36,956 bases of DNA, from the NCBI GenBank assembly GCA_027309555.1, contig DAIDCO010000017.1:1-36956 (forward strand). The letters run 5' to 3'. The notes under the pieces were generated by a model that was not told where the DNA came from, searched no databases, and worked only from the letters and a program-made list of their open reading frames with translations. This document shows positions 1-36,956 of this stretch, in pieces. Both the position numbers and the translations under genes were made by a program. Within the stretch, counting starts at the first letter, position 1; every line of letters begins with the position of its first letter. The DNA is from a bacterium (lineage in GTDB: Archaea; Thermoplasmatota; Thermoplasmata; Lutacidiplasmatales; UBA184).

Positions 1-88
1 ACCCTCGGGGGGTGTACCATCCGACCCCGTCCGCCCGGCGCCACCTGGCCCCCCGCGGGCCCGAAGGCGCGGACGAGATCCCCTCCGA

Positions 89-134
89 GAGCTTTTGAGC
101 CGCCGAGCGTAGAGCGACATCGGAGGGTTCCTCC
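89..134 (+). promoter_or_regulatory. htpX 5' region with SD inside a small hairpin
   Basis: A weak TATA-like stretch (GCTTTTGAG, around 90-99) precedes a GGAGG Shine-Dalgarno. The SD can pair with CCTCC directly before the ATG (GGAGG-GTT-CCTCC, 122-134). The inverted repeat is directly visible; a role in translation control is inference. Confidence 0.35.
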
Positions 135-1064
135 ATGGCGTGGGCGCGAACCAAGACCGCGGTGCTCTTCGCGGTCATCGTCGCACTGTTCGTCGCGATC
201 GGCGGGTTGGTCGGTGCGGCGTTCCTCGGCTCCTGGATCGCGGGACTCGTCGTCGCGCTCTCCCTTTCGCTCGTCCTCAATCTCGTCTCGTACTTCGCCT
301 GCGATCGGCTCGTGCTCTGGTCGACGCACGCACGGATCGTCTCCCGGGACGAGGCGCCCCGGCTCGCGAAGATCGTGGACGAGCTCGCGCCCGAGTTCCA
401 TCTGGTCGCCCCGCGCCTCGCGATCGTTCCGACCCAGACCCCGAACGCCTTCGCGACGGGCCGCGACGAGCGGCACGCGATCGTCGCCACGACCGAGGGA
501 ATCCTCCGGCTGCTCAACGACCGCGAGCTGAAGGGGGTGCTCGCGCACGAGCTCGCCCACATCCGCGACCGGGACGTCCTCCTGATGACCTTCGCGGCGA
601 CCCTGGCCGGGGCGATCAGCTACGCATCGCAGATCGTCGTCTTTTCGACCCTCTTCGGCGGCACCAACCGCAACAACAACGGGCTCCTGCTGCTGTTCGC
701 CGCGATCACCGCCCCGATCGCCGCGATGGTCATCCAGCTCGCGATCTCGCGCTCGCGCGAGTACCGGGCCGACGAGGTCGGCGCGCGTACGATCGGCGAC
801 CCCGAGGCGCTCGCGGGCGCCCTCGGCAAACTCGAGACGGCGAACCAGCGCCGGCCCATGAACGTCGGCTCGCCGGCGCAGTCGAGCCTCTACATCGTGA
901 ACCCGTTCCGGGGCTCCTGGTTCGCATCGATATTCTCGACGCATCCCCCGATCGAGGAGCGGATCCGGCGGCTCCACGCCCTGCACGGCTCCTACGCGTA
1001 CCGGCCCGACGTGCGGGGACCGGCCCTGCGCTCGGGCAGCACCGGCCAGCCGGTTCGTGGGTAG
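135..1064 (+). CDS. htpX: HtpX-like M48 membrane zinc metalloprotease
   Basis: Integral membrane zinc endopeptidase of family M48B (HtpX type), which in the family degrades misfolded membrane proteins with the active site facing the cytoplasm. Two hydrophobic segments lie near residues 8-32 and 35-55, followed by the catalytic motif HELAH (residues 138-142, two zinc His and the general-base Glu). A second hydrophobic pair lies at about 148-168 and 182-202, and the third zinc ligand Glu is in SREYRADE. The length, 309 aa, is normal for HtpX. The ATG at 135 follows a GGAGG ribosome-binding site at 122-126. The next gene begins 6 nt after the stop, so the two are probably co-transcribed. Family assignment is secure; the substrate is unknown. 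Confidence 0.93.
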   Translation: MAWARTKTAVLFAVIVALFVAIGGLVGAAFLGSWIAGLVVALSLSLVLNLVSYFACDRLVLWSTHARIVSRDEAPRLAKIVDELAPEFHLVAPRLAIVPTQTPNAFATGRDERHAIVATTEGILRLLNDRELKGVLAHELAHIRDRDVLLMTFAATLAGAISYASQIVVFSTLFGGTNRNNNGLLLLFAAITAPIAAMVIQLAISRSREYRADEVGARTIGDPEALAGALGKLETANQRRPMNVGSPAQSSLYIVNPFRGSWFASIFSTHPPIEERIRRLHALHGSYAYRPDVRGPALRSGSTGQPVRG

Positions 1065-1070
1065 GGACGA

Positions 1071-2195
1071 ATGGTCACCTGTCCGGCGTGCGGGTCGGAG
1101 GTTCCCGACGCGGACGCGGCGGTCCAGTGCCCGCACTGCCACCTCTCGTCCGGGCTGTTCCAGGCGGTCCGTGAGGCCGCGGGTCCGACGAGCGGCCACG
1201 ACCCGGCGTACCTACGCACGATCGGCGAGCTCCTTGCGACGGTCGACCTCTCGACCCCCTCCCCACCGGTGGGACGGCCCGTGCAGGGCCTGCTGAGCCG
1301 CCCGTCCCGCTTCCCGTCCCTCGGTCCGGGCCCCGGGACCGAGGTCCCCCCGATGCGATCGGCGCCGGAGATCGCGCCGCTGCGGGATCTTCCGGCGCTC
1401 CCGCCGGCGGGCACCTCGGAAGAATTGCGTCGGCGCCTCGAGGAGTACTTCCAGCTCGGCCGCCGCCTAGGGCTCGATTTCACCGACTTCGAGACCCGCA
1501 GCCGGGCAGCGCTGCTCACCGACGACGGCGCGTCGCTCGAGGTGCTCTCCCGGGAGATGTTTGTCCACCTCGCGAGCGCGATCGCCGAGGAGTACGAGTC
1601 CGTCCTCTCCGGCCGCACCGAGCTCGCGCAGTTCACCCCCACGCCGAGCGTCGACATCGAGCTCGACGCCATTCGCCGAGCGATCTCGGTCGGGGACCTC
1701 ACGGGAGCGCAGCGACGGATCCTCCTGGTGCGGGATGCGCTGCGGCGCGTCGAGGAGGAGTGGGAGGTCGGACGGATCCTCGTCACGGAGTGCGACCTCC
1801 TGTCCCAGACGTTGCGCGAGCTCGGGGGCGATGCGGGGCCGGCGAACGGACCGATCGACGAGGGCCGCCGGCTGCTCGGCGAGGGGCACCGGGGCGAGGG
1901 GGAGCGACTCCTCGCCCGCGGCGCGGTCGCGCTCTGGTCCTTGCTGGAGCCGAGGCTCTTCGAGGACCTGCGCCGGATCCGGGACCGGATGGTCGAGATC
2001 CGGTCGGCCGGTGCGGACACCGCCGGCGCGGTCGACGAACTGAGGAACATCGCCGTGGAACTGCGCCAGCGCAACTTCGTCGGCGCCCTGACGGCCTACC
2101 ACCGACTCAAGGCCGGGGTCGACCGTGCGGGCCCGCCCGAATCGACGGGGGGAGTGGAGCCGGCGGAGAGCCTCCGCACGACTCCTTCCGCATAG
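1071..2195 (+). CDS. zinc-ribbon protein with helical C-terminal region
   Basis: No named family recognised. The N terminus is a zinc ribbon with CPAC at residues 4-7 and CPHC about 17 residues later. A proline/glycine-rich linker runs to about residue 115. The rest, about 115-355, is strongly helical and charged, with heptad-like stretches (EELRRRLEEYF, ALRRVEEEWEVGRIL). That suggests a cytosolic scaffold or regulator with coiled-coil or helical-repeat arms. There are no transmembrane segments. The ATG at 1071 lies 6 nt after the htpX stop, so it is likely in the htpX transcript. Archaeal genomes carry many such zinc-ribbon-plus-helix proteins of unknown role; no function is claimed. Confidence 0.8.
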   Translation: MVTCPACGSEVPDADAAVQCPHCHLSSGLFQAVREAAGPTSGHDPAYLRTIGELLATVDLSTPSPPVGRPVQGLLSRPSRFPSLGPGPGTEVPPMRSAPEIAPLRDLPALPPAGTSEELRRRLEEYFQLGRRLGLDFTDFETRSRAALLTDDGASLEVLSREMFVHLASAIAEEYESVLSGRTELAQFTPTPSVDIELDAIRRAISVGDLTGAQRRILLVRDALRRVEEEWEVGRILVTECDLLSQTLRELGGDAGPANGPIDEGRRLLGEGHRGEGERLLARGAVALWSLLEPRLFEDLRRIRDRMVEIRSAGADTAGAVDELRNIAVELRQRNFVGALTAYHRLKAGVDRAGPPESTGGVEPAESLRTTPSA

Positions 2196-2196
2196 T

Positions 2197-2202
2197 CTTA
2201 TA
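2197..2202 (+). promoter_or_regulatory. TATA box of hisS (leaderless start)
   Basis: CTTATA lies directly after the stop of the upstream gene and is centred about 25 nt before the GTG start at 2225. That is the spacing expected when transcription begins at the start codon. Confidence 0.6.
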
Positions 2203-2224
2203 CCGGCACCGAGGTCGGACCGGC

Positions 2225-3526
2225 GTGCCGTTGCGGGCCCTGCGAGGATTCCGAGACTATCCCCCGCCCGAGGCCGGGGCCCGATCGGAGATCCTCCGCA
2301 GAATGCGGTCGGCCGCCCGCCGGGCCGGTTACCAGGAGCTCGAGGGACCGTGCGTGGAGAGCTTTGAGCTCTACCAAGCGAAGAGCGGAGAAGGGATCGC
2401 CGCGCAGGCCTGGATGTTCCGGGACAAGGGGGAACGCCCCGTCGCCCTCGTCCCCGAAACAACCCCTTCGATCGCCCGCATCTTCGTCGATCGTGCCAAG
2501 TCGGAACCGATGCCGGTGAAGTGGTTCACGATCTCGAAGATCTGGCGGTACGAGGAACCCCAGGCCGGGCGGACCCGCGAGTTCCTCCAATTCAACCTCG
2601 ACGTGCTCGGGGTCCCGGGCGTCGCGGCCGAGGCCGACCTGCTCGCCACCGCTGCTCTCCTGCTGGATGAGGTCGGAGCGGGTGGGCTCTATGCGTTCCG
2701 GCTCAACGACCGGGCCCTGTCCGAAGGCCTCGGACGGCTCTACGGCGCGCGCGACACCCCGTTGTTCTTTCGGGCGGTCGACGGGTACCGCAAGGTCCCC
2801 CCGGCCCAGTTCGGGTCGGAGCTTCGCGCCGCCGGGGTCCCACCGGAGGGGATCGAGGAGCTCACCGCCCTGTTCGCCCGCGTCGGCACCGGGATCCCCC
2901 CGTCGGACGTCGACCGGTTCCTTACCGAGCTCGTGGGGCGCGGCCTCGAGGAGAGCGCGCGGGCCGGCGCGGAGCGCCTCCGCACGCTCCTCGGCCTGCT
3001 CGACAGCGCGGGACTCGCCGACCGCGTCGTCTACGACCCTACCGTCGTTCGGGGGCTCGCCTACTATACGTCCACCGTCTTCGAAGCCTACGCCCGCGCG
3101 GGGGACGCCCGTTCGGTCTTCGGGGGGGGACGGTACGACCACCTGATCGAGCTCTTCGAGGGCCCCCCCACACCGGCCGTCGGTCTCGCGATCGGCGACC
3201 AGACCCTCGAGCTGCTCCTGCGGAGCGCCGGGCGGTGGCCCGAAGGGGAGCCGCCCCTCGATACCTACGTCGTCGTGGCGAACCCCGCCCGCCCCCCCGA
3301 GGCGCTCGCGATCGTGGAGGAGCTGCGGCGCGCGGGCGTGAGCGCCGACTGTGACCTCTTGGAGCGCTCGATGTCGCGTCAGCTCAAGGAGGCGGCGCGC
3401 CGCCGGAGCCGTCGTGCCCTGATCGTGGGGCTGAAGGAGACGCCCCCGGGTGCGGTGGTCGAGCGTGATCTCGCGACGGGTGCGCAGCGTGAGGTCGCTC
3501 GGGACGCGGTGGCACGGTCGGCGTGA
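2225..3526 (+). CDS. hisS: histidyl-tRNA synthetase
   Basis: Class II synthetase that charges tRNA-His with histidine in the cytosol. The 433-aa length fits archaeal HisRS. Visible motifs are the N-terminal RGFRDYPP, motif 2 (KIWRYEEPQAGRTREFLQFN), the histidine-binding signature RGLAYYTSTVFEAY, the glycine-rich GGGRYDHL, and a C-terminal anticodon-binding alpha/beta domain from about residue 345. Motif 3 reads GLAIGDQTLELLL, without the Arg of bacterial enzymes; I believe archaeal HisRS often has a GD-type motif 3 here. The ORF track extends far upstream, but the GTG at 2225 lies 25 nt after a TATA box and begins exactly at the family N terminus. The 3' end overlaps the convergent TPD-nuclease gene by 143 nt. 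Confidence 0.95.
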   Translation: MPLRALRGFRDYPPPEAGARSEILRRMRSAARRAGYQELEGPCVESFELYQAKSGEGIAAQAWMFRDKGERPVALVPETTPSIARIFVDRAKSEPMPVKWFTISKIWRYEEPQAGRTREFLQFNLDVLGVPGVAAEADLLATAALLLDEVGAGGLYAFRLNDRALSEGLGRLYGARDTPLFFRAVDGYRKVPPAQFGSELRAAGVPPEGIEELTALFARVGTGIPPSDVDRFLTELVGRGLEESARAGAERLRTLLGLLDSAGLADRVVYDPTVVRGLAYYTSTVFEAYARAGDARSVFGGGRYDHLIELFEGPPTPAVGLAIGDQTLELLLRSAGRWPEGEPPLDTYVVVANPARPPEALAIVEELRRAGVSADCDLLERSMSRQLKEAARRRSRRALIVGLKETPPGAVVERDLATGAQREVARDAVARSA

Positions 3527-4268
3527 TCGACTCGAACGTCTCCCCGTCCCACAGCAGGATACCGGGCGGTGATTCCGCTCCGTCGACGAAGCCGTACCAG
3601 TAGACGACCGCGCCCTCGCCAAAGATCTCCGTGTAGGGGGAGAGCTGGCGCCGGAGATTCTTCCGCAGCTCGACGTCGTCGCCGAAGTTCGCCTTCGACT
3701 CGATCCAGGTCAGCTTCTGGCCGAAGAAGATGATCGGGTCGTCGAGGAGAGCGTCCGGGGTCTTCGCGTACTTCCCGCGGAGCTCTTTCTCCGTTCGAAA
3801 GCCGATCCCGTGCTTCTGGAGCCAACGCTCGAGCCGCTCCTCCCCCTTCCTACCCCGCTCCCGCTGGAGCTCCATCCCGTGGGGGGAGTAGATCATGTCG
3901 TTCGCGAGCAGCTCCTCGACCTCGCGTCGGACCCGCTCGTCCGGAGCGGTCTCGGGGTGGAGGAACGCCTGCCAAACCTTCTTGCGCGGGATGCCGAGCT
4001 CGCCGAGCATCTGCTGACCCATGAGCACCGGCGGGAAGCGCCACTCCTGCGCCATCTCGAGGATGGACCGGCCGCGCTTCCACTGAGCGACGAGCTTCGG
4101 CACCTGGCGTTTCACGACGTAGAACCGGCGGGTCGCGTCCCGGGTGACGCGGTGCGTGTGGACGACGAAGAGGAGCTCCTCGTTCCAGTGCTCCTCGTGC
4201 GCGATCCGGTGGACGTCCTCGTACGTCGCGAGGGCGTCGTAGAGACGCTGGTAGGTCGCGCGGTCCAT
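3384..4268 (-). CDS. CDIN1 (C15orf41)-like TPD-motif nuclease
   Basis: Archaeal relative of CDAN1-interacting nuclease 1, a PD-(D/E)XK-superfamily protein with a diagnostic Thr-Pro-Asp motif. The N-terminal half (about 1-125) is helical, probably HTH-type. The C-terminal nuclease core has KTPD (TPD at 170-172) and WIESKANFGD (E190, K192), matching the human CDIN1 pattern closely. A DNA or RNA substrate is inferred; no archaeal function is established to my knowledge. The conserved core ends near residue 250. The last roughly 44 residues are Pro/Arg/His-rich and are encoded antisense to the 3' end of hisS. The ATG at 4268 has a TATA-like GTTTTACC about 48 nt upstream. Confidence 0.85.
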   Translation of the reverse strand: MDRATYQRLYDALATYEDVHRIAHEEHWNEELLFVVHTHRVTRDATRRFYVVKRQVPKLVAQWKRGRSILEMAQEWRFPPVLMGQQMLGELGIPRKKVWQAFLHPETAPDERVRREVEELLANDMIYSPHGMELQRERGRKGEERLERWLQKHGIGFRTEKELRGKYAKTPDALLDDPIIFFGQKLTWIESKANFGDDVELRKNLRRQLSPYTEIFGEGAVVYWYGFVDGAESPPGILLWDGETFESITPTVPPRPERPHAAHPSRDHARPPHPGASPSAPRSGHDGSGGAPPP

Positions 4269-4438
4269 AGCGTGGTTCCGACGGGAGGGATGGCTCCCCG
4301 AGCGCCCGGTGGGTAAAACGTTGCGGCCCTGCTCGTTCGGTCGCCGCCGGGTCCCCCGGGCGCCCCGGGGGCGACCGAGCCCCGTACCGTCCCGCCCACG
4401 CTCGGAAAATGGAATAGGCCCCCGGGCTCTTCGGGGCC

Positions 4439-4996
4439 GTGGCCGTCCGCGACCTCGAGTGGAACGACTTTGACGGATGGGTCGACCTCTACTACTCCCG
4501 CTACGAGGAGATCGAGCGAAACCCCGACCTAGGGGTGTACTTCTATCCCGCTCGGCCCACGCGCGCGGAGGAGGCGACGATCTTTGGCCAGCTCGCGAAA
4601 GGGGTGCTCGAGAAGAACGCCGTCGCGGTCGTCGCCGAGGAGGGAGGGCGCCTGATCGGCACCTGCACGATCGTCCGGCGAGGGAACCACCGGGAAGACC
4701 GCCACATCGGCGTTCTCGGCGTCGCGATCCTTCCCGACCAGCGGGGGAAGGGTTTCGGGGACGCGTTGCTCGCCTCCGCGCTCGAGCGCTGCCGGGGCCT
4801 TTTTGAGATCGTTGAGCTCAAGGTCATCTCGGTCAACACGCCCGCTCGGCGCCTCTACGAGAAGCACGGCTTCCGGGTGTATGGGCATCAACCTCGGGCC
4901 TTCAAGCGCGGGGAGCGCTACCTCGACGATGTGCTGATGTGGCGACCGGTCGAGAGCGGTACGGCCACCGCGCTTCCTCGCGGCCCGCGCCTGTGA
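4439..4996 (+). CDS. GNAT family N-acetyltransferase
   Basis: Acetyl-CoA-dependent N-acetyltransferase of the GNAT fold. The CoA-binding motif A is visible as LPDQRGKGFGDALL (around residues 99-112), followed by a motif B-like stretch (NTPARRLYEKHGFRVYG, near 138-154) typical of small GNATs. The 185-aa length is usual for a single-domain enzyme. The start is GTG at 4439, with an AT-richer patch (GGAAAATGG, around 4404-4412) about 30 nt upstream that could be the promoter. It is divergent from the TPD-nuclease gene and convergent with nadE. The substrate cannot be read from sequence; protein N-termini, amino acids and antibiotics are all possible. Confidence 0.9.
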   Translation: MAVRDLEWNDFDGWVDLYYSRYEEIERNPDLGVYFYPARPTRAEEATIFGQLAKGVLEKNAVAVVAEEGGRLIGTCTIVRRGNHREDRHIGVLGVAILPDQRGKGFGDALLASALERCRGLFEIVELKVISVNTPARRLYEKHGFRVYGHQPRAFKRGERYLDDVLMWRPVESGTATALPRGPRL

Positions 4997-5260
4997 GCCC
5001 TCGTCGTCCACCGATGGGCCGGACCGAGCCGGGCGCGAAGCGGTTGCTTTCGACCTCGGTGGCACGGTCCGCCGACGCCTCCGCCCGAGAAAGGAGGGCG
5101 GCGGTAGCGGACGGGCGGCCACCTCGACGCCGGAGCTGGCGCGGCGGGTCCGACCCCCGCCCACGCTCCGAGGCGGAGCGTCGAGCGAACGACGACGGCT
5201 TCGATCCCCGGGGCCGACGCCAAGAGAACGGTCCGACCGCGACTCCGGGCCGGCCGCGGG
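4997..5260. other. intergenic spacer between convergent GNAT and nadE genes
   Basis: A 264-nt GC-rich spacer. I looked for tRNA arms, T-runs and ORFs with conserved motifs on both strands and found nothing convincing. Confidence 0.4.
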
Positions 5261-6070
5261 TCAGTCCCGCCAGTCGAGACCGATCGTTCGGAGCCCCACC
5301 TTCGGGATCGGGGGGGGACGGCGCTTGTGCCGGTTCCGTTCGACCCGGGCGACGACCTCGAGGACCCGGGGCAGCGCGAGCCCGGTGACGCGGGCGATCT
5401 CGTCGGGAGACCGCAGCTGCTCGAGCCCGTGGAGGATCCGGTCGACCTCGGCGTAGGAGATGCCCAGCTCTCCCTCGTCCGTCTGACCCTCCCAGAATCC
5501 GGCGGTCGGCGCGCGTTCCCGGACCCCGACGGGTACTCCGAGCTCTTCGGCGAGGGCCCGGATCTCGGTCTTGTAGAGGTCCCCGATTGGGAGGAGGTCG
5601 ACCCCCCCGTCACCGTATTTCGTGAAGTAGCCGAGGAGGAGCTCGGACTTGTTGCCGGTTCCCGCGACGAGACGGCGGCGTTCGCGGGCGATCGTGTAGA
5701 GGACGATCATCCGAAACCGGGCGAGGGCGTTGCCGAGGGAGACCCGGTCCTGGACCTCGGGCAACAGCGAAGCGAACGCCCGCGCGAGCGGATCCAGGCC
5801 CAGGGTCCGGTGTTCGATCCCGAGGGACCGGGCATACTCCTCGGTCTCGCGCGTCAGCTCCGTTGGGAACCGGGCGTCGGGGAGGAGGACCCCCAGGACA
5901 TGTTCGGGCCCGAGGGCATCCCGGGCGATCCGGGCGAGGAGCGCGCTGTCGATCCCCCCCGAGAGGCCGACCACCACCCCCTCGTTGCCGTTCGCGAGCG
6001 CATGCGCGCGCAGGAACTGGTGGATCGTCGGGGTCGCGTGCGGCGGGAGGCGCGGAACGAGGCTCGTCAC
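5261..6070 (-). CDS. nadE: NAD+ synthetase (ammonia type)
   Basis: Final step of NAD+ biosynthesis: adenylation of nicotinate adenine dinucleotide, then amidation. The ATP-pyrophosphatase P-loop SGGIDS lies near residue 33. Later motifs are GTGNKSELLLGYFTKYGDGG and DLLPIGDLYKTEIRALA, with RAPTAGFWEGQTDE in the C-terminal part. The 269-aa length matches archaeal single-domain NadE; no glutaminase domain is present, so free ammonia or a separate amidotransferase is used. The start is GTG at 6070, overlapping the raSEA stop as GTGA. The longer ORF in the track is upstream shadow. It is the last gene of the LSm-ribK-raSEA-nadE operon. Confidence 0.96.
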   Translation of the reverse strand: MTSLVPRLPPHATPTIHQFLRAHALANGNEGVVVGLSGGIDSALLARIARDALGPEHVLGVLLPDARFPTELTRETEEYARSLGIEHRTLGLDPLARAFASLLPEVQDRVSLGNALARFRMIVLYTIARERRRLVAGTGNKSELLLGYFTKYGDGGVDLLPIGDLYKTEIRALAEELGVPVGVRERAPTAGFWEGQTDEGELGISYAEVDRILHGLEQLRSPDEIARVTGLALPRVLEVVARVERNRHKRRPPPIPKVGLRTIGLDWRD

Positions 6071-7089
6071 GCTTCGACTCCCAGCGCCTCGAGCCCACCG
6101 GCCTCCGCCCAGCGCGGCCGGCAGGGGCAGTCGAGTCCCTCGAGGAGCGAGAACTCCTGCCGGAGCGACGCCTCCTGGATCGCCGCGAGCACCCGGGCGT
6201 CGCACTCGCCGCAGTTGTGGGGCCCGCGCGCGAGCCCCCCCGCGGTCGGGAACGAGACGAGGCGACTCGCTCCCCGCCGCTCGGCACCGCGGCGCAGCGC
6301 ATCGACGACCGACCAGAGCCAGGGGGGTCGGTACCGGTGCCGGTGGTACAGCCACTCGACGACCGTGCCATTCTGGATATGCACGGGGTTCACCGACAGC
6401 GCATCAAAGTGCGGGGCCGCTTCGCCGACCGAGCGCACGACGTCGTCCACGGCTTCCGACTCCGTAAGGTACGGCGGCTTCAGCAGCAGGTAGGCCTTCG
6501 CCCGGAGCCCGCGGGCCCGCACTCGGTCGCCCGCAGCGAGGTACTCCTCGGGGGCCGCGCTCTTGTGGACGTACCGCCCGAGCACCGTCGGGTCGGTCGA
6601 CTCGAGCCCGAGGGCCACCTCGAGCTCCCCCGCGAACGCGTCGGCGAGCGGCCCGAGCGTCCCGTCCGTCACGAACTCGGGAAGGGTCTCGAATAGGAAG
6701 CGTCGGGCGCGGCCGGAGAACGCACGCACGATCTCCGCCCGGCTCTCGGCGTCGACCTCCCGGTCGTCGAGAAAACTCCCCGAGGTGTAGACCTTCACGT
6801 ACGGCTCGTCCCGATAGCGGGCGAGCGCCCGCCGCAGCTGTTCTTCGAGCTCCGCGGGGCTCGCCGAGCGACCGAGAGTGTCCTTGGCGTACCCGCACAT
6901 GGAACATCCCTTGAGGTCCGCCCAGTAGCAGCCACGGGTCTTGAGGATCAGGACGAAGGCCCGGACCCGTTCGACCCCGATCGCCTCGTCCTCGACCCAC
7001 TGATTCACGTACCGCCGGGCGGCTTCCTCGGGCGCCGGCGCGGGACGCCGATCGCGCGCGACCGAGCGGGCGAGCGACTCCCGCCTCAT
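6067..7089 (-). CDS. archaeosine biosynthesis radical SAM protein RaSEA
   Basis: Elp3-like radical SAM enzyme that, with ArcS, converts lysine-modified preQ0 at tRNA position 15 into archaeosine. The iron-sulfur ligands lie in RGCYWADLKGCSMCGY (near residues 50-66), a C-x7-C-x2-C spacing rather than the CxxxCxxC of most radical SAM enzymes, as expected for this subfamily. The C terminus has HNCGECDARV, a second cysteine cluster. The length is 340 aa. The start is ATG at 7089, overlapping the ribK stop as ATGA. The 5'-extended 580-aa ORF in the track is a shadow running through ribK. The tRNA-modification role comes from the family. The partner ArcS and the transglycosylase TgtA are not in this window. 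Confidence 0.9.
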   Translation of the reverse strand: MRRESLARSVARDRRPAPAPEEAARRYVNQWVEDEAIGVERVRAFVLILKTRGCYWADLKGCSMCGYAKDTLGRSASPAELEEQLRRALARYRDEPYVKVYTSGSFLDDREVDAESRAEIVRAFSGRARRFLFETLPEFVTDGTLGPLADAFAGELEVALGLESTDPTVLGRYVHKSAAPEEYLAAGDRVRARGLRAKAYLLLKPPYLTESEAVDDVVRSVGEAAPHFDALSVNPVHIQNGTVVEWLYHRHRYRPPWLWSVVDALRRGAERRGASRLVSFPTAGGLARGPHNCGECDARVLAAIQEASLRQEFSLLEGLDCPCRPRWAEAGGLEALGVEA

Positions 7090-7790
7090 GTCTCCTCGAG
7101 GTCGACCGCGACCGAGTCGCCGTCCTTTACCGGCAGACGCTCGCGGAGACAGTCGGCCGCGATGAACTCGACCACGTCCTTGTAGTGCGTTCGGTCCGGA
7201 TGGATCAGATGACAGGCGTGGCCGTTCATGCGGGCGGGAAAACAGGTCGCGCCGCCGAACGTGCGGCCGCTCGCCGGGAAGCCGTCGATGCGGATCCCGT
7301 TCCAGCCCCCAAGAAGTCCGACCCGGCGCATCGCTTCGGCCGTGACCCGGAGATTGAGCGTCCCGGGGTAGGGAGAATAGCCGAGCCGCTCGGTGAACTG
7401 GACTACGTAGCCCGGCTGGCTCAGATAATATCGTCCTTCGCCGAGCCCCGAGGCCACGATGCCCGAGAACGAGACTTTCGCGGGACCCTCGAAGATGCGG
7501 CGGTAGGCGTGATGCTCGGCCCGGAGGAGCTCCATCGCGCCGGCCGTGAGAAGCAGGCGCTGGCGGCGCTGCGCGAAGGCGCGGGTCAGGAGGCCCCGCT
7601 TCTCGAGGGCGAGGAGGTATCGATCCGCCGCCTGTTGGCTGACCCCGATCTTCTCGCCGAGCTCGCGCGACGTGAGGACGACGGGCGCATGGTCGGCCCC
7701 CGCGAGCGCGAGGAGCTTGAGCACGGCGAGGGCATCTCCCCGGGCCCGCGGACGGCCCGGCTCCGGAGATTTCGCGTTCGCCACGGTCAC
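7086..7790 (-). CDS. ribK: CTP-dependent riboflavin kinase with N-terminal wHTH
   Basis: Archaeal RibK (formerly DUF120), which phosphorylates riboflavin to FMN using CTP. The N-terminal domain (about 20-95) is a winged helix (SRELGEKIGVSQQAADRYLL). The kinase domain follows, with GLGEGRYYLSQPGYVVQF, PYPGTLNLRV and GIRIDGFPASGRTFGG. The two-domain architecture (234 aa) resembles archaeal RibK proteins thought to act also as regulators of riboflavin genes; regulation here is inferred only from the domain. The start is GTG at 7790, overlapping the LSm stop (GTGA). It sits second in an operon of RNA and cofactor genes. Confidence 0.94.
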   Translation of the reverse strand: MTVANAKSPEPGRPRARGDALAVLKLLALAGADHAPVVLTSRELGEKIGVSQQAADRYLLALEKRGLLTRAFAQRRQRLLLTAGAMELLRAEHHAYRRIFEGPAKVSFSGIVASGLGEGRYYLSQPGYVVQFTERLGYSPYPGTLNLRVTAEAMRRVGLLGGWNGIRIDGFPASGRTFGGATCFPARMNGHACHLIHPDRTHYKDVVEFIAADCLRERLPVKDGDSVAVDLEET

Positions 7791-8029
7791 GTCGGCTTCC
7801 CGGCCGCACCCTGGGGAGCGTTCAAGAAGACGACATTCGAGCCCCGTACCACGACCCGGCCGAGGTGGCGAGTCACTTCGGAGGTCTTCTCATCCGCGTC
7901 GTCCAGGACGAGGTTCATGTGCTCGTCGACCCCCAGCAGCTTCCCCGAGAGCTGACGCGAGTCCTTGAGCACGAGCGAGACTCGTTGCGACAGCACGCGC
8001 TCCAGTAGATGGGTCGGTGCCTCCGCCAT
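7787..8029 (-). CDS. LSm (Sm-like archaeal) RNA-binding protein
   Basis: Small Sm-fold protein (80 aa) expected to form a heptameric ring that binds U-rich RNA. The Sm1 motif is visible as LKDSRQLSGKLLGVDEHMNLVLDDA (split around residues 21-45) and the Sm2 motif as LGRVVVRGSNVVFLNA. The start is ATG at 8029; the ORF track extends this frame far upstream through the citrate synthase gene, which is shadow. A TATA-like CTAAAG on the minus strand about 27 nt before the ATG suggests a leaderless message. It is the first gene of the operon LSm-ribK-raSEA-nadE, with 4-nt overlaps between all members. Confidence 0.95.
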   Translation of the reverse strand: MAEAPTHLLERVLSQRVSLVLKDSRQLSGKLLGVDEHMNLVLDDADEKTSEVTRHLGRVVVRGSNVVFLNAPQGAAGKPT

Positions 8030-8052
8030 GGCCGGCTCGACCGAGGACCGAC

Positions 8053-8058
8053 CTTTAG
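8053..8058 (-). promoter_or_regulatory. TATA box of the LSm operon
   Basis: CTAAAG on the minus strand is centred about 27 nt before the LSm ATG at 8029. The AT-rich core stands out in GC-rich surroundings. Confidence 0.5.
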
Positions 8059-8088
8059 CGTTTTCCCGTCGTCCGGAGTGCGCTGAAC

Positions 8089-8094
8089 CTAAAC
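8089..8094 (+). promoter_or_regulatory. TATA box of citrate synthase
   Basis: CTAAAC is centred about 25 nt before the GTG start at 8117, the spacing for a leaderless mRNA. It is divergent from the LSm promoter about 35 nt away. Confidence 0.5.
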
Positions 8095-8116
8095 CTGTCT
8101 GGGCGATCGCCTTGTC

Positions 8117-9247
8117 GTGAGCCCCGCTCTGCACTTTTCGAAAGGTCTCGACGATGTCCTCGTGGGCCGTTCGACCATCTCCTGGGTCGGGGGGGAGACC
8201 GGCGACCTCGTGCTGCGCGGATTCGACATCCGCGACTTGGTCCCCGGAGTGCCGTACGAGTCGGTGGTCCACCTCCTCCTCCGCGGCGATCCCCCGGACT
8301 CCGACCCCTCCCCCGAGGTGGTCGCTGCCCTCGGAGCCGCACGAGCCGTCCCCCCCGGCCTCGAGCACGTGGTCGACGCACTCCCCCCGGCGCTCCCGCC
8401 CCTCGAGGCACTGCGGACGATCGTGTCGAGCCTCGGCGACGGATCGTACGGCTACCCCCCCACACCCGAGGAAGGCCTGCGCCTCATCGCGCGGACGCCG
8501 GTGCTGCTGGCCCGCTACGTGCGGCGCTCTCGGGGGCTTTCCCCCATCGCGCCGAGACCCGAGCTCTCGCATGCCGCGAACTATCTTTGGATGCTCCGCG
8601 GCGTCGACCCCGAGCCTTCGACGGTGCGGGCGCTCGAAGGCTATCTCGTTCTCCTCGCCGACCACGGGATGAACGCGTCGACCTTCGCCCTTTGCGTCGC
8701 GATCTCCACCCAGTCTGACCTGGTGAGCGCGGCGACGGCCGCGCTGGCGACGCTGAAGGGGCCCCTGCACGGGGGCGCCCCGGCCCGCGTCTCCGAGATG
8801 CTGGACGCCATCGGTCGCCCCGAGAACGCCGGTGCATGGATCGACGCGCGGCTTGCGCGCCGGGAGGTGCTCTTCGGCTTTGGCCACCGTGCCTACAAGA
8901 CCGACGATCCTCGCGGAGTGATCTTGCACGAGCTAGCGCGAACGGTGGCCGCGCCCGAACTGCTCGCGCTCGCCGAAGAGGTGGAGAGGATCGCGCTCGC
9001 GGCGCTCCGCCGCGCGCGGCCGACGGCCCGCATCTACACGAACGTGGAGTACTACAGCGCGGTGGTCCTCGAGGCGATCGGCCTCAGCCGCGAGCTCTTC
9101 ACCCCCACCTTCGCCGTCGCACGGACGGCCGGATGGACCGCGCACGCCCTCGAGCAGGCCGCGGAGAACCGGCTCATACGCCCGGATGTCGAGTACGTGG
9201 GAGCGCCGAAGGGTCGACGCTGGCCTCGCGCCCTCTCGGGCCGCTAG
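8117..9247 (+). CDS. citrate synthase family enzyme
   Basis: Condenses oxaloacetate with acetyl-CoA at the entry to the TCA cycle; 2-methylcitrate synthase activity is possible. The 376-aa length fits type I dimeric archaeal and Gram-positive enzymes. Motifs are ADHGMNAST (H183), GPLHGGAP (catalytic-region H218), GFGHRAYKTDDPR (H257), and LFTPTFAVARTAGWTAH near the C terminus. In the segment NVEYYSA, Glu311 stands where most citrate synthases have the catalytic Asp (NVDFYSG). I recall NVE variants in some actinobacterial CitA-type enzymes, so activity is likely retained. The GTG at 8117 is supported by a TATA box 25 nt upstream. The gene is convergent with dnaK, with a 21-nt gap. Confidence 0.93.
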   Translation: MSPALHFSKGLDDVLVGRSTISWVGGETGDLVLRGFDIRDLVPGVPYESVVHLLLRGDPPDSDPSPEVVAALGAARAVPPGLEHVVDALPPALPPLEALRTIVSSLGDGSYGYPPTPEEGLRLIARTPVLLARYVRRSRGLSPIAPRPELSHAANYLWMLRGVDPEPSTVRALEGYLVLLADHGMNASTFALCVAISTQSDLVSAATAALATLKGPLHGGAPARVSEMLDAIGRPENAGAWIDARLARREVLFGFGHRAYKTDDPRGVILHELARTVAAPELLALAEEVERIALAALRRARPTARIYTNVEYYSAVVLEAIGLSRELFTPTFAVARTAGWTAHALEQAAENRLIRPDVEYVGAPKGRRWPRALSGR

Positions 9248-9268
9248 GCCGAACCGGGCGCGCGGCCC

Positions 9269-11164
9269 CTAGGACGAACCGGACTCCGGCCCCTTTTCCT
9301 TGTCGACGACCTTGAAGTCCGCGTCGACCGTCCCGGGGACGCCTTCCGAGCCGGACGTCTCCGCGCCGCCCGTCGGAGGAGGCGCGCTTGCCCCCGGTGG
9401 CGGGGCGGCACCGGCCTGGTAGAGCTTCTGGGACACAGCGTGGAGGGCCTGGGTGAGCGCGTCCGCCACCGATTGGATCTCCGACTTCGTAGCGTCCTTT
9501 TTCTGGACGACGTCGCGGACCGCTTTCACCTTCTCGCGGACCCCGTCGGCGTCGCCGCTGTCGATCTTCTCCTTCTGGTCGGTCAGGAGCCGCTCGGCCT
9601 CGTAGGCCAGGGACTCCGCCTGATTGCGCGCGGTGACGAGTTCGGCCCGCTCGCGATCCTTCTCCGCGAACTCCTCGGCTTGCTGGACCATCCGCTGGAC
9701 CTCCTCCTTCGAGAGCTTGTTGGAAGCGGAGATCGTGATCCCCTGCTTGCGCCCCGTGGCGAGGTCCTTTGCCGAGACGCTGAGGATCCCGTTCGCATCG
9801 ATGTCGAAGCCCACCTCGACCTGCGGGACCCCCCGCGGCGCCGGGGGGATCCCGGTCAGCAGAAAGCTCCCGAGCGCGACGTTGTCCGCCGCCATTGGTC
9901 GCTCCCCCTGACAGACCTGGATCTCGACCGTCGACTGGCTGTCGGCAGCGGTCGTGAAGATCTGGCTCTTGCGGGTGGGGATCGTGGTGTTGCGCTCGAT
10001 GAGGTGCGTGAAGACGCCGCCGAGGGTTTCGACCCCCAGCGAAAGCGGCGTCACGTCCAGGAGGACCACGTCCTTGACCTCGCCGGCGAGCACGCCGCCC
10101 TGGATGGCGGCGCCCATCGCGACGCATTCCATCGGGTCCACGCCGTGCTCGATCGGGCGGCTGATCGCCTGCTCCAGGAACTTCTGTACGACGGGCATCC
10201 GGGTCGGGCCCCCCACGAGGACGACCCGGTGGATTTGGTCCTTCGACAGCTTCGCGTCCGCGATCGCCTGCTCGACCGGATGCCGGCAGCGGTCGATGAT
10301 CGGGCGGATGAGCTCCTCGAGCTTCGCCCGCGTGAGCTGCAGCGCGAGGTGTTTCGGACCCTCGTTCGTCGCGGTGAGGAACGGGAGGTTGATCTGGGTC
10401 TCGATCGTCGAGGAGAGCTCGATCTTCGCCTTCTCCGCCGCGTCCCGGACGCGCTGCATGGCCATTCGGTCGCTCCGCACGTTGACGCCGGACTCCTTCT
10501 GGAACTCCGCGGCGATCCATTCGGTGACCGTGTTGTCCATGTCGGTCCCGCCGAGCTGCGTGTCGCCGCTCGTCGAGAGGACCTCGAACACGCCGTCGCC
10601 GAACTCCATCACGGTGACGTCCAGCGTGCCTCCGCCGAGGTCGAACACGAGGATCTTCTGATTCGCGCCGGACTTGTCGATTCCGTAGGCGAGCGAAGCG
10701 GCCGTCGGCTCGTTAATGATCCGGACGACTTCGAGGCCGGCGATCGCGCCCGCGTCCTTAGTCGCCTGCCGCTGGTTGTCGTTGAAGTAGGCCGGCACGG
10801 TGATGACGGCCTTTTCGACCTTGTCACCGAGGAACGCTTCGGCGTCCCGCTTGATCTTCTGGAGGAGGTAGGCAGAGAGCTGCTGCGGAGTGTACTTCTT
10901 TCCGTGGATCGTATACTGATGGTCCGTTCCCATCTTCCGCTTGAAGGCGGTAATGGTCCCTTCCGGATTCGAGATTGCCTGACGGCGAGCCGGCTCCCCA
11001 ACGATCAGCTGACCGTCCTTGGTGAACGCCACGTACGACGGGAACGCCTTTCCCCCGCCGACGGTCGTCCCCTCCGCGCTCGGGATGATCACAGCGCGGC
11101 CGCCCTCGAGGAAGGCCGCCGCCGAGTTGCTCGTGCCCAGGTCGATTCCGATGATCTTTGCCAT
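9269..11164 (-). CDS. dnaK: molecular chaperone DnaK (Hsp70)
   Basis: ATP-driven chaperone of 631 aa. The nucleotide-binding domain begins [12 protein letters not shown] and carries [12 protein letters not shown] and [13 protein letters not shown]. The substrate-binding domain begins near [14 protein letters not shown], followed by a helical lid and a short proline/glycine-rich tail ending ESGSS. The N-terminal lobe appears to lack the insertion of proteobacterial DnaK, as in Gram-positive and archaeal forms. The ATG at 11164 is the family start; the track ORF's extra 57 residues are upstream read-through. Neither grpE nor dnaJ lies next to it, unlike the usual grpE-dnaK-dnaJ cluster. Archaeal dnaK is generally thought to have come from bacteria. 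Confidence 0.98.
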
Positions 11165-11227
11165 GTTGGATCCTCTTTGGTCCCTCCCGGCCGTGACGGG
11201 CCGGCGAGGGGTCGATTCCGACATTAG

Positions 11228-11243
11228 TATGAAAGCACTCATA
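11228..11243. promoter_or_regulatory. inverted repeat abutting the dnaK TATA box (possible operator)
   Basis: TATGA-AAGCAC-TCATA is a 5-nt inverted repeat overlapping the downstream edge of the TATA box. This is where archaeal heat-shock repressors of the Phr type would block initiation. The repeat is seen directly; the operator role is inference and the sequence does not match a motif I know. Confidence 0.3.
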
Positions 11244-11250
11244 TAAAAAG
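11239..11250 (-). promoter_or_regulatory. strong TATA box of dnaK
   Basis: The minus strand reads CTTTTTATATGA, one of the most AT-rich elements in the window. Transcription would begin near 11217-11222, giving a leader of about 50 nt that carries a GAGG ribosome-binding site before the ATG at 11164. Confidence 0.65.
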
Positions 11251-11367
11251 ATATACGTGGGTGACCTCGATCGTCCCTGCGGGCAGCGGTGCCCGGGAAC
11301 TCGATTCGCGAGCGGCTCGTCTCCCCCGCCGTCAACGAGATAGTCCTTGGACCGTACTCGTCGCCAG

Positions 11368-12120
11368 ATGCGGGACGGCGCGGGCGTGCCGGCGGCAGTG
11401 TTCTTCGACCTCGACGACACGATCTTCGACCATGCCCTGACCTGTCGCGATGCGCTCGGGGCTCTGCGGCGCGAGCGATCGCTGTTCCAGCGGCGCTCGC
11501 TCGATGAGCTCGCGACGGAGTACTCGCGCCTCCTCGAAGCGGTACATCCCGAGGTTCTCGCGGGACGCTGGGACGCCGACGACGCTCGCCGCGTGCGGTT
11601 CGAGCGCCTGGCCGCGTTCTGCGGGTCCACGCTCTCCCGCGCCGGAGCGACCGATCTCTCGCAGCAGTACCGGCGGCATTACCAGTCGCGGCGCCGGCTC
11701 GTGCCCGGCGCCCGGCGCCTGCTCGAACAGCTACACGGCCGGACGATCATTGGCATCGTTACGAACAACGAGTCCGCCGAGCAGCGAGAAAAGCTCGCCT
11801 ACCTAGGGGTCACGCACCTTGTGGATCACCTCGTGGTCTCCGAAGAGGTGGGAGTGGGGAAGCCCGACCCGCGCATCTTCGAGACCGCGCTCGGGCGAGC
11901 GGGGGTCTCCGCCAAGGAGACGGTGATGGTCGGTGATTCGTGGGCGAACGACGTGGTGGGCGCTCGCGAAGCAGGGATCGGCGCCGTGTGGTTCAACCGT
12001 TTCGCGGCCGACCCGCCCGAGGCGCTCGCGGTCCCCGAGATCCGGTCGTTCCGTTCGCCGCGGAGCACCGAGGCGGTCCTTTTCCGCGAAGCTTCGCGGC
12101 CACGAGGCCGGTCGGCCTAG
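11368..12120 (+). CDS. HAD superfamily phosphatase (YjjG-like)
   Basis: Haloacid dehalogenase-fold hydrolase with all four motifs. Motif I is [11 protein letters not shown] (DxDxT), motif II is IVTNNE, motif III is the Lys in [10 protein letters not shown], and motif IV is [13 protein letters not shown]. An all-helical cap (about residues 20-100) makes it a subfamily I enzyme, closest in feel to YjjG-type nucleotidases. Substrate unknown. The start is uncertain: TTG 11347, ATG 11368 and GTG 11386 are in frame. I choose ATG 11368 because an AT-richer GAGATAGT lies about 27 nt before it. It is divergent from dnaK and ends 48 nt before the M20 gene. Confidence 0.88.
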
Positions 12121-12140
12121 CGTCCCCGGTGTTCCAACGG

Positions 12141-12147
12141 TTATATC
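12141..12147 (+). promoter_or_regulatory. TATA box of the M20 amidohydrolase gene
   Basis: TTATATC is centred 25 nt before the ATG at 12169. It is a clear archaeal TATA box implying a leaderless transcript. Confidence 0.65.
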
Positions 12148-12168
12148 GCCCTCGGGGTTGCTCGCTCG

Positions 12169-13365
12169 ATGGTGTCGGCCCGCGAGCCGTGGAGCGTCCT
12201 CGCCCGCCGGGCCCTACCCGCCATGCGGGCGTGGCGGACCGCCTTCCACCAGGAGCCTGAGCTCTCGCTGAAAGAGGAGAAGACCCGCGAGAAGATCGTC
12301 GCCGCGCTCACGGAGCTCGGGATTCCGTACCGGACGTTCGAAGGCTTCCCCGGAGTGATCGGGACGATCGGGGCCGACCGCTCCGGTCCGGTCATCGCGT
12401 TGCGGGCCGACATGGACGCGCTTCCGGTCACCGAAGCGACCGGTCTCCCGTTCGCTTCGAGGTTTCCCGACCGGATGCACGCCTGCGGCCACGACGTGCA
12501 CATGGCCTGCCTACTCGGCGCCGCCGCCATCCTCTCTCGGCCTTCGGGGGCGGTGGGCGGCGCCATTCGTCTCCTGTTCCAGCCCGCCGAGGAGGAGGGC
12601 AACGTCGGTGGGGCCCTGCCGCTGATCGAGCGGGGGGGTCTTGAAAAGCCCAGGGTCGACTACGTGGTCGGCCTGCACGTCGACCCGAGCTTGCCGCTCG
12701 GTCGCGTCGGGTGGCGGTGCGGTCCGTTCATGGCCGCGGCGGACTTCTTTCGCGTCACCGTGCGAGGCAAGGGCGGCCACGCCGCCACCCCTCACCAGGG
12801 ACCGGACGCGATCGTGGTCGCGTGCGAGATCGTCCTCGGTCTCCAAGCGCTGGTCAGCCGCGTTCGTGACCCGGTCGACCCCGTGGTCGTGAGCGTCGGT
12901 TCCCTCCACGGCGGAACCCGCAACAACATCCTTCCGGACGAAGTTGTCCTCGAAGGGACCGTCCGGACGCTCCGTGTCGGGACCCGCGAACTCATGGAGC
13001 GGGCGCTCCGCCGTCGGGTCCGCTCGATCGCCGCGAGCCTGGGCGCCCGCGTACGGATCGACTACCACCGCGGCTACCCTCCGCTCGAGAACCACGCGGG
13101 CGCGACGCGCACCGTGGCCGAGGCGCTCTCGATCGAGCTCGGCCGGGCGAACGTGATCGAGGTCGACCACCCGTTGATGGGCGCCGAGGATTTCTCCCGC
13201 TACCTCGAGCGGGTCCCGGGGACCTTCCTTCGGCTCGGCGTCGGAGTGGCCGGGCGGCCGGCGAGCCTTCACAGCGCGACGTTCGCCCCCGATGAGCGGG
13301 CGCTCGTGGTCGGCGCCGCCACGCTCGCCGCGGCCGCTGAGGGGCTCCAACGGAGCCCTCCGTGA
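12169..13365 (+). CDS. M20 family metallo-amidohydrolase / carboxypeptidase
   Basis: Di-zinc amidohydrolase of the M20D group (hippurate, IAA-amino-acid and N-acyl-amino-acid hydrolases). Metal and catalytic motifs are ALRADMDALPVTE (near 78-90), HACGHDVHMA (near 104-113), QPAEEEG (near 137-143), and MGAEDFSRYLERVPG near the C terminus. The dimerisation domain includes the typical HGGTRNNILPDEV. The 398-aa length is normal. The ATG at 12169 is supported by a TATA box 25 nt upstream. It overlaps the SufS-like gene by GTGA, so both are in one transcript. The acyl substrate cannot be read from sequence. Confidence 0.93.
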   Translation: MVSAREPWSVLARRALPAMRAWRTAFHQEPELSLKEEKTREKIVAALTELGIPYRTFEGFPGVIGTIGADRSGPVIALRADMDALPVTEATGLPFASRFPDRMHACGHDVHMACLLGAAAILSRPSGAVGGAIRLLFQPAEEEGNVGGALPLIERGGLEKPRVDYVVGLHVDPSLPLGRVGWRCGPFMAAADFFRVTVRGKGGHAATPHQGPDAIVVACEIVLGLQALVSRVRDPVDPVVVSVGSLHGGTRNNILPDEVVLEGTVRTLRVGTRELMERALRRRVRSIAASLGARVRIDYHRGYPPLENHAGATRTVAEALSIELGRANVIEVDHPLMGAEDFSRYLERVPGTFLRLGVGVAGRPASLHSATFAPDERALVVGAATLAAAAEGLQRSPP

Positions 13366-14729
13366 ACCTCGACCGACTTCGGTCGGAGTTTCCCGCGCTC
13401 GAATCTCGACCGCCGCCGGTGTATCTCGATTCGGCCTGTATGTCCCTGGTCCCGCGACCGGTGCTCGAGGCGATGAACGGGTACTATCGAAACTATCCCG
13501 GCTGCGCTGGCCGCAGCCTTCACCGGTTTTCCGAGGAGGTCGGCCGCCGGTACGAGGCCGCCCGCGCCGCCTTCGCCCGGTTCTTCGGCGCCCCCGACCC
13601 GAGCGGGGTCGTCTTCCTGCGGAACGCGACCGAAGCGATCAACCTGGTCGGTCAGGGCTGGCCCTGGCGGCGGGGCGACCGGGTCCTGATCTCCGACCAG
13701 GAGCACAACTCGAACCTCATCGTCTGGCAACGGCTCGCCCGGGAGCGCGGTCTCCGGATCGAGGTGCTGGCTCTCTCCGAGGACGGATCGTTCGATGCCG
13801 AGGACCTCGAGCGACACCTCGCCCGGAACGTGCGCCTCGTCAGCCTGTTCCACACGTCGAACCTCGATGGGCGGACGCTGCCGGTCCGGGAGATCGCGGA
13901 ACTCGCCCACGACCGCGGCGCGCAGGTCCTCCTCGACGGCTGCCAGGCGGCCCCGCACGAGCCGGTCGACCTCGAACGCATCGGGGCAGACTTCTACGCC
14001 ATCTCGGGCCACAAGATGCTGGGTCCGACCGGGACCGGCGTCCTCGTCAGTCGCCCGTCGGCGCTCGAGCGGCTCCGGCCGCTCCTCCTGGGCGGGGAGA
14101 CCGTGGCCTGGAGCACGCTCACCGACCATGAGCTCCGCCCCTCGCCCTACCGGTTCGAAGCCGGCCTCCAGAACTACGCGGGCGTGATCGGCGCCCATGC
14201 GGCCCTCGACTTCCTCGCCCGGGTTGGCTTCGAGGAGATCCGGGCGGTCGAGCATTCGGCGAACGCGCGGGTGACCGCGGCGTTCGAGGACGAACCACGC
14301 CTGCATCTCCTGGGACCGCCCGAGCCCGAGCGGCGGTCGAGCATCTTCGCGTTCTCGCTCGACGGGGTCGACCCACACGACGCGGCGCTCTTCCTGGACG
14401 AAGGGCATCGGGTGATGGTCCGCTCGGGGATGCACTGCGTCCACTCCTTCTACGAGCGCCGCGGGCTCCCCGGGAACGTCCGGGCCTCTTTCTACCTCTA
14501 CAACGGACGCGCGGACGCCGACGCGCTCGTCGTGGGACTGACGGAGCTACTCGACCGCGTGCCCGAACACCGCGTCAGCGGTACATCGGCTGCGACGACG
14601 AGGGGGACGCTTCGCCCCGCGTCCGGTCGGCGGCGTGGCGCTGGATCGACAAGAGCTGCTGCTCGATCCGCTCGGCCTCGGCGTAGAGCGGCACGGGGTC
14701 GAGCGGAGTCCGCAGCAGGATCCGGTTGA
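13362..14729 (+). CDS. SufS-like cysteine desulfurase (class V aminotransferase fold)
   Basis: PLP enzyme of the SufS/CsdA group, expected to take sulfur from cysteine for Fe-S clusters or other thio-cofactors. Motifs are VFLRNATEAINLVGQGW, DQEHNSNLIVWQ, DGCQAAPHEPVDLE, the PLP lysine in SGHKMLGPTGTGVL, and a catalytic-Cys loop RSGMHCVHSFY. The core ends near residue 405. The last 50 or so residues are Arg/Ala/Ser-rich and are encoded antisense to the end of the PAC2 gene (155-nt overlap), a likely read-through tail. The GTG start at 13362 overlaps the M20 stop. No sufBC genes lie nearby, so the sulfur acceptor is unknown. Confidence 0.9.
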   Translation: MNLDRLRSEFPALESRPPPVYLDSACMSLVPRPVLEAMNGYYRNYPGCAGRSLHRFSEEVGRRYEAARAAFARFFGAPDPSGVVFLRNATEAINLVGQGWPWRRGDRVLISDQEHNSNLIVWQRLARERGLRIEVLALSEDGSFDAEDLERHLARNVRLVSLFHTSNLDGRTLPVREIAELAHDRGAQVLLDGCQAAPHEPVDLERIGADFYAISGHKMLGPTGTGVLVSRPSALERLRPLLLGGETVAWSTLTDHELRPSPYRFEAGLQNYAGVIGAHAALDFLARVGFEEIRAVEHSANARVTAAFEDEPRLHLLGPPEPERRSSIFAFSLDGVDPHDAALFLDEGHRVMVRSGMHCVHSFYERRGLPGNVRASFYLYNGRADADALVVGLTELLDRVPEHRVSGTSAATTRGTLRPASGRRRGAGSTRAAARSARPRRRAARGRAESAAGSG

Positions 14730-15390
14730 TCGTTTCGATCACTTTCGCCGCGGCGCGGGCATCCGGGTAGTCCGACTGCGCTTCCGCAAGGAACGTAAGA
14801 ACATCGAACCCTCGCCGTCGTCCCTCGTTGAGCAGAACTCCCGCGATCCCCGTGATCACCCCTTCCGCGAACGGGATCATGTTGGGCTCGATGTAGAGTT
14901 CCCGGGCCTTGCGGGTGCTCGCGACGCCGTAGACCTTGACATCGTTGAGCGGGGGGGGCCGAGGGCCGCGGCCCGGCGGCGCGCCCGCCTCCACCACAAG
15001 TCCCTCGGGGGAGACGAGGAGCGAGCAGCGTTGCTCCTGCACCCAATCGAGGATCGCTGTGGCCAGGGGATGGATGACCGTGGGGGCGGGGTGGAACTCC
15101 GAGACGAACGCGACGATCTTGTCCGCCCCACGGCCCGTGCGGTCGGCCGGTGGACGGCCGGCGTAGATCCGGACCGGATGCTGCGGGATCCCGTTTCGGA
15201 CGAGCGAGACCGTAGGGAACGCGGGCGATTCCACGATGCCGATCTGCTCCATCTCGAGCGTGTCGATGAGGTAGTTTGCGACGATGGAGCTCACGAGGCC
15301 GACCGAGGGGAAGCCATCGATCACGATCGCCCCCTCCACGTCGACGCGCTTGATCTCGTAGATCCGGACCTGATCCGGGGCCATCGGCAT
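14575..15390 (-). CDS. PAC2 family (proteasome assembly chaperone-like) protein
   Basis: Member of the PAC2 family, widespread in archaea and related to eukaryotic proteasome assembly chaperone 2; some archaeal members bind the proteasome core. Family hallmarks are the N-terminal VIDGFPSVGLVSSIVANYLID, the middle LVVSPEG-type strand, and the GVITGIAGVLLNEGRRRG region followed by DYPDARAAAKVIETINRIL. The 271-aa length is typical. Two in-frame ATGs (15390 and 15384) are both possible starts. It begins 3 nt after the stop of the upstream small gene, so the two are co-transcribed. Its 3' end overlaps the convergent SufS-like gene. Confidence 0.9.
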   Translation of the reverse strand: MPMAPDQVRIYEIKRVDVEGAIVIDGFPSVGLVSSIVANYLIDTLEMEQIGIVESPAFPTVSLVRNGIPQHPVRIYAGRPPADRTGRGADKIVAFVSEFHPAPTVIHPLATAILDWVQEQRCSLLVSPEGLVVEAGAPPGRGPRPPPLNDVKVYGVASTRKARELYIEPNMIPFAEGVITGIAGVLLNEGRRRGFDVLTFLAEAQSDYPDARAAAKVIETINRILLRTPLDPVPLYAEAERIEQQLLSIQRHAADRTRGEASPSSSQPMYR

Positions 15391-15393
15391 GGG

Positions 15394-15753
15394 CTAAAGC
15401 GACCTCTCGACGATCTGCCCGAGCTCTTTCGACAGGAGGTCGACAAAGTCCTTCATGAGCGCCCGTCGGACCTCGGGCGGCAGCGCCGAGAGGCCAAGGC
15501 GGGCCGTGGCGGTCCCCACCCGTACGAGAGCGGCGTATTCGTTCGCCCGCGCGGCGAGCAGGTCCCGGACGGCTTCCTTGAGGGCCCGCTCGAGCGCCGG
15601 GTCCTCCTTGAGCGTTTTTTCGAGATGGCGGCGGATCTCGTCCTTGACGATGTCCCGCGTGGCCTCGCGTACCAGCTCCTCGGGGCGGAGGAGATCGCGA
15701 GTGCTCTTCACCAGCACGTCGATCGGCTCGCCGGAGGAAGAGGACTCGGCCAT
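15394..15753 (-). CDS. small conserved-looking helical protein
   Basis: A 119-aa soluble protein I cannot assign. It is almost entirely helical and charged (PEELVREATRDIVKDEIRRHLEKTL, split here from a longer helix), ending in LSKELGQIVERSL. It lacks cysteines and membrane segments. The ATG at 15753 is chosen because a minus-strand TATA box lies 25-28 nt upstream; the 5' extension in the track is a low-complexity Pro/Gly/Arg shadow. It lies 3 nt upstream of the PAC2 gene and may be its functional partner, which is inference from context only. Confidence 0.8.
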   Translation of the reverse strand: MAESSSSGEPIDVLVKSTRDLLRPEELVREATRDIVKDEIRRHLEKTLKEDPALERALKEAVRDLLAARANEYAALVRVGTATARLGLSALPPEVRRALMKDFVDLLSKELGQIVERSL

Positions 15754-15777
15754 CGGCGGCCGATGCCGGAGTGGAAG

Positions 15778-15785
15778 CATAAGAC
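15778..15785 (-). promoter_or_regulatory. TATA box of the small-protein/PAC2 operon
   Basis: GTCTTATG on the minus strand lies 25-28 nt before the ATG at 15753, indicating a leaderless transcript. Confidence 0.5.
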
Positions 15786-15945
15786 TTTGGCTCGGGCGCG
15801 GCCGCCCGCCGCGGGCCGCCGGCGCGACGGGACCCGGCGGGGGACCTCCGCGCGGCGCCGGAGGGGTCCGGCGATCACGCCTCCCGCCTACCGGAACGGA
15901 GGCGCCCGCGCCCCCGCGCCGCACCGGGCCCGTACCGGGAGAAGC

Positions 15946-15953
15946 GCTTATCC
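15946..15953 (+). promoter_or_regulatory. TATA box of tRNA-Ala
   Basis: GCTTATCC lies about 30 nt before the mature 5' end of the tRNA at 15980, suitable for initiation a few nucleotides upstream of the tRNA. Confidence 0.5.
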
Positions 15954-15979
15954 TACCGTCCGCCTCGCCCGCTCGGCGT

Positions 15980-16085
15980 GGGCCGGTAGATCAGCGGAAG
16001 ATCGCTACCTTGGCAAGGTAGAGGTCGCGAGTTCAAAGGACCGGGAGCGCGCGACGCCTCCGGTCGGAGACTCTCGCCCGGTCCA
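15980..16085 (+). tRNA. tRNA-Ala(GGC) with a 34-nt intron in the T loop
   Basis: A full cloverleaf can be drawn. The acceptor GGGCCGG pairs with CCGGTCC, including G3-U70, the alanine identity pair, with discriminator A73. The D arm is GATC/GATC. The anticodon stem CTACC/GGTAG encloses loop TTGGCAA, giving anticodon GGC. The variable loop is AGGTC and the T stem GCGAG/CTCGC. The T loop is split: TTCAAA at 16032-16037 and the closing T at 16072, with 16038-16071 as intron. The spliced RNA is 72 nt, and CCA is not encoded. The T stem, a 3-nt bulge, a 4-nt central helix and a 3-nt bulge form a bulge-helix-bulge. Note the anticodon is GGC (Ala), not TGG (Pro). Confidence 0.9.
16038..16071 (+). 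other. tRNA intron at position 59/60 (bulge-helix-bulge)
   Basis: The 34-nt intron begins GGACCGGG and ends CGGAGAC. Outer helix: T stem GCGAG/CTCGC. Central helix: TTCA (16032-35) against GGAG (16066-69), with U-G, U-A, C-G and an A-G mismatch. Bulges: AAG (16036-38) and ACT (16070-72). Inner helix: GACCGG/CCGGTC. Cleavage after the second bulge nucleotide on each strand restores the T loop TTCAAAT. Confidence 0.85.
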
Positions 16086-16154
16086 CTCCCCGCCGATTCC
16101 TCGGGGAAGTCTTCGGCAGATGTCGAGCCTAGCCACCGACAGGACGGGCATCGA

Positions 16155-16160
16155 TTTATA
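16155..16160 (+). promoter_or_regulatory. TATA box of the HTH/HMG-CoA synthase operon
   Basis: TTTATA is centred 26 nt before the GTG at 16184. This is the likely promoter for the regulator and the downstream mevalonate-pathway genes. Confidence 0.6.
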
Positions 16161-16183
16161 CCGGACGCTGCCTCGCACCCGCC

Positions 16184-16861
16184 GTGGAAGCGGAGCTCCG
16201 GGAAAAGATCGCCGGGGAGGTCGTGCTCTCCCCGCATCCGGGCCGCACCCTCCGCAAATGGCGGGAGGATTTCGCGATCTCTCAGCGGGATCTGGCAAAG
16301 CATCTCGAGACCGTTCCTTCGGTCATCAGCGACTACGAGTCCGAGCGACGCGCGAGCCCGGGGGCCGGGTTCATCCGCCGCTATGTGGATGCGCTCCTCG
16401 CACTGGACAGCCAGCACGGCGACCGGATCGGACAGCGGCTCGGGCTCCGACCGCACTCGGAGGGGATCCTCGGCATGCGCGAGTTCGCGGTCGCTATCCC
16501 GCTCAAGACGCTCAGCGACCGGCTCGAAGCCCGGCCGGTGAGCCGGGTCGACCTGCACCGAGACATCCATGGGTTCACCGTGCTCGATGCACCGCGGGCG
16601 ATCCTTTCGATCGACTCCTCGCGATTCGTCGAGGTGTACGGTTGGACGACCCAGCGGGCGCTCATATTCTCGAACGTGAAGTATGGCCGCTCTCCGATGG
16701 TCGCGATCCGGGCCCACCCGCTCAAGCCGGCCGCGGTCGTCTTTTCCGCCCCTGGCCGCATCGACCCGCTCGCCGTTCGATTGAGCGAGGTCGAGAACAT
16801 TCCGCTCCTTTCGACCGCGCTCGCTGCGCCGGCGGTGCTCGAGCGTCTCGAGGAACTCTGA
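16184..16861 (+). CDS. HTH (XRE-type) transcriptional regulator of the HMG-CoA synthase cluster
   Basis: Archaeal helix-turn-helix regulator of 225 aa. The N-terminal Cro/C1-type HTH lies at about residues 20-75 ([31 protein letters not shown]). The C-terminal domain (about 100-225) has alternating beta/alpha character and is probably a ligand-sensing or dimerisation domain. Homologues of this type sit next to HMG-CoA synthase in other archaea as I recall, which suggests control of isoprenoid precursor synthesis; the signal is unknown. The GTG at 16184 lies 26 nt after a TATA box. The HMG-CoA synthase gene starts 19 nt after its stop. Confidence 0.9.
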
Positions 16862-16880
16862 AGGGAACGAGGAAGGCAAC

Positions 16881-17933
16881 ATGCAAGCAGGCATCGTGAG
16901 CTACGGCGCGTACGTCCCGCGGTATCGGATCACCCCCGCCGAGATCGGTCGCGTCTGGGGCATCGACGGAGAGTCGATGGGCCAGGCCCTCAACGTCCAG
17001 CGGAAGAGCGTCCCGTCGCCGGACGAGGACACGATCACGATCTCGACGGAGTCGCTGCGAACCGCCCTCCTGCGCGGCGCGATCGACCCCCAGCAGATCG
17101 GGGCGCTCTACGTAGGGTCCGAGTCGCACCCCTACGCGGTCAAGCCGACGGCGACCGTCGTCGCCCAGGCGGTCGGCGCGACTCCGAACCTCACCGCCGC
17201 CGACTTCGAATTTGCCTGCAAGGCCGGCACGGCCGCGATCCAGACGTGCCTCGGGCTCGTGGGCGCCGAGATGATCCGCTACGGGGTCGCCATTGGGACC
17301 GACACCTCCCAGGGAGCCCCGGGCGACGCGCTCGAGTACTCTGCGAGCGCTGGCGGGGCGGCGTTCGTCATCGGCCGGGAGCGCGTGATCTGTCGCGTTC
17401 ATCGCACGGTTTCCTATACCACCGACACGCCGGACTTCTGGCGGCGGGAAGGCCAGAAGTACCCGAGCCACGGCGGCCGCTTCACCGGGGAGCCCGCTTA
17501 CTTCCGCCACGTGACCGAGTGCGCTCGGGCGCTGATGGAGGCCGTGGGATCGACCCCGAAGGACTACGCCCATGTCGTCTTCCATCAGCCGAACGGCAAG
17601 TTCCCGCAGCGGGTCGGAAAGACCCTCGGCTTCTCCGAGGCGCAGATGCGCTACGGGCTCGTGACCCCGTACATCGGAAACACCTACTCCGGGGCGGCGC
17701 TCATCGGGCTCGCGAACGTGCTCGACCACGCCGGGCCCGGCGAACGGATCCTCATGGTCGGCTACGGCTCGGGCGCCGGGTCGGACGCGTTCGACCTCGA
17801 GACGACCGAGGAGATCGCCCGCTTCGACCGGTCGTTCGGCCGTCCCGTGCAGTACTATCTCGACCACGGCGTCGAGCTCTCCTACGCGGTCTACGCGAAG
17901 TTCCGAGGCAAGATCCACATGGGAGGGGAGTGA
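16881..17933 (+). CDS. hydroxymethylglutaryl-CoA synthase
   Basis: Condenses acetyl-CoA with acetoacetyl-CoA to HMG-CoA, feeding the mevalonate route to archaeal ether lipids. The archaeal form is 350 aa. Catalytic residues look intact: Cys113 in [11 protein letters not shown], His235 in [10 protein letters not shown], and a Glu in [15 protein letters not shown]. The thiolase-fold C terminus has [17 protein letters not shown] and [11 protein letters not shown]. The ATG at 16881 follows a GAGG-type ribosome-binding site. It is second in the HTH-HMGS-thiolase-DUF35-DUF835 operon. In a methanogen, HMGS, thiolase and DUF35 are known to form a complex that channels acetoacetyl-CoA. Confidence 0.97.
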
Positions 17934-17935
17934 CG

Positions 17936-19105
17936 ATGCGCGAGGTGGCAGTCCTCGGGGTCGGGCAGACGAAGTTCGGCGAACTCTGGGACCGGTCGTT
18001 CCGCGAGATCGGGATCGAGGCGGGCCTCCAGTCGCTCGTCGACGCGAAGCTCTCCTCCGCCGACCTCGGCGCGCTGTTCCTCGGGAACATGGCGTCGGGC
18101 TCGCTCATCAGCCAGGAGCACATCGCGCCGCTCATCCTCGACTACGCGGGTCTCGCCGGACGCCACCTGCCGGCGGTGCGGGTCGAAGGCGGAGGCGCCT
18201 CGGGCGCGCTCGCGCTGCATCAGGGCTACCTCGCGGTGGCGAGCGGGCTGTATGATTACGTGGTCGTCGGCGGGGCCGAAAAGCTGACGGACGTGCCGGA
18301 CGCGACGGCCGCCGACATTTCGAGCTCGGCCGCGGACCACGAGTGGGAGGTCGTCTTCGGCGCGACCCTGCCCGCGCTCTGGGCCCTCATGGCCCGGCGG
18401 CACATGCATCTCTACGGTACGACCCGGGAACAGCTCGCCGCCGTTCCCGTCCACGCCCACGACATGGCCGGCAAGAACCCGAACGCCCACTATCGCAACA
18501 AGCTCACGATCGAGCAGGTCCTGGGCGCCGGGCCGGTCGCCGAGCCCCTCGGCGTGCTGGACTGCGCCCCGTTCTCGGACGGGGCCGCCGCGGTCGTGCT
18601 CGGGCCGCTCGAGGAGGCCCGCCGCCACACGGACACCCCGATCCGTATCGCCGCGAGCCAGGTCGCCTGCGACACGATCGCGCTCCAGAACCGTCAGGAG
18701 TTCACGACCCTCGAGTCGACGGTCGTCGCGGCCCGGCACGCCTTTGCGCAGGCGCGGCGGGCCCCCCGCGATGTCCGCGTCGCGGAGATCCACGATGCGT
18801 ACTCGATCAGCGCCCTCATGGCTCTCGAGGACCTCGGGTTCGTCGAGAAGGGGCGCGCCGGTGCCGAGTTCGCGAGCGGCCGCTTCGGAAGGGACGGTCC
18901 CCTGACGGTGAATCCGTCGGGCGGCCTCAAAGCCCAGGGCCGGCCGTTCGGCGCGGTCGGGGTCGCCCAGGTCGTCGAGATCGTCCGTCAGCTCCGGGGC
19001 GAGGCGAAGGATCGCCAGGTCGATGGCGCCTCGTTCGGCCTCGCCCACGACGTGGGCGGCACGGGAGCGACGAGCGTCGTCCACCTCTTGGAGCGGACGA
19101 ACTGA
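17936..19105 (+). CDS. SCP2-type thiolase homologue lacking key catalytic residues
   Basis: By position and overall sequence this is the acetyl-CoA acetyltransferase partner of HMG-CoA synthase (389 aa; N-terminal VGQTKFGELWDRSF, C-terminal NPSGGLKAQGRP and HDVGGTGAT). However, the nucleophilic Cys of the family motif VEAACASG is Gly87 here (VEGGGASG). The His of KGHPxGA is Arg336 (QGRPFGA), HDCF is HDAY, and THN is AHD. The HD of HDAY remains. It may therefore be a pseudoenzyme serving as scaffold for the HMGS/DUF35 complex, or catalyse something else. The ATG at 17936 lies 2 nt after the HMGS stop with a GGGAGGGGAG ribosome-binding site. The longer track ORF is shadow. Confidence 0.93.
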   Translation: MREVAVLGVGQTKFGELWDRSFREIGIEAGLQSLVDAKLSSADLGALFLGNMASGSLISQEHIAPLILDYAGLAGRHLPAVRVEGGGASGALALHQGYLAVASGLYDYVVVGGAEKLTDVPDATAADISSSAADHEWEVVFGATLPALWALMARRHMHLYGTTREQLAAVPVHAHDMAGKNPNAHYRNKLTIEQVLGAGPVAEPLGVLDCAPFSDGAAAVVLGPLEEARRHTDTPIRIAASQVACDTIALQNRQEFTTLESTVVAARHAFAQARRAPRDVRVAEIHDAYSISALMALEDLGFVEKGRAGAEFASGRFGRDGPLTVNPSGGLKAQGRPFGAVGVAQVVEIVRQLRGEAKDRQVDGASFGLAHDVGGTGATSVVHLLERTN

Positions 19106-19114
19106 GGGGAAACC

Positions 19115-19606
19115 ATGTCGATCGCACGTTTCTGGCGAGAGACCCCGCGACGCTACAACCTCGGTGGATCGAAGTGCACCAACTGCGGGACCGTCTACTT
19201 CCCGCCGCGTTCGGTCTGCCCGCAGTGCACGCACCACCGGCAATCGATCGAGAAGATGGTGCGCTCCCAGCTCTCGGGCGAAGGCGAAGTGCTCTCCTAC
19301 ACCGTCGTTCACGAGCCCGCGGAAGGTTTCGAGATGCAGGTCCCGTACGTACTGGCACTTGTGAAGACCCCCGAGGGCCCCGTGCTGACCGGACAGGTCG
19401 TCGACGTCCGGCCCGGGGAGGTACGGATCGGACTCAAGGTCCGGGCGACGTTCCGCAAGCTTCGGGAGGAAGGGAAGTCGGGCGTCATCCACTACGGCTA
19501 CAAGTTCTCGCCCGTCGAGGAGACGAACGGGGGGCTACCCGCCCGCGGTCCACCCGTCCCCGCGCCCGAGTCCCTCGAACGGCCTCGGAGCGCGGCGGGA
19601 GCGTGA
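19115..19606 (+). CDS. DUF35 zinc-ribbon/OB-fold protein of the HMG-CoA synthase complex
   Basis: A 163-aa protein with an N-terminal helix (SIARFWRETPRRYN), a rubredoxin-like zinc ribbon KCTNCGTVYFPPRSVCPQC with four cysteines (near 21-39), and an OB fold (about 50-130; GEGEVLSYTVVHEP, LTGQVVDVRPGEVRIG). DUF35 proteins bind CoA and link thiolase to HMG-CoA synthase in the archaeal complex. The last 35 or so residues are a Pro/Arg-rich tail. The ATG at 19115 is preceded by GAGGGG. Its stop overlaps the DUF835 start (GTGA). Confidence 0.94.
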   Translation: MSIARFWRETPRRYNLGGSKCTNCGTVYFPPRSVCPQCTHHRQSIEKMVRSQLSGEGEVLSYTVVHEPAEGFEMQVPYVLALVKTPEGPVLTGQVVDVRPGEVRIGLKVRATFRKLREEGKSGVIHYGYKFSPVEETNGGLPARGPPVPAPESLERPRSAAGA

Positions 19607-20391
19607 GCGCCCCCGACCGTCGGCCGAACGCGCCGCCGCCCCCGTCCGAGGAGCCGCCGGCCGATGAGGAGTTCGCCCGGACGTACGCCGCCGGCTACGA
19701 GGAGGGCGTCCGCAACGCCCTGCGGGAGGTCCTCCAGCACGCCTCGCGCGGGCATACCGCCCAGGAGCTGAGGATCCTGGTCGAGAGCCGGCTCGCGCGC
19801 ATCCCCGAGGAGGTCGAGCTCAAACGGCGTGGGCTGCTCGGCCCGCCCCGGCGGCCGGCATGGAACTCCCTGTTACGTGCTCCGCAGCCGGCCCGGGCGT
19901 GGACCGCGCCGGTCGCGACCAGCTCCGCTCCGGCGCTTCGGCTCGCGCCGGGTCGCAGCCTCCTCGTCCGCGAGGAGCGACCGGCCCGGGCGCTCGAGGT
20001 GTTGCGTGCGAACGCCGGAGCGTTCCCCCGCCTCGCAACGGTTTCGCTCCGGCCGCCCGAGGTCCCGGGGGTCGCCCCGGACCAACGGCTCGATATTTCC
20101 GTGGGCGGCGCCGGAGCGAACGACGCGATCTCCTCGGCTCGCCTCGCCCCCGGGGAGATCGGGGGACGCCTGCGCGGCCCTACCGAGGCCGCCGGAGGCG
20201 CCCTGGTCTACGTGGACGCGCTCGAGTACCTCGCGACGGAGTACTCCCTCGACACGACCCTCAAGTTCGTCCACTGGCTCGTGGCGCAGACCCGCGAGAC
20301 CGGCTCCGCTCTACTCGTCTCGTTCGACCGGCGGGCTCTCGACGTCCGGGAGATGAGCCTCCTCGAGCGCGCGTTCGAGACGGTGCTCTAG
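19603..20391 (+). CDS. DUF835 domain protein
   Basis: A 262-aa protein whose C-terminal half (about 118-262) matches DUF835: GRSLLVREERPARALEVL at the start, ALVYVDALEYLATEYSLD in place of the family LLDGLEYLxxxN, and a closing EMSLLERAFETVL. The N-terminal part has an acidic, proline-rich lead, an EEGVRNALREVLQHASRGHTAQELRILVESRL helical region, and a low-complexity linker. DUF835 is common in Thermoplasmata and other euryarchaeal lineages, often joined to sensor domains; the function is unknown. The GTG start overlaps the DUF35 stop, placing it in the HMG-CoA synthase operon. The long upstream extension in the track is shadow. Confidence 0.85.
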   Translation: MSAPDRRPNAPPPPSEEPPADEEFARTYAAGYEEGVRNALREVLQHASRGHTAQELRILVESRLARIPEEVELKRRGLLGPPRRPAWNSLLRAPQPARAWTAPVATSSAPALRLAPGRSLLVREERPARALEVLRANAGAFPRLATVSLRPPEVPGVAPDQRLDISVGGAGANDAISSARLAPGEIGGRLRGPTEAAGGALVYVDALEYLATEYSLDTTLKFVHWLVAQTRETGSALLVSFDRRALDVREMSLLERAFETVL

Positions 20392-20431
20392 AACGGCCAC
20401 GCCGAACGCCCGGCCGTTACCGCGGCTCGAC

Positions 20432-20444
20432 CCATAAGCATACG
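20432..20444 (+). promoter_or_regulatory. probable promoter of the glycosyltransferase gene
   Basis: CATAAGCATACG, an AT-rich patch 33-45 nt before the ATG at 20477, would give a leader of roughly 10-15 nt. Confidence 0.4.
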
Positions 20445-20476
20445 AACCTTCGCGACCGGACCCTGTTGGTCGAACG

Positions 20477-21685
20477 ATGGAGATCGTCTACTTCACCGAC
20501 TCCTACCCGCCGATGCGGGACGGGGTCGCCGCCATGACGAGCGGCCTCGCCCGGACGATGGTCCGGCTCGGCCACCGGGTCCGCGTCTTCGCCCCCAACC
20601 CCATCGCCGGCCGGTCGACCGAGGAGGAGACGCTCGACGGAGTCCTCGTGCGCCGGGTGCGCTCGGTCCCCGTCCCGCTGTACGGCCAGTATCGCTGGCC
20701 GGTATTCCCGTTCGGACTGCTGCGCAAGGACCTCGGAGGCGGGGAGGCCGACATCGTCCACCTCCATACCCCGGGGCCGCTCGGTAGCATGGGGTTCCTC
20801 ACTTCGCGCCGGTTCGGCTCGCCCCTCGTCGGTACGTTCCATACCAACCTCAAGGAGATGCGCGAGAGCGTGCCGCAGAAGTTCCTCGTTCCGTTCTTCT
20901 TCCGCGTGGCGTGGTGGTACAACCTCGGCACGTACTGGCGCTGCGATGTCACGACGGCTCCGAGCGGTGCGGCCCGGGACGCGCTGACCGCGGGTGTCCG
21001 CAAGCCGTTCCGCTTCCCCGTCGAGGTCGTGCCGAATGGGATCGACGTCGACCGATTCCAGCGCGGCCGGACGGTGCCGGACTGGAGGACCCGGTGCGGG
21101 CTCCCCCCCGACCCGCTCGTCACCTTCCTCGGTCGCCTCACTGTCGACAAGGGGATCCACCGATTCCTGGACGCGGTCGGCGCAGCGCTCGAACGCACGG
21201 ACCTGGTCGGAATCGTCGGGGGGCTCGGCCCCGAGGAAGCGAGCGTGCGGGAACGGATCTCGAGCGACCCACGACTCGCCGCCCGGGTCCGGTACGTCGG
21301 CCCCGTCGCCGAGGAGGAGAAGGCGGCCCTCCTCGCGCAGACCGACCTCTTCGTTCTCCCTTCTACGAGCGACACCGCGAGCGTCGCGCTCCTCGAGGCG
21401 ATGGCGTGCGGCACGATGGTCGTCGCCCCGGATGCGGGCGGACCGGCCGAGATCGTCGAGGACGGCATCACCGGCCGTCGCGTCCCGATGCTCGCCCCGG
21501 GGGAGCTCGCCCGTACGATCGCCGAGCTCGCGGACCGGCCCGCCGAGCGGCGTGCGGTCGGCGACCGGGCCGCCGACTTCGTCCGCCGGAACGCCTCGCT
21601 CGACACGATGGCCCGTCGCTTTATCTCTCTCTATACGCTGGCACAGGACCGAAGGCCACCGGCCCATGGACGTCTCCCTCAGTGA
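20477..21685 (+). CDS. GT4 family glycosyltransferase
   Basis: GT-B fold retaining glycosyltransferase (402 aa), probably transferring a sugar to a lipid or polysaccharide at the inner membrane face. The N-terminal acceptor domain has FTDSYPPMRDGVAAM and the loop GTFHTNLKEM. The C-terminal nucleotide-sugar domain (Glycos_transf_1) has PNGIDVDRF, FLGRLTVDKGIHRFLDAV, and the E-x7-E region SVALLEAMACGTMVVAPDAGGPAEIV. The overall pattern resembles alpha-mannosyl or glucosyl transferases acting on lipids, but the donor and acceptor cannot be assigned. It overlaps the next gene by 20 nt. Confidence 0.93.
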   Translation: MEIVYFTDSYPPMRDGVAAMTSGLARTMVRLGHRVRVFAPNPIAGRSTEEETLDGVLVRRVRSVPVPLYGQYRWPVFPFGLLRKDLGGGEADIVHLHTPGPLGSMGFLTSRRFGSPLVGTFHTNLKEMRESVPQKFLVPFFFRVAWWYNLGTYWRCDVTTAPSGAARDALTAGVRKPFRFPVEVVPNGIDVDRFQRGRTVPDWRTRCGLPPDPLVTFLGRLTVDKGIHRFLDAVGAALERTDLVGIVGGLGPEEASVRERISSDPRLAARVRYVGPVAEEEKAALLAQTDLFVLPSTSDTASVALLEAMACGTMVVAPDAGGPAEIVEDGITGRRVPMLAPGELARTIAELADRPAERRAVGDRAADFVRRNASLDTMARRFISLYTLAQDRRPPAHGRLPQ

Positions 21686-22727
21686 CCTCGACGCGCTCGC
21701 GCGGCGGTTCGCCGGCGAGCGACACGACGCCTACTCCGAGCGGGCGCTCGCCCGGGGCTATGAGGAGTTTCTTGGCCGCCGGCGCGTCTCGCTCGCGCCG
21801 TTCGTCCTCTCGGCGGAGGAACGGGAGTACCCGAGCTTTTACGCGATCCTCAGCGACCCCGACGCGAAGCTCGCGACCGTCGAGGTCACGCTTGATCCAC
21901 CGCCCCCCGCGGGGCCTTCCTGGGAGTTTCTGCGACCGATGGATCGGATCGTCGTCCGCGCCGATGGGTCGGGAGACGTCTACCCCCTCGCCCAGGGGAG
22001 CCCGGAGCGGGCCATCGTACGGTTCCTCCTTCGCGAGCATTACCTTCCGCGGTCGCGGCCGGAGGAGGAGCGAGGGGCCGCGGGGGGAACCCGGGTCGCG
22101 CTCGGCGGATTCCTCGGCACCTTCGACCAAGGTGTGGCCGCCTGCCGCCGGGCGTCGCTGCTTCCGTTCTCCGTGGCGCTCCTATTGTACCTCCCGGACG
22201 AGCGCGTGCGCGTGGAGCTCGACCTCGTGCGCTCGACCGTACTCGCGGACCCGAGGGCCGGCCGACTGCCGGCCGCCCGCCGCGTCCGCCGATCCGCTCG
22301 GGTCAGCTGGGGCGTCGACCGCGCGGTCGGGCGTGGGGAACTCCCGCTGCTCTCCGCCCGCTGTCTCGAGGTCCTGGTCGACTCTTCCGGCCTCACCGCG
22401 GTCGAGCTGGCCCACATCTTAGGCGGGGTCCGGGAGCTCGTCGATTCCGCGCTCCAGGGGCTCGTGGCCCGCCAGTGGGTGACGTTCGACCACCGGACGG
22501 GGGCGTACCGGCCCCGGCTCGAGGCGTTCCTTCCACCTCCGGGAGCCACCGCACGGCCGCTCGAGCGCGACGAACCGGTCGCCGACCCGGCGCTCCGCAC
22601 GAGCGTCCAGGAACTGATCGCGGCCGCCGACGCCCGAGCCACCTGCCCGCTCTGCGGGAACCCGCTTCCTCCCGGCCCGCGCGGGATCCTCTGCGACAGC
22701 TGCGCCGCGAAGGTTGATGCGGGGTGA
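21666..22727 (+). CDS. unknown protein with wHTH and C-terminal zinc ribbon
   Basis: A 353-aa protein not recognised as a named family. The N-terminal 190 or so residues are mixed alpha/beta with FYAILSDPDAKLATVEVTLD. A winged-helix-like segment lies near 235-285 (LPLLSARCLEVLVDSSGLTA, ELVDSALQGLVARQWVTFD). The C-terminal zinc ribbon is CPLCGNPLPPGPRGILCDSC. The domain make-up suggests a nucleic-acid-binding or regulatory role; that is inference. The ATG at 21666 lies inside the 3' end of the glycosyltransferase gene (20-nt overlap), so the two are translationally linked. The longer track ORF is a shadow of the glycosyltransferase. Confidence 0.82.
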   Translation: MDVSLSDLDALARRFAGERHDAYSERALARGYEEFLGRRRVSLAPFVLSAEEREYPSFYAILSDPDAKLATVEVTLDPPPPAGPSWEFLRPMDRIVVRADGSGDVYPLAQGSPERAIVRFLLREHYLPRSRPEEERGAAGGTRVALGGFLGTFDQGVAACRRASLLPFSVALLLYLPDERVRVELDLVRSTVLADPRAGRLPAARRVRRSARVSWGVDRAVGRGELPLLSARCLEVLVDSSGLTAVELAHILGGVRELVDSALQGLVARQWVTFDHRTGAYRPRLEAFLPPPGATARPLERDEPVADPALRTSVQELIAAADARATCPLCGNPLPPGPRGILCDSCAAKVDAG

Positions 22728-23089
22728 GCGGAGGGGCGCCCACCGAGCGCACGAAGCCCCTCCGTAACGTCGGAAAAGAGACCGGCCGACGCGGAACCGC
22801 CGTCGGCCGCGGCGCGGCGGAGATCCTGCTCGCCGAGTTGGTCGGACCACGGGGCCGGCCCCCCGAACGCGCCGAGCACGACTGACGAGCCGACGAGGAT
22901 GACGGCGACCACCACGACCGCAAACCTCAGGTCACCTCGAACGAACGCCGCTACGCACGCGTCGAGCGACATCGCGAGCGAGATGAGGAGGAACCCTCCG
23001 GCAAGATACCCGAACCCGACGAAGCCCTGGATCGCGAAGCCTCCGGCGATCGGCAGGATGAGGGGAACGCGGAACCCGGTCGCTCTCAC
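22040..23089 (-). CDS. possible small membrane protein with long antisense tail
   Basis: The first 75 or so codons encode three hydrophobic stretches (VPLILPIAGGFAIQGFVGFG, FLLISLAMSLDACVAAFV, FAVVVVAVILVGSSVVLGAF), which is convincing for a small integral membrane protein. After about residue 120 the frame stays open for another 229 codons, but this part is antisense to the wHTH/zinc-ribbon gene and has shadow-like Ser/Arg/Ala composition. Only the portion above about 22728 is likely functional. The start would be GTG at 23089. No family recognised. The gene may be decayed, with its true stop lost. Confidence 0.35.
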   Translation of the reverse strand: MRATGFRVPLILPIAGGFAIQGFVGFGYLAGGFLLISLAMSLDACVAAFVRGDLRFAVVVVAVILVGSSVVLGAFGGPAPWSDQLGEQDLRRAAADGGSASAGLFSDVTEGLRALGGRPSAHPASTFAAQLSQRIPRGPGGSGFPQSGQVARASAAAISSWTLVRSAGSATGSSRSSGRAVAPGGGRNASSRGRYAPVRWSNVTHWRATSPWSAESTSSRTPPKMWASSTAVRPEESTRTSRQRAESSGSSPRPTARSTPQLTRADRRTRRAAGSRPALGSASTVERTRSSSTRTRSSGRYNRSATENGSSDARRQAATPWSKVPRNPPSATRVPPAAPRSSSGRDRGR

Positions 23090-23133
23090 GAGGCATTCCG
23101 AACGGAATACGGAGGCGGCGTCTTTGGGATTGG

Positions 23134-23463
23134 TTGGAGGCGACCGGCGAGCCGGATCGACACGGTCTTCCCGACATTTCGGGCGCAGATCTCCGGAAGT
23201 TCGCGGTCAGCGCGACGAGGGTGTTAGAGTGGGCGGCCGTCACTGCCTCGCCGCGCACTGTGGCGGCTGCCGCCCTCCACTTGATCGGCAAGGAACGCCG
23301 CTACCGTTGTCTCTTGCAGACGGAGATCGCGCGGGCGGCCGGAGCGACCGAGATCAGCGTCGAGCGGGGGACGAGGTTCACGAGGTTCGACGGGAGCGCC
23401 ATCGACCCGCGGGCTTCGTGGTCCTCGCGCTTCAGCAGACTCGGCTTCGTGAAACGGCGGTAG
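23134..23463 (+). pseudogene. TFB (TFIIB-like) C-terminal cyclin-fold remnant
   Basis: A 109-codon ORF whose middle matches the last cyclin repeat of archaeal transcription factor B. SPRTVAAAALHLIG corresponds to SPxxxAAAALYxA, and LQTEIARAAGATEISVERGTRF to the TQxEIAxxAGVTEVTIRxRYxEL recognition helix. The zinc ribbon, B-reader and first cyclin repeat are missing, and the ends of the repeat are eroded (RGTRFTRF in place of RYKEL). Starts are non-ATG (TTG 23134 or GTG 23221). It is probably a decayed extra TFB copy; a minimal one-repeat regulator cannot be excluded. It lies next to the secreted-protein island. Confidence 0.55.
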
Positions 23464-23517
23464 CGCCCCGGTACGAGGTGGAATAGACAGCCCCATCGCC
23501 TAGCGGAGGCGTGTCGG

Positions 23518-25038
23518 TCAGGGCGGGGAACCGGGCGTCGGCACAGAGGGGCCACTCCGGCCCCTTCGTCGGCGCAGAAGGACCGTTACCGAGGCAGCGG
23601 CCACCAGCATCACCCCGACTCCCCCGCCTAGGAGGTAGTAGCCCGAATTCCCGGTCAGTCCGAGGAACGCCGGCGGAACCCGGTGGTCGCTCGGGTTCGA
23701 GAACACGACCGAGACCGTTCGGGACGCTCCCGTCACGTTGACGACCCCGCTCGCGGGGGTCGCGGTGTCGTTCCCTACCACCGCCACCGTGTACGCGTAG
23801 CTCCCATTCAGCTCGGGAAAGGAGATCGTGTCGGTTGTCGACGAGAAGCTCTTCCCGCCGAGCGCTACCGACCAATTCGTCCCGGGGGGGAGGCCGGTTT
23901 CATTCACCGTGACGCGATACACCTGCGACAAGATGCTGATCGAGCCCGGATAGGTGGGACCTGCCGAGGGCGGACCCGAGTAGGTGTTCGCGACGTAGAC
24001 ATTGTGATTCAGGGGGTCGTAGGCGATCCCCTCCGGGCCCAATCCCACCGGCAGGGTCAGGACGAGCTGATTCGTTGTCGGGTCCACGAGGGTGACGTTG
24101 GAGGAAAACAAGCCGTTCGCCGCGATCTGGTCGGTCACGTAGACGTAGTTGTTGAAGGGATCGTAGACCGCAGCCCCGCAGGACGTGCTGATCGGGATCG
24201 TCTCAACTACCCGGTCGGTGGTTCCGTTCACCGCGGTGACGAAGTTGGTCTTGGTGACGTTGTTCGAACAGACGTAGACTTCCCCGTTCGCGTTGTCGTA
24301 CGTCACTCCCGGGCCCGAGTCCACCGGACCGAATCGTCCGATGGCGATATCCCTCTGCCCGTCGACAACGGTCATGGTGTAGTCTCCTTCGTCAAGAACG
24401 AAGACCTTGCCGTTCGCGGGGTCGAACACTGCGCCGTTGGGATTACTTCCCACGGGGATTATCGTGAGCAACGACCGTCCCTGGATCACGCTGACGTTGT
24501 TGTTCCCGAGGTCCGTGACGAAGACCTGGCCGTTCGAGGAGTCGTAGGTCTGCACTTCGGGTCCGCATCCGTAAGGACACCCCGCTGGCACCGTCCACGC
24601 AATGCGGTTGGTGGACGGGCTCACTGCGTAGACCGTCGCGACGGTGTCACCGACATACACGAACCCGTTCTGGGTGTCGACCGCCATCGTGTCGACCCCA
24701 TACGGCATCGGAATGTAGGCGACCGCCCGATCGGTCGACGCGTTGATCGCCGTCATGTTGTACTGGAATGAACCGTTCTGTTGCAACGTCACGTAGAGGG
24801 CGTTGTTCACCGGATCGTAGACGATCCCGCCCGGATACCCGTCGATGGGAATCGAGCCAGTACTTGCGGCATTGGCCGGGTCGAAGATCGGTTGTCCAAG
24901 ATGGGTTCCCGCCGATCCCGCGGATGCGATGAACAAGAGCGCGGCCGCCACGGACAGCGGCCGGGCACAACAACTCCACACCGACCCCCGCACCCGCCAG
25001 ACGTAGGGGTGTGGCCGCAATCCGGTAAACCCCCGCAT
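23518..25038 (-). CDS. secreted YVTN beta-propeller surface protein, C-terminally anchored
   Basis: A 506-aa surface protein. An N-terminal signal or anchor segment (LSVAAALLFIASAGSAG) is followed by about seven YVTN/NHL-type repeats of the form GAAVYDPFNNYVYVTD (residues 45-365), forming a beta-propeller. Next comes a beta domain starting VTVNETGLPPGTNWSVALGG (about 375-450) that recurs in secreted proteins of Thermoplasmata-like archaea. A C-terminal transmembrane helix (YYLLGGGVGVMLVAAASVTVLL) and an RRRRGR stop-transfer close it. Many N-x-S/T sequons suggest N-glycosylation. Probable role: adhesion or S-layer-associated binding. The ATG at 25038 is favoured over GTG 25062 by a GGGTGAGG upstream. 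It directly follows the G1 peptidase gene. Confidence 0.85.
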   Translation of the reverse strand: MRGFTGLRPHPYVWRVRGSVWSCCARPLSVAAALLFIASAGSAGTHLGQPIFDPANAASTGSIPIDGYPGGIVYDPVNNALYVTLQQNGSFQYNMTAINASTDRAVAYIPMPYGVDTMAVDTQNGFVYVGDTVATVYAVSPSTNRIAWTVPAGCPYGCGPEVQTYDSSNGQVFVTDLGNNNVSVIQGRSLLTIIPVGSNPNGAVFDPANGKVFVLDEGDYTMTVVDGQRDIAIGRFGPVDSGPGVTYDNANGEVYVCSNNVTKTNFVTAVNGTTDRVVETIPISTSCGAAVYDPFNNYVYVTDQIAANGLFSSNVTLVDPTTNQLVLTLPVGLGPEGIAYDPLNHNVYVANTYSGPPSAGPTYPGSISILSQVYRVTVNETGLPPGTNWSVALGGKSFSSTTDTISFPELNGSYAYTVAVVGNDTATPASGVVNVTGASRTVSVVFSNPSDHRVPPAFLGLTGNSGYYLLGGGVGVMLVAAASVTVLLRRRRGRSGPSVPTPGSPP

Positions 25039-25062
25039 TGGTGGTCGGGCCTCACCCACCAC

Positions 25063-26466
25063 TCAACCGACGTACTCAATGGAGAAGTTGACAGACCCGC
25101 TGGTCAGAGGGGTCCCGACCCAATCGCCAACGTTGTAACCCCTACCCCCACTCTCGAAGTCGATATAGGAGGCATACACGGAGAAGACTCCGTTGACGGC
25201 CATGTTGGAAACCGGAATCGCGAGCCCCGCGGCCGTGCCCGACGGTTCCATGATCCAGTCCGCCGACTGGTCGTAGGGCACGAACGCGATGTTTCCCGAA
25301 GACCATTTCGGATGACCGAGCTTCGAGAGGTCTTGAAGGGACGCCGTACAATACCCGTTACTCGAGGTCAAAGTCACCTCGATGCGATCGCCAGGGGAGA
25401 CTTTGAATGTGGACGAAGGGATGTAGTGCAACCTGCCGCCGCTGCAGTTCGTCGTGCTGCAATTCTCCCACCAAGCCACTGGCGTCTGGGAACCGGAGGA
25501 ATTGTACAGTATCCCGGCCTGCCAGAGATTCGTCCCGGTCATCCCTCCGATCCCCACCCACACCCCGAACGACACTTCGGCTCTGGCTGGAATCACAATC
25601 TCTCCCACGACGCTCGTGACCGTTCCCCCTGAGGTGGACGGCGAGTACGCGTAGCCCGCCCAGTTCTCCGGGAGTTCGCTCCGGGCGATAAGGCTCAACG
25701 TCCCCGCCCCGGTTGCGGTGAGTTGGGTGGGGTTGGTGGAGTTGCTCGACAACGTGCCCGCGTCCGTCAGCCAGTCCTCCACGAGAAAACTGGATTGGAG
25801 GTGAGCCGTGATGGTATACGCATACCCCTTGACAAGGCTGAGGGATTGACCGTTGGACGCGTTGGAGCAGAGGGAGGAGTAGCAGGCTTCGACATGACCC
25901 GGGACCCAATCATTACTCGACCAGTTCACGAACGTGGCGACGGTGACCGAAACGAAATGACCGACCGTGTTCAGGGTCAGGGTCCCCGTGTATCGGTCCC
26001 CCGGGTTCGGCACGTGGACGGTGAGGGTCGTGGTCGCACAGGTGGAACATGCAACGGTGACGCCGGTCGAACTCCACGAGCCGAATGTGTAGCCGAAGTC
26101 CTCGGAAGCGCTCAGGGCGAACGCACACGTGGAACTGTCGCAGGCGTCGTCGGTCGCGGTCTGGTCGTGGCAGTCATTCGAACTGTTCAGGGAGATCGTG
26201 CCGTGGGAGCAGTCAAGGGTGAGGTAGAACCCCGGGATCACGTCGGTCCCCGCGGCGTGGATCCCGGTCAGCGCTTGGCCGAGCGGCGTCGAGGTAACCG
26301 GAAAGAGAAAGGCACCCGTTACGACGAGGACGGAGGCGACGAGGAGCGGCACGACGATGCGACTCCGGGACCGGTCCCGGTGGAGCCTGAAGCGGCGGTC
26401 TACCCGGAAGGAGCGCTGAGAAGGTGGAACACCGAGGACTCCCGAGAGCGGGTTCCTGAGTCTCAT
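25063..26466 (-). CDS. membrane-anchored G1-type glutamic peptidase (eqolisin family)
   Basis: A 467-aa protein with a basic N terminus, one membrane helix (about 37-57), and an extracellular Cys-rich beta region (about 80-250) containing PKD-like repeats (GYTFGSWSSTGVTV). The C-terminal G1/A4 peptidase domain runs from about 265 to 465. Its signatures are ENWAGYAYSPS, FGVWVGIGGMTGTNLWQAG with the expected catalytic Gln316, and SADWIMEPSG carrying D403/E407 where the family has the conserved EWIxE acid pair. G1 enzymes are pepsin-like proteases active at acid pH and best known in fungi, with scattered prokaryotic members. The start could also be ATG 26538; ATG 26466 has a GCGAGG ribosome-binding site. 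Composition is visibly less GC-rich than in neighbours. Confidence 0.82.
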   Translation of the reverse strand: MRLRNPLSGVLGVPPSQRSFRVDRRFRLHRDRSRSRIVVPLLVASVLVVTGAFLFPVTSTPLGQALTGIHAAGTDVIPGFYLTLDCSHGTISLNSSNDCHDQTATDDACDSSTCAFALSASEDFGYTFGSWSSTGVTVACSTCATTTLTVHVPNPGDRYTGTLTLNTVGHFVSVTVATFVNWSSNDWVPGHVEACYSSLCSNASNGQSLSLVKGYAYTITAHLQSSFLVEDWLTDAGTLSSNSTNPTQLTATGAGTLSLIARSELPENWAGYAYSPSTSGGTVTSVVGEIVIPARAEVSFGVWVGIGGMTGTNLWQAGILYNSSGSQTPVAWWENCSTTNCSGGRLHYIPSSTFKVSPGDRIEVTLTSSNGYCTASLQDLSKLGHPKWSSGNIAFVPYDQSADWIMEPSGTAAGLAIPVSNMAVNGVFSVYASYIDFESGGRGYNVGDWVGTPLTSGSVNFSIEYVG

Positions 26467-26538
26467 GACGATTCCTCGCCAGAACCGTTCAAGACGTACC
26501 GTGATGGGCCGTATGAGCCTTGCGGGAGGGCCTCCCAT

Positions 26539-26897
26539 TTGAGGACCGTCGAGGGGTACGGTGACGGGTGGCGAGCTCCCTAACTATGGCTCGGACCTCG
26601 CCTTCGACCGCCCGACGTCTCGGTCGATGTGACGTGAAGTTCCACCTTGATCCTACGCGACAGCCCACTCTCGGGAGACGGTTCGTTCCCCGGTCGCCTT
26701 TCGCGCGGATAGTCAATGGAGACCGGCACTGCCGTTGCAACTTTTCTCGATCAGTTCTCCCCGACAACGGGTACAGTCCGGACCTCCGGTGGGACGGGTC
26801 GAGAGTTCCGGGACGCATCCCGGGTCAGTCCTAAGGGACTCGGCCGGAACCCACGAGGAAAGGCACCGATCGCGACGCGGTGACTCACCGGAAAAGG
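26539..26897. other. non-coding stretch between G1 peptidase gene and tRNA-Arg
   Basis: About 360 nt with no convincing gene on either strand. It holds a perfect 6-bp hairpin (CCGGGA-CGCA-TCCCGG, 26808-26823), an AGTCC/GGACT inverted repeat around CCTAAGG at 26827-26840, and presumably the promoter of the peptidase gene. A small RNA here is possible but unsupported. Confidence 0.4.
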
Positions 26898-27007
26898 CGG
26901 GCCTGTCGGGAGTTTCCGCCTCGGGCACCCGTCGGCGCCCGGGGCCTTTGAACCCGAGTTTGCTGGCTTAGAAGGCCAGTACTTTGTCCAAGCTAAGCTA
27001 CAGGCCC
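26898..27007 (-). tRNA. tRNA-Arg(TCT) with a 35-nt intron in the T loop
   Basis: On the minus strand the acceptor GGGCCTG pairs perfectly with CAGGCCC, with discriminator G. The D stem is GCTT/AAGT (one G-U). The anticodon stem CTGGC/GCCAG encloses CTTCTAA, giving anticodon TCT. The variable loop is CAAAC and the T stem TCGGG/CCCGA. The T loop TTCAAA (26952-26947) is separated from its last T (26911) by 35 nt. The spliced length is 75 nt; CCA is not encoded. Four Ts follow the 3' end (CCTTTTCC), suitable for termination. It lies 24 nt downstream of the DUF99 stop, with its own TATA-like element. Confidence 0.9.
26912..26946 (-). other. tRNA intron at position 59/60 (bulge-helix-bulge)
   Basis: The intron begins GGCCCCGGGC and ends GCGGAAAC. 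Central helix TTCA against GGAA gives U-A, U-A, C-G and an A-G mismatch. Bulges are AAG and ACT. The inner helix starts GCC/GGC and continues after one C-A mismatch with CGGGC/GCCCG. The same geometry and mismatch occur in the tRNA-Ala intron. Confidence 0.85.
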
Positions 27008-27030
27008 GGTCGAGGGACGGCAACGCGGCG

Positions 27031-27036
27031 CTTAAT
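27031..27036 (-). promoter_or_regulatory. TATA-like element of tRNA-Arg
   Basis: ATTAAG on the minus strand is centred about 27 nt before the tRNA 5' end at 27007. It overlaps the stop codon of the DUF99 gene. Confidence 0.45.
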
Positions 27037-27616
27037 CCTTCGCGCGTGCCGCGCGTCCCGCCGAGGCGACGAGATGCGCGAGCCGCAGCGGTTCCGGCCA
27101 GTACCCTCGGAGCGTCGTCCGGGCGATGAGGCGGGTGGCGTCGGCGCGCGTGCATCCGGCGGCGGCCGCAAGGATCGGTTCGCCCCGGGTGGGGACGCGG
27201 AAGAGCCGGTGGGCCGTGAGGAGCCGCCAGCGACGCGCCGCGTCGGCGGGAAACCATTTCTCGAGCGCGGCGCGAATCCGGTCGAACCCGGGGGCGCGGC
27301 GCGTCACGGCCACGACGGGCAGACCGAGGCGTCGGTGGACGACGTCCAGGTCGACGACATTAAACCCGCCGAGGACCGCCCCATCGAGCAAGAGGGCCCG
27401 CACGCCGTCGAGCGGACCGGTGGCCCGCACGACCCTCACCACCGCGAGCGTCGCGTCCCGTCCGTCGACCGTGACCCGGTCCGTTCGTACTCGCTCGACG
27501 TAGTCCGGCACCGAGAGGAGAACGGCCGCGATCGGCGCGGATCGGTCGGTCCGCGCGAACGCGCCGTCGTCCACTCCGACGACCCTCGGATGCGCCTTGC
27601 CGAGGGACCGCCGCAA
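27032..27616 (-). CDS. DUF99 family protein
   Basis: Archaeal DUF99 protein (194 aa), a fold related to endonuclease V, of unknown activity. Family blocks are clear: VVGVDDGAF near the start, RTDRVTVDGRDATLAVVRVV, LLLDGAVLGGFNVVDLDVVHRRLGLPVVAVTRR, LLTAHRLFRVPTRGEP, and the closing RTTLRGYWPEPLRLAHLVASA. The track's 576-aa frame is mostly shadow. I place the start at TTG 27616, which has GAGG 8 nt upstream and gives the family N terminus; a downstream GTG at 27574 would cut into the conserved block. It is divergent from the zinc-ribbon membrane gene and upstream of tRNA-Arg. Confidence 0.87.
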   Translation of the reverse strand: MRRSLGKAHPRVVGVDDGAFARTDRSAPIAAVLLSVPDYVERVRTDRVTVDGRDATLAVVRVVRATGPLDGVRALLLDGAVLGGFNVVDLDVVHRRLGLPVVAVTRRAPGFDRIRAALEKWFPADAARRWRLLTAHRLFRVPTRGEPILAAAAGCTRADATRLIARTTLRGYWPEPLRLAHLVASAGRAARAKD

Positions 27617-27618
27617 AG

Positions 27619-27624
27619 CTAAGA
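27619..27624 (+). promoter_or_regulatory. TATA-like box of the zinc-ribbon membrane gene
   Basis: CTAAGA lies about 28 nt before the ATG at 27650. It is part of GCTAAG/CTTAGC in the short divergent spacer. Confidence 0.4.
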
Positions 27625-27649
27625 CCTCGTCCGCGGTCGGTCGGGATCG

Positions 27650-28576
27650 ATGGGCGCGCCGACCGTCGCGATGCGATGCCCGGCGTGCGGACAGGAGCTG
27701 CGCGTGGTGCTCGCGCTGTCGCCCCCGACGCAGTGGTTTCCGTGTACGAACTGCCACGTTCCCGTTCCGGTCGTCGTGCCGCGCGACCCGCCTCCCCTGT
27801 TCGCTTGGGAGGTCTTCCCGGGACTTTATCCCACCCTTCCGAGGCCGCGGCTCCCGCGCTGGCGGGCCCGAAGCGTTACCGCCGTCGCCCTCTTCGCGGT
27901 CGTCGTGCTGGCCGTTGCCTTTGGAGGGGTCTTCGCGTTCTACGGCTACGTCGCTGCGTCGCCCGCGAGCTACGAGGTGTCCGGAACCGTCTACGCGATC
28001 TCGGCCGGGGGAACGGTCGGTCCGGCCGCCGGTGCCCAGGTGCTTCTGACGGAGAACGGAGGCGGGCGGCTCGGGACGACCACGGGTCTCGGAGGGGTCT
28101 TCGGCTTCTCCGGGGTCCCCGCCGGGGGAGTCGTTCTGAACGTGACCCTCAGCGGCTACGCCCCGGCCGAGGTCGACACGTTCGTGAGCGCCGTGTACGA
28201 TGCCGGCACGCAGGGAATCTCGGTGACGCTCGCGCCCGGGGGTCCCAGCAACGGATCGACCCTCGTGCTCTCGGCGTTCCCGAGCCTCGAATCGTTCCTC
28301 GCGTCCCTCGGCGCGGCGGTCGCGCTCCTCGGTCTCGTCACCGTGGTCGCCCTCGTCGCCGGCTGGGAGACCCGTCGCCACGACCGCCCCGCGCTCGGGG
28401 TCGTTGGCGGCGGGGCCGGGATCACCGCGCCGGTCGCCCTCTACCTGCTCGGGCTCGCACCGGTCTTCCCGTATCTCTTCGGTGCGACCGCCCTCCTGGC
28501 GGCGTTCGGCGCGTTCGCGCTCAGCGTGCGCGCGGTCGAGCTGGCCCAGACGGGACCGGCGTTGGGCCCGGAGTAG
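27650..28576 (+). CDS. zinc-ribbon membrane protein with carboxypeptidase-regulatory-like domain
   Basis: A 308-aa protein with an N-terminal zinc ribbon (MRCPACGQEL then CTNCHVPVPV), a first transmembrane helix (SVTAVALFAVVVLAVAFGGVFAFYGYV, about 83-108), and an extracellular beta-sandwich like CarboxypepD_reg domains (EVSGTVYAISAGGTVGPAAGAQVLL, GVFGFSGVPAGGVVLNVTLSGY). Three more membrane helices lie in the C terminus (about 215-300). The inside zinc ribbon and outside beta domain suggest a surface sensor or assembly factor; the function is unknown. The start could also be ATG 27671, but 27650 lies 28 nt after a TATA-like box. It is convergent with DUF2203. Confidence 0.82.
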   Translation: MGAPTVAMRCPACGQELRVVLALSPPTQWFPCTNCHVPVPVVVPRDPPPLFAWEVFPGLYPTLPRPRLPRWRARSVTAVALFAVVVLAVAFGGVFAFYGYVAASPASYEVSGTVYAISAGGTVGPAAGAQVLLTENGGGRLGTTTGLGGVFGFSGVPAGGVVLNVTLSGYAPAEVDTFVSAVYDAGTQGISVTLAPGGPSNGSTLVLSAFPSLESFLASLGAAVALLGLVTVVALVAGWETRRHDRPALGVVGGGAGITAPVALYLLGLAPVFPYLFGATALLAAFGAFALSVRAVELAQTGPALGPE

Positions 28577-28595
28577 ACGCGGCGAAACGGGACCG

Positions 28596-29081
28596 CTACG
28601 CCGAGCCGCGCGCGCGGGCCGGGGCGGCGTTCTCGGGCAGGGGGCGTCGGTCGCGCGAGCTTCCCGAGATGGGATGAAAGTAGCCCACCCGGGGTTCTCC
28701 GCGCTGCCAACAGAGGAACACGAGCTCGTCCTCCACGATCCCGTAGAAGTCGACGAGGCCACTGTCGAGGTCCTTGAGCTCGATCCCTTCGTTGCGGAGG
28801 GCGGTCACGACCTCTTCGAGGCGCCGAGTGAGGTTCTTCCACTCGGAGTCGAGCCGTTCCTTGAGATCGTGGTCCGCGTGGTCTGGCGCGTCGACGTCCG
28901 TCCCCCAAAATTCGGAGAGGCGTTTCAACTCCTCGTGGACCTCTCCCAACCGGACGACCCAACCCTTGAGTCGGGGCAGCAGCTCCGCCAGGTCGGCGAT
29001 CCGGCTGTTCGCCTCGCTCGCTGTCCATAAGCGGGGCGGCTCGGCCCGCTCGGTGTCCTTGGGTCGCACGGCCCGGTCCAT
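28596..29081 (-). CDS. DUF2203 family protein
   Basis: A 161-aa soluble helical protein of the DUF2203 family. Hallmarks are LWTASEANSRIADLAELLPRL at the N terminus, a long central coiled segment (RLDSEWKNLTRRLEEVVTAL), the GIELKDLDSGLVDFYGIVEDE block and FLCWQRGEPRVGYFHPIS. The function is unknown. The ATG at 29081 is preferred over TTG 29093 because a TATA-like GTAAATAGG lies about 30 nt upstream. The Arg/Ala-rich last 18 or so residues are outside the family core. Confidence 0.88.
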   Translation of the reverse strand: MDRAVRPKDTERAEPPRLWTASEANSRIADLAELLPRLKGWVVRLGEVHEELKRLSEFWGTDVDAPDHADHDLKERLDSEWKNLTRRLEEVVTALRNEGIELKDLDSGLVDFYGIVEDELVFLCWQRGEPRVGYFHPISGSSRDRRPLPENAAPARARGSA

Positions 29082-29204
29082 GCTTCCGTCCAAATGGATG
29101 ACGGAGCCCCTATTTACGCCCGCGATGGCCGCCGGGTAACCGGATGGACCCCTGCCACGTCAGGCGACGCGGCTTCACCGCCTCCCTCGGGGCAGCCCCG
29201 GTAC

Positions 29205-30398
29205 CTAAAGAAGGTGGAGGGCCCGACCCGCCTTTTCGAACGCGCGGATCGCAAAGTTCAGGTCGTCGTCCGTGAGGGCCGCGTTCATGATCGTCCGTAG
29301 GCGGGCACGGTCCTTCGCGACCATCGGGTACACGATCGGAAGGGCAAACAGCCCCTGCGAGAACAGGTGCTCGCTCAACTCTTTGGCGCGACGGCTCTCC
29401 CCGACCAGGACGGGCGTGATCGGAGTCGCGCTCGCGCCGATGTCAAAGCCGAGGGCGCGCATCGCCTCCTTGAAGCGCCGGGTGAGCTCCCAGAGGCGAC
29501 GGACGTGCTCTCCCTCGGTCTCGAGGACGTCGATCGCCGCGAGGCACGCGGCGGCGACGGGGGGCGGATGCGAGCCACTGAGCAGCCAGGTGCGAGATCG
29601 GTTGTAGGCGAAGTCGACGAGGCCCCGGGAGCCCGAGATGTGGCCGCCGACGACGCCGAACGCCTTCGAGAACGTCCCCATCTCGACGTGGACCTCGTTG
29701 CGGGAGAGGCCGAAGTGGGAGACGATCCCCCGGCCGGCCTCCCCGAGAACCCCCTCGCCGTGGGCGTCGTCGACGTACACCATCGCGCCGTGCTGGTGGC
29801 CGAGCGCGGCGATCCGGTCGAGGGGCGCAATGTCGCCGTCCATGGAGAAGACGCCGTCCGTGATGACGAGCAAGCGCCGATAGGACGGCCGATGCTCCTC
29901 GGCGGCGGCGAGCACGCGCTCGAGGTCGGCCGGGTCCGCGTGGCGATAAACGGCCCGGTCCGCGCGGGAGAGGCGGACGCCGTCGATGATGCTCCCGTGA
30001 TTGAGCTCGTCGCTGATGACGAGGTCTCCCTCGCCGACGAGCTGGGGGATGAGGCCGGCGTTGGTCGCGAAACCGCTCTGGTACACGAGCGATGCCTCCG
30101 CCCGCTTGAACCTCGCGAGGCGACGTTCGAGCTCCACGTGCAGGTCCATGTTGCCCGCGATCGGCCGGACCGACCCCGACCCGACTCCGTGGCTCCGGAC
30201 CGCGGCGATCGCCGCCTCTTTGAGGCGCGGGTGGTTCGAGAGCCCGAGGTAGTTGTTCGAGCAGAACATCAGGACGCGGTGACCGTCGATCTCGCACCAC
30301 GGTGAGCTCGGTCCCTCGAGGACCCGAAGCTTCCAGTCGGTCGCGCTTGCGACGAGCGCTCCGTACTCCTCGGCCAGGAACCCGGTTGGGTCGCGCAT
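29205..30398 (-). CDS. kbl: glycine C-acetyltransferase (2-amino-3-ketobutyrate CoA ligase)
   Basis: PLP enzyme of the alpha-oxoamine synthase group. It splits 2-amino-3-oxobutyrate with CoA to glycine and acetyl-CoA, the second step of threonine degradation. The 397-aa length is exactly as expected. Motifs are FCSNNYLGLSNHPRL, GVGSGSVRPIAGNMDLH, DELNHGSIIDG, VYVDDAHGEGVLGEAGRG, and the PLP-lysine segment GTFSKAFGVVGGHISG. The ATG at 30398 lies one nucleotide after the tdh stop, so the pair is an operon. Paralogous 8-amino-7-oxononanoate or 5-aminolevulinate synthases are the alternative, but the tdh neighbour makes Kbl far more likely. Confidence 0.95.
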   Translation of the reverse strand: MRDPTGFLAEEYGALVASATDWKLRVLEGPSSPWCEIDGHRVLMFCSNNYLGLSNHPRLKEAAIAAVRSHGVGSGSVRPIAGNMDLHVELERRLARFKRAEASLVYQSGFATNAGLIPQLVGEGDLVISDELNHGSIIDGVRLSRADRAVYRHADPADLERVLAAAEEHRPSYRRLLVITDGVFSMDGDIAPLDRIAALGHQHGAMVYVDDAHGEGVLGEAGRGIVSHFGLSRNEVHVEMGTFSKAFGVVGGHISGSRGLVDFAYNRSRTWLLSGSHPPPVAAACLAAIDVLETEGEHVRRLWELTRRFKEAMRALGFDIGASATPITPVLVGESRRAKELSEHLFSQGLFALPIVYPMVAKDRARLRTIMNAALTDDDLNFAIRAFEKAGRALHLL

Positions 30399-30399
30399 C

Positions 30400-31461
30400 T
30401 CACCACCTCGGCTCGAGCGAGATCTTCGCCGCCTGCGTCGTCGTCAGGAGCTCCATCGCGCGCGGCAGTTCCCCGATCGCCAGGCGGTGGGTAATGATCT
30501 CCGCCATCTTCGTCCGGAGCTCGGGGCGCTCGAGCAATCCCTTCACCTGGAACCAGGTCTCGAACATCCGGCGTCCGAAGATCCCGTGGACCCGGGCCGC
30601 CTTGAAGATGATCGCGTCGTCGAAATTGAGGGACGCTTCCCGGTCGAGGAGGCCGAGCAGGGAGACACGGCCCCCCGGGGTCAGCGCGTCGAACGCCAGC
30701 CGCAGGGAGGCCGGGTGGCCCGACATCTCGAGGGCGACATCGACCCCGAGGCCGTCGGTCTCGCGAACGATCGTGCGCGCGAGCTCGGGCCCCTCCTCGA
30801 GCGGATTGAAGACGTGGTCGGCGCCCATCTTCTGGGCCAGGCGGGTTCGCACCGGGGCGACCTCGGTCGCGAAGACCCGGCGCGCCCCCAAGATCCTCGC
30901 GACGACGATCGCCAGGAGGCCGATCGGTCCGCAGCCGGTCACGAGGACGTTCTTCCCGGCGACATCCTCGATGTTGTCCTCGGGAAGCAACGCGTGGACC
31001 GCGTTCCCGAGGGGCTCCTGGATGGATGCGAGCGACGGGTCGAGCGACGGATCGTTCTTCCAAGCGTTCTGCTCGGGAAGGACCGCGAACTCGGCAAACA
31101 CCCCGTTACGGTCGACCCCCAACACCTCGACGTTCTGGCAGATGTGCATCTTGCCCGTGCGGCACTGATAGCACGTCCCGTCGGCGATGTGGGTCTCGGC
31201 CGAGACATGGTCGCCGACCGAAAGGCTCGTGACGCCGGCGCCGAGCTCGATGACCTCGCCGCTCAGCTCGTGCCCGAAGATCATCGGTACGCGCTTCACG
31301 CGCGACTGGGCCCACTCGTTCCACGACCAGATGTGGACGTCGGTGCCGCAGACCGACGAGGCCCGCACTCGGACGAGCACCTCGCCCGGACCCGGCTTCG
31401 GGTCCGGCACCGTTCGCACTTCTCCGCCCGGGCCCCGGCTCGTCTTGACGTACGCCTTCAA
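30400..31461 (-). CDS. tdh: L-threonine 3-dehydrogenase
   Basis: Zinc-dependent, NAD+-linked MDR dehydrogenase oxidising threonine to 2-amino-3-oxobutyrate. The catalytic zinc region is VCGTDVHIW and GHELSGEV. The structural-zinc loop is GTCYQCRTGKMHIC, with three of the usual four cysteines in the common spacing. The Rossmann motif is VTGCGPIGLLAI. Substrate-family features include QEPLGNAVHALL. The length, 353 aa, is normal. The start is TTG at 31461 (MKAYVKT-like N terminus) with a GGGGAG ribosome-binding site; a TATA-like CTTATG lies about 38 nt upstream. It is first gene of the tdh-kbl operon, giving glycine and acetyl-CoA. Confidence 0.95.
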   Translation of the reverse strand: MKAYVKTSRGPGGEVRTVPDPKPGPGEVLVRVRASSVCGTDVHIWSWNEWAQSRVKRVPMIFGHELSGEVIELGAGVTSLSVGDHVSAETHIADGTCYQCRTGKMHICQNVEVLGVDRNGVFAEFAVLPEQNAWKNDPSLDPSLASIQEPLGNAVHALLPEDNIEDVAGKNVLVTGCGPIGLLAIVVARILGARRVFATEVAPVRTRLAQKMGADHVFNPLEEGPELARTIVRETDGLGVDVALEMSGHPASLRLAFDALTPGGRVSLLGLLDREASLNFDDAIIFKAARVHGIFGRRMFETWFQVKGLLERPELRTKMAEIITHRLAIGELPRAMELLTTTQAAKISLEPRW

Positions 31462-31495
31462 CGGGCTCCCCGACCCTTCGCGAGGGAACGTGACG

Positions 31496-31501
31496 CATAA
31501 G
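31496..31501 (-). promoter_or_regulatory. TATA box of tdh-kbl
   Basis: CTTATG on the minus strand lies about 38 nt before the TTG start, leaving a leader of roughly 12 nt that includes the GGGGAG ribosome-binding site. Confidence 0.45.
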
Positions 31502-31644
31502 AGTTCGGGAGGGAACGGGCGAACCCAGGGTCTGGCGCTCCCCCCGCCGCTCTACGCGCGCGTCCGAAGCGCGACCGCGCGCTCCACGATTTCTCGAGGG
31601 AAACCGCGTGAATCTTCACGGTCCTCCGCGCCGCGCGCGAGCCC

Positions 31645-31652
31645 TTATATAG
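31645..31652 (+). promoter_or_regulatory. TATA box of the ribosomal protein operon
   Basis: TTATATAG (within CCCTTATATAGGG) is a near-consensus archaeal TATA box. It lies about 53 nt before the uL3 ATG, giving a leader of about 30 nt with GGAGGT near 31678. Confidence 0.7.
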
Positions 31653-31701
31653 GGCACCCTTCTCCCCCGTCCCCACTGGAGGTAGGACCCCCTATCGACC
31701 G

Positions 31702-32703
31702 ATGGCACGACGGCATCGTCCCCGGCGAGGTTCCCTCGCTTTCTCTCCCCGTTCCCGGGCCGTCCGGCCCGTTCCCCGCATCCGTTCCTGGCCTGACGGG
31801 CCGAAGCAGCCCACGATCGAGGGGTTCGCCGGCTTCAAGGTCGGAATGACCCATGCGTTCATCCTCGACTACCGCAAGCGATCCACCACGGCCGGCCAGG
31901 AGGTCTCGGTGCCGGTCACGGTCGTTGAGGTTCCCCCGCTTCGCATGGTCGGGGTCCGGCTCTACCAGCGGCATCCGTACGGGATGCGGGTGGTCGGCGA
32001 GGTATGGGGAGCGGGTCTCCCGGAGGAGATCCTCCGGCGGATCCCGGGCCACCCGCCGAGCTCCGCCGAGGCGCTCGACGCGTTCGGCCGCCTCGCCGCG
32101 GACGAAGTTCGATTGATCGCCCACACGCAGCCTCAGCTCGTCACCGGGACCGGCTCGAAGTCGCCCGAGATCTTCGAGCTGAGGGTCTCGGGGGAGAAGT
32201 TCGAGGAGCGGCGCGCCTTCGCGCTTGCCAAGGTCGGCCAGGAGGTGCCCGTCGACCAGCTGACCAAGGAAGGGGAGTTCGTCGACGTCATCGGCGTCAC
32301 GAAAGGGTTCGGATTCCAGGGCCACATCCAGCGCTGGGGAGTCAAGCTCCAGCCTCGGAAGAACTCGAAGCACCGCCGAATGATCGGCACCCTCGGCCCG
32401 CACAATCCCAGCTTCGTTTCCTACCGGATCCCCCAGGCCGGCCAGCAGGGCTACCACCGTCGGACCCAGTTCAACCTGCGCGTGCTCAAGGTCGTCCGCG
32501 ACCCGCGGGCCGACCCCCTCACTCCGGCGGGCGGCTTCCTGCACTACGGAGAGGTGCGCAGCGCCTGCATCGTCCTCCACGGCTCGCTCCCGGGACCGGC
32601 GAAGCGCCTTCTTCGCTTCCGCAGCCCGATGCGCAGCCGGGTCGCGACGGTCGAGAAGGTCGACCTGCGCTACTTCAGCACCCGGTCGAAGCAGGGAGCA
32701 TGA
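31702..32703 (+). CDS. rpl3: large subunit ribosomal protein uL3
   Basis: Binds 23S rRNA near the peptidyl-transferase centre. The archaeal form is 333 aa. It starts MARRHRPRRGSLAFSPRSRA, followed by GFAGFKVGMTHAFILD and the tip-loop region FGFQGHIQRWGVKLQPRK. First gene of the archaeal S10-like cluster. Its stop overlaps the uL4 start (ATGA). Confidence 0.98.
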   Translation: MARRHRPRRGSLAFSPRSRAVRPVPRIRSWPDGPKQPTIEGFAGFKVGMTHAFILDYRKRSTTAGQEVSVPVTVVEVPPLRMVGVRLYQRHPYGMRVVGEVWGAGLPEEILRRIPGHPPSSAEALDAFGRLAADEVRLIAHTQPQLVTGTGSKSPEIFELRVSGEKFEERRAFALAKVGQEVPVDQLTKEGEFVDVIGVTKGFGFQGHIQRWGVKLQPRKNSKHRRMIGTLGPHNPSFVSYRIPQAGQQGYHRRTQFNLRVLKVVRDPRADPLTPAGGFLHYGEVRSACIVLHGSLPGPAKRLLRFRSPMRSRVATVEKVDLRYFSTRSKQGA

Positions 32704-33536
32704 CGCCGGACGCGCAGCCGGGGAGCTCCTCGCTCCCCCCCGAACCGCACCCGCCCCACCACCGCGCGCATCTTCTCGACCTCCAGGGGAAATCGGAGGG
32801 AACGATCGCGCTTCCTCTCGCCTTCTCCCAACCGGTCCGCCCGGATCTGATCCAGCGGGCCGTTGTCGCTGCGCAGTCCCACCGGCGCCAGCCCTATGGC
32901 ACATCCCCGACCGCCGGCCTGCGCCACTCGGTGGAGTGGTCCGGCAAGGGAAAGGGCGTCGCCCGGACACCCCGTCTCATGGACTCGATGCGGGGAGCCC
33001 AGGCGCCCAACACCGTCGGCGGCCGCCCGGCTCACCCCCCCAAGGTCGACCGCATCTGGGCGAAGAAGATCAACCAGAAGGAGCGGCGCCTTGCCTTCGC
33101 GTCGGCGCTCGCCGCGACGCGCGAAGAGAGGCTCGCGAGCGCCCGGGGCCACACGCTCCCCCACGGGCTTCGCCTTCCGCTCGTCGTCTCCGACCCCGTC
33201 GAGGAGATCCACAGCGCGGCCGAGGCGCGGCGCTTCCTCGAACACCTCAAGCTCTGGGCCGATGTGGAGAGGGCCCGGGACCGCACGCACTTCGCCTCGT
33301 CCGGCAAGGCTCGCCGGCGCGGCCGCGTACGCCGCACTCCGCGGAGCGTGCTAGTGGTGACGAGCGCGCCGCAGAAGGCCCGTGGGTTCCGCAACTTCGC
33401 GGGAGTCGAGGTCGTACCGGCGCAACGACTGGCGACCGAGGACCTCGCGCCCGGCGGCGCGGCCGGCCGGCTGACCCTGTTCTCGAAGAGCGCGGTCGAA
33501 TCGCTCCGGACCCGGCTGGGGGAGGTCGCTCCGTGA
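32700..33536 (+). CDS. rpl4: large subunit ribosomal protein uL4
   Basis: Exit-tunnel ribosomal protein of 278 aa. Recognisable by RRQPYGTSPTAGLRHSVEWSG, the globular VDRIWAKKINQKERRLAFASAL, and RNFAGVEVVPAQRL near the C terminus. The ATG at 32700 overlaps the uL3 stop by 4 nt. The first roughly 30 residues are an unusually proline/histidine-rich lead, but no later start restores the conserved N-terminal LDLQGKSEGTIALP as well. The long upstream track ORF is a shadow of uL3. Confidence 0.97.
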   Translation: MTPDAQPGSSSLPPEPHPPHHRAHLLDLQGKSEGTIALPLAFSQPVRPDLIQRAVVAAQSHRRQPYGTSPTAGLRHSVEWSGKGKGVARTPRLMDSMRGAQAPNTVGGRPAHPPKVDRIWAKKINQKERRLAFASALAATREERLASARGHTLPHGLRLPLVVSDPVEEIHSAAEARRFLEHLKLWADVERARDRTHFASSGKARRRGRVRRTPRSVLVVTSAPQKARGFRNFAGVEVVPAQRLATEDLAPGGAAGRLTLFSKSAVESLRTRLGEVAP

Positions 33537-33802
33537 GCGCCCCGGCCCTCCGCCACCGGATCATCATGCACGCCTACGTCACCGAGAAGTCGATGGACGA
33601 GATGGAGCGGCAGAACAAGCTCGAGTTCGTCGTCGACCACCGCGCGACCCGGGCCGAGATCAAGCGGGCGGTGGAGAGCATCTACCAGTGCAAGGTCGCC
33701 AAGATCACGACCAAGATCGTACGGGCCGGCAAGATCGCGACCGTCCGCTTCTCTAAGGAATCCTCCGCGGAGGACATCGGCAGCCGGGCCGGGGTGTTCT
33801 GA
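33533..33802 (+). CDS. rpl23: large subunit ribosomal protein uL23
   Basis: Ribosomal protein at the tunnel exit, docking site for signal recognition particle (89 aa). Family signature: YVTEKSMDEMERQNKLEFVVD and KITTKIVRAGKIATVRF. The start is GTG at 33533 overlapping the uL4 stop; an internal ATG at 33566 would shorten it to 78 aa. The stop overlaps the uL2 ATG by one base (TGATG). Confidence 0.96.
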   Translation: MSAPALRHRIIMHAYVTEKSMDEMERQNKLEFVVDHRATRAEIKRAVESIYQCKVAKITTKIVRAGKIATVRFSKESSAEDIGSRAGVF

Positions 33803-34530
33803 TGGGAAAGCGCATCATTTCCCGCCGGCGCGGCAGCGGCACGGGCACCTACCGGTCCCCGAGCCACCGGCACCACGGACCGGTCTACTTCCCGGCGCCC
33901 GAAGTCGTCGGGGAGGGCCACGTGCTTCGAATCGTCCCGGCCCCGGGACGGACCGCCCCGGTCGCCGAGGTCACGGCTCCGAACGGGGACCTGGTGCGCG
34001 TGCTGGCCACCGCCGGCCTCGCGACCGGTGACTCGATCGCCTTCCAGGAGGGCAAAGTCGACCGCGGGTCGATCCTGCCTCTCGGGCACATCCCGGACGG
34101 CACGCTCGTCTCGAACCTCGAGGTCAAGCCGAACGATGGCGGCCGGCTCGTCCGTTCCGCCGGCACGAGCGCGCTGGTCGTGGCCCACACCGCGAAGGAA
34201 GTCACGGTCCAGCTACCCTCGGGCGCCTTCAAGCAGTTCCTCGCCAACTGTCGCGCTCAGGTCGGAGCGGTCGGAGGCAGTGGCCGCCTGGAGCGCCCGA
34301 TCATCAAGGCCGGCAAGAAGGTCTGGACGACGCGATCGCTCGCGCGGGCCCCCTACAAGGTCCGTGGGGTGGCGATGAACCCGGTCAACCATCCGTTCGG
34401 TGGCGGGGCTCACCAGCACGTCGGCCGACCGAGCACGGTGAGCAGCGGCACCTGGCCCGGCGCGAAGGTCGGTCGGTTCTCCCGATCCCCCCGGAAAAAG
34501 CGCGCGCGCCAGCAGCGCGGGAGCGTCTGA
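33802..34530 (+). CDS. rpl2: large subunit ribosomal protein uL2
   Basis: Core 23S rRNA-binding protein essential for peptidyl transfer (242 aa). Contains MGKRIISRRRGSGTGTYRSPSHRH-type N terminus, PLGHIPDGTLVSNLEVKP, and the catalytic-region VAMNPVNHPFGGGAHQHVGRPSTV. It starts at the last base of the uL23 stop. Confidence 0.98.
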   Translation: MGKRIISRRRGSGTGTYRSPSHRHHGPVYFPAPEVVGEGHVLRIVPAPGRTAPVAEVTAPNGDLVRVLATAGLATGDSIAFQEGKVDRGSILPLGHIPDGTLVSNLEVKPNDGGRLVRSAGTSALVVAHTAKEVTVQLPSGAFKQFLANCRAQVGAVGGSGRLERPIIKAGKKVWTTRSLARAPYKVRGVAMNPVNHPFGGGAHQHVGRPSTVSSGTWPGAKVGRFSRSPRKKRARQQRGSV

Positions 34531-34536
34531 TCGCCG

Positions 34537-34962
34537 ATGGCACGGGCTCGTAAGGGAAAGAAGGTCGAGGCGCGCCGCAAGCGCGAGTTCACCTACCGGG
34601 GACGCACGCTCGCCGAGCTCCAGGCGATGAGCCTCGAGGAGCTCTCGAAGCTCTTGGCCTCTCGCGCGCGCCGCTCGATCCGTCGCGGGTTCAATGTCGA
34701 AACGACGCTGTTCTTCGAGCGCCTTCGGTCCACGCCCGCGGATAAGGTCGTACGGACCCACTGTCGGGACGCGCTCGTCCTGCCCGAGCACGTGGGACGC
34801 CGTGTCGCGATCCACAACGGCAAGGCGTTCACCGAGGTCGAGGTCCGGCCCGAGATGATCGGCCACTACTACGGGGAGTTCTCCCTGACGCGACGGTTCG
34901 AGAAGCACTCGGGACCGGGGGTCGGAGCGACGCGGTCCTCGAAGTTCATGCCGCTGAAGTGA
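34537..34962 (+). CDS. rps19: small subunit ribosomal protein uS19
   Basis: 30S head protein (141 aa) of the archaeal/eukaryotic S15e type. Motifs: EFTYRGRTLAELQAMSLEELSKLL, THCRDALVLPEHVG, VAIHNGKAFTEVEVRPEMIGHYYGEFSLTRR. It begins 6 nt after uL2. Confidence 0.97.
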   Translation: MARARKGKKVEARRKREFTYRGRTLAELQAMSLEELSKLLASRARRSIRRGFNVETTLFFERLRSTPADKVVRTHCRDALVLPEHVGRRVAIHNGKAFTEVEVRPEMIGHYYGEFSLTRRFEKHSGPGVGATRSSKFMPLK

Positions 34963-34978
34963 GGAGGAGGTTCGGTCG

Positions 34979-35437
34979 ATGCGGGGCTACACTTATCGAG
35001 CGGAACCGGGACTGAACGTAGCCCGGGCGCGCGGCATCGAGCTTCCGATCTCCCCGAAGAAGACCTACGAGGTCCTGAACGCGATCCGGGGTCTCCCCGT
35101 GGATCGCGCGCGAACGGTCCTCGAGGATGCGATCGAGATGCGGCACGCGATCCCGTTCCGTCGCTACAATCAGGAGACCGCCCACCACACGGGCACGGGA
35201 CCCGGACGCTACGCGATCAAGGTCGCGAAGAATGTGCTCGCGGTCCTCGACAACGCTCGGGAGAACGCGGAGTACGACGGCCTCGACGCCGACCGGCTCT
35301 TCGTGAAGATCGCCGCGAGCGCGCGCGGCCAGATCCGCCGGGGCTCGATGCCGCGCGCCCACGGGCGGGCGACCCAGTGGAACGAACAGACCACCAACAT
35401 CGAGATCGTGCTCGCCGAGCGCAAGGAGGCCCCGTGA
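34979..35437 (+). CDS. rpl22: large subunit ribosomal protein uL22
   Basis: Exit-tunnel protein (152 aa) of archaeal L22/L17e type, with ISPKKTYEVLNAIRGLPVDRARTVLEDAI, and the tunnel beta-hairpin region RRGSMPRAHGRATQWNEQTTNIEIVL. The ATG follows a strong GAGGAGG ribosome-binding site. The stop overlaps the uS3 GTG. Confidence 0.97.
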   Translation: MRGYTYRAEPGLNVARARGIELPISPKKTYEVLNAIRGLPVDRARTVLEDAIEMRHAIPFRRYNQETAHHTGTGPGRYAIKVAKNVLAVLDNARENAEYDGLDADRLFVKIAASARGQIRRGSMPRAHGRATQWNEQTTNIEIVLAERKEAP

Positions 35438-36120
35438 GCGCCGAGCGCAAGGTGATCCAGGAGCAGATGCGACGGGTCCTCCTCAAGGACTACCTCGTCC
35501 AGGAGAGCGCCCGCGCCGGCTTTGGCGGCCTCGACATCACGCGGACCCCGATGGGCACGCGGGTCACGCTCATCTGCGAACGACCCGGCATCCTGATCGG
35601 CCACCGCGGCGAACTCATCAAGCGCCTCACCGAGGACATCCAGCACCGCTTCTCCCTCGATAACCCCCAGATCGAGGTCCAGGAGGAGCGCAACCCGAGC
35701 TTGAACGCGCAGTTGATGGCCGAGAAGCTCGCCTCCACGCTCGAGCGCGGCTGGCACTTCCGCCGCGCCGGCCATTCGACCGTCCGTCGGATCATGGAGT
35801 CCGGCGCGCGCGGCTGCCAGGTCATCCTCTCGGGCAAGCTCACCGGCGAGCGCCACCGGACCGAGCGCTTCAAGGCCGGGACGATCAAGTACTGCGGCGA
35901 GGCCGTGCACCTCTGGATCGCCAAGGGGTTCTATCAGGCCCGGCTCAAGCCCGGCGTCATCGGCGTGAACGTCTGGATCATGCGTCCGACGGCAAAGCTG
36001 CCGGACGAGATCGTCGTGAAGGGCGTCGAGGATCGACCGAAGTCGGTCCCGGTCGAGCTCCCCGCCATCGAAGAGGTGCCCGCCACTGAGGCCGCCGTCC
36101 CGCCGCCGGAGGCGTTGTGA
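35434..36120 (+). CDS. rps3: small subunit ribosomal protein uS3
   Basis: mRNA-entry protein with KH domain (228 aa). KH GxxG-type region: ICERPGILIGHRGELIKRL. C-terminal domain: GCQVILSGKLTGERHRTERFKAGTIKY and GVIGVNVWIMRP. It ends in a Pro/Glu-rich tail, common in archaeal uS3. The start is GTG at 35434 overlapping uL22. Confidence 0.97.
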   Translation: MSAERKVIQEQMRRVLLKDYLVQESARAGFGGLDITRTPMGTRVTLICERPGILIGHRGELIKRLTEDIQHRFSLDNPQIEVQEERNPSLNAQLMAEKLASTLERGWHFRRAGHSTVRRIMESGARGCQVILSGKLTGERHRTERFKAGTIKYCGEAVHLWIAKGFYQARLKPGVIGVNVWIMRPTAKLPDEIVVKGVEDRPKSVPVELPAIEEVPATEAAVPPPEAL

Positions 36121-36341
36121 CGCTCTCGCGGATGAAGGACCTGCGGGCCCTCGCCGACGACGAGCTCCACCGCCGTATCGCCGACGCCGAGAACGACCTC
36201 CTTCGCGAGCGCGGCGTCGCCGCCATGGGCGGTGCTCCCCCGAGCCCCGGCCGCATGCGCGCGCTCCGCACGAACGTCGCGCGGGCCCTCACGGTTCTGA
36301 GCGAACGCTCCCGCACTGCCCCGGAGGGCCGCCGTCCGTAG
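36117..36341 (+). CDS. rpl29: large subunit ribosomal protein uL29
   Basis: Small helical ribosomal protein (74 aa): MKDLRALADDELHRRIADAENDLLRERG, then RMRALRTNVARALTVLSE. GTG start overlaps the uS3 stop. Many archaea have an eIF1/SUI1 gene after uL29; none lies here. Confidence 0.93.
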   Translation: MTLSRMKDLRALADDELHRRIADAENDLLRERGVAAMGGAPPSPGRMRALRTNVARALTVLSERSRTAPEGRRP

Positions 36342-36360
36342 GAGGCGTCGAGGTGAGCCG

Positions 36361-36687
36361 ATGCCGAGATCCAGCAACGCGGCCGAACCGTCCTCTCGCG
36401 TCGAGCGCGAGGCATTCGCCGGAGAGATCCTCGGCGCGGCGGTATCGGTTCGCGCTGCACCGGGCCTCGCGGTGCCGTTCGAGGGGACGATCGTTGACGA
36501 GACGCTCTCGACGTTCGTAATCCGTCGGCCGGGCCGCTCTCGACTTCTCCGCGTGCCGAAATCGGGCCTCGAGGGGACGATCGCTCTCCCCGCGGGAGAG
36601 TTACCGTTAAGAGGCGACTTCCTTCGCGTGCGTCCCGAGGACCGCACAAAGCGCCTGCTCGCCCTCGGTCCCCGGAGGTTCCGATGA
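36361..36687 (+). CDS. rnp1: RNase P protein component 1 (Rpp29/Pop4)
   Basis: Archaeal RNase P subunit homologous to human Rpp29, which helps the catalytic RNA trim tRNA 5' leaders. 108 aa with an Sm-like barrel: LGAAVSVRAAPGLAVPFEGTIVDETLSTFVIRR and a C-terminal GDFLRVRPEDRTKR. Its place between uL29 and uS17 is the conserved archaeal location. The ATG follows a GAGGTGAGCC stretch; the stop overlaps uS17 (ATGA). Confidence 0.93.
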   Translation: MPRSSNAAEPSSRVEREAFAGEILGAAVSVRAAPGLAVPFEGTIVDETLSTFVIRRPGRSRLLRVPKSGLEGTIALPAGELPLRGDFLRVRPEDRTKRLLALGPRRFR

Positions 36688-36956
36688 CGCCCACCCGTAC
36701 GACCCGCGCTCGCCGCGCCCGGGACATCGGTCTCGACGTCCGCGCCCCGAAATCGGCCTGCGACGACCGCCACTGCCCGTTCCACGGTCGCTTGCCCGTT
36801 CGGGGCCAGGTCCTCGAAGGCACCGTCGTCTCGGTGGGGATGCAGCGCACCGCGGTCGTCGAGCGGGTCTTGCTCCACCACGTTCCGAAGTTCGAGCGGT
36901 ACGAGAAGCGACGCCGACGCTATCTCGCCCACTCCCCCCCCTGCCTCGCTGCCCCC
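36684..36956 (+). CDS. rps17: small subunit ribosomal protein uS17 (partial)
   Basis: The first 91 codons of uS17, cut by the window end. Archaeal S11e-type sequence: DIGLDVRAPKSACDDRHCPFHGRLPVRGQVLEGTVVS, split over residues 14-50, then VLLHHVPKFERYEKRRRRYLAHSPPC. The ATG at 36684 overlaps the rnp1 stop. Absent from the ORF track because it is incomplete. Confidence 0.95.
   Translation, partial: MTPTRTTRARRARDIGLDVRAPKSACDDRHCPFHGRLPVRGQVLEGTVVSVGMQRTAVVERVLLHHVPKFERYEKRRRRYLAHSPPCLAAP

Follow-up and report, generated by a model that had tools for sequence, protein, structure and literature searches.

The stretch of DNA that we analysed (the window, 36,956 nucleotides) carries three adjacent genes on its forward strand, which encode an archaeal-type HMG-CoA synthase (HMGCS), a thiolase-fold protein and a DUF35 protein (Table 1). 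The thiolase gene starts 2 bases past the HMGCS stop, encodes 389 amino acids on translation and is separated from the DUF35 start by 9 bases. A first-pass annotation had placed the thiolase between an intact HMGCS and DUF35, and this was borne out: Glu81, Cys113 and His235 of HMGCS are all intact, as are the zinc cysteines of DUF35, and the identities of both proteins are supported by NCBIfam, Pfam and PDB matches. The same annotation had reported that the thiolase has lost its nucleophilic Cys and the His of the GHP motif. On translation both changes were observed (Gly87, codon GGC; Arg336, codon CGG); the motif VEAACASG of its relatives is VEGGGASG in the window protein, and their KA(K/R)GHPxGATG is KAQGRPFGAVG. 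The further residue changes that it listed are all present, but the replacement of HN by HD is weak evidence when taken alone, because the solved complex reads ANVGG at this site.

Table 1. Features of the HMGCS operon in the window
Feature	Position	Strand	Support or remarks
Archaeal-type HMG-CoA synthase (HMGCS)	16881..17933	+	NCBIfam TIGR00748, 526 bits (cut-off 353); 6ESQ_I, E 5e-142
Thiolase-fold protein with neither catalytic Cys nor GHP His; putative pseudothiolase subunit of the HMGCS complex	17936..19105	+	AF2 model, best match 6ET9/6ESQ, TM 0.89
Codon GGC, Gly87, site of the nucleophilic Cys (Cys85 of the Methanothermococcus thiolase)	18194..18196	+	Non-Cys in 148/197 genomes
Codon CAC, His286 (HDxF/Y motif), retained in the window; N/F/S/D/Y in some relatives	18791..18793	+	
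Codon CGG, Arg336, site of the GHP catalytic His	18941..18943	+	R/Q/D/Y/N/C/F/A or H in Cys-less proteins
His371-Asp372; family HN to HD	19046..19051	+	Varies in active enzymes too; AN in 6ESQ
DUF35 bridging subunit (zinc ribbon and OB fold), four zinc Cys intact	19115..19606	+	Pfam PF01796 and PF12172; 6ESQ_E, E 3e-36

In a comparison with the PDB, the three window proteins matched three chains of one solved complex, the thiolase/HMGCS/DUF35 complex of Methanothermococcus thermolithotrophicus (6ESQ, 6ET9), which is encoded by the same three genes and contains the closest PDB matches of the window HMGCS and DUF35. The window thiolase is ∼48% identical to the thiolase of this complex (residues 1–386 aligned, phmmer E 5e-110), and its AlphaFold model, of modest confidence (pLDDT 72, pTM 0.80), has the same protein as its best Foldseek match (TM 0.89). 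However, the active Methanothermococcus homologue has Cys85 and the GHP/GHA His at the two sites where the window protein has neither. Another member of the same archaeal thiolase family, the acetyl-CoA acetyltransferase of Pyrococcus furiosus (7YVY, ∼40% identical), also keeps the Cys and the GHP His, unlike the window protein. Against the NCBIfam equivalog that represents the Methanothermococcus enzyme (NF053570), the window thiolase scored 504 bits, below the curated cut-off of 600. In gene position, sequence and fold it thus qualifies as an archaeal HMGCS-linked acetoacetyl-CoA thiolase, whereas in the Cys, the GHP/GHA His and the equivalog score it does not. Its named relatives, up to 88% identical, are Thermoplasmata metagenome-assembled genomes (MAGs), including Candidatus Lutacidiplasma silvani; a genome-based description of its order, Lutacidiplasmatales, is available (PMC9287336). 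A gene for HMG-CoA reductase was found in the window's genome, so that, judging by sequence, the organism uses the mevalonate route.

Two other thiolase-like genes without the Cys were seen in genome G000. One (contig C67, locus L082:1756-3054, minus strand; VESASGTGG, HDAF, GHP kept) is followed by a short DUF35 zinc-ribbon-like open reading frame, and the two are possibly a second pair with a pseudo- or altered thiolase. The other (contig C11, locus L083:2-1384, plus strand; IEWGGATGG, HDAY, CGHP) has as its best NCBIfam match PRK06365, 'thiolase domain-containing protein' (625 bits, cut-off 695).

Loss of the catalytic cysteine in Thermoplasmatota

We surveyed 197 Thermoplasmatota genomes with the operon, counting one operonic thiolase for each. 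Only 49 of these proteins keep the Cys; the other 148 (hereafter Cys-less) have Gly (97), Thr (17), Ser (16), Asp (14), Glu (3) or Ala (1) in its place. An alignment with related archaea, which the first-pass annotation had proposed as a check, put the window protein among its kin: the Cys is absent in 56 of the 56 surveyed genomes of the window's family, where Arg336 is conserved in 84% and Tyr289 in 96%, and it is likewise absent from the matching named Thermoplasmata MAGs in GenBank wherever that site is covered. Thr occupies the Cys site in genomes G174 and G171, which we suggest, as an assumption, to be Thermoplasma acidophilum and T. volcanium, and the Cys is kept in G075, presumably Aciduliprofundum boonei. 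Cys-less operonic thiolases are also found in two cultured archaea, Ferroplasma acidiphilum (G094; PMC5473848) and Cuniculiplasma divulgatum S5 (G168; PMC5155288). A sequencing or assembly error can be ruled out, as the loss is fixed in the family (>50 genomes) and occurs in finished genomes of cultured archaea; so can an oddity of one clade, as the loss is phylum-wide with several independent events. Beyond the phylum the comparison was limited to Methanobacteriales loci and PDB relatives, all of which have the Cys. We found no earlier report of Cys-less HMGCS-linked thiolases in Thermoplasmatota in the open-access literature, a search that did not cover the 2018 paper on the complex, which may already remark on them.

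We built a tree of the operonic thiolases with the catalytic columns left out. It shows five changes of the Cys state, at least two of which are forced by well-supported branches. Since the Cys is present in the Methanobacteriales outgroup and in the nearest archaeal thiolases of solved structure, the changes are most simply losses. The GHP His is gone as well in 117 of the 148 Cys-less proteins. The remaining 31 have lost the Cys and kept this His, whereas only one protein shows the reverse combination, indicating that the Cys goes first. That single protein (G108:C20, locus L269, family f33), with the Cys present and GNP in place of GHP, is possibly at an early stage of loss.

Was the rest of the protein maintained? 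The first-pass annotation had described it as well conserved, and the data agree: the catalytic sites are relaxed and the remainder is under purifying selection. Positions 87, 336 and 289 belong to the sites that are >95% conserved in Cys-bearing proteins but released from this constraint in Cys-less ones. Still conserved in the latter are loops, e.g. NxSGGLK and GAxG, and E84, E115-K116, W137-E138, H175, R253, E284 and D287. In three close pairs we observed a dN/dS of ∼0.07 for the thiolase, compared with 0.03–0.07 for HMGCS; more distant pairs gave medians of 0.23 and 0.16, respectively, values that we consider too high because of synonymous saturation and base composition. Within the family, the median identity to the window is 88% for HMGCS, 81% for the thiolase and 69% for the AtoB-type thiolase discussed below. 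Pseudogene decay was ruled out by the low dN/dS of the close pairs and by the lack of in-frame stops in the surveyed genomes, apart from a single TAA, probably near the C-terminal stop, within the match in the f19 genomes G094, G144 and G179. With its catalytic residues lost, its fold and partner genes kept and its sequence under purifying selection, the window thiolase bears the marks of a pseudoenzyme subunit.

The partner genes were maintained too. The adjacent order HMGCS-thiolase-DUF35 was observed in all 197 genomes except at contig ends. In the Cys-less operons, the catalytic Glu/Cys/His/Asn of HMGCS are near invariant (one or two deviating rows of 144) and DUF35 retains most of its zinc ligands. 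An archaeal-type HMGCS without the operonic thiolase was never found: 24 genomes chosen for their lack of the operonic thiolase also lacked the archaeal-type HMGCS, and 16 of them had only a diverged HMGCS-like gene, ∼26–30% identical. Wherever the archaeal HMGCS was seen, a live or dead thiolase thus accompanied it. In families f36 and f42 and in genome G104 (loci L466-L481) the archaeal operon was not found and only the diverged HMGCS-like gene was present, with open frames of ∼520–600 codons in f36 and f42, which suggests that the whole operon was replaced there.

A separate AtoB-type thiolase

A search of the genome for a second thiolase with the Cys, also proposed by the first-pass annotation, succeeded. 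Contig C25 of the window's genome encodes a classical thiolase with Cys88, His350 and Cys380 (own numbering) that is closest to acetyl-CoA C-acetyltransferases in both PDB and NCBIfam, and three Cys-bearing archaeal-type paralogues are present as well. We counted a gene as AtoB-type if its Thiolase_N match had an E value of 1e-40 or lower, and observed one in 111 of the 116 Cys-less genomes checked, compared with 18 of the 49 Cys-bearing ones. It is absent from the other 31, including whole Cys-bearing families (e.g. Aciduliprofundum-like f15 and f27, f45, f48). The stand-alone AtoB-type thiolases have their Cys/His/Cys intact. This one-sided relation is as expected if an AtoB-type enzyme must precede the death of the operonic one. 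Fisher tests gave p = 6e-16 over genomes and 1.5e-4 over families; because a tree-based pair test had only 2–5 independent pairs and no power, these values must be read as uncorrected for kinship. The association rests on few independent events. The gene tree of the AtoB-type thiolases, which is unrooted, hints at more than one origin.

Five Cys-less genomes are without an AtoB-type gene, three of them 74–90% complete. In the other two, G262 and G268 (family f8, 96% complete), no other Thiolase_N match was found, which points either to a gap in the sequence or to acetoacetyl-CoA from elsewhere; the other sampled members of f8 do have another Cys thiolase. In many relatives of the same genus the AtoB-type gene lies on the same contig as the HMGCS operon, ∼28–40 kb away (e.g. 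G038:C22, G051:C44, G002:C2).

Possible roles of the Cys-less subunit

The probable explanation, which rests on sequence comparison, is that the operonic protein is a pseudothiolase kept for a CoA site that it would share with HMGCS and DUF35, acetoacetyl-CoA being supplied by the separate AtoB-type thiolase. It would still adopt the thiolase fold and sit in the complex, a physical assembly that we infer. We likewise infer that it is inactive as a thiolase: no acetyl-cysteine intermediate could form, and the protein would therefore be unable to make or break acetoacetyl-CoA. Its structural role is also an inference. In the 6ESQ complex, CoA lies at the interface of all three proteins (PMC6392133). 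Were the pocket used by the archaeal HMGCS built jointly in the same way, HMGCS would need the pseudothiolase for assembly and CoA binding, which is probably why it was retained. A precedent is PhlABC of Pseudomonas (5M3K), a homologous complex of three subunits. One of its thiolase-superfamily subunits, the HMGCS homologue PhlA, has Gly for Cys and is nevertheless required for assembly and for a working enzyme (PMC6392133). There, however, the HMGCS homologue is dead and the thiolase PhlC active, the reverse of what we propose for the window complex. Acetoacetyl-CoA, on the inferred route, would be made by the AtoB-type enzyme and reach HMGCS through solution, and direct channelling would be lost because the intermediate now comes from a separate thiolase. 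Historically, a stand-alone thiolase would have been present first and the operonic active site would have become dispensable; the Cys would then have been lost and the GHP His would have drifted, more than once.

This supports the suggestion of the first-pass annotation that the protein is a pseudoenzyme kept in the complex while acetoacetyl-CoA is made elsewhere, given the fixed loss, the intact adjacent partners and the co-occurrence with AtoB-type genes. For its phrase 'scaffold of the channelling complex', 'subunit of a composite CoA site' is the better wording, since without a working thiolase there would be nothing to channel from. Besides the five Cys-less genomes without an AtoB-type gene and the few independent events behind the association, other points count against the pseudothiolase explanation. 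Beta-oxidation is predicted in organisms of the window's family (PMC9287336), and the AtoB-type gene could serve it instead; and the conserved His286 and loop backbones could mean residual function.

A cysteine-free thiolase, in which another residue or a bound group replaces the Cys, perhaps with direct Claisen attack and no acyl-enzyme, would fit these mostly kept features (His286 and the oxyanion loop backbone) as well as the two f8 genomes without another Thiolase_N gene. With Gly, which cannot be a nucleophile, at position 87, the GHP base gone too in most Cys-less proteins and another Cys thiolase in nearly all Cys-less genomes, we regard it as very unlikely. Different chemistry on CoA esters without a nucleophilic Cys, by another thiolase-fold enzyme with DUF35 (a retro-aldolase like Ltp2/Sal, or a decarboxylase), had also been raised by the first-pass annotation. 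Ltp2-ChsH2 and Sal-Shy are, like the window protein, of thiolase fold, without the nucleophilic Cys and partnered by DUF35; Gly occupies the Cys site of CtSal, whose partner is a DUF35 domain (PMC12329534). The fold of the window protein matches Sal and Ltp2 too, though less well than 6ESQ, and the good conservation of Arg336 and Tyr289 within the window's family would suit a new function. However, the catalytic Tyr of the aldolase motif YDxF/Y is His286 in the window and is found in only two f6 proteins, and on this ground an Ltp2/Sal-type aldolase was rejected. Those enzymes act in steroid side-chain degradation without an HMGCS link, whereas the window gene stays strictly with HMGCS. Moreover, positions 87, 286 and 336 vary among the Cys-less proteins, and no new reactive residue fixed across them was found, which leaves different chemistry quite unlikely but not excluded.

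The near invariance of most glycine-rich loops and pocket-lining motifs, and the shared CoA site of the active relative (PMC6392133), would also agree with a regulatory or hand-over subunit, whose dead site binds acetoacetyl-CoA, acetyl-CoA or CoA and gates HMGCS or takes acetoacetyl-CoA docked from AtoB. There is no direct evidence for such a subunit and the composite CoA site needs fewer steps, so we hold it to be highly doubtful. A broader idea is that the dead thiolase has a working role of its own: its pocket would receive acetoacetyl-CoA that the AtoB enzyme delivers or brings by docking, or would act as a sensor of CoA esters, and by way of the shared CoA site it would gate HMGCS or hand substrate on to it. 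This seems to us unlikely; if true, the entry into the mevalonate pathway would be rewired in most Thermoplasmatota.

The archaeal thiolase/HMGCS complex is the textbook example of direct transfer, by which HMGCS pulls an unfavourable thiolase step. Should most Thermoplasmatota, the cultured Ferroplasma and Cuniculiplasma among them, carry a dead thiolase, channelling would be dispensable and the complex would be held together for another reason; the annotation of the operonic gene as an acetyl-CoA acetyltransferase would then be wrong for a large part of the phylum. The repeated loss of one active site would amount to a natural experiment on the reason for the complex, channelling or a shared cofactor site, with a bearing on the engineering of archaeal mevalonate modules. 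In most sampled Thermoplasmatota, the enzyme expected to make the first intermediate of membrane-lipid synthesis is without its catalytic residue, and a separate thiolase probably makes this intermediate.
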